A stretch of 64,000 bases of DNA from Norana najaformis (Eukaryota; Annelida; Clitellata; Crassiclitellata; Hormogastridae): positions 41,569,896 through 41,633,895 of the forward strand of contig OZ029916.1 of NCBI GenBank assembly GCA_964023275.1. Direction: 5' to 3'. The position numbers and the translations under genes are program-made. The notes under the pieces are model-generated. The model was not told the DNA's origin. It ran no database searches and saw only the letters and a list, made by a program, of their open reading frames with translations. The number at the start of each line of letters is the position of its first letter. Position 1 is the first letter of the stretch. This document shows, piece after piece, positions 1-64,000 of the stretch.

Positions 1-120
1 AGTGTACCTCGACTTGTGGTTTGAGGCGTTATATAAGAACCATCGTCAGCATACGTGATATACAGCAGTGCTATTGTAATATAATTACCGCACTCCGTCA
101 GGTAACCATTTTTGGTATAT

Positions 121-441
121 CGTTATTATGATGGAGCGTGTCCACTCTTCCGGAATTCTACCTTCATGCCAGGTTTGATTACAAATACTGTGGGTCTCTG
201 TTGCCAGTAAATCTCCTCCTGCCTCGCTGATCTCCCCAATGATGCCGTCCATGTCAGGTGCTGTGTTTCTTTTCAGTCTTCTTATAGCCGCTTCAACTTC
301 TTCCAGAAGAATGTCATTCCCTTCACCCTCTTGTTTTAGTGGTGATATATCTTCCAGCTCTCAAATCACTGTCATTGTTTCATCACCATGGTATAATTTC
401 CTGCAATATTCTGCCATCGATTCTTTATTTCTTCCTTGCTC
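121..441 (-). pseudogene. Non-LTR retrotransposon reverse transcriptase fragment (decayed)
   Basis: Read on the minus strand, one frame is open for about 107 codons apart from a single TGA. It resembles the start of a LINE reverse transcriptase: a MAEYCRKLYHGDE stretch, a helix EEVEAAIRRLKRNTAPDMDGI (the usual K-N-x-A-P-G-x-D-G motif, here with D for G), then HEGRIPEEWTRSIII. The last matches the classical G-x-I-P-x-x-W motif at the start of the fingers/palm. Both ends are truncated and the active-site YADD region is absent. It is a dead copy. The clade (RTE/CR1/jockey-like) is not resolved. Confidence 0.75.
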
Positions 442-477
442 TGCATAGTGTTGCCCATCTGTCTAGTTCTATATCTG

Positions 478-536
478 TCGATCTATCTATATATATATAT
501 GTGTGTGTGTGTATGTGTGTGTCTGTATCTGCCTGT
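478..536. repeat. TA/TG-rich microsatellite
   Basis: Short run of ATCT, TA and TGTG units. The two overlapping open frames across 239-563 are shadows of the neighbouring minus-strand LINE fragment and this repeat. Confidence 0.7.
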
Positions 537-589
537 CTTTCTCTGTTTAGGAACACTGTCTAACTAGAATTAAAATTTTAAAGGTCCTC

Positions 590-840
590 TCAAGCCGCTC
601 AATCATGGCTATATATCAAGGCTTCTCCGTGCGTGAGGATGCCGGTTCGCATACCGATAGCGGTTTTTTTCAGAGATTTTAATCTCAGGCTAGAATGATC
701 TGTACATAGAAACCTTAACCGGCGTGGCTTCCATTCAAACGGGCAGCGATGATGAAGGACCTCACCCGATAAATTCATTGAAAAATGAACAGGGTCGAGG
801 TCATATTGTCACAAAACAACAACCACATACATTTACAGTT
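590..840 (+). mobile_element. SINE family K, copy 1
   Basis: About 250 bp that align by eye with 31611-31860. Both contain a tRNA-like promoter box (GGATGCCGGTTCGC here, GGATCCCAGGTTCGCC in the other copy), then CAGAGATTT, ATTCAAACGG, CTCACCCGATAAATTCATT and GGGTCGAGG in the same order. The two copies differ by scattered substitutions and indels, so both look old. The tRNA-like head is weak and no target-site duplication was identified. Confidence 0.7.
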
Positions 841-949
841 ATGACTGATCGAAAATAAGATGCGACTTGAGCTATTTGTACAAGTAACAGGTTAAGGTAA
901 ACGCACTTGTTTACAGTCTCTATGGAAACTAATCTAGTCTGATTGAATA

Positions 950-1050
950 ACTTCTATAGCGCCATTAGCACAAATCTTAAGACATCAATGGATGGTTTTC
1001 TTCATGTGAAACTGTTGTCAGAAATCATAATCCGTGGCAAATCCCATTGG
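950..1050 (-). repeat. Family A tail repeat, left arm of an inverted pair
   Basis: Carries CTTCTATAGCGCCATTAGC followed by ATCAATGGATGG and TTCATGTGAAACTGTTGTCAG. It is the reverse complement of 1362-1466 over about 100 bp. Other family A copies lie near 5780-5880, 6938-7020, 35650-35720, 36485-36600, 41800-41890 and 61700-61795. In its own orientation the family ends in a CTATAGAAGTC box and an AGATT pentamer tail. Confidence 0.75.
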
Positions 1051-1361
1051 TAAGAGAAACCAGAAGTCAGGCTCTGGTGGAAAAGCAAGTCGAAACAGAC
1101 AACTCTTTAAGTTTGGACCTAAGTGACATGAAAGAATTCGAAACAGTTGAGTTTTAGGCTGAAACAAAAGAAGTCGAAACAGATGAGTCGTGAGTTGAAA
1201 CAGCAGAAATCGGAGCAGATGAGTCTTGAGTTGAAGTAAAAGAAGTCGGAACAGATGAGTATTTAAGTCGGAACTGATGAGTCACGAGTTGAAACAAAAG
1301 AAGTCGAAACAGACGAATCTTAAGTTTGGACCTAAGTGACAATAAAGAACTGGCAGAACGC
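1051..1361. repeat. Degenerate GAAGTCGAAACAGATGAGT minisatellite
   Basis: Imperfect units of about 30-35 bp built on GAAGTCGAAACAGATGAGTC and AGTTGAAACAAAAG. A second motif, AAGTTTGGACCTAAGTGACA, sits near both ends (about 1109 and 1323). The array fills the loop between the two inverted family A copies. Confidence 0.7.
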
Positions 1362-1466
1362 TTACCAATCGGATTTGCCACGGATTACGATTTCTGACAA
1401 CAGTTTCACATGAAGAAAACCATCTATTGATGTCTTACGATTTGTGCTAATGGCGCTATAGAAGTT
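1362..1466 (+). repeat. Family A tail repeat, right arm of an inverted pair
   Basis: Reverse complement of 950-1050 with few mismatches. Its GCGCTATAGAAGTTAT end abuts the first codon of the LINE fragment that follows, so one element inserted into, or recombined with, the other. Confidence 0.75.
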
Positions 1467-1927
1467 ATGCAGAAGCACGGACACTGACAAAAGAGGAGGA
1501 GAAGCTGCTGGAAAAAACAGAAATGAGAATGCTGCGATGGATACTTGGAATCTCACTGAAAGACAGGAAAAGAAATGAGTATATCAGACAGAAATTGGGA
1601 GTGGCATGTATATCTGATAAGGTACGAGAAGCCAGGTTGAGATGGTACGGTCCTGTGATGAGGAGAGAAGAGGAAAACCGCATTAAAAGAATTTTGGCAG
1701 CAGAGGTTTACGGACGCCCCAGTCGTGGACGACAAAAGAAGAGATGGGGAGACATGATTCAGCAAGACCTAAAGCTCCTCAGATTGAAGAAAGAAGATAC
1801 CGAAGAAAGAAACAAATGGAAAAGAAAGATTCGTGTGGCTGACCCCTCTCCTGGAGGGATTAATTACGACAAGAAGGAAGAAGAAGAAGAACGCTTAGAA
1901 CACATCAAAAGCTTCGTCTCGAAGTAG
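1466..1927 (+). pseudogene. Non-LTR retrotransposon C-terminal fragment
   Basis: Open frame of 153 codons, extended upstream of the first ATG (1523) because the family reads through: YAEARTLTKEEEKLLEKTE, then MRMLRWILGISLKDRKRNEY, then KVREARLRWYGPVMRRE and GRPSRGRQKKRWGDMIQ. This is the conserved tail that follows the RT domain in many animal LINEs (consensus R-M-L-R-W-x-x-G, R-L-R-W-x-G-H-V-x-R, R-G-R-x-x-x-x-W-x-D). The expected W of the E-A-W motif is R, and H of G-H-V is P. The RT core is absent, so this is a 5'-truncated copy, not a host gene. Confidence 0.85.
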
Positions 1928-2795
1928 AAGGACCATTCGGCTGAGGCGCAAACACGACCACAACAATCCAACAACAGGAAACCTTTTATAACCTTCAAAC
2001 TTCGTGTTGGCACTCCTATGGCCGGTCTCGAAGGGATGACGGATTTCCTAGAATTCCATGGACGATAATCCGCGAGCCCTCCTCTGACAGGTTCTCAAAG
2101 GCGCCATATAAATTAGCAGATACTTAGCCAGATGCAATCGTGCTCGAAGTTTATTCACTCCACTGTGCTTGCCACCATCGTATATACAGCGCCAAGCTGT
2201 AACCTATAAAAGTAATGGTGCCTCTCTCTTTCTTCCCCTCTAGTCATCTTTTTTCTTTTATGTCTGTCTTTCTATCATTCTCTATACCCCTATTCATTTA
2301 ACGGGAAAATAAGTGTAAGGGAGAAGGAGCAGGAAGAGAATGCCAATCGGGCTGGTAAACCACGACTTCTTGGATGTTAGTGTTTAGAGGGGAAGAGCAA
2401 GAGTCAACGATCCCGTAAAAAGGCACTAAATACTTCGGCGTCGCATGTGACCCTTCAGAGTGAACTTATGGGTCTGCCCGTGCCCTGCGTTTCTTCCCTC
2501 TCGCTCTTAAAACCGATGCTGTCTGGGATTTCACATAGAGAAACGTCTCATACACATTAAATGGCCTTTGATTTCCATTACATTTGAGATCCTGCTGCCA
2601 GTTAACCCCAACACTTATCAGGCTGTTTTTAAGAGAAAGTCACTACCAATCTTGGAAAGTGCAAACGTTTATGAAAAATTCATGGAAATGAAAAATATCC
2701 CCAAAAGAAGCAACTATGCTGATGAGTGAAAAATTGATGATGTCTACAAAGAGTTCGTCGAAAACTTTTTAGTGCTCAGCTATATACGCGCTTGT
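1928..2795. other. No gene recognised
   Basis: Mixed-composition sequence with no long open frame and no splice-site pair framing a plausible exon. A short GCGCCATATAAAT tail box at 2102-2114 suggests the remnant of a LINE/SINE end. Confidence 0.5.
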
Positions 2796-3265
2796 AACTT
2801 CCACATCAACTTCCATATCAACTTCCATATCAACTTTCATATCAACTTCCATATCAACTTTCATATCAACTTCCATATCAACTTTCATATCAACTTCCAT
2901 ATCAACTTTCATATCAACTTTCATATCAACTTCCATATCAACTTCCATATCAACTTTCATATCAACTTCCACATCAACTTCCATATCAACTTCCATATCG
3001 ACTTTCATATCAACTTCCATATCAACTTTCATATCAACTTCCATATCAACTTTCATATCAACTTCCATATCAACTTTCATATCAACTTCCATATCAACTT
3101 TCATATCAACTTCCATATCAACTTCCATATCAACTTTCATATCAACTTCCACATCAACTTCCATATCAACTTCCATATCGACTTTCATATCAACTTCCAT
3201 ATCAACTTCCATATCGACTTCCATATCAACTTTCATATCAACTTCCACATCAACTTCCATATCAA
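2796..3265. repeat. 12-bp minisatellite with higher-order structure
   Basis: About 39 tandem copies of AACTTCCATATC and variants (TTTCATATC, TTCCACATC, and CGAC for CAAC). The unit is a multiple of three and stop-free on both strands, so it gives a (N-F-H-I)n frame on plus and a (V-D-M-E/K)n frame on minus. Neither is evidence of a protein. The variant order repeats: a CCATATCGACTTTC variant at about 2995-3008 recurs at 3175-3188, indicating a higher-order unit of 180 bp (15 x 12). Confidence 0.95.
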
Positions 3266-3465
3266 GGTCTTGGGATTGTTGTAACCATCTTGGAATCTGC
3301 TTGTCGGAAACCTATCGCCGTAGTGATTTTGACAAGCAATGCAGTGCCGAATTGGAAGGAATTTAGTTGTAAACAATTGCAGTCGTGGGAAGGTATAGCG
3401 TAGACTTCTAAATGGTTCGGTTCAAGACCCACCTCGATTATTTTGATGCCATGGGTTAAGCTTTA

Positions 3466-3572
3466 AACTAATCTAATCCAATCCAATCCAATCTAATCCT
3501 ATCTAATCTAATCCAATCTAGTCCAATCCAGTCCAATCCAATCTATTCCTATCTAATCTAATCTAATCTGGA
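3466..3572. repeat. AATCC/AATCT pentamer microsatellite
   Basis: About 20 tandem pentamers alternating AATCC and AATCT. Its complement AGATT/GGATT is the tail of family A elements, so it is probably an expanded retroelement tail. Confidence 0.85.
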
Positions 3573-3583
3573 AACTCCTAAAA

Positions 3584-3640
3584 TCACCTACGATTCCTCG
3601 CTCAGCCGACGGACATATGGCATGTTAACAAACGCATTAT
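3584..3640 (+). mobile_element. SINE family D 3' fragment
   Basis: Contains ACGATTCCTCGCTCAGCCGA, then GGACATATGGCATGTTAACA and a CTTA-like end. It is the 3' body of the SINE at 3690-3935 in opposite orientation, so the two form an inverted pair around 3641-3689. Confidence 0.65.
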
Positions 3641-3689
3641 TTACTTAAAATGCCGTTATTTTATTACATGAGTGAGCGAGTGAGTGATT

Positions 3690-3935
3690 GATAAAATAAG
3701 TAAGTAACTCATTCGTTAACACGCAATATGTCCGTTGGCTGAACAACGAGTCGTAGGCGCAATGTGTTATTGCGTTTACGGAGGCACTCATTCTGAAGCT
3801 AATGGCCTCCGAGGTGTCGCAATGTTCGCCAATGCAATCTAGGTCGTTTTCATATGACGGGTCCGGGATTCGAACCTGAGTTGCAGAGGTGATCAGCCTA
3901 CCATGCAACCTCTTTGCCATTAGGCACCGATTAAA
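3690..3935 (-). mobile_element. SINE family D with tRNA-like head
   Basis: On the minus strand the element starts with a tRNA-like promoter: an A-box-like TGGCAAAGAGGTTGCATGG and a good B box GGTTCGAATCCC. A body follows that ends CAGCCAACGGACATATTGCG, GTGTTAACGA and a CTTA tetranucleotide tail. Further 3' fragments occur at 16783-16850, 30870-30945, 31298-31375 and 57903-57975. The head is too diverged to be a functional tRNA gene. Confidence 0.75.
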
Positions 3936-4209
3936 GCAAAACCGTATTGCAAACAAGCGTTTTACCTTTTACATTACCTTAAGCTTTACAGGGCAACCGG
4001 TTGAGCAAATTCTTACCTTGCTTGGAGGAGAAGCGACGACGGTTTGAGACTCGTTCTGCGAAGAGACGAACAGTTGGATGTAACTGTGGTTCCATAATCC
4101 CGTTCTGGTCCACTGATCGCTCGTTTCGGTCCACTGATCTCCCGTTTCGGTCCACTGATCAATAGACGCTAACGTTGTCTGTGGGTATCTTCGGGACTCC
4201 AACATGGCA

Positions 4210-4560
4210 GCGTTTTAATCCTGGTATGACTTCACAGCGAATGTCAATAATCTAGCCTGACGACGTTCAATTATCAAAACCAGCTTTATGTTACAGCCCA
4301 ACGTCGGTTCCTGTCGAGTTCCAAAAGCCAGTCTAACCAAAAGCCAGTCTAACCAAAAGCCAGTCTAACCAAAAGCCAGTCTAACCAAAAGCCAGTCTAA
4401 CCGGTCTAACTTCACAGCAGAAATCAATTTCAGTCTTACTTCACAGGCGAAATTTCAAAACCAGTCTAACTTCACATCCAAGTGTCGATTCTAGTCTATC
4501 TTCACCAGCTGTGTCAATTTCAGTCTGTCTTGTCAGCCGTTGTAATCCAACCTCTCATCC
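4210..4560. repeat. Degenerate CAGTCTAACTTCACA minisatellite with a 16-bp array
   Basis: Five exact head-to-tail copies of a 16-bp unit CCAAAAGCCAGTCTAA at 4320-4400. They sit inside a looser array of 35-40-bp units, each containing CAGTCT and CTTCACA, running to about 4520. No coding signal. Confidence 0.8.
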
Positions 4561-4953
4561 GATGACATCGCAATGGTTCAGTGCAGCTACCATTGGCGGA
4601 CAAAATGCTCTGCAGAAAACGACTTGTGAACACAGCGATGCTGGTAGCCAGCTGCTGCAGCCCTATGACTTAGCCAGTGGATGCCAACCAAGCGGGACCA
4701 GTGGACAATGTAGGGATCACTTTACCTAAGCAGTCGGATTTTAACTCATGCGCTTCATAAGATGCTTCGTGGAGTGTTGCCGACCGACTGCAGAGGGAAA
4801 ATAACCCATCAGTTCTACTTATCCGGTTGAAAGCATCATCAACATTGAACTACCTTCGCCACGAGAACAATTCTCTTGTCACACATACACGCACGCAGAC
4901 ACACACACATACAAGCAGCCTAACAAATACGGAAGCAGAAGTGAGAAAGTCAG

Positions 4954-5062
4954 GTAATTCAAGGTGTGGTAAGGTAAGGTAAGGTCTTTTTCTTCTTCTT
5001 CTTTCTTCTTCTTCTTCTTCTTCTCCTCCTCTTCCTCCTCCTCCTTCTTCTTCTTCAGTGTT
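4954..5062. repeat. GGTAA and CTT/CTC simple repeats
   Basis: Short GGTAA run (about 4970-4987) followed by a polypyrimidine CTT/CTC tract. The predicted Lys/Glu-rich minus-strand peptide is an artefact of the tract. Confidence 0.85.
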
Positions 5063-5404
5063 CGTTCTGCCCTCAGGCAGGTCCAGAAATCCAACGATGC
5101 CATTTTTCGAGGATCAGCAAAAGCTTCGCAAATCCTCGCAGTGTGTCCAAATGATCACCATACCACCTAATCGTGGTCCTTCTGTTGAAGCAAAGTGACG
5201 ACCGAGTCCCTGCCGATATATACGAGTGCCCAGGTGAAGAACTAGAAGGACGCACAACGGAGGTCATCGACCTCATGTAAACACCAGGAAGAAGACAACG
5301 GGAGACCATCGAGTTTATTTATCCCAAGAAGGATCAAAACGACAGAAACTAGTGGAAACAATTAACAAAATTAGGTAACGTAAATAAGGGCAGGGACGAT
5401 AAAG

Positions 5405-5690
5405 AACAGAAAAGTAGGTTAAGGTAAGTTAAATTAAGGTAAGTCGCAATAATGTATAGTTATAAGGTAAGGTAATTTAAGGTAAGGTAGTGACACGATA
5501 AAGTAGCATAAGGTAAGACAAGTAAGGTAATGTGTGGTAAATTCAGGTAAGGTAAGTTAAGGTAAAGTAAGGATAAGGTAAGGCACGAGTCAGGTAACGT
5601 AGGTAAGGTAAGCTGAGACACAAATAAGCAAGGTAAGTGAGGTAAGGACAAGGCAAGACACGATAATGTATCTTAAGTTTAGATGAGGTA
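5405..5690. repeat. AAGGT pentamer array (GGTAAG-rich)
   Basis: Long imperfect array of AAGGT pentamers broken by ACA, TTA and CGA variants. Each perfect junction creates a GGTAAG string, the vertebrate-type splice donor consensus, so the plus strand carries many donor-like sites. Confidence 0.85.
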
Positions 5691-5779
5691 AAGAAAGTCC
5701 CATTATAGTTATAATATGGTAAGATATGATATCTTTTGAGGTCTCTTAATGGCTTTGTCTGGTTCTGCTCAAATGATTG

Positions 5780-5880
5780 TGGTTATGGAAAGCAGTCTTT
5801 CCTTAGAAATGACCATCGATTGATGCCTTATGCAGTACGATATTGGCGTTGTAGAAGTTTCCAGACTAGATAAGATTAGT
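5780..5880 (+). repeat. Family A tail repeat
   Basis: ACCATCGATTGATGCCTTATG, then a GGCGTTGTAGAAG box, then AGACTAGATAAGATTAG. Same order as at 6938-7020. Confidence 0.6.
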
Positions 5881-6514
5881 TCCAACTGGGGGTTCTAAAC
5901 ACTCGTCAACTGTCGACCTTGGTTGGGATTTTCTTGATCGGTGCGTACGTGTCTGAACCGTGAAACCGTCTCCATCTGATCATTTCGTATAAAAACGAGC
6001 TTGTCGTTTATTTAGAACGCCAACTTCAGTTAAACAAGCGATAAACCCTTTTGTGAGTTAACAAAAGGTGCTATATAAAAGCCCAGCAGTATACGTTCGT
6101 GTATACTACGATTATCGCTCATTCCTTAAACGTCTGTTTCAAAGCTAGTCCTCCGAGGAGACGTTATTGGGTTGAATAATACGTCGGCCGAGGCGCAAAA
6201 TAAATGACCGCAGCAACCCAACAGAAGGATGACCCCCTCTCTTGGGTCATATTTGCCAGGAAACAAAATTGCGAGTGGCCTGGTTACCGCGGCTTAGCTT
6301 TCACTGGGCGCTGTAGTAATCTCGAGTCAACGATCTCGAGCTTTACGATTCGTATTTAAGCTGTTACATCAGTTTTAGAATCACGGGATTGGCAGAACTG
6401 AAAGTCAAACGCTTTTGCAATCAGCTGAAATATTGTTCGCAAGGACAGGCTTTAATCAGCTTTAAAACACATGTAATTGATCATTTCCGGTCGTCCCAAA
6501 ACTTGTTAGCTAGA

Positions 6515-6865
6515 TGAAAAAACAGACAAAAACAGACACACAAACATAAAGCACACATTTATACATATAAACAAACAGGCAGACAGCCAAACAGATGGAC
6601 AGACATAAAAACAGGCATATATAGGCATACAAAGAGACAGTTTGCTATATCTGTCTGACAAACAGACAGAAACACAGACAGATTTACAAATAGACTTACA
6701 TACATAGAGACCCACAAATAGAGTCAGACATACAAACAGGGTGACAGACAAATATACAAAGAGAAAGTCAGACAGACAGACATACAAACATACACACAGA
6801 GATGCAGATATACAAATGAATGACGGACATACAGACAAATAGGCAGACAGGAGACAAACTTATCC
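6515..6865. repeat. Degenerate ACAGACA/ACATACA low-complexity tract
   Basis: Purine/cytosine-rich run of ACAGACAG and ATACAAAC units on the plus strand. The Cys/Val/Leu-rich minus-strand frames come from this composition. Confidence 0.75.
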
Positions 6866-6937
6866 ATATTAGCACAACTTCTGGTTTCTCTCACCTTTCG
6901 AAATTCAACCTGGCTTATCAAACAGATTATCATTTTT

Positions 6938-7065
6938 TATTACAATTTCACTTGAAGCGATCATCAATTGATGCCTTTGAGATAACAGCTCTACAGAAGT
7001 CGTTAGATTAGATTAGATAGGATAGGAAATGATAGGATAGGATAGGATTGGATTGGATTAGACAA
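6938..7065 (+). repeat. Family A tail with expanded AGATT/GGATA pentamers
   Basis: CACTTGAAGCGATCATCAATTGATGCC and a CTCTACAGAAGTCG box are followed directly by (TTAGA)n, turning into GATAG and GATTG pentamers. It shows the microsatellite growing from a retroelement 3' tail. Confidence 0.75.
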
Positions 7066-7638
7066 AAATATACCGTGACAAGGGTAACAGTGCTACATGT
7101 ACAGTGGAACTATAGAGATGTAAAAGAATTCCAAAATCATCAACTTCCATCCTTTTCTTCTTAACACGTCAGTTCCTTAAACGCCAGAGATGTCCATTTG
7201 CGACCGAAGCGAAGCAGACGACTTCATCGCGCCTCTGAAACATATCCAGGATTCACTAATTTGTATGGAGCCATCCTATATACGTAGTTGCAGCCTCGGT
7301 GACAACGTTGTCTTAAAAATTCCAACGCAACACTTCCTTAGAAAGCCTTTCCCGTAGACCGAGACCAATAGTACTGATTCTGCGTTCAGATAAATCACTG
7401 TTGACGTCTGATAGATTGGGGAAGATGAAGCTGGAGTCAGACAAGGATTACCCAATAGAGGATTTAGGCATCTGTCTAAGGATAAATGGAATGGTGGCAG
7501 ATGGCTTTTTAATTTGGCCTCCAAAAGGTTCAGAATAGCGTGGGAGTGCACGAAAAAGCGTAGACGAATGGGACCACGCCTCAGAATCGTGGATGGTGCC
7601 TGAAAATGAAGTGAGAAGAGAGCTAAGGGGCAAAGGAA

Positions 7639-7710
7639 GAATCAGGATAAGATTCGTGGAAATGTAACGTTTTCAGTATTGATTGAAAGACCAGCGCAGA
7701 AATTGCAACA
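7639..7710 (-). pseudogene. LINE family L C-terminal fragment
   Basis: The reverse complement matches the end of the ORF at 40497-41381: TTTCTGCGCTGGTCTTTCA (QVFHSRLK region), ACTGAAAACGTTACATTTCC, then ATCTTATCCTGATTC. Short truncated copy; the sequence to its left (7071-7638) is not clearly assignable. Confidence 0.6.
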
Positions 7711-8229
7711 GGTGAAGTGCTGGTGAGTTCGTAAGATGGATCAGAACCCCCTTATTGGACTCGCCTAGACCCCTTCCACCGTTGGGGAGCCCCTTTGCGA
7801 TGGGGGATGAAAGGGCTTCACATTACCATATGCCCAGGGTCCCATTAGCTCTTAATTTGAACCTGAATGGAGTCAGTAGACAAATGAACTGTGATCGATC
7901 AACGCATTTTCTGCCGTTTCACGATTTTTCGTCATTAGTCAAATCACTGACCACAAGCGAAAGCGCCATCGGAATTTCGATCATTGCCTCCACTTCCTCT
8001 TCTTTCGACGAGTTTCTTTCGAGTTGACTGATTGCTGAGAATTTTAAGAAGAGAGCGGAACAGAAGGAACGAGACGAAAAGTGATTAAATCTACGATAAG
8101 AACAAGCAGAGGATAGACCGAAAAGAATAAGAACAGACGAGAAGACAAGAGAACAGACGAGAAGGGACGAAAGAGACGAGAAAAGACGACAGAGAAGAAT
8201 CGACGAGAAGAGAGAAAGGGATATGGCGG

Positions 8230-8460
8230 GAAAGAAATGAAAGGGAAATGAAGTGAAGGGAAGGGAAGGGATGGGAAGGGAACGGAACGGAACGGAATGG
8301 AACGGAAGCGAAGGAAAGGGAAAGAGAAGGGAAGGGAAAGGGAAGGGAAAGGGAAGGGAAGGGGAAGGGAAGGGAAGGGAAAGGGAAGGGAAAGGGAAGG
8401 GAAGGGGAAGGGAAGGGGAAGGGAAGGGGAAGGAAAGAGAAGGGAAAGGGAAGGGAAATG
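8230..8460. repeat. GGGAA purine microsatellite
   Basis: Nearly pure plus-strand purine tract of GGGAA and GGGAAA units, preceded by a GGAAC section. The long Gly/Arg/Glu and Pro/Phe/Ser frames are artefacts. Polypurine/polypyrimidine runs like this can form triplex DNA. Confidence 0.9.
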
Positions 8461-8869
8461 AGAGGGATTCGGGCTTAGGATAGCCCTGTGAGAGTGCACT
8501 GGCGCAACCGGCGGTTCTCCCGACCCAACGTTTGTGTGTATTATGTGTGTTTTATGTGTGTTTTAGGGAAGGGAAGGGAAGAGAACTCGAGATTAGCTCA
8601 AAGCCTCACGATTATCCTGCTCTGCCAGGGTGGGGCTTCGAATACCCAATCAGAGAGTTGAGATTGATGACGCTTCAGCGAATTAGGACCAAGTTTAGGC
8701 CAACTAATTCTAGATCAGGGCTACAACGGACTGGAATTGCGACAGAATGATGCAGGCAGCCGCGGGCAGATACTTCAATTGCTGTTGCTGTTACTATTAC
8801 TCCCCCTGCCGCTGGTAAATAAGAAAGTACAAACCTCATGTTCCACGAGAAACGTTGAGGAGGCAATCA

Positions 8870-9095
8870 TTTCCTTTTCAGAGGCCCTTGAGCCGGCAAT
8901 GGACGAATCCCAAGTTCCTGAACACAGGACCAGGGCATCGCTGGGTTTGCCGTTTACTTCCCAGCTTATGCCGGTACCAAATTATACTGCTTGATGACAG
9001 AGGCACGGTGTGCGCAAACAACTTGTCCAAGGCCGTTACACGGGGTCGAACCCTCATCCGCATGATCATTGACCAAACACGTTAGCGATAGACCA
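8870..9095 (-). mobile_element. SINE family F, tRNA-like head at right
   Basis: Minus strand: B-box-like GAGGGTTCGACCCC, then GGACAAGTTG and GCTTATGC-type body blocks, ending near GCCGGCTCAAGGGCC. The same blocks occur at 45180-45420 and 50390-50640 (minus), 61325-61570 (plus) and, in part, at 13060-13140, 13300-13345 and 53775-53900. Confidence 0.65.
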
Positions 9096-9231
9096 CCGTG
9101 TCGCTCTGCTGCTGCTGCTGCTGCTGCTGTTGTTGGTAATTCAGTGCAAATAATGTGGTCTAAGCGGATAAATTCGTCGGAAGATGGCGCTTCTGGTCTG
9201 CAGGACAAATAGGCAAATCTTAATTATAGCG

Positions 9232-9233
<2 letters not shown>

Positions 9234-9326
<93 letters not shown>

Positions 9327-9480
9327 GACAATTTATATAGCGCCGTAGCACAGCCGAGGCCGAAGAAAAGGGCGCTGTACAAGGGTTCAAAAATCAACTG
9401 CAGTCGGTTTCGAATGGCCCTCCATAGAAACAAGAGAAGTCTTGAGATTAATCTCTGCAGAGGCAGCAGGCAACGGCGTG
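9234..9480 (-). mobile_element. Family H retroelement 3' end with AAT tail
   Basis: Minus strand: body with GCGCCCTTTTCTTCGGCCTC, then GGCGCTATATAAATTGTC and a tail of about 30 ATT units (9234-9325 on plus). Near-identical copies lie at 55410-55620 (minus) and 23331-23400 (plus), each fused to the same trinucleotide tail. Probably the 3' end of a LINE or of a SINE that uses it. Confidence 0.75.
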
Positions 9481-9822
9481 AGAAATGAATGGATGGCTAG
9501 AGGTCTCTTTAATTAGCTCTCTGTCTACCTCTGTCTGTATGTCTAGGTCTGTCTCTATATCACTTTCTGTCTCTGTCTGTCTCTTACTCTGTGTACCTAC
9601 CTGTATCTTTCTTTCTATTTTTAACTGTCTCTCTCTTTCCTAAAAATAATCTTAGGTAATATTTCCTGATTCCAATGCGCAATGAGTCCATGAGAAAAAT
9701 TTTTAAAAAAATTTATAGCTCAAACTAATTAGTTTCTTTCTCATATTTGGGTCTCTCAGCCAAACTCCATCCCTTCGTCTCTTCCTCCTGCCTCTCTTTG
9801 TCTCTGCCTAGCTGACTTTCTG

Positions 9823-9905
9823 TGTGTCTGTGTGTGTGTCTGTGTGTGTCTGTGTGTGTGTCTGTGTGTGTGTCTGTGTGTGTGTCTGTGTGTGTGTCTG
9901 TCTGT
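9823..9905. repeat. GTGTGTCT microsatellite
   Basis: (TG)n with CT interruptions at regular spacing. Confidence 0.85.
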
Positions 9906-11484
9906 TCTCTATTCCAGTGGATGTGTGAGCCATGGTCGCGCAACCCATTAATTATCCGGGCTTCGACAGCTTGCTAAAATCGATCCCTATGATTAATCAC
10001 ACAGAAGCAGAGGGGTTGCCAGCACTGGAACATAGTGGAGGGCTTACGTGCCAGGAGCTCCGAAATGGAGAGCTTGCAGACAGCCAGACAATTAAGGGTT
10101 TTTTTATACCCTATATTCGGTTATACTCTTCACTGTTACCTTGTTTGCTAACCGCATTTTTACAGGGCGCTACCCGGTGACCTTTGACCTCTGACCTCTA
10201 CCGTCGACCCGTCAGCCGTCAAAAGTCTATTGTCCATGTAATCTCTCTTTATTGTCTGCCGTCATAAGTCTACCATCTGCCATCTGCCATTACCGCCTAC
10301 CATTTACCGTCTGCTGGCTGTCAATCGACCGTCAAATTGATTACCGGCAACCGCTTAGCACTTACCGCTTTAATACTTACCGCTGTCGTTTACCGTTAGC
10401 TATCAGTTGCTATTCTTAAGTTCATCAGTCACGTGAATGGATAATGTTGAGGAAGAGTATTTCTAAAACAGTGGGGCCTTTGGGAGGTTTTCAACAGACA
10501 CCATCCTAATAAATATTCAACAGGGTCATGATTTCTCTTCGCCGGGGTTTTAAGAGTGAAGGGGCGATGATGTATGTATGTATGTGTGTATGTATGTATG
10601 TGTTGTGTGTATGAAGGTGTGTATGTATGTATGTGTGTTTGTGTGCATGTGTATTTGTGTATGTAAGTATATGTGTATGTCAGTATGTATGCATATGTGT
10701 ATGTATGTTTGTGTATGTATGTAGATGTATGTATGTATGTGTATGTATTTATTGAAACACTTAATATAGCGCCTTTTTCGTTACTGTCAAAAGTATCTCA
10801 TATATACCTGTCTAACTGATCTAAAAGATGCGACTTTGTGTAGGTTGAGCGGAGTGTAGCGAAGAAGTGGACCTAAGCATGTACAACGAATGACTGTTCG
10901 AAGAAGAAGGGGGAACGATGGGTCCCCCCCTTTATTTCACTTAGATTTCCACCTCTCATATGGATCTTCTTCCACCCATCCTGTCCAGTTCATTCCCTCT
11001 CTTGACACACTTCCTTCTCATTAGAACAACGAACTGAAATGGGGCAGAATCCAAGCACATCAAAATTTAATGAAAGCATAAAGTCCATTCAGTGAACTGC
11101 ATGCGTCCACTTGGTCTCAAATGGCCGCTTCTCTCCCCTTTTACCCCTCCCTTCCCTTGTTCGGGGTCGTCCATAAAAGACGCCCGTAAAGAGAGGGAGG
11201 GAGGAGTTACATAAATGGGGAAAATGCTGACAAGGGGAGGGAATTTTGCCCAATGCGGACGTCGGGTTCTAAATTTGTTACGTACGGTTATTTCAGTAGA
11301 GCCTGTGACGAAAACACCGATATGAATCAGACAGCGGACAGTCTTTATTGCAATGGGTCTTAAGTAAGTTAAGTAGCCTTTATTAGCATCTGACAAGTGC
11401 ACATGCATTACATTGTACAGATCATTTACATACATATTTGACTAGATTATAATAAGAGTAAATATAATAGTCAGTCTTGCACGA
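9906..11484. other. No gene recognised; GTAT tract inside
   Basis: About 1.6 kb without a supportable gene. A GTATGTAT tetranucleotide tract occupies 10569-10750 and is followed by a TATAGCGCC tail box (10764-10772). Pyrimidine-rich CCGTCTACC units lie around 10190-10400. Confidence 0.6.
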
Positions 11485-11975
11485 TTAAATATAACTACAG
11501 ATACATCGATTCACAAAGCACTTTTTACAGTTTAGATTTGAGAATAGGTAACATGAAAGGGTGTCCTGTCTTGCGAAGCGAGGACTTGTCCTCATGTAGA
11601 GGTGGCAAGCCCCGATGAAGGCAGTGCCGGGAATCTGCGATTTCTGGAAGTGCTTCCAGTCTGCTCTAGCGATCAGCTAGCTATTCGGCAGATAATTCTT
11701 CCCACATATTTCCCATCTGCGAGCCTTTTTAAGAGCTGCATTAATGCGCGCAGCATCATGAGATGCAAGAAATCCAGCATAAGCCAAAAGTGCATAATTG
11801 ATACCTGAAATAATGATCGCTTGAAAATGACGTCCACTCTCGAGATACAGAGACCCTGTTTTCTTAACTGGCTGAGAACGATGTACCGCTGGTTAATGAG
11901 ACTAAGAATATAACTAACATCGTTCGAGAAAGAAAGGTTACTCTGTATAGGGATTCCAAACAGCCTGACACTTTC
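11485..11975 (-). pseudogene. Jockey/CR1-like LINE reverse transcriptase C-terminal fragment
   Basis: Minus strand translation gives RLFGIPIQSNLSFSNDVS, then VLSQLRKQGL, a frameshift, AIIISGINYALLAYAGFL, NAALKKARRW and, after one TAG, a tail ending FVNRC. The L-G-I-x-I/N-L-S-W, L-R-Q-L and Y-A-L-P-A-Y-A-G-F-L landmarks are those of the thumb region that follows the catalytic domain in animal LINEs. The frameshift near the AII block and the internal stop make it a pseudogene. The frame ends at a TAA at 11485-11487. Confidence 0.85.
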
Positions 11976-12419
11976 CAGCTGCTTTTTCTAGCAGGAAGGA
12001 ATTCAAGCCCCTTTGCTGGATGCAGCAATTTCAAAATATCCTACCCAGTAGCACACTTAGGGAAGCAAGATCAGCAGGATGTGGGTCGTAGTACTCAGTT
12101 GGAGTGCGAATGTCCGCAAAGGGGGTCGGGTGGAAAAATGCGGACAAGGGAAGGGAAGGGTCCTATATAATTCATTTCTTGCGGACGTCTTTTATGTACC
12201 GCCCTTGCTTCTTTTATTCTCTGGCTTCACGGTGCGCAGGGGCACCCCACTGCTTGTGGCCCACCCTCTGTCCATTTACGTGTAGACTCTTTTCCCAATC
12301 TCGTTCCTTCTCCACACTCCATCGGAATAAGGGGTATTGACTCAAACATAGGGTATACTTTTTCCATTACTCCCTCTGCTCGCCCATTCCACTGGCTCCA
12401 TCAGTTCCATCTACCGCTT

Positions 12420-12905
12420 CCTCACTTTCCTCTCCTTCTTCTCTTCCTCCTCTTTTTCTTCCTTATACTATTTGTTTTGCTCTTCATCTTCCCTCTTCTA
12501 TTCATCATCACCTTCCTCCTTTTCTTTCTTCTTCCTCTGCCTCTTTCTATTGCTTACCAATCATCGCTTATTCCTCTTCCTCTCCCACGAACTCTGTATC
12601 TTCTTCGTCCTCTTCTCTCTCTTCCTATTTCTCTTCTTCTTCTACCTCTTTCTTCATCTTTTCTTCCTCCTTCTCTTACTCTATATTTTCTTCATCCTTG
12701 TCTTCATCCTCCTAGTCCTCTTCTTCCTGTACTTTCTCTTCTTCTTCCTCTTCTCCTAGTCCTTCCTCCTCCTCCTGATATCCATCCTGCAATCCTTCTA
12801 TTCTTTTTCTCTTTCTCTTATTCATCTCTTCCTCCACCCTTATTATCCCTCTTCCTCCTAGCTCCTTCTGCTCTTCCTCGCAGTCCCGTCCTCCCGTTGC
12901 CATTC
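12420..12905. repeat. CTT/CCT pyrimidine tract
   Basis: Nearly 500 bp of TCTTCC and CCTCCT units on plus. The long Phe/Leu/Ser and Pro/Leu frames are composition artefacts. Confidence 0.85.
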
Positions 12906-13155
12906 GCCTGTGGCTGTCACTCTGCGAAATCTTGCGACGAAGAAGTGTCACTAATCAGGTTTTAAGTCGCTTGACGAAGAACAGAATAAAAAGAGAATAA
13001 TTATTATCCTCACTTTGCTACAGGAAAATCCGACCAACGATTTCCATGACTACTAAGTTCACTTCTTGTAAAGACCCTAGACAAATTGTTTGCGCACAAG
13101 TGTCTGACATAAAGCAGTGTAATTTGGTACTAGCATAAGCTGGTACGTAAACGGT

Positions 13156-13310
13156 AATCGTAATCGTAATCCCAAGATTTCTACAGCGCCCAACGAAAGC
13201 CGCGCCGCGGGGAACAGCTTATTCACAGGCGCTCAGTCAAAACAAAATCGATAGGCAAAAGGGTTCGGTTCCGGGTCAAGATCCAAGACTAAGTCCTGTC
13301 TCGTGTCCAG
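13156..13310 (-). mobile_element. LINE family L 3' end
   Basis: Plus strand begins CGTAATCGTAATCCC, then AGATTTCTACAGCGCCCAAC, CAGCTTATTCACAGGCGCTC and AAATCGATAGGCAAAAGG. This is the reverse complement of the 3' UTR after the ORF at 40497-41381. 5'-truncated. Confidence 0.8.
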
Positions 13311-13818
13311 GACTTTGGGACTCGTCCATTGCCGGCTCAAGGGCCTTAAGAAAAGGAAAAATACGCACCTCCCCTTCGTTTCACTTGTGGGATAGGGGAT
13401 ACTTTAGTTTTTAAGCTCACAATTTCTACGACAATCTCTCCTTAGTCTGAACGATTTGTCTGTCTATCCGTTCGTCGGTCCGTTTGATTTGTCTTCAAAC
13501 TTTGCGATGATCTGTGACGGAACACAATTTTTCGCTACATATCATCATCATTTCATTTAATTTCATTTATTGCTCCACACAAAAAAACAACAGCATAAAA
13601 CATATTGCATGAAAATTCATGTTGGATACAACAGGCAGACCCAGAAAGAACCATATTCCGCTTATTTGGGACATATGAGCTTTTTATTACGACCTAAGAG
13701 AGAAAAAACACAACAGTGCTGCAGAAAAGAACTGCTTTGAATCTCCAGCACAAACGACGACAAAGTTCTTAAAACAAAATTCGAAATAGACAGGTAGACG
13801 TGTAGATATAACAGAAGA

Positions 13819-14007
<189 letters not shown>

Positions 14008-14129
14008 TGGGTGCACAACCAAACAGCCTATCGACCAGGCAGGTAGACTTGTGATGTTCGTTGCAAAGCATTTTGGGAACTTAATCGATGTTGGCGTTTT
14101 TCGGGCAACGAAGATCGCCCTGCTTTCCA

Positions 14130-14530
14130 TTTGTCCGTCCTTCTATCATTACATCCTTCATTGCTTCTGTCTCTCCCTCCTTTCATCAATCCGTCCATCT
14201 GTCAATCAATTCGTATTTCCGTCCTTCCATACGTCTAGCCGTCCTTTCATCCATTCATCAATGCATCCGTCCTTCCAACCATCCGTCCATCCGTCAATCC
14301 ATCCATCCTTCCTTCCATCCAGCTTTCCTTTTATCCTTACATCCATACTTTTATCTGTCAATCCATCCATCCCTCCTTCCTTCCAGTCTTTCTTTTATCC
14401 ATACATCCATACTTTTATCAGTCAATCCATCCATCCTTCCTTCCTTCCAGCCTTCCTTTCATCCATACATCCATACTTTTATCTGTCAATTCATTCATGC
14501 TCCGTCCATACATCCATGCGTCTAACTTTG
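14130..14530. repeat. ATCC-rich tract with a local tandem duplication
   Basis: Imperfect CATC and ATCC units. A block of about 70 bp containing ATCCATACATCCATACTTTT recurs three times (around 14335, 14398 and 14460). No gene. Confidence 0.8.
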
Positions 14531-14659
14531 AATCCATCTGTTTTCCCATCCATACAGCTACCAGTCGATGTCTAGCGATATTTTTCTAATCGTTGGATCC
14601 TCATTGGACGTGAGTTGGTTAACAAAGACCATCGATGCAGTCGATCTAATGGCCTCTCT

Positions 14660-15195
14660 TCTAATCCCATACCTCTTCTTCCTCAGCCTCCTCCTACTCC
14701 ATCTCCCTGCCATCCGCCTTCTTCTTCTTTTCTTTCTCCTCTTCAGCCTCTTGTTACTTCTCCCCTCCTCTGGTTCCTCCTCCTATTCCATTTCCGCCTC
14801 TTCCTCCTCCTAGTCATGATCCTCCTCCTCTTCCTCCTCTTCCTCTTCCTCCTCCACCTCCTCCTCTTGTCATTCTTTTATGCATATGTACATATCTGAA
14901 CATCTATTTACGTAGCGTCTTTAAAACCTCTCGAAATCTCATATTCTCGCTCCTCTTATTCTTGTCACTCCTCCTCCAGCTTTTCCTTCTATTCTTCGTT
15001 CCTTCATTCTCCTCGTCCCACTCTTATCAATACTTATCCTCTTCAAATTCTTTATCTTCCTAAAGTTCTTATTCCTCTTAATCCACTTTCCTTCCTTCCT
15101 TACTTCCTCCTCCTTCCTTTCTCATCCTGTTTCTACTCCTCCTGTTCCTCTTTTCTTCCTCCTCCTAATCCTCTTGTTCATCCTAATCCTCCAAC
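14660..15195. repeat. CTCCT/CTTCC pyrimidine tract
   Basis: Long polypyrimidine strand with CCTCCTC and CTTCTTC units, broken near 14885-14925 by an ordinary segment that includes TACGTAGCGTCTTTAAAAC, a decayed retroelement tail box. Confidence 0.8.
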
Positions 15196-15394
15196 AGAAT
15201 ACGCCTAAAAGCTCTGTTGTTTTCGCTCGACGGTCTCACAGAGCGCCTCTGCCTCAGAATGGCATTACGGTAATATCTCAACCGGCATGGCTAAACAGCC
15301 GAGGCGATTGCGAGAGCCTCCATGCTTAGCATGCTAGTTCATATAGCGCCTTTTGATAATCTAGGTTCCTCATAACATGGACACACACGGAGTT

Positions 15395-15475
15395 GTCTTA
15401 GCAATGCCACACTGCTAATGCTTTCGACTCGGTGTCCGGGGTTCGAATCCCGCTGCGACGCGATAGATCGTTGTC
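15395..15475 (+). mobile_element. tRNA-like SINE head
   Basis: An A-box-like TTAGCAATGCCACACTGC, a spacer of about 30 bp and a perfect-looking B box GGTTCGAATCCCGC. There is no paired acceptor stem or discriminator, so this is a tRNA-derived SINE promoter, not a tRNA gene. Confidence 0.55.
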
Positions 15476-15764
15476 AAGTGTTGAAGGTCACAAGGAAAGG
15501 TTGTATCGTTGTTGGATTGTCGTTGTATTTATGACCTAAGTGGCCTAGAGGAGAGGCGGACATCTGGTCATTTAGGCGGAAAAAACGACTTATAGTGGTT
15601 TTTGTGCTATAGTTAAGGCAGAACGTTTGCTGTCTTCGGTCTGTAGGGTGGTGCTGGGTTTACAGCGTATGGGGCATTTCGTTTTACTTGGTCCGGAGAC
15701 CCATTTTGCTGACTGCAGTTACTGAGACACGGAGGTTTGGTTTTGTATATGGCTGTACCCATCG

Positions 15765-15895
15765 TTTTCTTCTTTTTCTTCTTCTTCTTCTTCTTCTTCT
15801 TCTTATTTTTCTTCTTCTTCTTCTTTTTCTTCTTCTTCTACTTCTTCTTCTTTTCTTCTTCTTATTATTTATTTATTTATTTATTTATTATTATT
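15765..15895. repeat. CTT then ATTT microsatellites
   Basis: (TTC)n with interruptions, passing into a short (ATTT)n. Confidence 0.9.
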
Positions 15896-15937
15896 TTGCA
15901 AAAATTATACCTAGGAAGTAGAAGAAGAACACACCCT

Positions 15938-16205
15938 TAAGTTAGCCCGTGAGGCAGCCATGTGCATGAAGTGTTAGCGACTTCATTTTTCTTAGCCTCG
16001 GCGTATGAGGGCGGATAGTCAGCTCTCCCCATCGCCATCTGACCTTCCCGCCGTAAGTGTGCGGTCTATGTACTCCTTTTTGCAGAGTCCTAGAGGGCGC
16101 AAGTGGAGTCGAAATCTGGAAACAAATTTCTACCCTGGCAGGGATTTGTACACCCGCTCTTAGGCTTGACAATCCAGCACTAGACCACTAAACTATCGCG
16201 CACCC
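15938..16205 (-). mobile_element. SINE family E, near full length
   Basis: Minus strand head GGTGCGCGATAGTTTAGTGG, B-box-like TACAAATCCCTGCC, then a body with blocks shared with 48180-48430: GAAGGTCAGATGGCGATGGG against the corresponding AGATCAGGCGATGAGG region, and a CTCAT-GC-GAGG block. Head-only copies occur at 43063-43142 and 59030-59135. Confidence 0.7.
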
Positions 16206-16559
16206 GCATAGGATATAAACGCAGTTTAAATAAATATATTTATAACTTCCCTATGCTTTCAATGTGGCAATGTATACATGAATTTATATGGATATAAGTA
16301 GGACTATAACGTGATGTTTTGCGGGAACTCAACGTATGGCGGGTGAAAGCGGAGCCCGTGGAGCTCGGCGTCCGTTGACATGTCCGGTGAATAGATTCAA
16401 CTTAGGAACCTCCGTCCGTCGCAGATAAAATTCCATTTGGACGGACAGCAATCTAACGTCTCGCCAGGTTTGCATTCGCTCGAGGCAACAGGGTGTCTCA
16501 CTCCCAACCCCGCACACACAATCAATCATACAATCAATCAGACAGTTAGCATGTGGATC

Positions 16560-16765
16560 AGTGAGCGATTGAGCGAGTGAGTGAGTGAGTGAGCGAGTGA
16601 GGGAGTGAGTGAGTGTGTGAGTCGGTCAGTCAGTCAGTCAGTCACTGGCTCACTCAATCACTGACTCACTCAATCACTCATTCAATCCCTTGATCACTAG
16701 TTCACTCACTCACTCTGTCGTTCACGAATTCAATCACTCACACACGCTCGCTCACGCACTCACTC
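16560..16765. repeat. GAGT and CACT tetranucleotide tracts
   Basis: GAGTGAGT/GAGCGAGT on the left passes through CAGTCAGT into CACTCACT, making a weak inverted repeat. A similar pair occurs at 18270-18500. Confidence 0.8.
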
Positions 16766-16782
16766 ATTCTGTATATGTATGT

Positions 16783-16850
16783 GTGTAAGTAAGTAGTGCA
16801 TTTGTTAACACGCCATTTGTCCATCGGCTGAGCGAGGATTCTTAGACGTG
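16783..16850 (-). mobile_element. SINE family D 3' fragment
   Basis: GTAAGTAAGTAGTGCATTTG, TTAACACGCCATTTGTCCAT and CGGCTGAGCGAGGA: the reverse complement of the family D 3' body, with its CTTA tail on the left. Confidence 0.65.
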
Positions 16851-17154
16851 GACAAACACACAAACAGTGAAATACATAACACAGCAAACACATGAAGAAA
16901 CATGCACAGATACAAAAGCAGATATACAGAATGACAGTCAACCACAAAGACAGACGTACAGACTGGCACATAAACATAAAGGCAGAGGCATGATTTTCGT
17001 ACTGGTAAATTCGCTCTGGAGTTGACCGAGTCTCCGCAGTTTGTTTCCACATAATAAATTCTTACTACAGTATTTGCTCTGAAGCATCGGTTCCTGAATT
17101 TCGTGTTGTACGTATGAATGTATGTTTGCATCTATGATTGTATTGCAATTTTAA

Positions 17155-17225
17155 TTCCAGGCGTAAATTTGTATAGCGCCACTTCAAGATAATCTCATCA
17201 GAGGCGCTCCACAACCGGACAACAG
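17155..17225 (-). repeat. Family M retroelement tail
   Basis: TTGTATAGCGCCACTTCAAG, ATAATCTCATCAGAGGCGCT: the reverse complement of 24366-24440, which ends in an AATTAC hexamer tail. Confidence 0.65.
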
Positions 17226-17364
17226 GGAACCACGCTCGAACAGAATAGTTTTCTTTTACAAACAAGAGGCAAAGAAAGGTCAAGGAGTTCAAGATGCAGG
17301 TTGCTAGGCAACTTTTTCCAGACGGCTGGACTGACCACTTGAATGCAAGTTCGTATGTATATCA

Positions 17365-17545
17365 TACGTATGTATGCATGTATGTACTTATATGTATGTA
17401 TGCATGTATGTACTTATATGTATGTATGCATGTATGTACTTATATGTATGTATGCATGTATGTACTTATATGTATGTATGCATGTATGTACTTATATGTA
17501 TGTATGCATGTGTGTACTTATATGTATGTATGCATTGTGTATCGT
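17365..17545. repeat. 26-bp minisatellite built from TATG/CATG
   Basis: About seven near-identical copies of a 26-bp unit containing ACTTATATGTATGTATGCAT. Both plus frames read Cys/Tyr/Met/Val repeats and are not genes. Confidence 0.9.
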
Positions 17546-17711
17546 AAGAAGGTATTTATCTGTATTTCAGTGTCATATGTATTTGGTTGCAGATATTTTC
17601 GCTGTTTTGCACAAGGTCATCTGGTTGTTTCTCGGTCTCGTACTTCGACAATGAAACATGGAAGTTATCCTGAGGTTCAGTCCCTCGTGTTGGAACAGAA
17701 AACTGTTATTT

Positions 17712-17860
17712 CTCAGCCTTCTTCCTCCTCCTCCTCCTCCTCCTTCTCCTTCATCCTCATTTCCATCTTCCTCCTTCTTCCTCCTCCTCTTTCTCTCCTC
17801 CATTTTCCTTCTTTTCTCCATCCTCCTTTCTCTTCTTCCTCCTTCCTCCTTTCAGAGGCG
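17712..17860. repeat. CTT/CCT pyrimidine tract
   Basis: TCCTCC and CTTCTT units. Confidence 0.85.
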
Positions 17861-18269
17861 TAATGAAGGGTATGGAGGGGGACAAATTGAAGTAGCAAAA
17901 TTGGAATTAGACCTTTTAATTTCCAAATTCAGCTTAGACTGGACATGGGGTGTAGGTTTTGTGCCTTTCCCTATGGCGAAGAAGACCCTATAGCTATGCC
18001 ACTGGCAGTTCTTCCTTCCTCATCCCTCTATTCTTTCCTCCTTTCTCCTTCTTTCTTCCATCCATCATCTCCTGCCTTTGGTAGTAGGTCGTTGTACTCT
18101 GCGTCCAGTGCATCGGTCGACGCCCTTTCGTGAGCATAGATTCATCACGCGCCCAAGTTAATGCGCCATCCCAATGCTCTCCATCTTTCTTCAAATGGTA
18201 GCTGCTCGGTCATTGGACCTTTCTTCCTGCCAGTCATTTCGGGGGTTGAGAAGCTAACAATGCACGTTC

Positions 18270-18500
18270 GTTCATTGAGTGAGTGAATGAGCGAGTGAGT
18301 GAGTGAGCGAGTGAGAGTGAGTGAGTGTGAGTGAGTTAATTTATACGTTCATTTATTCATCCATTTGACTCGTTTAAGAAATTAATTAATTAATTCATTC
18401 ATTCGTTGGTCTATCCATTGGTGACTGAATTAACACTCACTCACTCACCCACCCACCCAAACCACCCACCCACTCACTCACTCACTCAAACACACACTCG
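18270..18500. repeat. GAGT, ATTC and CACT/CACC tetranucleotide tracts
   Basis: GAGTGAGTGA at left, ATTAATTAATTC in the middle, CACTCACTCACCCACCCA at right. Arms are partly complementary. Confidence 0.8.
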
Positions 18501-18540
18501 CTTAATAGTTACTCTGTTTCCTTCCTTTTTGGTCTCTTGA

Positions 18541-18690
18541 CGATCGAACCTTGTTTATCACACGGTATCTCTGCATGAACAATCTCTCTGACTTGATGCA
18601 GCACTTGTGAATACCCTGGTGTCCCTGAGCTTAGCGTTTAATTGGCGCTTTAGAAATTGTCTAGTTTACGATTACGATACTCCGAGGCAG
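18541..18690 (+). mobile_element. LINE-L-related 3' tail
   Basis: CTTGATGCAGCACTTGTGAATA, CTTAGCGTTTAATTGGCGCT, TTAGAAATTGTCTAGTTTAC, GATTACGATAC. The same block order is seen at 39541-39690 and, more distantly, in the 3' UTR of the LINE at 40497-41540. Confidence 0.65.
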
Positions 18691-19110
18691 TAGCGGAGCG
18701 TGCCGTTAGCTTCTAATATCGCATCTCCATTAAAATCCTGGAAGAAACTGCTTCATAATTTAGCATCGCTCGGGTTGTCTTATTAACTCTATTGATGTGA
18801 GGTCAGACTGCTGGAAACATCATTCCAGGGGATGTTTTGCCAAACTCCATTTCAGAGGTGATTCCGTTCAAAATGAAGTGGTGCTTATCCCAGACACACA
18901 TCAAGGGGCGATAAAATTAGAAAACACTCGCTTCTCCAGAGTAGTTTTTTCAACAGCAGACATTAGGTGCATGTATTTATCATGAGCTTTATTTCTCATA
19001 GACACAAACTGTTGGTAATAAAATCGCTGCAGTGATCCATAACCAGACATTATATGGTGGTGTCTTTAAGGTATTACTCAAAATTGTCTGACAGCAGATG
19101 GCATTGTCAT
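18691..19110. other. No gene recognised
   Basis: Ordinary-composition sequence. The 62-codon open frame within it has no recognisable family and no convincing splice or start context. Confidence 0.5.
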
Positions 19111-19114
19111 CGTC

Positions 19115-19130
19115 ATCGTCGTCGTCATCG

Positions 19131-19192
<62 letters not shown>

Positions 19193-19209
19193 AATATTAT
19201 TATTATAAA

Positions 19210-19272
<63 letters not shown>

Positions 19273-19275
19273 AGC
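19115..19275. repeat. ATT trinucleotide microsatellite
   Basis: GTCATC units lead into about 45 ATT units interrupted by two ATTATAAAT blocks. Confidence 0.95.
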
Positions 19276-19399
19276 TGTTCTGGATCGATAAGAGACTGCC
19301 AGTGTCGATTACTGTAGCGTCCCAGGTTAAGCACTTACCCCTCCCAAGGAATGAGGTTTGCTCCATCAGGTCGTCGGCCGTCAGACCTAACTAATCCTG

Positions 19400-19424
19400 C
19401 ATTATTATTATTATTATTATTATT

Positions 19425-19476
<52 letters not shown>
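19400..19476. repeat. ATT/ATC trinucleotide microsatellite
   Basis: Eight ATT units followed by about 16 ATC units, directly left of a LINE fragment. Confidence 0.95.
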
Positions 19477-19486
19477 ATAGCTTTCC

Positions 19487-19790
19487 ACTCTCTGGAGCGT
19501 TGCCATTTCCACAATTCTCTGCCAACCGTCACGGTGTGAGTTCGACTCCAGGCTGCATGCAACCCAAAGTTCAGTGGCTGAAGATCCTCCTCGACCATCC
19601 GGTTCCATGTGTTTCTTCCAGGTCCTAGGAGGACCTAGAAGCAAGGTGAGCCCTAGCAGCTTCCTGTCTGTCGTCGCTATGTGGTAAATGCCCAAACATC
19701 CGGAGCTGTCGTGTCTCAACCATCTCCGAGTTGGGCGACTGTTTTGTGCGCCTGTATATTTCTGCGTTGGTTATATGCGCAGTAAACGGA
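19487..19790 (-). pseudogene. LINE C-terminal fragment (frameshifted)
   Basis: Minus strand, spread over shifting frames: RITNAEIYRRTKQ, then RQLRMFGHLPHSDDRQEA, a stop, then RTWKKHMEPDG, EEDLQPLNF and RDGWQRIVEMATLQ. This is the usual order R-L-x-x-F-G-H-V-x-R, R-x-x-W-x-x-x-V-x-x-D-L, R-x-x-W-R-x-I-V at the end of many animal LINEs. Broken and non-functional. Confidence 0.8.
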
Positions 19791-20484
19791 ATTTGCAATT
19801 CAGTGGAATTGAATGACCTTTGAAATCAGACATTTCAAGTCATGTCTGCAAGTGTATAAAACGCACAACGGTGTGTGTTTGTGTTTGCGCGCGCGCGCGC
19901 GCGAAAGCATGTCTAGAAGACGATATACATATACATACATGGAAATTGTTGTGCCTATACACTTGTGCATATATAGTAGTCTAAGTGCACATTTATATAG
20001 CGCCTCCTCAAAACCTTCTCAGATGCTATACATATAGGCCTCTATATGTATATATATATATATATATTATCGAATTTACCATGCATTCATAAACCTTAGT
20101 CTTAAAAGATCAGGGATCACTATAGTCAGAGCTCAACTGAAGAATAATTTTGCTGGCAACAATAAAGCCCGTGGTCCATGCAAACACCCATAATATGGTA
20201 TTTAAAATGCAGCAAGCACTTCTGTAATTTGACAAATGCCCTTTTACAGTTATAGCTCAGAGCAGGGTGTCTAAAAATGTCATTATTATCATAACAACAG
20301 CTTAGTTGTACATCCACACGAAGCACACCACTTTATTCTAGTATTAAGTTTTATTCAATCAACAGGCCATTGGTTCTAACTCCGTTAACTCCGCCATTGC
20401 CTTTAGTCGAGTGGTGCCAGTCCCAACCCTGGATAAAGGAGGAGGGCGACGTCAACGGCCTTGGATGCCATAAGATGTGGCTAA

Positions 20485-20597
20485 ACATTGGAACTACTAC
20501 TACTACTACCACTACCACTACTACTACCACCACTACCACTACTACTACTACTACTACTACCACTACTACGACTACCACTACTACTACTACTACTAGA
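20485..20597. repeat. ACT trinucleotide microsatellite
   Basis: About 37 ACT/ACC units. Gives poly-Thr on plus and poly-Val on minus, which are artefacts. A block with GAGTGGTGCCAG and GATAAAGGAGGAGGGCGACG on the left is repeated on the right of the array (20620-20660). Confidence 0.9.
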
Positions 20598-21069
20598 TGA
20601 ACTCTAACCACGGCCACTGCCGCTTTCGGGTGGTACCGACTGGATAAAAAAGGAGGGCGACGATAATCATCTTCGTTACGACACAGGTCGTTAAGCAAGA
20701 ACTCCCTACCTACCATATAAGCTCTATAAGTTAAACGAGATGTCGTGAAAGACTGGATACAGTCTACAGATAATTTTCTTAAGTATAGAATTCGATCCAG
20801 AACACTGAGGTAATAACGACGCCTATGAGTGGTATTCATATGATGTCGTTTAACACATCAAATATTCTATTACAGGTCGTATTTCTTATAGCTTAGGTTA
20901 CAACGTATGCCATGCGTATAATTGTTTCGGTAATGAAGACAATTATGTTCGATATGAAGTTGTCGTTAAATAAACGATAAAATACTGAAAATTTACTCCT
21001 CTTACTTCGGCCGAAACATTTAGGAGTCGTAAGTTTTGCTAAACTTGAACGAATTTGTAGACCAATTCT

Positions 21070-21205
21070 CTATCACCTGTAGGCCTATTGTCTATAATGT
21101 ATAGTCTTATCAGCTGTAGGCCTATTGTCCATAATATGTAGTCTTATAATCTGTAGGCCTATTTTCCATAATATGTAGTCTTATAACCTGTAGTACTATA
21201 TAGTC
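21070..21205. repeat. CTGTAGGCCTAT minisatellite, short locus
   Basis: Four imperfect units of about 38 bp, each with CTGTAGGCCTATT and ATAATATGTAGTCTTAT. Related to the larger array at 25750-26210. Confidence 0.85.
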
Positions 21206-21234
21206 ATGTTACAGAAAAAAGACAGTATGATGGC

Positions 21235-21320
21235 ATGATGACCGAGGGGCTAACGCGTCGACTCTTCACCTCTGCGACGTGAGTTCTAATACCAGGCTCA
21301 TCATGGGTTCAAATCTTCGC
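21235..21320 (+). mobile_element. tRNA-like SINE head
   Basis: ATGACCGAGGGGCTAACGCG resembles an A box region and GTGAGTTCTAATACC is a degenerate B box; a second GGGTTCAAATCTTC lies 18 bp further on. Weak. Confidence 0.4.
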
Positions 21321-21481
21321 CAGAGGAGAAAGATATTTCAAGATTTTTTGCACTCTGATGCGACTTATCAAATTGGGCTTTAAAATGAGTCGATCGAATT
21401 TGCATTGTCGGTGAGCAGATCAGACGGCGAGCCAGAAGGCTGACAACCACTACTATGATTCATGCCATGATATGCAGTCGC

Positions 21482-22030
21482 ACTGTTTGCTGCAACTCTG
21501 TACTTGCTGGTTTGCCTAAGTATCGACTGCCTTCCCTTCAATCAGTACTAAATTCTGCCGCCATGCAGGTTAATATCACGTCTTCCTCGTTTCTCTCATA
21601 TCTCTGATTACATCATTCAGCAACTTCATTGGCTCCCTATCCATTCTCGTATTCAGTTTAAACTATTATCACTGATAATAAGAGCTCGCATGGGCCAGGC
21701 TCCAAAATATCTATGTGATCTTATCCGGCCTCCACACTCTAGTACCTCATCCCGCCCTTTACGTTCTTTAGATCGTATAGATCTATTTGTTCCTTGTGTT
21801 AAGTCCTCCCTTGCTCAGCAGAGGGCTTTTGCTGTTGTTGGCCCATCTTTATGGAATGAACTTCCGCAATCGCCTCATGCTAGGGTCACTGTTGTTAATA
21901 GAGCTCAGTCAGCTCGTTGTTTAAAGACGTTCTTATTTCCCAGGGGCTCTCACACTGGAAGCGCCTCTGAGTAGTTTGTTCTGTAAGAAGCGCTATATAA
22001 GTTGTCAAATACAATACAATACAATACAAC
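21482..22030 (+). pseudogene. CR1/L2-like LINE C-terminal end with AATAC tail
   Basis: Translation: NSVLAGLPKYRLPSLQSVLN, a frameshift near 21560, then HWLPIHSRIQFKLLSLI, RARMGQAPKYLCDLI, AFAVVGPSLWNELP and LKTFLF, ending at a stop at 21974. These are the D-Y-C-N-S-L-L-x-G, L-H-W-L-P, A-P-x-Y-L-x-D-L and F-S-V-A-A-P-x-L-W-N-x-L-P landmarks of CR1/L2/Rex-type LINEs. The short 3' UTR ends AAGCGCTATATAAGTTG and an AATAC pentamer tail at 22010-22028. Confidence 0.9.
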
Positions 22031-22429
22031 CTGCCCTCATATACCAAGGCTAAGAAAATGAAAACTTTAAAGCCATGACTGCCACTCGGAGTTAGCTTAA
22101 GGGAATATTCTTCATTCTTATGTAAAAATGTTCATATACCGAGACTAAGAAAATGAAGTCGGTCAACATTTCATACCCATGGCTGCCCCCCGGGATTAGC
22201 TTGAGGAACTGTTCTTCCTATTTTTCTTTTACCTTTAAACAAAAATGTACGTTTGTGATAATCATTTGGCCTATTTAGAATTCTGGAGCTCAGTCATGCG
22301 TGACGGAGATTGGCAATTGCGATCCTTTAAATGACAAAGTACCTGAAAGCATTGCTGCAAGCATCGATTATCGATCACTGATTTTCAAATTGCTCTGCAC
22401 AGTAATGCGCTGAACGGATAGAGCATTAT

Positions 22430-22432
22430 TAA

Positions 22433-22467
<35 letters not shown>

Positions 22468-22930
22468 CTCTGTCTCTGTCTCTCTGTCTCTTTCTTTCTC
22501 TGTCTCTCTTTCTCGCTCTCTCTCCCTCTCTTCCTCTCCATCTCTCTCCCTCTATCTCAGTCTCTCTCTCTTTCTAGCAGCGGTTTTTCTTCTTCTCTCG
22601 GTCTGTCTATCTGTCTGTCGCTTTGCCTATATACCTGTCTTCCTGCCTATCTGTGTGTCTGTGAAATTTTCTGTGCTCTATTTTTTCTTGTTTGTCAGCC
22701 ATGCATCCGTCTGTTATCCGACTGTTTGAATGAATGCATATGTGTGTGCATGTACGTGTGTATGCCTGTCTTCCTATCCCCCTCTGTCTGCTTCATTGTA
22801 TGTCTGTCTCTGTGCCATCTAATTCTGACACCGTCACCGTCCATCCGTCTGTCTGCCTGCTTGTCTGTTCATCTGATAGAACAACAGTCTGTCTGTCTGT
22901 CTGTCTGTCTGTATGCATGTGTCTGTTCCT
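22430..22930. repeat. TC and CTGT simple repeats
   Basis: (TC)n at 22432-22580, then CTGTCTGT tetranucleotides in loose form to 22930, with a pure (TCTG)n near 22887-22912. Confidence 0.85.
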
Positions 22931-23114
22931 GTACGTCTGAAAATGTCAGTGTGTGCAAACGGTGGATGACGTGTCACTGGCAGATGTTTCCAACCTCAAA
23001 CGCATCTTCTCTTCCTCTTCTGCGGCTGCTGCAGCAGATGGTTGTTCCAATGATGCGGGACGAGACGGATTTAGTCGTTGCCAGCGTCGGCATGGACAGA
23101 CGTAGGAACAGGTA

Positions 23115-23129
23115 GAGAGACATCCAGGC

Positions 23130-23164
<35 letters not shown>

Positions 23165-23255
23165 TATCCGGAAGGACATAGATAGACCAACAGGTTGCTA
23201 GACAGGCAGACCGACAGGCAGATAAACAAGCAAGAAGACAGCCAGCCAGATAAAC
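23115..23255. repeat. CAGA/GACA tetranucleotide tract
   Basis: Complement of the CTGT tract 200 bp to the left, so the two can pair as a long imperfect hairpin around 22930-23115. Confidence 0.8.
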
Positions 23256-23330
23256 TGATATATAAACAATTGTGAAGACGAACAGATGAGTGATGCGTTG
23301 GAAATTCAACGATTCGATTATTGGCCGATT

Positions 23331-23617
23331 TCAATGTACAGAGCCGTTTTTCGGCCTCGGCCATGCTAAGGCGCCATATAAATTGTATTTATTGTTATTA
23401 ATATTATTATTGCTGCTGCTACTGCTGCTACTATTACTACTACTACCACCACTACCATTACTACTACTACTACTATTATTATTATTATTATTACTACTAC
23501 TACTACTACTACTACTATTATTACTATTACTATTATAATTACTCTTATTATTATTACTACTACTCCTATTATTATTACTACTACTACTACTACTACCACT
23601 ACTACTACTACTACTAC

Positions 23618-23648
<31 letters not shown>

Positions 23649-23650
23649 AG
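23331..23650 (+). mobile_element. Family H retroelement 3' end with long ATT/ACT tail
   Basis: GAGCCGTTTTTCGGCCTCGG and AAGGCGCCATATAAATTG are followed by about 260 bp of ATT, ACT and GCT trinucleotides. Same box and tail as 9234-9480 and 55410-55620, in plus orientation. Confidence 0.8.
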
Positions 23651-23679
23651 ATTGGTTGCAGCTTCCTCAATTATTCAAT

Positions 23680-24240
23680 AATAATGACGATGATGATAAT
23701 AATAATAATATTATTATTATTACTGGACCAAGTAGAGCCGCTGTGGCTCTACTTAATAATAATAATATTATTATTATTTTTATTATTATTATTATTATTA
23801 CGTGCAACAACGTTTTTGTCTCCAGAAGAGACAACTGATGGGCCCACATTTCGTCCGAAATAGCAACTCATCATTCGTCCACGGATCAACCACCCAATCG
23901 CAATCATCTGGTTCAGGGAAACAGAGAGACAGACCAAACATAAAGACCATCATAAATTTCATATAGGAACGAAATGTATTGTGAAAATGTATGTCTAACG
24001 GTAATAAGTCTAAACCAATAGGGAAAACCTTCAGGCAGAACTGAAGTGTATGGGCAAATGTATTTTCAATCAGTCGGAAACAGTCTGAACCAGTGGTGGA
24101 TGGTAATGTATTTTGTAATATACCACCTTGCCACACGCAACGCAGGGGTTTACAGCATTCCTAGACACGCAGTTGCACAGAATTAATTACTCGCACACTT
24201 AGTGATGAATGAAGAAAAACGAGGACATCGCCCTCATTGC
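23680..24240. other. No gene recognised
   Basis: AAT/ATT runs at 23690-23805, with a GAGCCGCTGTGGCTC palindrome at 23737-23751 between two of them, then unclassified sequence. The 112-codon minus frame has no recognisable domain. Confidence 0.5.
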
Positions 24241-24247
24241 AGCAAAT

Positions 24248-24365
24248 ACACACACAAGAATACAGACTCATATGGGCACACACTCACACATACACACACA
24301 TACACACACAAACAAACACACACACAAACACGCACGCACGCGCACACACACACACGCACACACCA
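24248..24365. repeat. CA dinucleotide tract
   Basis: (CA)n with T and G interruptions. Confidence 0.9.
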
Positions 24366-24440
24366 ATTGAGCGCCTCTGATGAGTCTATTCTTGAAGTGG
24401 CGCAGTATAAATGTCAGATTACAATTACAATTACAATTCA
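24366..24440 (+). repeat. Family M retroelement tail with AATTAC hexamers
   Basis: GAGCGCCTCTGATGAGTC, GTGGCGCAGTATAAATGTC, then (ATTACA)n. Complement of 17155-17225. Confidence 0.7.
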
Positions 24441-24739
24441 ACTCATCAAGCTGTGTTATCCAGATTCCCATCTTTCGCTGTCCTTCCAGCGTCCTCAAAA
24501 CCATGAGCATTACCACTTACCATCTCGTTGGCCCTCTTGGCTTAATCTCTCTCGATTTCGACCATGGCACCGAAAATGACCCAACAATTGACATGGTTCT
24601 TGCTGGTATGTTTTGACTAGGCGCCGGTGAATAAGTTCGTCTTCCTGACGCAACTTCTGTGTCAGCTGAGAAATTTCGGAATTTGCTTTACATTACATTG
24701 CATTACCGTAGACTGAAGGAAAGGCATTCACAAGACTCG

Positions 24740-24984
24740 TCGTCGTCGTCATCATCATCATCATCATCATCATTGTCATTATCAGTAGCAGCAGCATCAT
24801 CATCATCAACATCAACATCAGCATCACCACCACCACCATCACCAGCATCATCACCATCATCATGTCATCGTCATCGTTGTCATTATCAGTAGCAGCGGCA
24901 TCATCATCATCACCATCATCAGCAGCAGCAGGATTAGCATCACCAGCATCATCATTATCATCAGCATCATCAGCATCAGCATCA

Positions 24985-25017
<33 letters not shown>

Positions 25018-25019
25018 CC

Positions 25020-25053
<34 letters not shown>

Positions 25054-25065
25054 TCAGTCCTCTGC
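24740..25065. repeat. ATC/ACC trinucleotide array with internal duplication
   Basis: About 325 bp of CAT, CAC and CAG units. A block TGTCATTATCAGTAGCAGC occurs at both about 24775 and 24880, so the array includes a segmental duplication of about 110 bp. All frames here are homopolymer artefacts. Confidence 0.9.
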
Positions 25066-25749
25066 GTTACCATCTCCCTCTAAACAGACGACAACATCAG
25101 CAGCCGCAACAGATGGCAGAAACTAAAGGCGATCAATAGCTCATACAGGTGCACTCACCTGCCTCACATCCTCCCTCCCTCTTTCCCTCGAACGCTCAGG
25201 CCACGCAGTGATGCATAGCCCATCAGTCCAATTCAACCATCGCCTGTAGCTCTAAGCCATCCCCCCATCTCCCCATCCCTCCATCCTTCTGGCCTGAAAG
25301 TTATATAGCTAGGGCTCTTGAACAGGCGTCCAGGTAGAACGAAGACAATTGTGTAACGCTTTAAGGTTTTTTGCAAGAAGTTTACAGGGGATACAGGTAT
25401 GCGCGTACAATTTGTTTTAGCTCCCAGTAGGAATTTAAACTTAAACCGTGTGAGTGGACGGTTTATGCATGAATGGACGTCCAGGAGTGTGTTTCCCGTG
25501 GTCGTTGCGATTCCATGCGTGACCAGTGGCTACACCGATGAGAGCTTCTTCCTAGATTGCCGGCTTATCGTCAATCAAACGTAACAGTTGGATCAGTTAG
25601 GATTTAGCGTTTGAGTGAAGTTCAGCGAAGCGTGTCGGGTATTGGCTAATTTGTCAGAGAGGTGTTAGAAAGGTCGCTAAGGACACGAGGAAAAGACTTC
25701 ATAGTTCTCTATAAAACTCCACGTGTAGGTCCAATCCACAGGCCTATAG

Positions 25750-26210
25750 TCAATCATTTGCAGGACTATATAGGCCAGTCTAACACTTGTAGGTCTATAT
25801 AGTAATGCCGATATTGTCCACCATCTGTAGGCCTGTATGGTCTATCATCTGTAGGCCTGTTGTCTATAATATGTAGGCTTATCATCTGTAGACCTATATA
25901 GTCATGGTCTATATAGTCTATCATCTGTAAGCCTACATAGTCTATCATCTGTAGGCCTATACAGTCTATCGTCTGTAGGCCTGTGTAGTCTATCATCTGT
26001 AGGCCTATACAGTCTAGCATCTGTAGGCCTATACAGTCTATCGTCTGTAGGCCTACATAGTCTATCATCTGTAGGCCTATGCAGTCTATCGTCTGTAGGC
26101 CTATACAGTCTATCATCTGTAGGCCTACATAGTTTATCGTCTGTAGGCTTATATAGTCTATCATCTGTGGCCTATAGAGTCTATCATCTGCAGGTGTGTA
26201 TTATAGTCTA
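25750..26210. repeat. 24-bp CTGTAGGCCTATACAGTCTA minisatellite
   Basis: About 18 units of roughly 24 bp with core ATCTGTAGGCCTATACAGTC. The minus strand is open for 132 codons and reads an 8-residue repeat (I-D-Y-I/V-G-L-Q-x), a consequence of the 24-bp period. AGGCCT inside the unit is palindromic. Spacing has no alternating repeat/spacer pattern, so it is not CRISPR-like. Confidence 0.9.
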
Positions 26211-26797
26211 TAATCTACGTGTTCAGATTCTGTGTACCAGACGCCTGCGCTCTCCTCGTCGGCGTTTGCGACCTAAAACGCTCGATGCTGATGATGCAAT
26301 TGATTACCATACGTTGGCCTGAGGCCTATTTCTTGATCACGTTTATACGCAGAGACCTATGAGAAAAAAGCTTATCACAGAGCGGAAAATAAATTCTTCC
26401 TAGACCTACGCATGACGACAATAAATATTCAAGACTGCAACCTACCAAATTATACAATACCATACTTTAACCTACCCCAGCTAACCGTATCTATCCGCAT
26501 CCTATAACCTGCCATATCCTACCCTGCCCAGGCTGCCCTAGTCCATAATATACTTACCTTACACTTTTCTGCCCTATCGTGGTATATCTAATTCTACTCT
26601 ACCCTAACTTACTCTGTCTTGCCCTATCCTACCTTTATCTTGATGGGTTATCTTAACACTCTTAAAAGGCGCTATAAAATGTCTGTTACAGTTACAGAAA
26701 AACATCAATCGAATGTCGTTTAATGCATTGTCAGTAAAGGATGCAGGCGCTAAATAAATACAACAAATTGAATCGCGAAATTTCTTTTATTCCGCAG
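26211..26797. other. Region upstream of the EEP-like gene
   Basis: CCTACC-rich stretch (26440-26640), then a retroelement tail box AAGGCGCTATAAAATG at 26667-26682. It ends in a good splice acceptor (TTTCTTTTATTCCGCAG, 26781-26797), so a 5' UTR exon should lie further left, but none can be placed. Confidence 0.5.
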
Positions 26798-27208
26798 GAG
26801 CAGACGACACTTTCAAATAAGTCACGTGACGCAGATGGCGGCCAATAGGGGAAATCCCCTGCTCGACGATGACCTAATCACGAACGTCATCAGCATGAAC
26901 TTCAGCGGACGGTTCAAAGGTCACGAGGTAAAGGACCTTGGGGGCGCCGTCATGCGTCACATGGTGGCCGCCAAGAGCGTCGACCTATTTTTCGGACAGC
27001 AGGCCAATTTTCGGCTTTCGTCACTTCCGGACAACTATGACGTCATCGGCAGCCAGAGGGCTTTCCTGATGTACAACCGGAAGCGGTTCCAGGCCAACGA
27101 CGAGCTGCAGTACCGTCACTTCCTGCGAGACCTTGAACTCAAAGGTCGACTGCAGAAGTATTACCTACCGGAGGCGAACTACACGCTCTGCAAAATGAAA
27201 TCCAAGGT
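26798..27208 (+). other. EEP-like gene, exon with start codon
   Basis: The acceptor at 26797 is preceded by a pyrimidine tract. The exon holds 37 nt of 5' UTR with an E-box-like CACGTG (26823-26828), then the first 374 coding bases. Its frame also stays open back to the acceptor, so an upstream coding exon cannot be excluded. Reading on past the donor meets TAA after two bases, which is why the unspliced frame stops at 27212. Confidence 0.7.
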
Positions 27209-30200
27209 GTAAGCAGATCCAGTGCTTTTTTCTGGAAAAAAGGTTCCGGAACTGAACAATTATGGAATTTTGTGCTAAAATGTCATTATTTTTATCAATC
27301 ACTAAAGACGGAAAACAATGTAAAGTTGTAAACACTGAAATTGAATTGAAATAAGTTACATTATATTACATAATTAAAATAACTTAGTAACATAATTCTT
27401 TTATTAAAAACTAAACTATAATTTTTATTAGCCGAAAAAAGGTGCCGGAACGCCTTTCCGGGATCAATTCGTAATCATAATCCCGAGATTTCTAAAGCCC
27501 CCAAAGCAAGCCACGTCACGAGGACCAGCTTATTCACAGGCGTTCAGTCAGAACAAAATCGATAGGCAAAAGTGTTCGGTTCCAGGTCAAGATCCAAGAG
27601 TCAGGCAGAGACGCGTGATAGCTACGGTGGGTGGTGTTTGGGATTGGAGCGGAAAGAAAGATAGGAGGAAGAAGGGGAGTCAGAATATGATCTTTGAAAG
27701 AAGAATGGCTCAGACTTTGTCACATTGAAGATACAATCACCCACGCATTTCGCTTCTTTTCTTAGATCTTTCCCAATTGGTTCAGACGGTGTCTTATTAA
27801 GGATAGATTTCATGTACCCACACGTCTTTCCCTCAAAACTGAAAACAGCTCTTCTACAAATCCTATCCTGATTCCTCCTCTTCCCCTTATCTCTCTTTCC
27901 GCTCCAATTCCCAACACCATACACCGTATCCGTTTGACTGTCTGTCTGCTTGCCTCTTCAATCTTGACCTGGAACCGAACCTTTCCTGCCTATCGATTTC
28001 GTTTGACTGAGCGCCTATGAATAAGCTTTTCCCCGTGACTTAACTTTCGTTGGGAGCTGTAGAAATCTCAAGTTTACGATTACGATCACATACGTTTCAC
28101 TTCTGGTCTTTCCCCCAGTGCCAACCAAATCCAGGATGCCTAACAGAAGCTGCTAGGATATCCATCCCTGCGACTGACAAGAATGCCATTGTCGTTTTTG
28201 TAGAATGGACGATACGAGCTTCATCGCCATGTCCTGGTTTACAGACGAAGGCAAGGACCAACTGCGCAGCCTCAACCTCCTTCGTAAGCTGCTCAGCTTC
28301 ACCGCCAACCTGTGTGCTATTGAAGAGATGCCCGTCGTCATCGCTGGATCTTTTCGACTGTCGCTCGAAGACGTCAAACAGGTCGACAATCGCAGTAATT
28401 CATATTCGTTCGTACATTGGATCACTCATTCATTCATTCATTCATCCATTCACCCATCCATTCACCCACCCATCTGTCGATCCTGCGTTCCTTCTATCCA
28501 TCTATCCCTCCCTCTATCCCTTCCATCCTTCCATCCACCTATTCATCGTTCGTTCCTTCGTTCCTTTCTTCCATCCATCCATCCATCCATCCATCCGTCC
28601 GTCCGTCCGTCCGTCCGTCCGTCCGTCCGTCCGTCCGTCCGTCCGTCCGTCCTTCCTTCCTTCCTTCCTTCCATCCATCCATTTATCCATCTATCCATCC
28701 TTCTCTCGTTCCTTCCTTCGTTCGTCGTTCCTTTCATCCATCTATCCATCCCTCCATCCCTTCATCCCTCCATCCACCCACTAACCCATCCACCCAAACC
28801 CACCCACCCACTCACCCACCCACCCACCCGTCCGTCCGTCCGTCCGTCCATCCACCCACCTATGGCCCTCGAAACTCTACGACTAGGTCTGATTTCAGAG
28901 CGAACAGCTTTCTGCTTACCCCAGACTAAATGCTTCATTTCTGGGGGAACCACATAGAGACCATGAAAGACAAGAGAAGAGGAGGGATATAGTTTAAATG
29001 AGATAATGTAGGAGTGAGAAGTGCAATCCCGAAGATAAGTTTCCAAGAAAGACGGAACCAGGAGTAATATCACTGTGCATTTTCACTGTGGTCTGTGAGC
29101 AATGGCCTAGGGGTTAAAGTGCAGGAATGTCAGCCCAGAGGTTGACGGTTCACATCCGCGCCAAGACAGACAGTCTTAGATTCGTAATCGTAATCGAAAT
29201 TCCGAGATTTCTACAGCGCCCAACTAAAGCCGCGCAGCGGGGACCAGCTTATTCACAAGCGCCCAGTCAAAACAAAATTGACAGGTAAAAAGGGTTCGAT
29301 TCCAGGTCAAGATCCAAAAGTCAGGCAGAGAGACAGCGTGACATCTACGGTGGGTGGTGTTTGGGATTGGAGGGGAAAGAGGGATAAGAGGGAAAAGGGA
29401 AGTCAGGATAGGATCTGTGAAAGAGGAATGTTTTAGAAGATTAGTACATCATAGCGAACTTAGTCATAAATGAGACCTACACTGTCGGTGGGAGGATCTG
29501 GTGTCTAAGAAGAGGACTAGACATGTGAGTAGTAAGATAAGGCCCCATACCTCACTATTCATATGGCCTAAGATGTAATTTAACTTCTGTAGGTAGTGGC
29601 CGGTTCTACGGCCTAAGCCGAGTCATTAACATCTGTCAAATAAATAACTGATAGACGGCGAGTGACCATAAAGTCCAACAATTTGCAGCTTTCTTCATGC
29701 TTGGTGCTTCGAATCGTCTGTATGGACTTTTATGTAGCCCCTTTGAAAACCCTCTCGAGGTAGTTATCCTAATTCCAGATACTCTCGGAGCTAAATAAGA
29801 CGGAGTATCTCTAAAACGATTTCTACGTTTGCCAATACTTAGCAGTTATGTCTGCTAAGAATAAACACTATAGTGTGGCTGGAACGATTGCAGATATCAA
29901 CTACTTGGAGTCAAGGCACATTCATTGTCGCCTGCTTCAGCTAGTTTTGTCTAGTTACTTCAAAAAGGCCAAAATTTTGTCTGGATATCGGCTACAGTGA
30001 CTGAACATTTGTTGGCGTTTGCCATTAGACATTTCTGTCTAATTACTTCAACAGTTAACAATTATGCACGGCTGTAGGCCACAGTGAGTGTGCTATTTAT
30101 TGAAAGACAGCTGATATCAATAAGAGCTTTCTGGCTATTATTGTTTTTCTTGTTTTTATGAAGCGCCAATAGATAATGACAAAGCATCATTCGATGGCGC

Positions 30201-32922
30201 TAACAGTTGTGCGTGAAGGCTTTGATGGAGATTCCTACTTAACCTTTTCGGGAGGGGGGAGGAGTTCGAACTCACACATTCCAACTCACAAGGAGCGCTC
30301 AACCAATCGACTGCTACAATGTCACTACGTAAGTGTCTGCCCTTAGCAGACATTGCTTTGGAGAGCGTAAGCTGTTGGCGTCAAAACGATGTCTGAATAA
30401 AATCCCAAACTGCGACGCTTAATCTTCTTGCTTTTCTGCGGCGTCTCGAAAGAAATTGGCTTACAATCGAATCTATGCAAAGCCTTTTGACGCTCATTAG
30501 CTCACACAAAGAGAATGTTTCCCTTGGCGAGTCTACAGCAACAATGAGGAATTTTTTCACGCACGCTGAATGAGAAGAAGGGTGTAAAATGTTGGTGTAA
30601 AATAGTGTTATGTCGTTAGGTTGCTGTAGTCGTGTTTGCGCCTCAGCTGAATAATCCATCGACCTCAGAACTACTCTTCTGAGGAGCTCCGACAGAGGCG
30701 TGTAAATAAATGTCTTCCATTGACCTTCAAGTTTTTGAGGAGTTTTAACCAATGATATATACTATGTAAGTAGTATAACCTCTTTGGAATTAACAGAGGC
30801 GTGTAAAGAAGGGTGTCGCATTTACCGTATGATTCCGAAGAGTCGCTGCTGAAACGTCTAAACAATACATTTGTAAGTAAGTAAGTAATACATTAATTTT
30901 GTTAACACGCCATATGTTCATCGACTGAGTGAGGAATCGTAGGCAAGTATCACTGCTTCCTTCAATTAATTCAAATTTCAGAATTCAACATGCGAGATTA
31001 TAAAACTCATCAAAGATAAGATATTCTGATACCTCAAAATTCAAAATGAGTGACTCTAAATACTCAGAAATCAAAATGAGGGATCTGAAGACTCAAAATT
31101 GAAAACAAAATGCTGTAAAATCTCAACAATCTAAATGCAATATTCTGCTAACTCATAATTCAAACTTAGTTATTCTTACACCACATTTACACCACTGAAA
31201 TTCCGTGTATGTAGGGGTAGCTGGTTATTTATGTAGCGCCTTTTAAGGAATCTCATGTTTGCTGCGATTCTGTCATCATTCGATGACGTGTATACATCGA
31301 AGTAAGTAAGCAAGTAATCAATGATTTTGTTATCACTCCATCATATCAGTCGGCTGAACGAAGAAGAATCCTGGGTGTGCTATGGGTGGATCTCTAGACC
31401 AGTCAACAAATGCAAGTCGGCACAAGTAATCGTAGTCGTAATCCCGAGATTTATACAGCGCCCAAAGAAAGTCACGTTAGGCAAGTAGGTTTTCAGCCGC
31501 TTAATGAAATGTCACGCGAGATATCACCTCTAGTTGTACCTAAATGCAGGAATCTGAATATTTGTATGGCGCCTTTAAATTACCCCTCAACTAATTAATA
31601 TAAAGCCTTTTTGCCTAGTTAGCTACATCGATAAGTGCGTACGACAAGGAGCCTCTGTGCGTGAGGATCCCAGGTTCGCCTCCCGGTTGTAGCCTATTTC
31701 AGAGATTTAAATCTCGGGCTAGTACGGTCCGTGGACGGGGACCTTAAGTGGTGTGGCGCCCATTCAAACGGACAGCGGTGGTGAAGGATCTCACCCGATA
31801 AATTCATTACAAAATGAGCAGGGTCGAGGCCATACGGTCGCTATATACAAAACCTATAAATTTTTGGAGTCTGGCGGAAACGCCGAGCCTGTCAACGTGC
31901 ATTCTGATTACTTATATAGCGCCTTTTGGAAGCCTCATAAAAGCGCTGAATCGGTATATGTCTTTTTCCGATGGCGTATCCAGGTCGTCTACAACGAATT
32001 CGAGGGTTTCCGTTGCTATGGATATCGAACGGACAAGAATCGGCGCGCAGCGCGCATGTGCAACATCTACGTCAGCTGCCCTCCGCTGAAGCTCGAAGAG
32101 GTGAAGCCGGTAGTCAGCGGAAAGCTCGAAATCTACGGGAACAAGATCGCCGACCGGTGGCGACATCTCGAGGACGCCTTCTACTGGGATCCGGTCTACG
32201 GGCGGATGTTACGTCGCAGCGGAACCTCTTCGGTCGCATCACCCGAGTCACCGAGGGCCATCTCGCCTCACTCCTTCGACAACTTTGGCGCCGAGGACGA
32301 GTCCGGAAGTACGCTGCAGTTGGGCGAATGTCCCTACGTTGACCCACAACATCCGAGACCTACTTTCCCTTCGGCCGAGGATACGCTCAAGGTACTTCTG
32401 GCGGAGAGCGAACGCATCAAGGAGCTGGTCAGCGAAGCGGAGACGAAGGCGCGGATGAGACTGGAAGCCCGAACTAAGCCTGGAAGACAGGGGGAACAAG
32501 ATGCGTCCGCTAGAGCACCTGCCTCATCAGCCGCCGTGCAGTTACAGGTAACGGAAGCTGGGCATGATGTTGGCTTCCCAATGAACTTCGACCTTGAGGC
32601 GGAAGCGAGGAAAGTGTCGGAGTCTCTTAGGAGTGGCGCTCGATCCTCGATCGACGAGGACGAGGAATTCCAGATGCTCGAAAAGGCGTTCAGTGCGCAG
32701 GGGCTCGAATCCAAGCACAAAGCGGGCGACGTATCAGACGGAACCGCAGCAGACAAACAAGACCAGTCAAGCGTGTCGAACGTACTTGAAACCAGTCATC
32801 CAAGCAAACCGCAAGCAACGACACTTGAGGTACCTTCGAGTCCACTGCGCAAGATGCCAAGTTACATCGACCTTTACGACGAGGAGCTCATCGACAGTAA
32901 CAAAGTCTGCTACATGCAATAG
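26835..32922 (+). CDS. EEP-fold (endonuclease/exonuclease/phosphatase) protein, probably catalytically inactive
   Basis: Three-exon model: 26835-27208, 28204-28381, 31984-32922 (374+178+939 nt, 496 aa plus stop). The exon 1 donor CCAAGGT/GTAAGC and exon 2 acceptor TTTTTGTAG split one Val codon in phase, giving KSKV then MDDTSFIAMSW. Residues 14-260 follow an EEP domain in order: SMNFSG (19-25, the usual SWN motif), LFFGQQ (51-56, usual QE), GSQRAFLMYN, FIAMSWF (131-137, related proteins have SWHG), PVVIAGSFR (168-176, usual GDFN), RMCNIYVS (usual R-x-I-D-Y-F) and FYWDPV (250-255, usual D-H-D-P-V). The catalytic Glu, Asp-Asn and Asp-His pairs are therefore replaced; only Asn22 remains. Residues 264-496 form a Ser/Pro-rich tail with a charged helix near 310-350. 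Start: ATG GCG GCC, just after the acceptor at 26797. The exon 2 donor (CAG/GTCGAC) is poor, so that junction is the weakest part. Family assignment rests on recalled motif order, not on a search. Confidence 0.7.
27220..27465 (+). mobile_element. hAT-type MITE, right end truncated
   Basis: Begins CAGTGCTTTTTTCTGG 11 bp after the exon 1 donor site and matches 34446-34680 nearly base for base (GTTCCGGAACTGA, ACATAATTAAAATAACTTAG, CGAAAAAAGGTGC). The right terminal repeat is missing; a minus-strand LINE tail begins at 27464, so later insertion or deletion removed it. Confidence 0.85.
27464..27720 (-). mobile_element. LINE family L 3' end (minus copy)
   Basis: CGTAATCATAATCCCGAGAT, CAGCTTATTCACAGGCGTTC, GATCCAAGAGTCAGGC and GGTGGTGTTTGGGATTGGAG: the reverse complement of the 3' end of the LINE at 40497-41540. 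It forms an inverted pair with the next entry inside intron 1. Confidence 0.85.
27790..28087 (+). mobile_element. LINE family L 3' end (plus copy)
   Basis: CCTCAAAACTGAAAACAGC, TCCTATCCTGATTCCTCC, CTTTCCGCTCCAATTCCCAA, GACTGAGCGCCTATGAATAA and GTAGAAATCTCAAGTTTACGATTACGA. Same order as 41275-41530. Inverted relative to 27464-27720. Confidence 0.85.
28204..28381 (+). other. EEP-like gene, exon 2
   Basis: Acceptor GTCGTTTTTGTAG. Codes residues 125-184: FIAMSWF strand, an amphipathic helix LNLLRKLLSFTANL, then PVVIAGSFRLSLEDVKQ. The frame runs on into the ATCC microsatellite, which is intron, so the exon must end before it. The phase-correct donor is CAG/GTCGAC at 28382. Confidence 0.6.
28420..28860. 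repeat. ATCC/GTCC/ATTC tetranucleotide tract in intron 2
   Basis: CATTCATTC at left, a pure (GTCC)n of about 14 units (28597-28651), TTCC and ATCC runs, and a second GTCC run at 28828-28849. The three long overlapping frames across it are artefacts. Confidence 0.95.
29096..29170 (+). mobile_element. tRNA-like SINE head
   Basis: AGCAATGGCCTAGGGGTTAA resembles an A box; GTTGACGGTTCACATCCGC carries a B box. It is followed at once by a minus-strand LINE L tail. Confidence 0.5.
29176..29435 (-). mobile_element. LINE family L 3' end
   Basis: CGTAATCGTAATCG, AGATTTCTACAGCGCCCAAC, CAGCTTATTCACAAGCGCCC and GGTGGTGTTTGGGATTGGAG, as in the other minus copies (13156, 27464, 37690). Confidence 0.85.
29436..30134. 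other. No gene recognised (intron 2 of the EEP-like gene)
   Basis: Unclassified intronic sequence. Short degenerate blocks such as GTAGCCCCTTTGAAAACCCT (29734 on) are old retroelement tail boxes. Confidence 0.5.
30135..30335 (-). mobile_element. SINE family G
   Basis: Minus strand: tRNA-like head at right, GAATGTGTGAGTTCGAACTC as B box region, body with CGCCATCGAATGATGCTTTG and tail GGCGCTTCATAAAAAC. Block order as at 52270-52457. Confidence 0.6.
30870..30945 (-). mobile_element. SINE family D 3' fragment
   Basis: (GTAA)n then TTGTTAACACGCCATATGTT, CATCGACTGAGTGAGGAATC. Another fragment follows at 31298-31375. Confidence 0.65.
31424..31490 (-). mobile_element. Short LINE L tail fragment
   Basis: AATCGTAGTCGTAATCCCGA, TTTATACAGCGCCCAAAGAA, CACGTTAGGC. 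Confidence 0.6.
31611..31860 (+). mobile_element. SINE family K, copy 2
   Basis: GTGCGTGAGGATCCCAGG with TTCGCCTCCCGG, CAGAGATTTAAATCTCGGGC, CATTCAAACGGACAGCGG and CTCACCCGATAAATTCATTA, in the order seen at 590-840. It lies just upstream of coding exon 3, and the coding frame of that exon happens to stay open back through it to 31753. Confidence 0.75.
31984..32922 (+). other. EEP-like gene, last coding exon
   Basis: GC-rich exon of 313 codons including the TAG stop. Acceptor CGATGGCGTATCCAG (31969-31983); a second in-phase acceptor candidate, ATTCGAG, ends at 32004. Codes the end of the fold (GFRCYGYRTDKN, RMCNIYVSCPPLKLEEVK, FYWDPVYG) and then the tail: SSVASPESPRAISP, a helical SAEDTLKVLLAESERIKELV, and acidic/Ser-rich blocks to the C-terminus SNKVCYMQ. 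The unspliced frame begins 77 codons earlier inside a SINE; that part is not expected to be protein. Confidence 0.75.
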
Positions 32923-33182
32923 AACATGGTCAGACATCCGTACATCCAATCAACGCCTTCGCGAGGTCCTCGCAAAAGGGGCTATATAAATGTCGTGATG
33001 TATCCAACATCACTCGGAATCGAACCGCGGACATTGCAGAGCGATGCGAAAATTGTACAGTAGGCTTAAATTAAGGGCTTAGAGGTCACTGCCTCATGTA
33101 ACTAATCAGCAATAATTAACTAATTAAGACAACGGATAAGTTTGTTATGTGCTAGTTTTGTTAAGATTCAATTTCTTTCGTC

Positions 33183-33188
33183 AATAAA
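33183..33188 (+). promoter_or_regulatory. Poly(A) signal candidate for the EEP-like gene
   Basis: AATAAA 261 bp after the stop codon. The presumed 3' UTR carries a retroelement tail box (GGGGCTATATAAATGTCG at 32979-32996). Confidence 0.5.
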
Positions 33189-33304
33189 CCCATTTGCTCA
33201 ATGCCGAGTACTTTAGCATCTAATAGTTTCTACAAAAACTAACCACTTGCTCTAAGAAAGGATAGAACATGGGACATCTCTACTTTACTTACTTACACCA
33301 ATAG

Positions 33305-33475
33305 CCTTGTGTCCTACGGCCCTGGCGCTATAGAATTTTATAGGTCAGATCAGATCCTTAAGATCATATTAAACTAAATTGCTTAGATTGAATTTCATAG
33401 AATGGATCCTGGATTTTATATGGGATATGAGATGGGATTAGATTATAGATCAAAGATCAGATCAGATGGATTAAG
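33305..33475 (+). repeat. Retroelement tail with AGATC pentamers
   Basis: CGGCCCTGGCGCTATAGAAT box followed by decayed AGATC/AGATTA pentamers. Confidence 0.55.
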
Positions 33476-33794
33476 GTGAATGTTGTGCATATGCATTATA
33501 AGTTGTTCAGATCGCATTAGAATCCGTCCATCGTATTTACTAAACGACAAGACAGAAATCTTGCCCTAGAATTGGACAAACAGCAGAACAGAGGTCGTCC
33601 GCACAGGATGTCACCAAAGAATGACCTACTTTGGACCCCTCCCTCCCCTTATCCGCATCAGCTTGCATTTGCAACTGTCTTGTCTTGAACTGCCCTCAAG
33701 CCGAGAGGACTGCCTGTGCACCATGGACAACTTTGTGTCGTCTGCTTCTGTCCCTCGTCTCTTCTAATAACTGGTCGAATGATAATTCAAAACT

Positions 33795-33925
33795 GTCAAA
33801 TTTCATCCATCCATCCATCCACCCAGTCACCCATCCATCCTTTCATCTCTTCATACTTCCATCCATCAATCTACACACCCGCCATCGAACCATCCACCCA
33901 TCCGTCCAGTCACATACTCACCTCT
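33795..33925. repeat. ATCC tetranucleotide tract
   Basis: Imperfect CATCCATC and CACC units. Confidence 0.85.
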
Positions 33926-34249
33926 TGTGAACTACGATTTCGGAACTTGAACCACGGACCTGAGATATGCCTCTGGTACTGAAAAGTGTACTGCTCCATG
34001 AACTCCTGACCCTAGCGACATCAACCAAACTACAGTCAGACGGCCTTCGCATTCGTATCACGCCCTTCCCCTCTTCCCCAAGGAGGTCCTGACCCGTGCA
34101 TCAGGCGAGGCGTGAATTTTAGGAATAGCTGTCGATAAAAAGAAACTTTAAAGCCAATGGAAACGAGACTAGTGCTTGAAAGCTCTCGGTAATTCGATCA
34201 TCCATAAACGCTGATGAATTCATTCGGTAAGATTCATTCGTCCACTGAT

Positions 34250-34395
34250 GCGTTTATCTCGCAATTTATTTATTAATTTGCTTTTTAAATTCGTTCGTTC
34301 AATTGTTTATTTATTAAACTATTCGTTCGTTCGTTCGTTCATTTATTTATTCTCTCATTCATTTACTAACTCATTCATTTATTCTTTCATCAATT
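34250..34395. repeat. ATTC/TTCG/ATTT tetranucleotide tract
   Basis: Imperfect ATTT, TTCG (four pure units near 34324-34339) and ATTC units. Confidence 0.8.
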
Positions 34396-34445
34396 TCATT
34401 TTTTATTATTTTTTTCAACAACTATCCATTTAACTGTATTAGCAC

Positions 34446-34703
34446 CAGTGCTTTTTTCTAGAAAAAAAGGTTCCGGAACTGAATTAGGGAATTTTGTTAT
34501 AAAATTTCATTATTGTTTTTAATCAATAAACACTGAAAACAGTGTAAAGTTGTAAACACTGAAACTGAATTAAAATAAGTTACATTATATCACATAATTA
34601 AAATAACTTAGTAACACAATTCTTTTATTAAAAACTAAACTATTTTTTATTGGCCGAAAAAAGGTGCTGGAACGTTTCGGAGCGTTCTTCTGAAAAAGTA
34701 CTG
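34446..34703 (+). mobile_element. hAT-superfamily MITE with intact target-site duplication
   Basis: 258-bp non-coding element flanked by a perfect 8-bp direct repeat ATTAGCAC (34438-34445 and 34704-34711). Ends CAGTGCTTTTTTC and GAAAAAGTACTG are inverted repeats with one mismatch and one length difference; CAGTG termini with 8-bp duplications are hAT hallmarks. Subterminal AAAAAAGGTTCCGGAAC and GAAAAAAGGTGCTGGAACG blocks face each other. It has no open frame, so it needs a transposase in trans. The second copy is at 27220-27465. Confidence 0.9.
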
Positions 34704-34914
34704 ATTAGCACTAAGTACCACCTCCTTGGAACCACATAACTCTGTAGTAAGTCCAGCCACTTGGCACATGTGCTTTCGCATGAGTAAACTGCTGACTTGA
34801 TCCTTCGACCAACTGACTCCCATGCTCCTCAAAATGGACGTCTTACCATATAATTCTCTCAAAGAGATTTATAAATTTCGCGTTACCACTCCTGAAGGGA
34901 TTGATAACACCGAG

Positions 34915-35053
34915 CATATCTTTTCAACTTGATGTTGTCTGTCCATGTCATCTTACATCTTCCTTGAACTCAGGATCCAGGCATTGTGCTTTAGATGACT
35001 GCTTTCTCTAGGCAGTCTCCACTCTTCCGCAGCGCATGCCCAAAGTATGAAAG
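34915..35053 (-). pseudogene. LINE C-terminal fragment
   Basis: Minus strand: LSYFGHALRKSGDCLEKAVI, stop, STMPGS, stop, then TWTDNIK. It matches the R-Y-F-G-H-V-x-R-K-x-x-x-x-L-E-K, M-x-G-x-R, W-x-D-N-I-x-x-W series of one animal LINE group. Two in-frame stops; a different family from 1466-1927. Confidence 0.8.
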
Positions 35054-36155
35054 TTTCCATTTGGCGTAACACACCATTCTCTTTATGGATGTCCACACTC
35101 CAACATAGTATACTGAAGTCTAGATCTGTAGCAAAACTTCAAATTCAGGTCCTTTTTCTACTTCATCAGGCTCTGAACGGGCTCCCCTTTCAGATTTGTG
35201 CCTGGGTCATGGCAGTTACGGGAACATGGTTACGCTACTGAATGGTCTAGATCCGTCAGCCGTCAGACTGAAGTAAGCGTTTAAGACACAGACTGTACTG
35301 AAATAACTACACATACGAAGTTTAGCTATTGACAGACATCTGTATTGAGTACAAGCTCTGTTGTCTGCATTTGGGTGAGCCCCTCCCTCTCTTTGCAAAC
35401 ATCCTTAATGGATGATCCCACGCATCTTTTCCGGAGCTGTTTTTGACGGTAAAGTAGCATTCCTTCCAAATAGTCACTGAGACTGAATTGTGAGTTTCAC
35501 ATCACAATGCACCTAAAGGATTCGAGCTGCACAGCCAGGATTCTAACCCTGTGCACAGAGTTGTAAGGTAAAACCATTAGCAATCTGCTCAAAATATTAT
35601 TAAGCATAAAACTGTGTATAGAAAAACAGTATGGAATTCACGCACCTCTTTAGACACAATTAATCTGACTTCTATAGAGCCATCATGGTAATGCAAAGAG
35701 CATCACTTGATGGTCATGTCAAGCAAAGCTGTAGTAAAACTCATAACACACTGCTCCATCTGATATTTGCTTAAAATTCGTGACTACTAAACAAGAATGG
35801 CTTTTCATATTACATCAGCACAAAAGCCTCCGTCTCGTGCACAAGTCTAAAATGCCTGTGAGAAAGCTTAGTGCAGTCCAAACGAATTGTCTAAACTTTT
35901 GCCAAATCACAGGCATTTCAAAACAGAGTTTTCAAGAGGATGAAAGAAATCCAACTGTGCAAAGAAATGTTGCCTGAATGCACGAGAATCAGAAAGAACA
36001 CGTTTTGGATTTCAGCCAAAACCAACATCACATCAACAAAGCCTGTGACTCTCTGATGAAATCAGCTGCTCGTGTTAAACCCTCTGGATCTGGATCTGAA
36101 ATTTACCTACAAAGGAAAAAACTACAGCATCACTGCCACAGAATACCTCATCAAC
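35054..36155. other. No gene recognised
   Basis: Unclassified, with a family A tail at 35650-35720 (GACTTCTATAGAGCCATCAT). Short frames at 35047-35241, 35780-35977 and 35978-36184 match nothing recognised. Confidence 0.5.
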
Positions 36156-36159
36156 AACA

Positions 36160-36345
36160 TCATAATCATCATCATTATAACTGATTATAATTATCACAAT
36201 TATTTTAATCATAATTTTAATTATCAAAATGGTTATCATGATTATAACTATTTAAATGCTTACAACTTTTATAATCGTAATTATTATGATGACCATAATT
36301 ATAATTACCAAAATGATCATGATCATTATAAGAATAACAACTGCC
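36160..36345. repeat. ATA/ATT-rich degenerate trinucleotide region
   Basis: CATCATAATCATCATCATT then TTATAATTATCA-like units with palindromic ATGATCATGATCATTAT near 36313. The Asn/Tyr-rich frame is an artefact. Confidence 0.7.
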
Positions 36346-37689
36346 AGTGTCATTATCATCTTAAAGGTCTTCTTTTGTTGATTTTGAAGTTGAAAGGCTG
36401 CCAACGGATATCACTTTGACACTGCATTTATCCAGTAGTTTCTTTCTCTCTCGTTTGGCAGTGCCACTGGGTTTCAACTCGGGTCTTATGAATGCTTATT
36501 GATTTTACCAGAAGTAATCATTGACTGATACATTATACAGTGCTACAGCAGCATTATTAAAGTTTTCTCATTAGATAAGATTAGATTAGATAACTATTCC
36601 ATAAACATAGCAAGTAAACACAAATAAGAAGCTCAACACCAGAGGTCACTCACAGGCTGGCATTACGGTCACTTCAGCCGTCACAATCGAGATGATTCCA
36701 AAATTTGCCAGTGCTCCACGAATCAGTCCACACGGAAAGGCCAAATACTACAAGATCCAGTAAGACAATATCACAAAGAATTAGTGACAAATAACTGAAT
36801 TATCTTCATTTCAAAATTATAATTTTAAAAACTCAGAAATTCAAAACGACAGATCTGAAGACTCAAAATCGAAAATGAAATGTTGTAAAAGCTCAACTAT
36901 CTAAGTGCAATATTCTGATAACTCATAGTTCATTCTAAAAGCTCATAATTCAAAATTAGATATTCTAAAAATCAAAGCTTCTGGAGATTGAACCTTTGGT
37001 GCCAATTCAATGAACTGTTTGCTGTTTGACATCTGCGTTAACAATTTGAATCGATTTTCTTGAAGAACAAAAACTCCCTAAAAGAGAAAAACAAACTTTC
37101 AGTTATTTATCAGAAAGTAACATCTGCAAATGCAACTGTCTGGTGTCCAAGCACACTAAATGTTGCTCACTGCCAAATAATTTTGTTGACTCATAAAGCC
37201 TATAACTTTTTGACTACATTATTGTCTGCTTTTTCCAGCCATTACTACTAATTTTCAGCTAGAGGAAGTAAACTCGTTAAAAAAAATGACCTTGTAATAG
37301 GGCAGTTCTTAATGCATCTCCCGAAGGCAGCATTTTAACGAGTTTCTAGTGTACATACATACATACACTGTACATACATGCATACGTAATACTTAGAACA
37401 CTGACAACACTAACTCAACACACATTTAGAGCTATGGAAAACTGTTTATTTCGCTTATAAAGAAATAGCCACCTGGAATAAAAGTATACAGAGCAGAGAA
37501 CAAAATCAAAAAACACGAGTTTTGGTGAACCTGGTGATTTGTGCGGAGGTTATCGATTTGTTTCTTGTAGAGAGCAGACCAGAAATCCTTACAGATGAAT
37601 TTCATTGTGTCCAGCTCATCCTTAAACCGCGGCGTATCTTTTGTGAAACTGATAATGCAAAAAACAACAGAAAATCACAGTCAACATTC

Positions 37690-37960
37690 GTTAATCGTAA
37701 TCACAATCGTAAACTCAAGATTTATGTGGCATCCAGTTAAGGCTAAGCCATGGGAACCAGCTTATTCACAGGCGCTCAGTAAAAACAAAATCGATTGGCA
37801 ACAATGGTTTGGTTCCAAGTCAAGATCCAAGAGTCAGGCAGGCACACAGTCAGAATAATATGACTACAGTGGATGGTGTTTGAATCGAAGCAGCAAGCTT
37901 GAAAAGGGAAAGAGGAAGAATAAGGATAGGAATGTTTTCAGTTTTGAATGAAAAGTCCTG
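37690..37960 (-). mobile_element. LINE family L 3' end
   Basis: CGTAATCACAATCGTAAACTC, CAGCTTATTCACAGGCGCTC, AAATCGATTGGCAACAATGG, GATCCAAGAGTCAGGCAGG, then the QVFHSRLK-coding block in reverse (GTTTTCAGTTTTGAATGAAA). Confidence 0.85.
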
Positions 37961-38749
37961 TGTAGAGATTGGTTACTACTGGCATAATTTAAAATCCAGC
38001 GGTAGGCTCCTGTGCACATGCAGAACATAAACCAACATATTCTACACCCTGGTTCTCTGCCAGTTGATTGTTGTAATGCCAGTGACTTATTTTCTTGATC
38101 ATTTAAAAATCTGGTAGTTATGTCACCAAATGCTAAAAATAATATCAAAATTTACTTTCTTGTTCATTTCACAAATCTTGCATCTTAAAATGTCAGTGAA
38201 TTCTAAAAATAAATAAGAATACTGAACATAAATTAACATTTACTGGGGAAAATGAGAAATTTAACAGGGCTTCTAAAAACCAATAGAACCTGAAAAACAG
38301 TAAACATATTTCAATAGCACCTCAGAAAGATCCTTAAAAGGCGCTATATGATTGTCCAGAACTACAAGTGTGCAAGCACAAAATTTAAGTCAGAATGAAA
38401 TAAAACCAGTACCGTTCAACTAGGCTTTGGCCAACTCGAAATCCTAGCGACTCCAGTTTTGACAAAGAATTTTCCTAAAATATTCAAATACAAAGTAGAA
38501 GGCAGAGTTAATATCTGATGGGCACAGACCAATTGCAGTGACCCACGCAACTTATAAGAAAGCATGATGCAATACATTTCCAAAACATTTTCTGCTACTC
38601 TTACTTAAATCGAACCTTTTAATATGGTGGTCACTAGGCTCTGTCGAATGATTTTTATTGCTAATCAGTAACTTCTGTTGCACAAGGAATCAACCGATGG
38701 TTCACCAAAGCCAAGCTGCAATCAGGTCAATGTCCATAAAGTCAGTCTG
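37961..38749. other. No gene recognised
   Basis: AT-rich sequence with one tail box (TTAAAAGGCGCTATATGATTG, about 38335-38355). Confidence 0.5.
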
Positions 38750-39250
38750 CTATGACAGGGAGACAGCCTATGGTGGATAAACAATTTGAAAAAGGTAAAT
38801 TTTAAGTTGAGAATGAAATGACACAAGCCACTGAGCAGAACAAACAGATACAGGGAGATAGTTCCAAAATCTAGGTCCAGCAACCGAAAACGCTCATTCA
38901 ACAAGAACAGTTCTAGTCTTAAATACCACCAGAGAAAGGCAATAAGATCATCTGGTTGAATAACGATAAGTCTGCGGAATGAAGACTGATTTAAAGCACA
39001 TTTCAATGTTTTATAAACTACAAGCCCCAATCGATACAACAGGTAGCCAATGCAAAGATTTATGCACAGAGGTTCTATGTTTATATTTGGACATATTAGT
39101 TATGGCTCTAGCTAAGTATTTTTAAATTCTTTGGAGTTTCTGTATGTTTGACTCACTGTGACAAATCAAATGTTTGTGATACCAACAAGAAGTGAGTTAC
39201 AATTATCAAGGAGATTGGAGACCAATGCGTTTGCCAAAGAAATCCTAGAA
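38750..39250 (-). pseudogene. CR1/L2-like LINE C-terminal fragment (family C)
   Basis: Minus strand: ANALVSNLLDNCNSLLVGIT, then LYRLGLVVYKTLKC, AFSVAGPRFWNYLPVSV, SAQWLVSFHSQLKIYLFQI and YPP stop. Same landmarks as the LINE at 21482 but clearly another family. Several frameshifts and stops. A shorter copy lies in a RALGAPA intron at 56510-56700. Confidence 0.85.
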
Positions 39251-39540
39251 GAAATTGGTACATAATGCCTAATTTTGCGTATGTCACGAATATACAAGTA
39301 TGACGATTTACAGATACCATCTACAGTGTCGGTGAGACAAAAACAATGCCCAAGTTACTAGCCGCATCAGGAATCTCAACAAGTGAGTCACCCAGCTTTA
39401 AGGATTTCAGCCATTCAAACTTCTTAAGTTACTGTGGAGTACCCAGTCCTCGATGGGTTAAAGGGAGTTACTTTTCCCTCATTTTCTCAATTTTAAATAC
39501 AATCCACCTAACATCTCCTCTCCCTTCTCTTTCTGGTCTT

Positions 39541-39690
39541 CTGGCAACCGGACTTGTTTCTTGACACGGCATCTTTGGACACCCCCACTGACTTGATGCA
39601 GCGCTCGTGAATAAGCTGGAGCCCTACGCTTAGCTTTTAAGTAGCGCTTTAGCAATGTCGAGTTTATGATTACAATTATTGTACCACTCT
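39541..39690 (+). mobile_element. LINE-L-related 3' tail
   Basis: GACTTGATGCAGCGCTCGTG, AATAAGCTGGAGCCCTACGC, TTAGCTTTTAAGTAGCGCTT, then GAGTTTATGATTACAATTAT. Pair of 18541-18690. Confidence 0.7.
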
Positions 39691-40496
39691 ATCAGGCGCA
39701 GTAAAGTTAAACAAATCGAGCAGAGTTATCAATACTGACCATCCCCGAAATACACCCCATCAGTCCCTCATCCTAAGTAGTTGTTCTTACTTCCGGTTTA
39801 GAAACCACTGCCCCATAAGTTATTCTAGGCATGAGACGCGTCAACTACATGTATGCTTTGAGTCTGTTGGGACATATTTTAAACATAAAGACATTAAGAC
39901 TAATTATTCCACTAAGCATAGCATTTAAGGTGTTTTTAACATAACCTAATCAGTTAGTAACCTTTTCTTCGTCGCTCACTGATCCACAAATGATTTCTAC
40001 AATTTCCATATGAAGAAACTCAAACACGTCATCCGCCATTTTAACTTTTATTTACATCTCGATTAACGTAGATAGCACAGGATTCTTGAACGCCACCAAG
40101 CGGTTGACTAAATGTTAATGTCATGCAATTTGAATCTTTGAAGTTTACCAGCGCCACACGAAAACTGCGTCACGAAGATCAGTTTATTCGCCGGCGGTTA
40201 ATCAGATTAAGTTCGCGAGAGCCATATCGATTGGTCAGTTTCGGTGCCAGGTTGAAATCCTCAGAGATCGAGCTGAGATCAAGTGATTACTACGATGCTT
40301 GCTGACTACTGGACAGCCACTCTCACTGGGCCCATAGATAACCACCGTGTTGTATTATTATTATTATCTGCCGTGGTGGGAATTCATGCCCACCCACCTC
40401 AGGTGGTACAACAGTTCAACGCACTAACCACTGGCCTATCGGACTAAATTCCATTGAAACCCAGCTTCCTAAAGTCAGCATCACCGTATAATTTGT

Positions 40497-41540
40497 GTGG
40501 TTAAACAAATCTCCTCTTGGATGACATCTAATCTCTTATGCCTGAACCCATCTAAAACTGAATTCATTCTTATAGGCCTACGTGACCAGCTCAAGAAAAT
40601 TCCTGACCCCTCTATCTCCCTCAGCCTGGACTCTGCCTCCACCCACACCTTTAATACTAACTCCTCTGTCCGTAATTTAGGTGTTATTTTCGACCAGAAC
40701 CTTACTTTTTCTGATCATATCACCCATCTTTCCCGCTCTTGCTTTATGCATATCCGCGATCTTCGCAGAATCCGTCCTATGCTTGACTTCAAAACCGCTT
40801 CTATCATTGCCACATCCATAGTTCATGCAAAACTTGACTACTGCAATTCACTTTTTCTCAATATTGACACAACCCAGATAAATCGCCTACAAGCTATCCA
40901 GAATGCTCTGGCACGTGCTGTCACCAAAACCCCCAAACACCATCACATCACCCCTGTTCTCAAATCACTGCACTGGCTTAAAATACCAGAACGAATAGAG
41001 TACAAAGTCTTATCCCTCACCTACAACACACTTCAATCCTCCCAACCCTCCTATCTTCGTCAATTATTTACTATCCAACCACTCCGTTCAACCCGCTCCT
41101 CATCTGTCCTAACACTTCTTCGCCCTCCCGTCACCTCATCCTTAAAATTTGGAAATCGCTCCATAGCCATAGCTGCCCCACCCCTTTGGAATAAACTCCC
41201 GCCAGAATTGCGACAGTTGTCTGGTCAATCACACGAACTCACCAACACTTCACCTCTTTCAGTTTCTGCGCAGGTCTTTCACTCAAGACTGAAAACACTT
41301 CTTTTCCAGAAATCTTATCCTGATTCTTCCTCTTCCCCTTATCTCTCTTCTCGCTTCAATTTCAAACAGCATCCACCGTAGCCGTCCGACTGTCTGAGTG
41401 CCTGACTCCTGGATCTTGACCCTTTGCCTATCGATTTTGTTTTGACTGAGCGCCTGTGAATAAGCTGGTTCCCGCGACTTAGCTTTCGTTGAGCGCTGTA
41501 GAAATCTCGAGATTACGATTACGATTACGATATAACACTA
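40497..41540 (+). pseudogene. LINE family L: RT C-terminal ORF and complete 3' UTR
   Basis: Longest transposon frame in the window (294 codons to 41381, intact) but 5'-truncated inside the reverse transcriptase. Order: SWMTSNLLCLNPSKTEFILI, SVRNLGVIFDQNLTFSDHI, RRIRPMLDFKTASII, HAKLDYCNSLF, RLQAIQNALARAVT, ITPVLKSLHWLKIPERIEYK, LWNKLPPELR and FHSRLKTLLFQ. This is the post-catalytic region of the L2/CR1 superfamily; the YADD box and the endonuclease are missing. The 3' UTR ends GCGCCTGTGAATAAGCTGG, GAGCGCTGTAGAAATCTCG and (ATTACG)n at 41512-41531. At least six other copies of this 3' end occur in the window, so this family was locally prolific. Confidence 0.9.
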
Positions 41541-41799
41541 CTATCCTACACGTCCCATCAAGGATTAGTAAAATTAACTGACCTGCTGGCGGCTTAATTA
41601 ATGCTTGGTTGGCGACCGTCAATGGAATGCGAGTGCATTCGGCGCAAACTCAGCCTTCCATCCTTTTAGCAACGGTAGATACATGAATACTAATTAGACC
41701 TAATGCAAGTTGGAAGATAACCTGTGGTCTTGTTTGTGCCTTAGCCAAATGATCCTTTGACCTCTGATCAAGACCACGCTTCTGAGTAGTTCCCACAGA

Positions 41800-41890
41800 T
41801 CTTAATCTAATCAAATCATAAGACTTCTATAGCACCGTTATCATAATGCCCAAGGCATCAGTCGATGGTCGCTTCAGGTCAAAGTCACCG
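41800..41890 (-). repeat. Family A tail repeat
   Basis: CTTCTATAGCACCGTTATCA, ATGCCCAAGGCATCAGTCGA, TGGTCGCTTCAGG. Confidence 0.65.
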
Positions 41891-43723
41891 TTGGAGAAGC
41901 CGGGTCGAATTCCGATAGGTCAGAGAAACCAGAACATTTGTATGAGGGGTGTGGGTCAAAATTGACCCCATCATGAACCTTACATTCAAGATTTTGACTG
42001 GGGGTTTGAACATTCTCAATATGCCCATGAAATCAGACCTGCAGCCAACTATTGTCTGCAGGCAATGCAATGGAGAATTTGTAGATGCTTCACTTCTTGC
42101 ACCATCTGCCGCAAGGTTATAGTGAACCCAAACAAAATGAAAAGCTGAAATCCTATGAGTCTCCCAACTTGACTTTATTGTTACTTTATTGTTTTGACTC
42201 TAAAATGTGGACATGAGGCTAACGGAACTAAGTTTGCTGAGGGATTAAAACCGATCCCTATGGCCAATTTTTTATGAGGATGATTTTGGATTTTTTAACC
42301 TGCCAAATCCTCCAGCAAATTCAACTTTGGTGGCAGATGACAATGAATGTGTTTTCATCAGCCAATTTATGACTTTATGACACTAATGTGTGCCCTTAGC
42401 AGATATTATTATTAAGCATGTAGAAACGACAAAGAAATTAATGATTTGACAAATAATTTATTCAAAAGGTCACACGTAGCCATAACATGCATCACACAAG
42501 TGACGACTTCTCAAAATGATCGCAATGAGATGAAAAAGACAGGAAATTCATATTTTCAAAGAATAGACATTACGTGTGTACGAAGCAAATCTTAAAATTA
42601 GAAAATAATGTTTGATCCAAAGCTAACTGCATGTTATGTACATGCACATATGTAAATGTGTGTGTGTGTGTGTGTTTCAAAAGGGATGCACACCTGGCCA
42701 CATAACTGATCTAAACAAGTGCGACTTAATGTTGGTTGAAACTGTACATTAAGCTGAACGAGCAACACTTATAAGCACGGGAAGACTGTAACAGAAGGCT
42801 GGTCCTATATTTAATCCATGAAAACTCCAGAAAAAAACACCACCAACTGCCAGGTTATCATATAAATGAACACCAGATGTGACTGTAAAAATAAGAACGA
42901 ATGTAGATGACGTGTTGTGACAGTGTATGGTTGATGTACTCATTTTATAGCCGAGTTCTCTAGAAGAACAAGTACAACAAAGACTTTGATGTACCTTTCT
43001 GTGGGATTTGAATGAACGAATATTAAGAGATTAATGTGCCAGGCATAAAAATATGAATCAAAGGCAAAACAATCTGAATCAGAGGCAACCCCAACCTCAC
43101 GGTTGATAGTCCAGCATGCTAACCACTAGACTGGTGTGCATCCTCTAAAATATTCTAGAAGTAAAGAACTCATTAATTGCACTAAAGTTAAAACAACATT
43201 TAAGAGTTAAAAATAACAAAACTTGCCCTTAGAATCACGTTCGTTAAGGCTTAAACAATCAATAACGTAGAAATTGAAAGGAAATGGCCTTTCAGACAAA
43301 TTCAAGAAATCATAATCAATAGAAATGAGTCATTTGTTCAGGTGAAGCAAAAAAGTGGTTCCTTCTTAGAAATGCTCAATACAGTCTTTTTGTAACAAGA
43401 CTAACATTTAAAAATTTTATTGCTCAAAACCAAAAATTGAAATAAAAACAATAAAATCACATTTAAAATACAACTGCCATCCTACAGATGTTAACTTGCA
43501 TTAGACACGAAATTGTCTCAGAGTCAAATGTCATGAAACTGCTTTACTAAATCAAGCAAACCGAATAAAGATATTTCAAGAAAAAAAAATGGAAATTATT
43601 CGATTAGAGAAAAGTCCATTTACCAAGTGGTCCAACTGAACGTGATATTAAAGAAATCACGAACTAATATTAAATCACATACATTGTTAAGACAGGCAAA
43701 ATCAAACTACATATGAACCATTC
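41891..43723. other. No gene recognised
   Basis: AT-rich, mostly unique-looking. Contains a (TG)n at 42658-42675 and a SINE family E head fragment (43063-43142, minus). Confidence 0.5.
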
Positions 43724-43865
43724 AGGGTGTATTCACATCCGCTCCGAGTTTGCACTCGGTGGACTACAATTTATACCCCAAGGAACTTAAATGCACTCAC
43801 AATGTGTTCCGTAGTCGCTCAGAGTAGACTCGGTGTGTACTTGGAGTGGATTTTGAATACACCCT
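43724..43865. mobile_element. MITE-like inverted-repeat element
   Basis: 142-bp segment whose ends are imperfect inverted repeats of about 30 bp: left AGGGTGTATTCACATCCGCT, right end reverse-complemented AGGGTGTATTCAAAATCCAC. No coding capacity. No clear target-site duplication was found, so the superfamily is open. Confidence 0.65.
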
Positions 43866-45105
43866 TATTAATTTCTGACCATTTAAGGAAAATCGATGTT
43901 GTCAGCCGAGATCAAGAAAGTCACCCAAAACAACAATTTAAAATATACATAAATCGATCATAGTCGAGCAGCAACGTGAATCCGAGATGCAGCTAATCAT
44001 CCACCCATTGGCAGTGCAGTTTGCCATACTAATGTTTCAAATCCAGAGAGAAATTGTTATTTTGAGATGTTTTGCATAAATCTATGCATCTAAACAGTTG
44101 TAAGAGAAGACCTAACACAAATGATCATTAGATGGCAACTGAGTCTTTTATAGTCACATATGCAGTATGGATACCGACAGAGAGATCAAAAGCGTGAAGT
44201 TGGCAACAATGGAAGGCACAACATGAAGACAAAGGCATTGCATAGAATGGCACGATGACATAGAAGACTGGTGCCAAAACTTTAACTCTAACAGCGCATG
44301 ACAGAGAAGTGTGGAGGAAACACATGTACAGTGGAATACTACAGGCTTTCCGCCCAAGGACAGCAATGATCAATGTATAAGGTGAGGATCTCTCGAAAAC
44401 ATTCCTGGTTATTCTAGTCAACAAACCAAATACAGCAAAACGAAGAACTAGTTCGAGTGTTCATCACAAAGATGTCTGTACTATTAGGCATTAACTGAAC
44501 CCCGTTCATTTCCGTTGTACAATCCAAATGCATGTCAGAGTATTTAGAAAATAATCACTCTAATCATCATTATGAATTATTCTCTAGAAACTAAAGAACC
44601 TCGTCAAAACACAACATTGAATAAGGCAAAGTTATTTGACAACAAACAATTAAAATCTGATACTGGAAGATGATACACTTAATAACTAACAATTGATATC
44701 AATCGCACTAAACTGATGTTTCAGCATAAAAAAAACTAGCAACTTCATCATAAATCTAGCAAAAAAGATAATGACAATAAATGACGATCTGAATGCTAAA
44801 ATTTGTTAATTCAAAATGTACTGCAGATAACAAGATATTACGATGCTTAGCGTATTTACAGAATTACAAATTGTTATTATATTATTAATTTATACAAGTG
44901 CTATGAACTGTTGATATGAATGCAACATTCGCTTAATTCACACATGAAGTTTCAGACATAAGCGCAATCTGAGAACCTGTCCGACTGTACATGAGAACAA
45001 CAATTATTAATTAAACAAAAGTTCAGATCAAATATCATACACCAGTTGTATCAGTTGTTGCAGAGGCCAGAGTCCACAGCCAAATGCTCTTTCGCATCCA
45101 AGCTC
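43866..45105. other. No gene recognised
   Basis: AT-rich stretch without exon-like segments or recognised repeats. Confidence 0.5.
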
Positions 45106-45165
45106 CCATGTCCCATAATGGGATCCCATGTCCCATAATGGGATCCCATGTCCCATAATGGGAGC
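45106..45165. repeat. Three tandem 20-bp units with a CCCATTATGGG palindrome
   Basis: CCCATGTCCCATAATGGGAT three times without mismatch. Each unit can form a small hairpin (CCCATAATGGG). Confidence 0.9.
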
Positions 45166-45179
45166 TCGAGAAGGCACTC

Positions 45180-45420
45180 ATTTCCTTCTCTTTCAGGTCC
45201 TAGAGATGCTAGTGAATGAATCCCAAGGCCCATAAAAACTGAACCAGTGAATTGCAGCTCACTTTCCAGCTCATGCCGGTCACAAATTCCACCGCTTGAT
45301 AATGGAAGCACCTCCGCATGAACAATTTGTTCATGGGTCACCACACAGAGTCCACAGGCTCAAACCCACAATCGTTGAATTACAGACTAAGCGTGCTACC
45401 GAAGACACCACCACTATGCT
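45180..45420 (-). mobile_element. SINE family F
   Basis: TTTCCAGCTCATGCCGGTCA, ACCGCTTGATAATGGAAGCA, GAACAATTTGTTCATGGGTC and GGCTCAAACCCACAATCG (B box on minus), in the order seen at 8870-9095. Confidence 0.65.
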
Positions 45421-46439
45421 GCAAGGTGGTAAGTCCTTTTACAGGAATAGTCAAACGCAAAATCCCAATTTTGTACATTCTGCATTTAAGTTCACTTTCA
45501 TGTTGCAAGCCCAATATAACCATTCCTCAAGTGTTTGCATTATGTACACAATCAAAATGACCCTAGAGATTGGCTTCAGTCAGGAGTTCACTAAGAGCTA
45601 AAGAGTCAAACTGACATAGAACAAAAACTAATGCAAACTGAATGCTCACAGACATCAAATTTCAGCATTCGAAGCACAAATTCAAATGCTGCCTGTTCCC
45701 AGGTAGTTTCATCTAATAACTACTGCAAAGGCCACATTAATGTCTGGCTAAAGGCCACAGTGATTGTGCTTTATTACCAAGAATGTCGGTGAGTGCTTGG
45801 GCGACACTAATGCTGCTGTTTCCAGACATTACTTTTAACAACCTAGAGAAACTTAAGGCAAGGCATCTCTACAAAAGTTGCTAGTTACAGAACTTGTTTC
45901 TCAGCAATCTGAAGAAATTTTTCTGTTTTTCATAATTTCTGCACAGTGCTGAATATAGAAAAAGCAAAGCATACATCCCTTACTGATTCCTCTTTCTCCT
46001 CAGCTGACAAATTAATAACGAATTAAATTAATAACCTTCAAATATGAAACATTTTCAATCTAAAAACCTTAAAACAATTTCAAGTCACCAATACCGGTAT
46101 CCACAAAACAATTTTCAGTCAGTACTCAGAAAACCAGAAATTTATAAATTCATCGTCTAAATTTATAAGTAAAACAACCAAAAGTGTAAAATCCTTCTTT
46201 CATAAAAGAAATTTATGTCAACGAAACCACAATAAATTCCTCTTCTATGCATTGTCACATGTAAAATATTTGCAACATGAGCACATGGGTGAAAATCCAA
46301 TGGCTGCCCAGTAAACTTGTATCGCGTGCAGGTTATAAAACCGGGAAAAAGTCATTAAAAATCTTGGAAACTAAAATGAAGTCAACTCTTGGCTAATCTG
46401 CTTGCTCCCCCTCTGGAAAATTCTGCAGGATTTGCCACT
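45421..46439. other. No gene recognised
   Basis: AT-rich. The 101-codon frame at 45296-45601 starts inside the SINE and has no recognisable domain. Confidence 0.5.
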
Positions 46440-46580
46440 GCACTGGAACATGGTGAGCCACCTCTCAGACTATAAAGGCCAGGGACCTTTAGCAAGTTCT
46501 TCATGCACAACTGATCTCTGCCATCGATCAATAGATGCTTTGTTAGCATACATGGTGCTACATAAATACAGAAAGAAAAC
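46440..46580 (+). mobile_element. SINE family G body and tail
   Basis: GCAAGTTCTTCATGCACAAC, TGCCATCGATCAATAGATGC, TTTGTTAGCATACATGGTGC and TACATAAATACAGAAAG: the 3' two-thirds of family G. Confidence 0.65.
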
Positions 46581-47479
46581 AATAACAACTGTCATTATCT
46601 GTATCTTCTCCTGGATACATGCACCGTTATCAATGCATGTATCAAAAAGTTTATATAGCACCTCTAAAGAACCTCTCTAAGACACTGTATACAATGGGTA
46701 ACTCATCTAGACAGATACAAATTAAGGGAAATGCTATTAAATGCAAAATGTTTGGTTGAGCTGAATTGCGGTTTTTTCCAATGTTTTCTTTTGCCACGAA
46801 TGACCTGTGAATGCTTCTGAGTAGATCTCTTGAAAAGGCACTACATAAATTTACTCAATGAATCAACAAATGGATTTGGATTCTGCAAATTACGAGTGAT
46901 GCTTCTGAACAGAAACTGGGCCGGATTACCCAACAGGTAAGACAGAGAGCTTCCTAGAGCTCTCCAGGATCAAGGAATCCCTGTTTGAACCCGTTTGAAC
47001 ACCACTAAAAGCATGCTTTCTAAGTAAATCTAATTGCTAAGTTAAATTAGGAACAGAAGGCTCTGCATATTTCTTGCTTTCAAAAATTCATGTCTCCAGG
47101 GCTCCAAGTTTGGCCCCAAAGATCTAAATTCAGCCCAACATACGAGGCACAAGTAAAAACATACGAAGCACAAGTAAAAACATAAGTCCACAGCAACGCA
47201 TGTTACAAAACTGCTGGCTAATGAGATGACCAAGTAAAGATGTCTTGCTAAATCAATTCAGTATGGATGACTGAAGAATAATAATTAACATCATCGTTAA
47301 ACTGCTAAAATTCCAACTCGCAAAAGACTTCAACAGAAATCTGAAATTCATGATTTGCTAATCAAATGTTAAAATATGCCAAAACCTCCTTTTACCAGGA
47401 TTTGCCATAAAAAAGTCTCATATAACACGGTTAGATACATGGATCCAAAATTTGATTCAGGTTTAGACATAACCTCATT
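46581..47479. other. No gene recognised
   Basis: AT-rich. Retroelement tail boxes near 46651 and 46842; a 20-bp direct duplication ACGA-GGCACAAGTAAAAACAT near 47141-47180. Confidence 0.5.
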
Positions 47480-47730
47480 ATGACACTATCTAATTATAAC
47501 ATAATATTGTTATAACATGACCTTGTTACAACTGCCCTTGTTATAACATGACCTCATTATAATATGACCTCATTATAACATAACAGTTATAACATGACCT
47601 CGTTATAACTGCCCTTGTGTAACATGACCTTATTATAACATGACCTTATTATAACATGACCTCATTATAACATGACCTTACTACAGCATTACCTCGTTAT
47701 AACATGACCTTGTTATAGCAGTATTAGACA
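47480..47730. repeat. 16-bp TTATAACATGACCTCA minisatellite
   Basis: About 14 imperfect units of ATTATAACATGACCTC, with shorter CGTTATAAC variants. Weaker relatives occur at 54640-54690 and 62725-62790. Confidence 0.85.
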
Positions 47731-48179
47731 AGGCTCTTCCAAACATAACACCATAAAGAGGTTCTGGTTTATAAACCGATATAAATACAGATTATGCGCT
47801 GCACTTTTTGACTCTAGTTCACCTGGAGTTTGTTAGACTGTAGGAAATAACATACATTATGCAACAAAATACCACGATCCAATGTAACATGAAGTAAAAT
47901 ACAAAAAGATTTCCGTCACAACATAACACGATCCAACAAATGCAAAATACAACATGATCTTGTGAATTCCAACGTAACAGTACAACATGAAGCTGTGACA
48001 CACGTAACCAAATTTAAAAGAAGTCAATTTCAGTCCCAGAGATTAAAATGAACTGTGAATTCAACTGACTGACTTCGGACTCTCTCTGATCCATCATATA
48101 TTGATTTCATCCAAATAGATGCCTGCTACGTTATATGAGATGCAACTCCAAAAACAATTTCTAATAAACTAAGAGCAAC

Positions 48180-48430
48180 CGAGGGTATGAAGCGTAAGCA
48201 ACTGTAATCTCTTACCCTCAGCATGTGAGGGAGGGTGGACAGTCCTCTCCCTCATCGCCTGATCTTCCAACCTATGGTGTACAGTCAATGTATTCGTTTT
48301 ATAGCCACGTTCGCTATGGACGCGAATGGAACAGAATCTTGACTTATCTTTCAATCCTAGCAAATACATTACCCCAAGACCTTGGGGTTGATAGTCCAGC
48401 ATACTAACCATTGGAAAACAATGCACCCCG
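48180..48430 (-). mobile_element. SINE family E
   Basis: Blocks TAACCATTGG (head, minus), TTGATAGTCCAGCATACTAA, CTATGGACGCGAATGG, GTGTACAGTCAATGTATTCG and CCCTCAGCATGTGAGGG, as in 15938-16205. Confidence 0.65.
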
Positions 48431-49603
48431 ACAACAATAATACTCGAAATAACAATTATAATACTTCGAGAATTCAGCTTCCTATCCTAAGCCTTTTCAT
48501 TGCTTTGGAATCCTTTCCACCTCAGGAAGAAAATGTTAAGTTAAAATATAATAATAATTTTAAAAACAAGCACTAAAAAATTCCTGAGGGATAATAAAAG
48601 TAATAATGAAGCATATTAGCAAAAATAATAATAAAAAATAATAAAAATATAATAATAAAAATAATAATACTAAATAATAATAATAAAAAATACTACTACT
48701 ACTACTATTACTACTACTACTACTAATAATAGCAAACAGTAATAATAATACTAATTTTGCTTGAGTTGCATAGTTCTTGTACAACGTGTATGGCTCATAT
48801 ATACAACAGACTTTGCAGAACTGTTAAGAAATCCATTGCACAATCTACTTTTACTGAGTTCAAACTTTCAGCAGAACAACATGAGAGTGCAGTATACCAT
48901 GAGAATGAGAAGGTTAAAAGATAAAAATGCAGCAAGAATGAAGAATAACATCAAGGGTATCTTGTGTAGCCGGCGTTCACGGAAGAAACGACATTCCCAA
49001 GATGAAATTCTGACACAAATTACACTGAAGCTCGTACAAATAAAATCTTTTAGCAATTGTTTTAGACATTTTCTGCCATTTTGCCAAGCCATACACCCAC
49101 AGTGTCAGCCCCTCCTGAATCCCTCAGTGACAAGACGCTCTCCATCATATCTTATGACTCCTAGAGGTCACACATGGCCCACTGACAATCACAATCAGGA
49201 TGTGATTTGTAGGAAGCATCACTGGAGTGGAAGGCCTAAGAATGAAGACGAATTATGGGGAAGATCTATTTTCATTGGGGGATAGTCTCCATATAGTGTT
49301 TGTTAAGACCTGTGGGGAGGAGTGAACTGTATAAAGGAAAATATTTCATTGAGAGAACCAGTGGAGCAAAGACCTACAGGCAGCAATGAAATGTAAAAGG
49401 AAATGCAACTTCAATGGTCTCACCCAGTGGGGAAAGTTTCCTCTATCCCTACAAATCACACTCCAATCACAGAAGAATCAGGGCCGCACTAAGAATAGGC
49501 ATCAAAGACAAATGAGCAGACAAATGATACTACAAAACAAGAGAACACAAGAGTGAGAGGTCAGGGCTAGAAATAACTGGATCTGGAAGACTTGTACCGC
49601 TGT
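48431..49603. other. No gene recognised; AAT/ACT tract inside
   Basis: AAT and ACT trinucleotides at 48600-48745. The 174-codon frame at 48761-49285 starts on TTG, has no recognisable domain, and lacks splice context. Confidence 0.5.
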
Positions 49604-49700
49604 TCACATTTTTAGATAAACGTGGGGTAAAGGCATCTTCATGTTGGCTTCAATTTCTTTCTTCGGATCACTTGAAACTGTTGAAAGTGAGATAGTGGAG
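49604..49700 (-). other. Exon-like segment, possible alternative 3' exon
   Basis: On the minus strand a strong acceptor (TTTTTCATTTTCCAG) is followed by an open segment ending in a stop in each of the two relevant phases. It lies 1.2 kb beyond the RALGAPA stop codon, so it could be an alternative last exon or chance. No phase-2 donor exists in the preceding exon. Confidence 0.25.
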
Positions 49701-50389
49701 CTGGAAAATGAAAAACACAACCATCACACTAGTAAACTAAATCTTAAACATCTTTAGTGATCACCAACAGTTTCAGTTCCCAAAAATACTTCAATGATCA
49801 CTGAAAATGCAAAATAAATTCTACAGAAGACGGGCAATCTGAAGAAAAACAATGGTATTCCGCTGGCCAGGTCACCTAGTTCTATATTTAATTACAGCTG
49901 AGCAAGATATTCATTTCGGTCTACATCAATAGATGACAAAGGGAGAACTTAGAAAGAAATAAATCAGCTTTGCTAAACAGAGTTGCACCACTGATAAAAT
50001 GCATATCTAAACTAATTATAAACTGTAATACAGTACAGCCCTGATAAATAATAGCTTCTTCTGTCTTTAAATTAAAGAATTACAATGGAATTACTCTTAT
50101 AGTATTAATTCTGATAATTTAATTTAAAGAAAAAATGAGACTGATGGACTAATATTCCACTTACAAGTCTGGTTGTTTAGAGGAAACACAGAAGTAGCTG
50201 AATGCCGCAGACCTGCAACATCAGAACAACACATTTATAAATGTCTAGTAAACCACAGTCTAGTTAAACCACAGACACCTATAAAATCTTTGGGTGGCAT
50301 AGCAGCTGACGGCTAATGTGTGTGGATGTTGAGGTTCAAATCCCGGGCATCACGTAAATTTCAATATTCAAAGGTGCTCCTTGCTCACC
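49701..50389. other. No gene recognised
   Basis: AT-rich; a B-box-like GGTTCAAATCCCGG at 50333-50346 marks a SINE head remnant. Confidence 0.5.
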
Positions 50390-50640
50390 TAAATGACGAT
50401 GATGATGATGATGGTTACGACGACGACGATGATGAGTTCTCTGCCCAAAGGCAGGTCCATTGGCTTTATGCCACCTGGTGATGAGATGAGTGAGATGGTT
50501 TCCCGTTTTAATGGTTTTCCTCACAGACAGTTGTGGGTGAGCAACTTGTACAAGGTCTCTAGCAGTGGCTTGAGGCAGATACGAACCCACGACCCTCCAG
50601 TTAGGTACAGACCATAGCACTACACCACTGCATGCCAACT
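50390..50640 (-). mobile_element. SINE family F with ATC-rich tail
   Basis: Minus strand: AGTGGTGTAGTGCTATGG (A box), GTGGGTTCGTATCTGCC (B box), TTGTACAAGTTGCTCACCC, then a (CAT)n tail on plus at 50395-50435. Confidence 0.65.
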
Positions 50641-50884
50641 AGAATGACAAGTCCATCTGCAGGTGAATGATGCTCAAATAACATGAAACGTTAATAAGGC
50701 AAACACATTCAGAGAACAAAATCAACAGATTCCAGTCTATGATTGACTCGTGACATTATACAAAACTATTTAGATATGTTAGATCATTGTACTTCAGCAC
50801 CTTTACAACTTTCTTAAAAGGCGCAATATAAATATCTAGATAAATACATACATACATACATATATACATATATACATACATATG

Positions 50885-53800
50885 TTAACAGACTGTAATC
50901 TGAACAGTTAGAAGATTGCGCTTGCCTGGCCGCAAGATCTCTGAAACAAAGTCCTCTCTTGTGGCCAACTCGCTGTGATTCATGACGATGTTCTTCAGAC
51001 AGGAATCTCTTTCCTCATAGCTGAACCAGGGTCAAGGTCATGCACCACATGAACATTGTCTCAGTTACCTTCATCGAATCTCAGGTAACGAAAGTTTAAA
51101 TTTAGGATAGGTTAACATAATCATGGCAACTGAAAACTGTCTCCAGATTAGATCAGATAACAAAGCAACAAAAGTCTCCCGATTAGACAACAGAGCAACA
51201 AAAATCTCAAAATTAGATTAGATTAGATAACAGAGCAACAGAGGTCTCCAGAGCAACAGAAGTATCCAATTTGTACTAAAAAAAACTTGAAACTTCTGTC
51301 AAAAACTTGTTCAGTAAGTATTAGCAAATGGTTTTAAGAAAGGAAACGAAAGGTGGTAGCAATTAAATGTTTTCTTCACGCAATAATTTATCCTGCTAGT
51401 AACCATTTGGAAATTCAAATAGGATACAAAGGCTTGTAGTGTTGCTTGTTGGCACGAATTGTTCGACTGGCATTAAGCGCAGTTGCTCGAACCAGACTCG
51501 GCAGAACAACTGAATCGACAACTGCTCCATCAAACAGCGGCCCGAAAAAACCAATCTATGAAACAAATCAACCATTGAGTCAACGTGTAACTCAACTAAA
51601 CAATATGTACAGCATATCAAAAGTGCTGCCTGATGCTTGTATGCTCTTAAAAACTTTCTTTCAGATCCAGTGTGTAGGTATATCCATATGTATTTACCTC
51701 ACAAGGCACATTTTTCATGACAAATGGTTTCATAAATTGTTTATTACTCGTTATTACTGCATATGTATTAGAAATATCTGTAAAGTATTATGCATATTTT
51801 AGGTAACATGTGGCACTGTAGGGAAGAACTGAACTTTCTTCAGTGAACCATATGTACACTCCTCTGTTTGTGACGAGTAATTTCTTTCTTTAAACCGAGT
51901 TCTTTATCTTTATCCTATCTATCCTTGACTTAATCGGTAAATTCCATAACACAGGCATTTAATTTCAAGGCCCTTACAGCCAGGCCTGTCAAAGGCTCAC
52001 TCAGTTGCTGTGGACACACTTGATGAAACATCACAGTTTTACGTCCTATCCAAATCAATCGATTGACAGCTAATGGCTACGGATGCTGGGCAGTATGCTT
52101 GCTATTCCAACTGGTTGGCCCAACTACTGCAAAACTTCCTTATCTGCATCATCCAGTTCTTGCTGGTGGAATGCAGAGGTTGCCATAAGTTATAGATCAG
52201 ATACATCTTTCCAGATTCTGAACAAATGTATATATATAGGTATGTGTGCAAGTATGTATGCATGTATGTATGTGGGGAATGGTAGCCAATAGGTTAGAGT
52301 GCTTGGCTTGTAATGCGGATAGTACAGTTTTGCACCTCCTCCTGGGACTGAGCAGGCATCTCGAGCAAGTCCTTCACTCACAATTGCTCAGCGGCATCGA
52401 TTGACGCTTAGTCATTAGATTGTGGCGCTACATAAATCAAGAAATAATAATAATAATGTATCTGAACATTTATATAGTGCTTTTCAGAACCTTACAAAAT
52501 GCTAAAGCACTGCTATCCAACAAATAAGTGTGCTTCTGAATATTTATTTAATACCTTCAATGAACCTCACAAAAGAAACAGATGATGTCTACCTCTGGTT
52601 TCTTAAGAATCTGGATGTGGAAGAGACTGGAGCGGATTGGATAGATGACGATAATTACGTCTGCAAATTCCGTGTTAAGGATGTTGCGATGATACCTGCG
52701 ATGGTGGTCAGACCAGACGATGTGCACCTCATCATTACCTAAATGCCGCACCTGCAAAATACACTTGCATCACAGTCACACCTGTATAATCTTACCTTTC
52801 AAAAATACCTGTGTTTTTCAGGTATAGAATACACAGTTACAGAGGTTGGGTAAAAATACTATTTTAACACATGGTATGGGGCTGATTGGTTAGATTGCTT
52901 GGCTTGTAACACGGACAGCACATGTTCGAGCCTCTCCTGAAACGGTTACTATGTAGGGAGCTTGAGCATGTCAGTCACTCAAAAGTGCTCGGTGCCATCG
53001 ACTGATGCTTAGTCATTAGATAGTGGCACTTAATAAATGCAGAAATAATAATAAATTAACACACCAGAATGCAACAGGGAGCTGCGTTCCAGTTTCAGGT
53101 CAGCCGGGTTGAGGAACGCTACGATCTGGAGCCTAAAGGAACTCTGTCTCACACTCACATTCTGTTGAAAGGACTGTGATTTTGGAATAAGCTTTAACTT
53201 AAAAGTGACCACTAACTGACACAAAAGATGTTTCCAGATTAGATTAGCTAAGATTAATACTCTCGGTTTATAAAGCTCATTACGATAACTGCAAAATACA
53301 GAAGTTTCCAGATTAGATTAGCTAAGATTAATACTCTTGGTTTATAAAGCTCATTACGATAACTGCAAAATACAGAAGTTTCCAGATTAGATTAGCTAAG
53401 ATTAGATCTGTCAGCTTCTATACCACAGTGCTTCAGAAATTTCCAGTTTAGATTAGATCAGATTAGAATAGTCTTGACTTCTGTAACACAATTACAGACT
53501 GACCTTCTTCTGATGAGCGTCTGAGTCGGATGACAACGGCATAATGGTTGAGACGTGAAACATGATCTCCGTTGTAGATGTTGAGAAGTAGACGGCCATC
53601 TCTCCGTTTGTCTTGTTCCTCTGAAGTCCTCCCATGTACCCCTCATGAAACTCCAGTGAAACCTAAACATACATCATCAACATTCAGTCATTATCATCCT
53701 GCATGTTGGTCTATTTGTCTATTTGTTGAACTCATTATTATGTGCGTGAGGTAAGCAAATCTGAATCTGAGGTGCGAGATACGCATCCACGAACAACTTG

Positions 53801-56800
53801 TCCAGAGTCGTTAGACGGAGTCCACTCAGCAGGATCAAACCTTCAATCGCTGGACTGCAGACCCAGTGCACTAATGAACAGACCACTGTGCCACACAAAT
53901 GGTCTAGTGGTTTGCACAAATGATTGTCGGCGAATGGTCAGGGGTTCAACTCCCTGCCAGGACACAAAGATATTGCAGGGTTCTATTCTATCAATGCCTC
54001 CAAGCAAACTCATTCACTCATTCAGAGCATTTATATAGCGCCTGTTCAAACATCTACTCAAAGGACAAAACTCAGTTATCTAAAGAGTACAAGCTGATAG
54101 ACTAGTTGACTGAGTAGAATGCAAGCTCAATGACTGGCTTACTAAAAGAATATAAAACTGGTCGACTGGCTGACTGAACAGAATATCGCTGATGAACTGG
54201 TTGGTTAAGTTGACAGCAAACTTGTTAACTGGCTGAAGAGATGTAACTTGAGTAGAGAAATTACCTTCCAGCCAAGACCTGCAATGAAATCCTCATAGGC
54301 CTGGCTTCCGTGTTCATTCGACAAGATGGTTGCCTTGTCTTCCTGGCCACCACCAACGTAAATGACAGCAATCTTATGTGTCTCACGACTGAAATCAACA
54401 AAGTACACAAATGTTCCTTTGCTGAAAGTTCACAACGATAGAAACTAAACTACGTGTACATGCAAATTATATCATACTTCATTAATATAAGTAATAATTA
54501 CTCATCAGTATACATAATAATTCTAAGCACTTTATATAATGCCTTTGAGAGGCTCCTACAAGACCCTATATAAATGTCCAGATACGAAGATACACACACA
54601 CACACACACATACGCAAATACACTGCACCCTTGCAACAGCACGTGTTGATATAACATGAATTGTGCTATAACAAGTTTACAGTCATGGATCCAAAATTTA
54701 CTTATATGCACGTATGATTTTTGGAAGAAAGTCTCATATATCATGTACCACAGAAAAGGAAATACACATGGGCCGATACCAACAGAAGTGTTGATATGTT
54801 TCGCCGAGCTGATAATTGGTTAAACAATTGCAGAGTATACCGAGTAGCCCCATAAGGCATCGAATTAGCATTTATAGAAGGTTTTTGCTGGTGAAGAACT
54901 CTCCAAGGGCTACATACAAGATTTTTGTGGTACCCTCATCACTGTTTGCATAGTCGTGCTGACGAATCAATTTACTGAAGTCCCTAAGGACGATTGCTAG
55001 TCCTAAAAGCATTTAGTGCCACACAAATTTATCTATGGCATTCCATGTGCATTGCCTGAAGTTTATAGCACCAGAAAGCAGTAAATCAAAACAAACAATA
55101 CAAAGCATTTCACCTAATTTGTTAAAAAATCACTTCCATTTCAAAAAGCAATTTCGAATTTTCCAGATCTGGGGCCTCCATTCCAAGATGCGATGCAATT
55201 TCAAATAAAACGTAATCTTCTGGCAACTTTTAAAAATTTGATGATGCCTTTAATGAGTAATTTAAAGACTCATTTTTTGTTGCAGTTCTGAGCTCCAGTG
55301 CTTTTGTGATATATTGACCTGTACAGAAATTTTGGTCATAAAATTCCATTTCAGTTTAACAAAGCTCTCGCCAAAACGTGGTATTTTATATGGATCCCAT
55401 ATCCAACTTCATAAATAATAATAATAATAATAAGACAATTTATATAGGGCCGTAACATGGCCGAGGCCGAAGAAAAGGGCGCTGTACATAAGTTCAGGCA
55501 ACAATAGAAAATTAACTACAGTCATACGATAATTTAAATAGAAACGTTTTAAGCCCTTTCTTAAAGTTATCCAAGGAAGTTAAGAAGTTAAAGGAAGTTA
55601 AAGTTATCATAGCAAGGGTCCGGTGTGCATACAATCACGAGTACATCATACCAGATGAGACTGTCCAGATGACGAATGTCACGAATCAACTGTTCACTTT
55701 TCCTCAGTAGATCAATCCGACTTCTGTAAATAAACATCAGTAAAATTATTGTCGGCTCATTTTAGCAGAATGGAACGAATGCACCACCGCCACCGCCACA
55801 ACCAAATCATCCTCTTCTTTCTTTCACCTTCTCCACATCATTATCACCACCACTACATGGTCATCCCTTTCCTCTTCTGCCTCCTCCTCATCCTCCTGCT
55901 TGTCAAAGAAGCAATAGCTAAATCGCCACCACCATCGCACAGTCTTCCTCCTCCACCATCCTTCTCTTCTTCCTCCTCCTCATAATCCTCATCCTTTCTT
56001 CATCATCCTCAACAACATCATCTTACAAACAGACACAGGAAGCAGAGAGAATGCACTGATAAAACCAAGGACCGTACCTGTTTTCCGAGACGAGGTATCC
56101 CATCCGACTCAAGAACTGTCGGCATGCCTGGAAAGGCCAATTGGACTCTGGCTCCAGACGACCAGGCAACAGCGGCTCAGCCTTACACCTTAAAAGGCAT
56201 CACACACAAACACTGTCGAGAAAATATCGCCATATCCATGTTAGTTACCATTTTACAGCCAAAAAGTGCTACATGCGTATGGAGGAATCTGAACAAAAGC
56301 GTTGGTATGGTTTTCAGAGTGGGAAGGGGAAGGCAGTGGAGGACAAGTAAGATTGGTTGTACGTTTTTGCTCAAAATGTTTACATCTTTTAGTCATACAC
56401 TTTTTCCGCAACCTTGTCAAAGTTTATATGACCTTCTTTGCTCTCTGCCATATTTGATTAGCCACAATCAGGTTGATATCCAGAAGGTCAGTCCGTACGA
56501 CAGAGAGGCAGCCTACGGTGGATAAGTAATTTGAAACAGGTAAGTTTTAAGTTGAGAACGAAATGACAGAAGCGACTGAGCAGAACGAACAGACACAGGG
56601 AGGGAATGCCAGAATTTTGGTCCAGCAACCGAAAATGCTCGTTTACCCAGAACAGTTCTAGCCCAAGGTATGACTACAGAAGACAATCAGATGACCTTGC
56701 AGAATAATGGTAAGTCCGAGGAATAAGGACAAGATTAAGGTCTGGGAAAGTCTGGGGAATAAGGACAAGGACAAGACGATGATGATGCATAGTAAGAGCC

Positions 56801-59800
56801 AAGAATACGAAAATAAACAGATAAATAATGGCTTATGGCCAAACCTGGCATCATAATCAGTTGCTGAGGATAAGTAATCATCCTCAGAGTTCCTCTGTTC
56901 CTCGATGAACTCCAACATTATCTCATCAATCTTCAATGGCAAATTCTTTGGCAGCGGAAAAACACAGTTCAGAAACTCTCCATCATAAAGGCGACATTCG
57001 GGACTTGTCCTCGAGACGTCTTCCAAGATCTGTAACGGCAGCCAAAAAAACCAAAAAGATTTAAAAGGCCATCATACTGGACAATGAGCTACTAGCCAGG
57101 ATGCCATGGTGGCAGATTGCTGCTATAAAAATGCCTAAAGAGAATTAATGTACACTTACAGCATCAACGAGATCGACTGATTTCGTAGGGAAGCTGGCGA
57201 CATCAGTGCTTCCTCTGCTGGTGCTGGTGCTGGATATGATGTCAGGATGATTTTCACCTTCGCTTGTTGCTGTCAGACAAACATCGCTCTCTAAAATCAA
57301 TCATCAGCTGACAATGACCCAAGGATCAATCTACCATACAACCAATCAATCAGTGAGTCAATCAATCAATGAATGAATAAATGAATCAATCAATTAATCA
57401 AACAACTAAATCAATCAACCTACCAATCAAATCAACCAACCAATCAATCACTCATCTCGCTAACTGAACAAATTACAGGCTGACTCACTGGTTTCCTGGC
57501 TTACTGGTTAACTGACTTACCGACTAAATGACTTAATGAGCTACTGGCTTCCTGAACTGTGGTCTGAGTGACTGACCAATTAAAATTTGCAAAGTAAACA
57601 GCCAACCATAATCAGCACAATAACATTTCTCACCAAAAGGGCTCCTCTGAACAGAACCAACAAAAAGTGACGTCAGATCGTAGCAATGCTTGCCCGAAAT
57701 GTCACGCATGATCACTCTACAGTTTCCAGTTGCCATGACAGATGAAAAACCTGTCTCGTCCACCATCTGCGGACAGAAACACCAGCAAAGTAAAGACAAA
57801 TTTATACAGTACCTCTACCAAAGCAATTCACGTCATATCAACATTCAGAGGACTTTGGTCCTTGGGCAGGATATACAGACGCACTTAACTGTTGGGAAGC
57901 AGAAGCAAGTAAGTAATGCATTTGTTAACAAACTATATGTCCATTGGCTGAGCAAGAAACTGTAGTTGTGGACAAACACACAAACAATTATATACACAGA
58001 ATGACATGCAACCACAAGACAGACATACAGAATGGCACATGTTTAATCTATATTTATATGGCACCTTCAACAGATTCTTTAAAGGAACTGTATATATAAA
58101 TATGGATACCTACATACATGCATACTCCTATAATGATACTTACAAGCATGGTGTGAGAGCAGAAAAGAACTTTAAAAGGCACTAGAAAACCTTCAACATA
58201 AGTACCTCATCTGATGGCAGTTCATTCAAAGAAATGAGAAGACGATCATTCCAGACCAAGAACTAAAACAGAAAATGAAAGAATGTTGATCAACAACCCA
58301 ATCGCATTTTGCAGGCTTAATGCTTAAATGACTACAAAACTGAGCATAAATGAGCATAAAAGAATAATTTAAGTCAGAACACAAAGAAGTGTGAATAAGA
58401 TCATAAATAAGTATAAAAATGAGTATAAAAATTAACTAAAGTGAGTTTAAAAATGAGTTAAAGAGTATAAAAATAAATTTAAGCGAGTATTAAAAATGAG
58501 TGTAAACGAGTATAAAAAATAAACTTGAGTATAAAAGGCGTGTAAAACATTTATAAGAAGTAAACTTAAGCAAGTTTTAAGCCATGTCGGAATGGATGGC
58601 AATAGGAATGGACAGCTGCTTAAGCACAGTCGTGCCTAACTGAAACTTTTTGGGTCGTTCAGGGTACCTAGTAGGATACTGAAACTATTTGGGGTTGAAA
58701 GATGTCTGTATAGACAAAATGACCTGAACGTCCGGCCGGTTTAAGATGTCAACATTGAGACAGTCACTGTTGCTGATGTCATGGCACTCCAGGACCTGAC
58801 TGTCCAGTTTCCTGGTTCCATTGTGACCCATTGGATAGTGACCGAGGTAGTTCAACAAGTGCATGTGCACCTGGCCAAAAACACATTGCAGAAATTCTAG
58901 GGTCAACCTACAGAATTTTAGAATTTAAATGAAGAATTTTAGAGATTTTACTTCAACCTAAGAACATCTCCCTCACCATCTATTCTTCCCACCAAAAGTG
59001 TACTGGCAGTGTCGCTGAGTTTTCTAGGGGATGCTAGTGACACAGAAATCTTGGACTATCTCTCTGTTCTGGTAGGGATTTGAACCCCTGGCATCAGGGT
59101 CAACAGTCTAGCACACTAACCAATAGACTTCTCCAAACAAATACACTACAGATTCCTTCTAAATCTACCATTCTGATACATATTAAATAGCATGTATGCT
59201 AGAACACTATGTTACGAGAAGACTACATTCGAAAGCGGAATATTTGAGATACATGTTCTTTAACACATTATTCCAGATTTTCCACATAAACTAATCGAAT
59301 CTAATTACCTCTGTCACGCTGTCATCATAAGGCATTGCACAAGGCATTACCGGTAATTGATTGTCACTTCAAGTAAAACCACAATCAAAAATCATAAAAA
59401 TCCAATGCTTCTGACCCCAGTTGAAGCCATTACCAATTCTACTGCTTGGTGATAGGTTATTTACTAAAGAGAAAGTACAAAAACAAAAATTTTTATCAGG
59501 AGCTTACAGCCTTGGCAACTGGAGCGAGTGTAAAGCCAGTTTCTTTGGCAACGTAGCCGTGAGAAGTCTTTGACGACTCATCTGGCATTTTGAGGTCTGT
59601 TTCACTGCTGGCTAATTTGTCATCGGATCTGGAGAGCCGGGCAGATGGTGCTTGTTCTGTGTTCTTTCGTGCGTTGGAGGGTACCGTCTGGTAGTTGGAA
59701 TTATGATCGACCTGGAGAGGATCGTTCAGTGGAGGACTATTTTCGGTTAGTTGCAACTGCAAAATCTTCCACACACAAAACCAGCTTTGTCACCAGAAAA

Positions 59801-62800
59801 TAATTCATAGAGGCCAAGATTTTTGATACTTAAAAATCAAGAAAAAGTTTAAAAATCATTAACTGCTTGACAACTGACTGCAAAACCTTCCAGAACAAAA
59901 ACCTTTTTATTGCTGAAGGTAGAAATTTTTAAACATAATAATAATTAGAAAAATATTATTAGATTTTATGAGAGTCTTCTCTAGAACAACGAGAAATAAT
60001 TTCAAGAGGCAGAATCTTAATTTTTTTTTAAATGTGGTTAAAATCTCATTGACTGTTTCGCATTTGCCTCAACAATTGAATCTGTAAAACACCCTTTAAG
60101 TAGCTGTCTACTTGCAATGCTTTATATTGGTCACTATAGGTGTAAGGGGTTCTGTGCACTTTTTGCCAAACCGATCTCCAGTAATCATCCATATTGTGAA
60201 CAAATATAAATTTAAACAAGCAGCCAATTATATGAAAAAGTCCAGGAACTTGTTCATCTAAACCACATAGTAATTAATACTTTGTTGAAAAATAATGAAG
60301 AAAGAAATTCTTGCAATTAAATATCTGGAAACAATTCTTTAGATATCTGTTCATCTAAAAGTGAATATTTACATTAAATATTCGGCTGAGCAGACAGTCA
60401 TTTGGGTTTCTTGGTGACAAGCACACGGACAGCAGCAGAGCAACTGGAACGCTCATTGCCCAAGCCAAGATGCAGAACAGAGCATTCTTTAGGTCCTGAG
60501 CACATCCAAGATGCAAATAACATCACCTCAATCATAATGGCCAACTTTAATCTATCACTTACAATATGCATGTTATCGACTTCATTCAGTTTCTCAACAA
60601 TAACCAATATTTCCATGAAAACAGTTGTGTGGGAACTGTTGCAATATATCTAAATCTCTGTGACAACAGCTCTATGGCAACTGTTGCCGTACTTAGCAAA
60701 ATCTCAATGACAACAGATCTACAACAACCGTTGCTATAAAATTACTAAAATTCACTCTAAAAACTGACAAGCTTTGAAAAGTCTGTTGAATTAATGGAAA
60801 TAACTTCAAGCATTCAGTCCAGATTTGATTACATGATTTTCACAATTAGATAGGACAAAAATGTCAGTTTATCTTTGGAAATGGATTAGATAAAGTTCAC
60901 CACTATACTAAATTAACACAAATTAGATTAGATAACCTGTGGTCATTTAGGATTAGATCATGAAATCTTTCAGATTTGATCATGAAATCTTTCAGATTAG
61001 ATCATGAAATCTTTCAGATTAGATCACAAAAGCTTCCAGATTAGATCATGAAATCTTTCAGATTAGACCATGAAATCTTTCAGATTAGATCATAAAATCT
61101 TCCAGATTAGTTTACCTTTAAGTTTACAGTTCGAGGTAGTTTCTTGGAAGACAGCAGGCAATGTTCCACAAAGGAGACAAGATCCTGTAGAATTAAAATC
61201 AAACAAAAACGGACATACTGGAGCTGATGTGTCCTGTAAGGCTGGCGTTAAAATCGCTATACAATACCATGCAATGCAATACCATTCAATAAAATAAAAT
61301 ACAGTGCTAGACATCGTCACACAGTGGTCTATTCTGAACCATGCTTGTTCTGTATTCCAGTGATTGTGGGTTTGAGCCACCTGAGTGGACTCCCTGCAAC
61401 GACCATGGGCAAGTTGTTCCTGCACAATTGTCTCTGTAGCCAAGAAGCAGAATTCGATATGAGTGTAAGCTGAGATGTAACAGCAAGTCCTGCAAAGCAC
61501 TGGCCTGTTGTCCAGAAACTTTGGGTTTGTCCAGTGCCGGCTCAAGAGCCCAGAAGAAAATGACATGAGTACCTCTCCATGTTTTATGAGAATATACATC
61601 AATTCTTTGATGTCATTCTGATCTAAACTGAAGATGCATCACTTTCAGCTTGCTTATCGATATTTGGAAACTGACCCGACTTCTCCAAAGGATTATGATT
61701 CTGATTGCGATTTTCGCTTGAAGCAACCATCAACTGATGCCTAGGGAATTATGATAACCATGCTATACAGAAGTCTTTAGATTAGATGAGATACAGGAGA
61801 CTTTAATGAACACAAAGCAATGTAAAACAGAGCGATGTATTACAATACAATACAATATAGACAAAGACGTTGCTTCTATGGTATTCAAAGCTGGCCACAA
61901 GGTTCAAAATACCTCAATGATGACTCTGGGAAGATCTGGAAATTCGGAGAGCAGGACCTGCGAGTGGTCAGTCAGAAGTGAGAGCATGTCCAATGACGTC
62001 AACTTCACCGTCTGATCAGCTGACTCCTTCAACAAGACAAACACAAACTATGAGAAATACAAGCAGGACAAGATTTGTCCAAAAGCTGAATAAAACAAAA
62101 GTGGAACTAAAACAGATCATGAAGCATGCTAGCTACAAAGCCTGTTACCTGCCCCTATTATAGAAAGTGGTAAAACCTATTACCTGTTATGGAAGTAGAA
62201 ATACCATTACAAAAGGTAGGAGTGAGTGAGCAAATGACTTACAAACTGACTGACTGACTGACTGACTAAGTGAGAGAGTGGGTAAATGTGCATGCCAGTG
62301 ACAGAGAGATCAAGCAATTAGAGGCAAATGACAAGGCATTAGGCCAACACTTACTTTAACTGCATCGAGAATTGCTTCGACAGCATCATGGACCTTGGAG
62401 TGTATAGTTCCATGACGAAGCTCTTCATAGGCATAGATTCCCAGAGCACAAACACGGATGCAACTGGAAAAAAAGAAAAAGAGTTAAAGCTTTTGCGAGG
62501 TTTCCAGAGGAAATACCTAAACTTAAAATACCTCTGCCAATCAAAGTAACCACTTAAGGTAACCACTAATTGCCAACAAGGCAAATGTAATTTAATGTAA
62601 TGTAATGACAATAATTTACCTAGCACCCTTAGCCAGAACACAACTGCTTCTTATATAATTACAAGAACTGAATGAAGTCACTATTGAATTTTGTCTGATC
62701 CCTCTTCTAAGCTAAATACACTGCAAACTCTTTATAACATGCTTCAATATAAGACAAATTCTGATATAACACAGTTATACCTGGACATGGATCTCACCAA

Positions 62801-63601
62801 TGGTTCAGCTAGAGAAACTAAACTTGTTACAACCCGACTTCGTTAAAACGTGGTCCTTAAAACAGCTCCTAAAGACAGCACTACAACAAGTTTCCAGTGG
62901 TTAGCCAAATTTAAGGAAGGAAAATAAACACAAATACCTTCACATTAAGCTCCAATGCATTAAAACTTATGAAATACCTTGTAAGCTGTGAAGTCTCTCT
63001 GCTGGCAGAGTTTGATAGTAGGACATTAATGATGCAGTCCTGAAAAGATAAGCTCCATGACATAAAGCCAAAAAAAACATAAACATATTTTTTCCTATTT
63101 AAACTTTCAACAATTTTCCAGCCAACTGTTATATTTCATTATTTAGCAGTGCATCAGCCTATCTGTTAAGACTTGACTTCAAAGCCTACAATCAGTCAGA
63201 GGAACAGCCAAAGTTCAGATGAGGTTAACTAATCATCTGTGAAGTCACTATCTATTTAATAATATTCAATATTCACTAATATTTAATAATATTAATAATA
63301 TTTAATAATAGTTACTATTTAATAATAGTAATAATTAGTAACAACAAACCAACATCTAGAGGTCACACAGTTTTGAGCCTAACTAACAGCCGCCTTTTAG
63401 AGGTTTATAAAAGGTGCTACAGACATACCTAGATAATACAGTCACAGCACAGAGTCTGAAGAACCTGACCTTAACATATACGTCGCTGACGGATGTCATA
63501 GTCACGTCTTCGATGTCGGGCGTCAGAACTGACATCTGGCCAAAGTGGTTGGGAAAGCAAATGAGCGAGCCCAGAAGAGACATCGCCTCAAAGGTCGGCG
63601 C
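50885..63601 (-). CDS. RALGAPA1: Ral GTPase-activating protein alpha subunit, C-terminal 799 residues (5' end beyond window)
   Basis: Catalytic alpha subunit of the RalGAP complex, which pairs with a beta subunit and stimulates GTP hydrolysis on RalA/RalB at membranes. Exons in coding order: 63601-63470, 63039-62978, 62463-62355, 62026-61913, 61184-61116, 60495-60373, 59756-59508, 58870-58724, 58262-58206, 57766-57634, 57290-57160, 57029-56845, 56188-56078, 55723-55652, 54388-54265, 53662-53504, 52751-52593, 51555-51428, 51020-50885. All junctions use GT/AG, phases agree throughout, and the total is 2400 nt with TAA at the end. Landmarks match the vertebrate protein as recalled: [125 protein letters not shown] and FYEERD. 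No exon was found for a vertebrate segment of about 45 residues between exons 6 and 7. RALGAPA1 and RALGAPA2 cannot be separated; an invertebrate would have one ancestral gene. Confidence 0.95.
52270..52457 (+). mobile_element. SINE family G, full length, with AAT tail
   Basis: Head GGTAGCCAATAGGTTAGAGTGC (A box) and TACAGTTTTGCACCTCC, body GCAAGTCCTTCACTCACAATT, CGGCATCGATTGACGCTTAG, tail GTGGCGCTACATAAATCAAG and (AAT)n. It lies in a RALGAPA intron, antisense to the gene. A second full copy is at 52873-53055. Confidence 0.8.
52873..53055 (+). mobile_element. SINE family G, second full-length copy
   Basis: GGGGCTGATTGGTTAGATTG, CACATGTTCGAGCCTCTCC (B box), GTGCCATCGACTGATGCTTA, GTCATTAGATAGTGGCACTT, AATAAATGCAG and (AAT)n. 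Same orientation as the copy at 52270, about 600 bp apart, on either side of a RALGAPA exon. Confidence 0.8.
53231..53415. repeat. 74-bp tandem repeat in a RALGAPA intron
   Basis: About 2.5 copies starting at 53231, 53305 and 53379, each opening with TTTCCAGATTAGATTAGCTA; nearly identical. The AGATTAG core is the family A tail. The array runs up to 90 bp from the exon at 53504. Confidence 0.9.
55410..55620 (-). mobile_element. Family H retroelement 3' end with AAT tail
   Basis: (AAT)n, GACAATTTATATAGGGCCG, GGCCGAGGCCGAAGAAAAGG, GCGCTGTACATAAG. Close copy of 9234-9480. Confidence 0.8.
55780..56000. repeat. CCACC/TCCTC low-complexity tract (intronic)
   Basis: Loose CACCAC, TCATCC and CTTCCTCC units between two RALGAPA exons. 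Confidence 0.7.
56510..56700 (-). pseudogene. CR1/L2-like LINE fragment (family C) in a RALGAPA intron
   Basis: Minus strand: [48 protein letters not shown] stop. Same family as 38750-39250 and better preserved here. Same orientation as the host gene. Confidence 0.85.
57345..57455. repeat. AATC/AATG tetranucleotide tract (intronic)
   Basis: Imperfect AATCAATC, AATGAATG and AACCAATC units between exons 57160-57290 and 57634-57766. Confidence 0.85.
57903..57975 (-). mobile_element. SINE family D 3' fragment
   Basis: AAGTAAGTAATGCATTTGTT, AACAAACTATATGTCCATTG, GCTGAGCAAGAAACTGTAG. Confidence 0.65.
59030..59135 (-). mobile_element. SINE family E head
   Basis: Minus strand: TTGGTTAGTGTGCTAGACTG (A box) and AGGGGTTCAAATCCCTACC (B box). 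Best-preserved SINE promoter of the set; no acceptor stem, so not a tRNA gene. Confidence 0.7.
60951..61110. repeat. 22-bp tandem repeat abutting a RALGAPA exon
   Basis: Seven units of a 22-bp repeat with core AGATTAGATCATGAAATC and variants (CACAAAAGC, CATAAAATC). It ends 5 bp from the exon at 61116-61184, immediately next to its splice donor. Confidence 0.9.
61325..61570 (+). mobile_element. SINE family F, plus orientation
   Basis: TGATTGTGGGTTTGAGCCAC (B box), CATGGGCAAGTTGTTCCTGC, CAGAAACTTTGGGTTTGTCC, AGTGCCGGCTCAAGAGCCC. Its 3' edge creates an exon-like segment at 61573-61622 that is out of phase with the RALGAPA exons. Confidence 0.65.
61700..61800 (+). repeat. Family A tail repeat
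   Basis: CGCTTGAAGCAACCATCAAC, TGATGCCTAGGGAATTATGA, GCTATACAGAAGTCTTTAGA, TTAGATGAGAT. Intronic. Confidence 0.7.
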
Positions 63602-64000
63602 CTTGACAGATTCAGTCAGTCATTTTTTATTTATTGTTCAAAACAACTACATCATAATCACAACACTCAAATGCATCTGAGACAAATAAATTTATGCATA
63701 AAGTTCACAATAAATCAGCAGAAATAAACAAATTAAGAAGTTTATTTAAGATGACGTCAAATCTTAAGAAAATCAGTAAGAAGCAGTTGATCAGAGTCCA
63801 CTTATTGATTAACTATGTAATGTGCTGTTGGTCGCTAGTCTTAAGCAGCACATTAGAAACGCAGTGTTGTATTGAATTGTATTGTATATGCCTGAACTAC
63901 AGCCTGTCATTGGGTTCCTTTTATATATATATTAACACTGTCCAAGTGGATGGAAAATCTGTTGGTTCATTTCTACATTTCTGCAACAGACTGCCAGTGG
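63602..64000. other. Intron of the RALGAPA gene
   Basis: AT-rich, no further coding exon recognised. The next upstream exon lies beyond the right edge, so the N-terminal part of the protein is missing from this window. Confidence 0.7.

Follow-up and report, generated by a model that had tools for sequence, protein, structure and literature searches.

The EEP superfamily (endonuclease/exonuclease/phosphatase, DNase I-like) includes enzymes of DNA repair, RNA decay and phosphoinositide signalling. Their chemistry needs a small set of residues that serve metal and phosphate: a Glu, the Asp and Asn of GDxN, a His and an Asp. A stretch of 64,000 nucleotides from the genome of the annelid Norana najaformis (C4:41569896-41633895, hereafter the window) carries a gene that seems to keep the order of the EEP motifs with these residues replaced. 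What is such a protein, and why has it been kept? The preliminary description of the locus proposed a pseudoenzyme maintained by selection, not a gene in decay. Our analysis supports this proposal, with replacements that are common to an old, intact paralogue and with matches to EEP proteins at the level of the fold. We consider it probable that the gene encodes an old, selected pseudo-EEP: a non-catalytic protein with an EEP-like fold that lost catalysis before an old duplication, kept a binding surface and carries a CaaX-like end for a membrane tether.

The gene and its paralogue

The three proposed exons have GT/AG borders and join in phase into 1491 nucleotides, that is 496 codons and a stop, as had been described (Table 1; exon 3 in full is 31984-32922). 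At third codon positions the joined coding sequence has a GC content of 0.68, compared with an overall 0.41 and 0.44 for its two introns. In a crude codon score, applied to frames of at least 45 codons after low-complexity frames were removed, the exon 3 frame ranks first, the exon 1 frame second and the exon 2 frame fifth, with two of the frames above the latter overlapping exon 3; this score is partly circular because it was trained on the window gene itself. The donor of intron 2 (CAG/gtcgac) appears weak by eye. Within the window, tblastn found no further copy of the gene (the remaining matches have E 2.2 and 7.7), and neither a tRNA scan nor an Rfam scan at the gathering threshold gave a match.

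A search of the organism's own genome (608,420,607 bases in 17 contigs) with residues 1-262 gave at least four matches, all four first-look candidates having been scored. Three are the exons of the gene itself. The other is a paralogue on the minus strand of C6 (C6:5680891-5681604, E 8.8e-36), which is 37% identical over residues 15-258. It lies in an open frame of 642 codons without stops, or 618 codons when counted from the Met of MAASVL (C6:5679751-5681607). The domain of the paralogue has no intron: a single frame reads through the two places where exons of the window gene are joined, which supports these joins independently. With exon 3 as the query, the search returned the window gene, the paralogue (E 1e-7) and a place on C3 at E 8.35, which we judge to be a chance match.

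Overall, 89 of 238 aligned residues are identical between the two proteins. Conservation is focused on the motifs: identity is 33/48 in five motif windows, which were placed around the motifs of the preliminary description with the pair alignment in view, and 56/190 outside them. When the set of windows was rotated along the alignment, none of the 237 rotations reached 33 (the maximum was 31). The window at the RxIDYF place is the least conserved of the five, with 2/9 identities. Estimated by NG86 over 238 codons from these two sequences only, dN is 0.68 and dS is 2.25; since dS is near saturation, their ratio of about 0.3 should be taken as a rough guide.

Could this simply be a decaying pseudogene? 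The missing catalytic residues and the weak donor of intron 2 would fit, but we find decay very hard to credit and reject it, given that the frames of 496 and 618 codons are free of stops, that third-position GC is raised, and that the conserved parts are the motif windows and the C-terminus.

Table 1. Features of the window gene, with positions in the window and a comparison with the paralogue.
Feature	Position	Strand	Remarks
Exon 1	26835..27208	+	Start of the EEP-like domain (residues 1-124, plus 2 bases of codon 125); aligned to the paralogue
G-Q-Q, residues 54-56	26994..27002	+	Q-E place; Glu replaced by Gln; GQQ in the paralogue too
Exon 2	28204..28381	+	Remainder of codon 125 and residues 126-184; strand-helix-strand core
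S-W-F-T, residues 135-138	28232..28243	+	S-W-H-G place; His replaced by Phe; SWFT in the paralogue too
G-S-F-R, residues 173-176	28346..28357	+	G-D-F-N place; Asp replaced by Ser in both proteins; Asn replaced by Arg here, by His in the paralogue
Exon 3, domain part	31984..32217	+	Residues 185-262
R-M-C-N-I-Y, residues 208-213	32053..32070	+	R-x-I-D-Y-F place; Asp replaced by Asn here, by Ser in the paralogue
Y-W-D-P-V, residues 251-255	32182..32196	+	D-H-D-P-V place; Asp replaced by Tyr and His by Trp in both proteins
Ser/Glu/Ala-rich linker of low conservation, residues 263-471	32218..32844	+	Against the paralogue linker, 371/500 shuffles score as high
Conserved last 25 residues	32845..32919	+	0/2000 shuffles reach the score
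C-Y-M-Q, C-terminal candidate CaaX prenylation box	32908..32919	+	The paralogue ends in C-R-L-M

The altered motifs

All five of the altered motifs lie at the residues that had been claimed for them. The catalytic EEP residues are absent from both proteins at seven positions: at 56, 137, 174, 176, 211, 251 and 252 the window protein has Q, F, S, R, N, Y and W, and the paralogue has Q, F, S, H, S, Y and W. The same residue is thus found in both at five of the seven. Both proteins retain the motif-I Asn, N22, and, at D253, the second Asp of DHDP. Going by the two sequences, the most economical explanation places the loss of catalysis before the duplication, with the altered site conserved from then on. 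The intact paralogue, the replacements held in common and the focus of conservation on the motifs all point, for these two sequences only, to a presumably inactive form with an intact frame and constrained evolution.

The same conservation can be read another way. The former active-site stretches are the best conserved part of the domain, as they would be in an enzyme, and the FRCYGY sequence is invariant in the pair, so one might propose that the protein is still active and that its catalytic residues have migrated or are others, such as arginines or the invariant N22, D253 or C195. Against this, the seven replaced positions are those needed by EEP chemistry, and we regard continued activity as quite unlikely. 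In the preferred reading, of a pseudo-EEP under selection, the former active-site cleft would instead be retained as a fixed surface, made up of FGQQA, SWFTD, GSFxLSxEDV and EDxFYWDP. The metal ligands and the catalytic His and Asp are replaced, and therefore the protein most likely binds a ligand or a partner protein without cutting it. Going by the neighbours of the fold, the candidate ligands are phosphoinositides, nucleotides and nucleic acid, and a partner enzyme that is itself active is a further candidate.

The link to EEP proteins

By sequence, the link to EEP proteins is weak. Of the checks named in the preliminary description, the profile search was negative with Pfam: no Pfam family matches the window protein or the paralogue at E up to 10, and the PF03372 (Exo_endo_phos) profile itself is matched by neither. 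With a profile of the pair, a search of the PDB to the same E limit was empty. Searches of Pfam, NCBIfam, PHROGs and the PDB with the spliced protein gave no relative; we judge a 22-residue PHROGs match at E 0.2 and two PDB matches at E 1.6-1.7 to be chance, as well as five phage records found by tblastn at E 5.

For a more direct comparison, an EEP profile was built from 16 sequences, of which 13 are bacterial (L014, L028-L032, L034-L040) and three come from the organism's own genome (L042, L043, L049). Two further loci were left out as no frame passed the filter (L033, L041), and five as near copies of L043 (L044-L048). HMMER with this profile was negative: 59/500 shuffles scored as high as the window domain and 5/500 as high as the paralogue, where a score was reported for 296 and 234 of the shuffles, respectively, and none for the others. 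Local alignment of the pair to the 16 EEPs with hhalign gave a score of 24.66, to which the program assigns a probability of only 4.5%. Of 500 column shuffles, one scored as high, and the alignment places D-L-F-F-G-Q-Q on the D-v-v-x-L-Q-E consensus of the 16 EEPs. As controls, the reversed pair scored 17.5, the window domain alone 21.3 and the paralogue alone 26.5. The global mode fails, aligning 14 columns only at a score of 1.16.

Structure models add evidence at the level of the fold. An AlphaFold model of exon 1 alone was uninformative. The model of the paralogue is of low confidence (pLDDT 46, pTM 0.48), with a core predicted at E107-114, H123-144 and E148-155. In a Foldseek search with this low-confidence model, 49 of the 50 matches listed are known EEP proteins, at TM-scores of only 0.24-0.34, and so are 50 of the 50 VIA matches listed. 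From this weak model and the 37% identity of the pair we infer an EEP-like fold for the window protein. In its low-confidence model the paralogue has a core that matches the folds of TDP2, Nocturnin and DNase I, the motif places occur in the same order and the motif-I Asn is kept; the window protein differs from this superfamily in its seven replaced catalytic positions, in the lack of a Pfam match and in the low TM-scores of the paralogue model. Pfam and HMMER do not see the link; what supports the EEP assignment of the preliminary description is the order of the motifs, the local hhalign alignment and the fold-level matches of a model whose confidence and TM-scores are low.

An unrelated alpha/beta protein, with degraded motifs that fall into the EEP order by chance, would explain the negative Pfam and HMMER searches, the failure of global hhalign, and the low model confidence and TM-scores. 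It would leave unexplained why nearly all of the fold matches listed are known EEPs, and why the local alignment, at 1/500 shuffles, falls on the expected motif. We therefore reject this explanation as unlikely.

An active parent of the window gene was not found in the own-genome search with PF03372, in which 150 of 1586 candidates were scored, many of them in frames of about 1000 codons that resemble LINE ORFs. Two of the eight loci returned were read (L042 and L049), and these keep GDFN or GDLN, and SDH. In viral contigs, the window protein gave no pattern match; the protein pair gave 35 pattern matches and three E. coli EEPs gave 88, with no relative among either. A possible lead was a putative invertebrate EEP family with SWHG, GGDFN, IDYF and DHDPV. 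A DNA pattern of three of its motifs had 0 matches in viral contigs and 0 in genome contigs. With two motifs there were 12 matches in viral contigs, none an in-frame EEP, and 15 in genome contigs, of which two have both motifs in frame and one (L014) reads as an EEP.

The tail and a possible membrane tether

The tail had been described as added Ser/Pro-rich sequence. It is more than that: the linker diverges freely between the two proteins, but the last 25 residues are conserved and have a CaaX-like end (Table 1). When the whole tails are compared, 14/500 shuffles score as high. Near the C-terminus the proteins have D-L-x-x-E-x(4)-S-N-x-x-C in common, and in both of them a Cys stands at position -4 before the stop (CYMQ-stop and CRLM-stop). 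These ends have the CaaX form: a2 is Met in the window protein and Leu in the paralogue, and X is Gln and Met, respectively; by the CaaX rule, Gln or Met at X suggests a farnesyl group. Prenylation is a prediction here because the residue that follows the Cys is non-aliphatic in both proteins, namely Tyr in the window protein and Arg in the paralogue. On this sequence evidence the window protein is probably lipid-anchored through a prenylated C-terminal Cys. The freely diverging linker ends in the conserved box, where a farnesyl group would fasten the domain to membranes.

An alternative is a soluble pseudo-EEP adaptor, in which the C-terminal Cys is unprenylated and the conserved end, with its acidic D-L-x-x-E stretch, is a protein-binding motif. 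The conserved stretch does extend more than 10 residues before the Cys, beyond what a CaaX box needs, and the non-aliphatic Tyr and Arg would also suit such an adaptor. We nevertheless find it somewhat doubtful, as the Cys is at exactly -4 in both proteins, the a2 and X residues fit farnesylation by the CaaX rule, and X = Gln has a precedent in INPP5A (see below).

The inositol polyphosphate 5-phosphatases INPP5A and INPP5E, which have the EEP fold, offer a comparison for a lipid-anchored pseudo-EEP. INPP5A is farnesylated at CVVQ and loses its membrane location when the Cys is mutated (PMC12450637), and INPP5E too carries a farnesyl group at the CaaX of its C-terminus (PMC5512577). The likeness is one of architecture, a phosphatase domain with a CaaX box behind it; the difference is that INPP5A and INPP5E are active enzymes. 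For the loss of activity there is another parallel, in fungi, where Dis3/RNase II pseudonucleases keep the nuclease fold, have lost activity and have an RNA-binding role (PMC8097288). They resemble the window protein in a kept fold and a lost activity (predicted in our case), and they differ in belonging to another nuclease family, RNase II. They are not known to have a lipid anchor.

Pseudoenzymes in general are a known kind. A literature search of partial coverage found no prenylated pseudo-EEP, which does not prove novelty; a term search of PMC10211241 gave 0 occurrences each of 'exonuclease', 'EEP' and 'DNase'. Proteins related to the pair may well be catalogued already, as uncharacterised entries.

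The catalytic residues of the EEP-like cleft are replaced and the end resembles a lipid-attachment site in both proteins, and therefore they may act as membrane-bound binding proteins, not as enzymes. We propose tentatively, as a possibility that falls short of even chances, that they represent a small family of lipid-anchored pseudo-EEPs, with the build of a farnesylated 5-phosphatase without its chemistry, in which the cleft would be a fixed sensor or adaptor surface at membranes that recognises, for instance, a partner enzyme, nucleotides or phosphoinositides. If true, this family, so far invisible to Pfam, would allow one to test how the cleft of an enzyme can become a binding site, in an old duplicated branch that is seemingly lipid-tethered.

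Gene structure of the paralogue

The frame of the paralogue, another family member in the same genome (contig C6, sequence L057), is uninterrupted by introns, whereas the window gene has two, and the paralogue may be a retrocopy of old origin. Directly upstream of it is a microsatellite of the CTGT type.

Repeats in and around the window gene

Four open frames in the window look, as judged by eye, like remnants of LINE reverse transcriptases; a Pfam search up to E 0.1 returned no matches for any of the four. The direct repeat, whose two copies are 90% identical, is an interspersed element, and AAAAAAGGTTCCGGAACTGAA is found immediately ahead of each copy. The minisatellite ends approximately 640 bases ahead of the start codon of the window gene, and the 12-bp array has frames open on both strands.

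Coordinates of the features (window positions unless stated)
Feature	Position	Strand	Detail
LINE-like open frame	40473-41381	+	appearance by eye
LINE-like open frame	1451-1927	+	appearance by eye
LINE-like open frame	85-360	-	appearance by eye
LINE-like open frame	11673-11987	-	appearance by eye
Direct repeat, intron 1	27258-27424		167 nt
Direct repeat, downstream of gene	34482-34648		167 nt
Inverted repeats, intron 1	27849-28089
Inverted repeats, intron 2	29184-29425
Minisatellite	25807-26194		24-bp unit, 16 copies
Tandem array	2796-3265		12-bp unit, 39 copies, consensus AACTTCCATATC
Paralogue	L057:1752-3608 = C6:5679751-5681607	-

Inverted repeats flanking exon 2

Exon 2 is flanked by inverted repeats of 156 nt and 93 nt, with 76% complementarity in both cases. 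If paired in the pre-mRNA, these could promote skipping or back-splicing of the exon.
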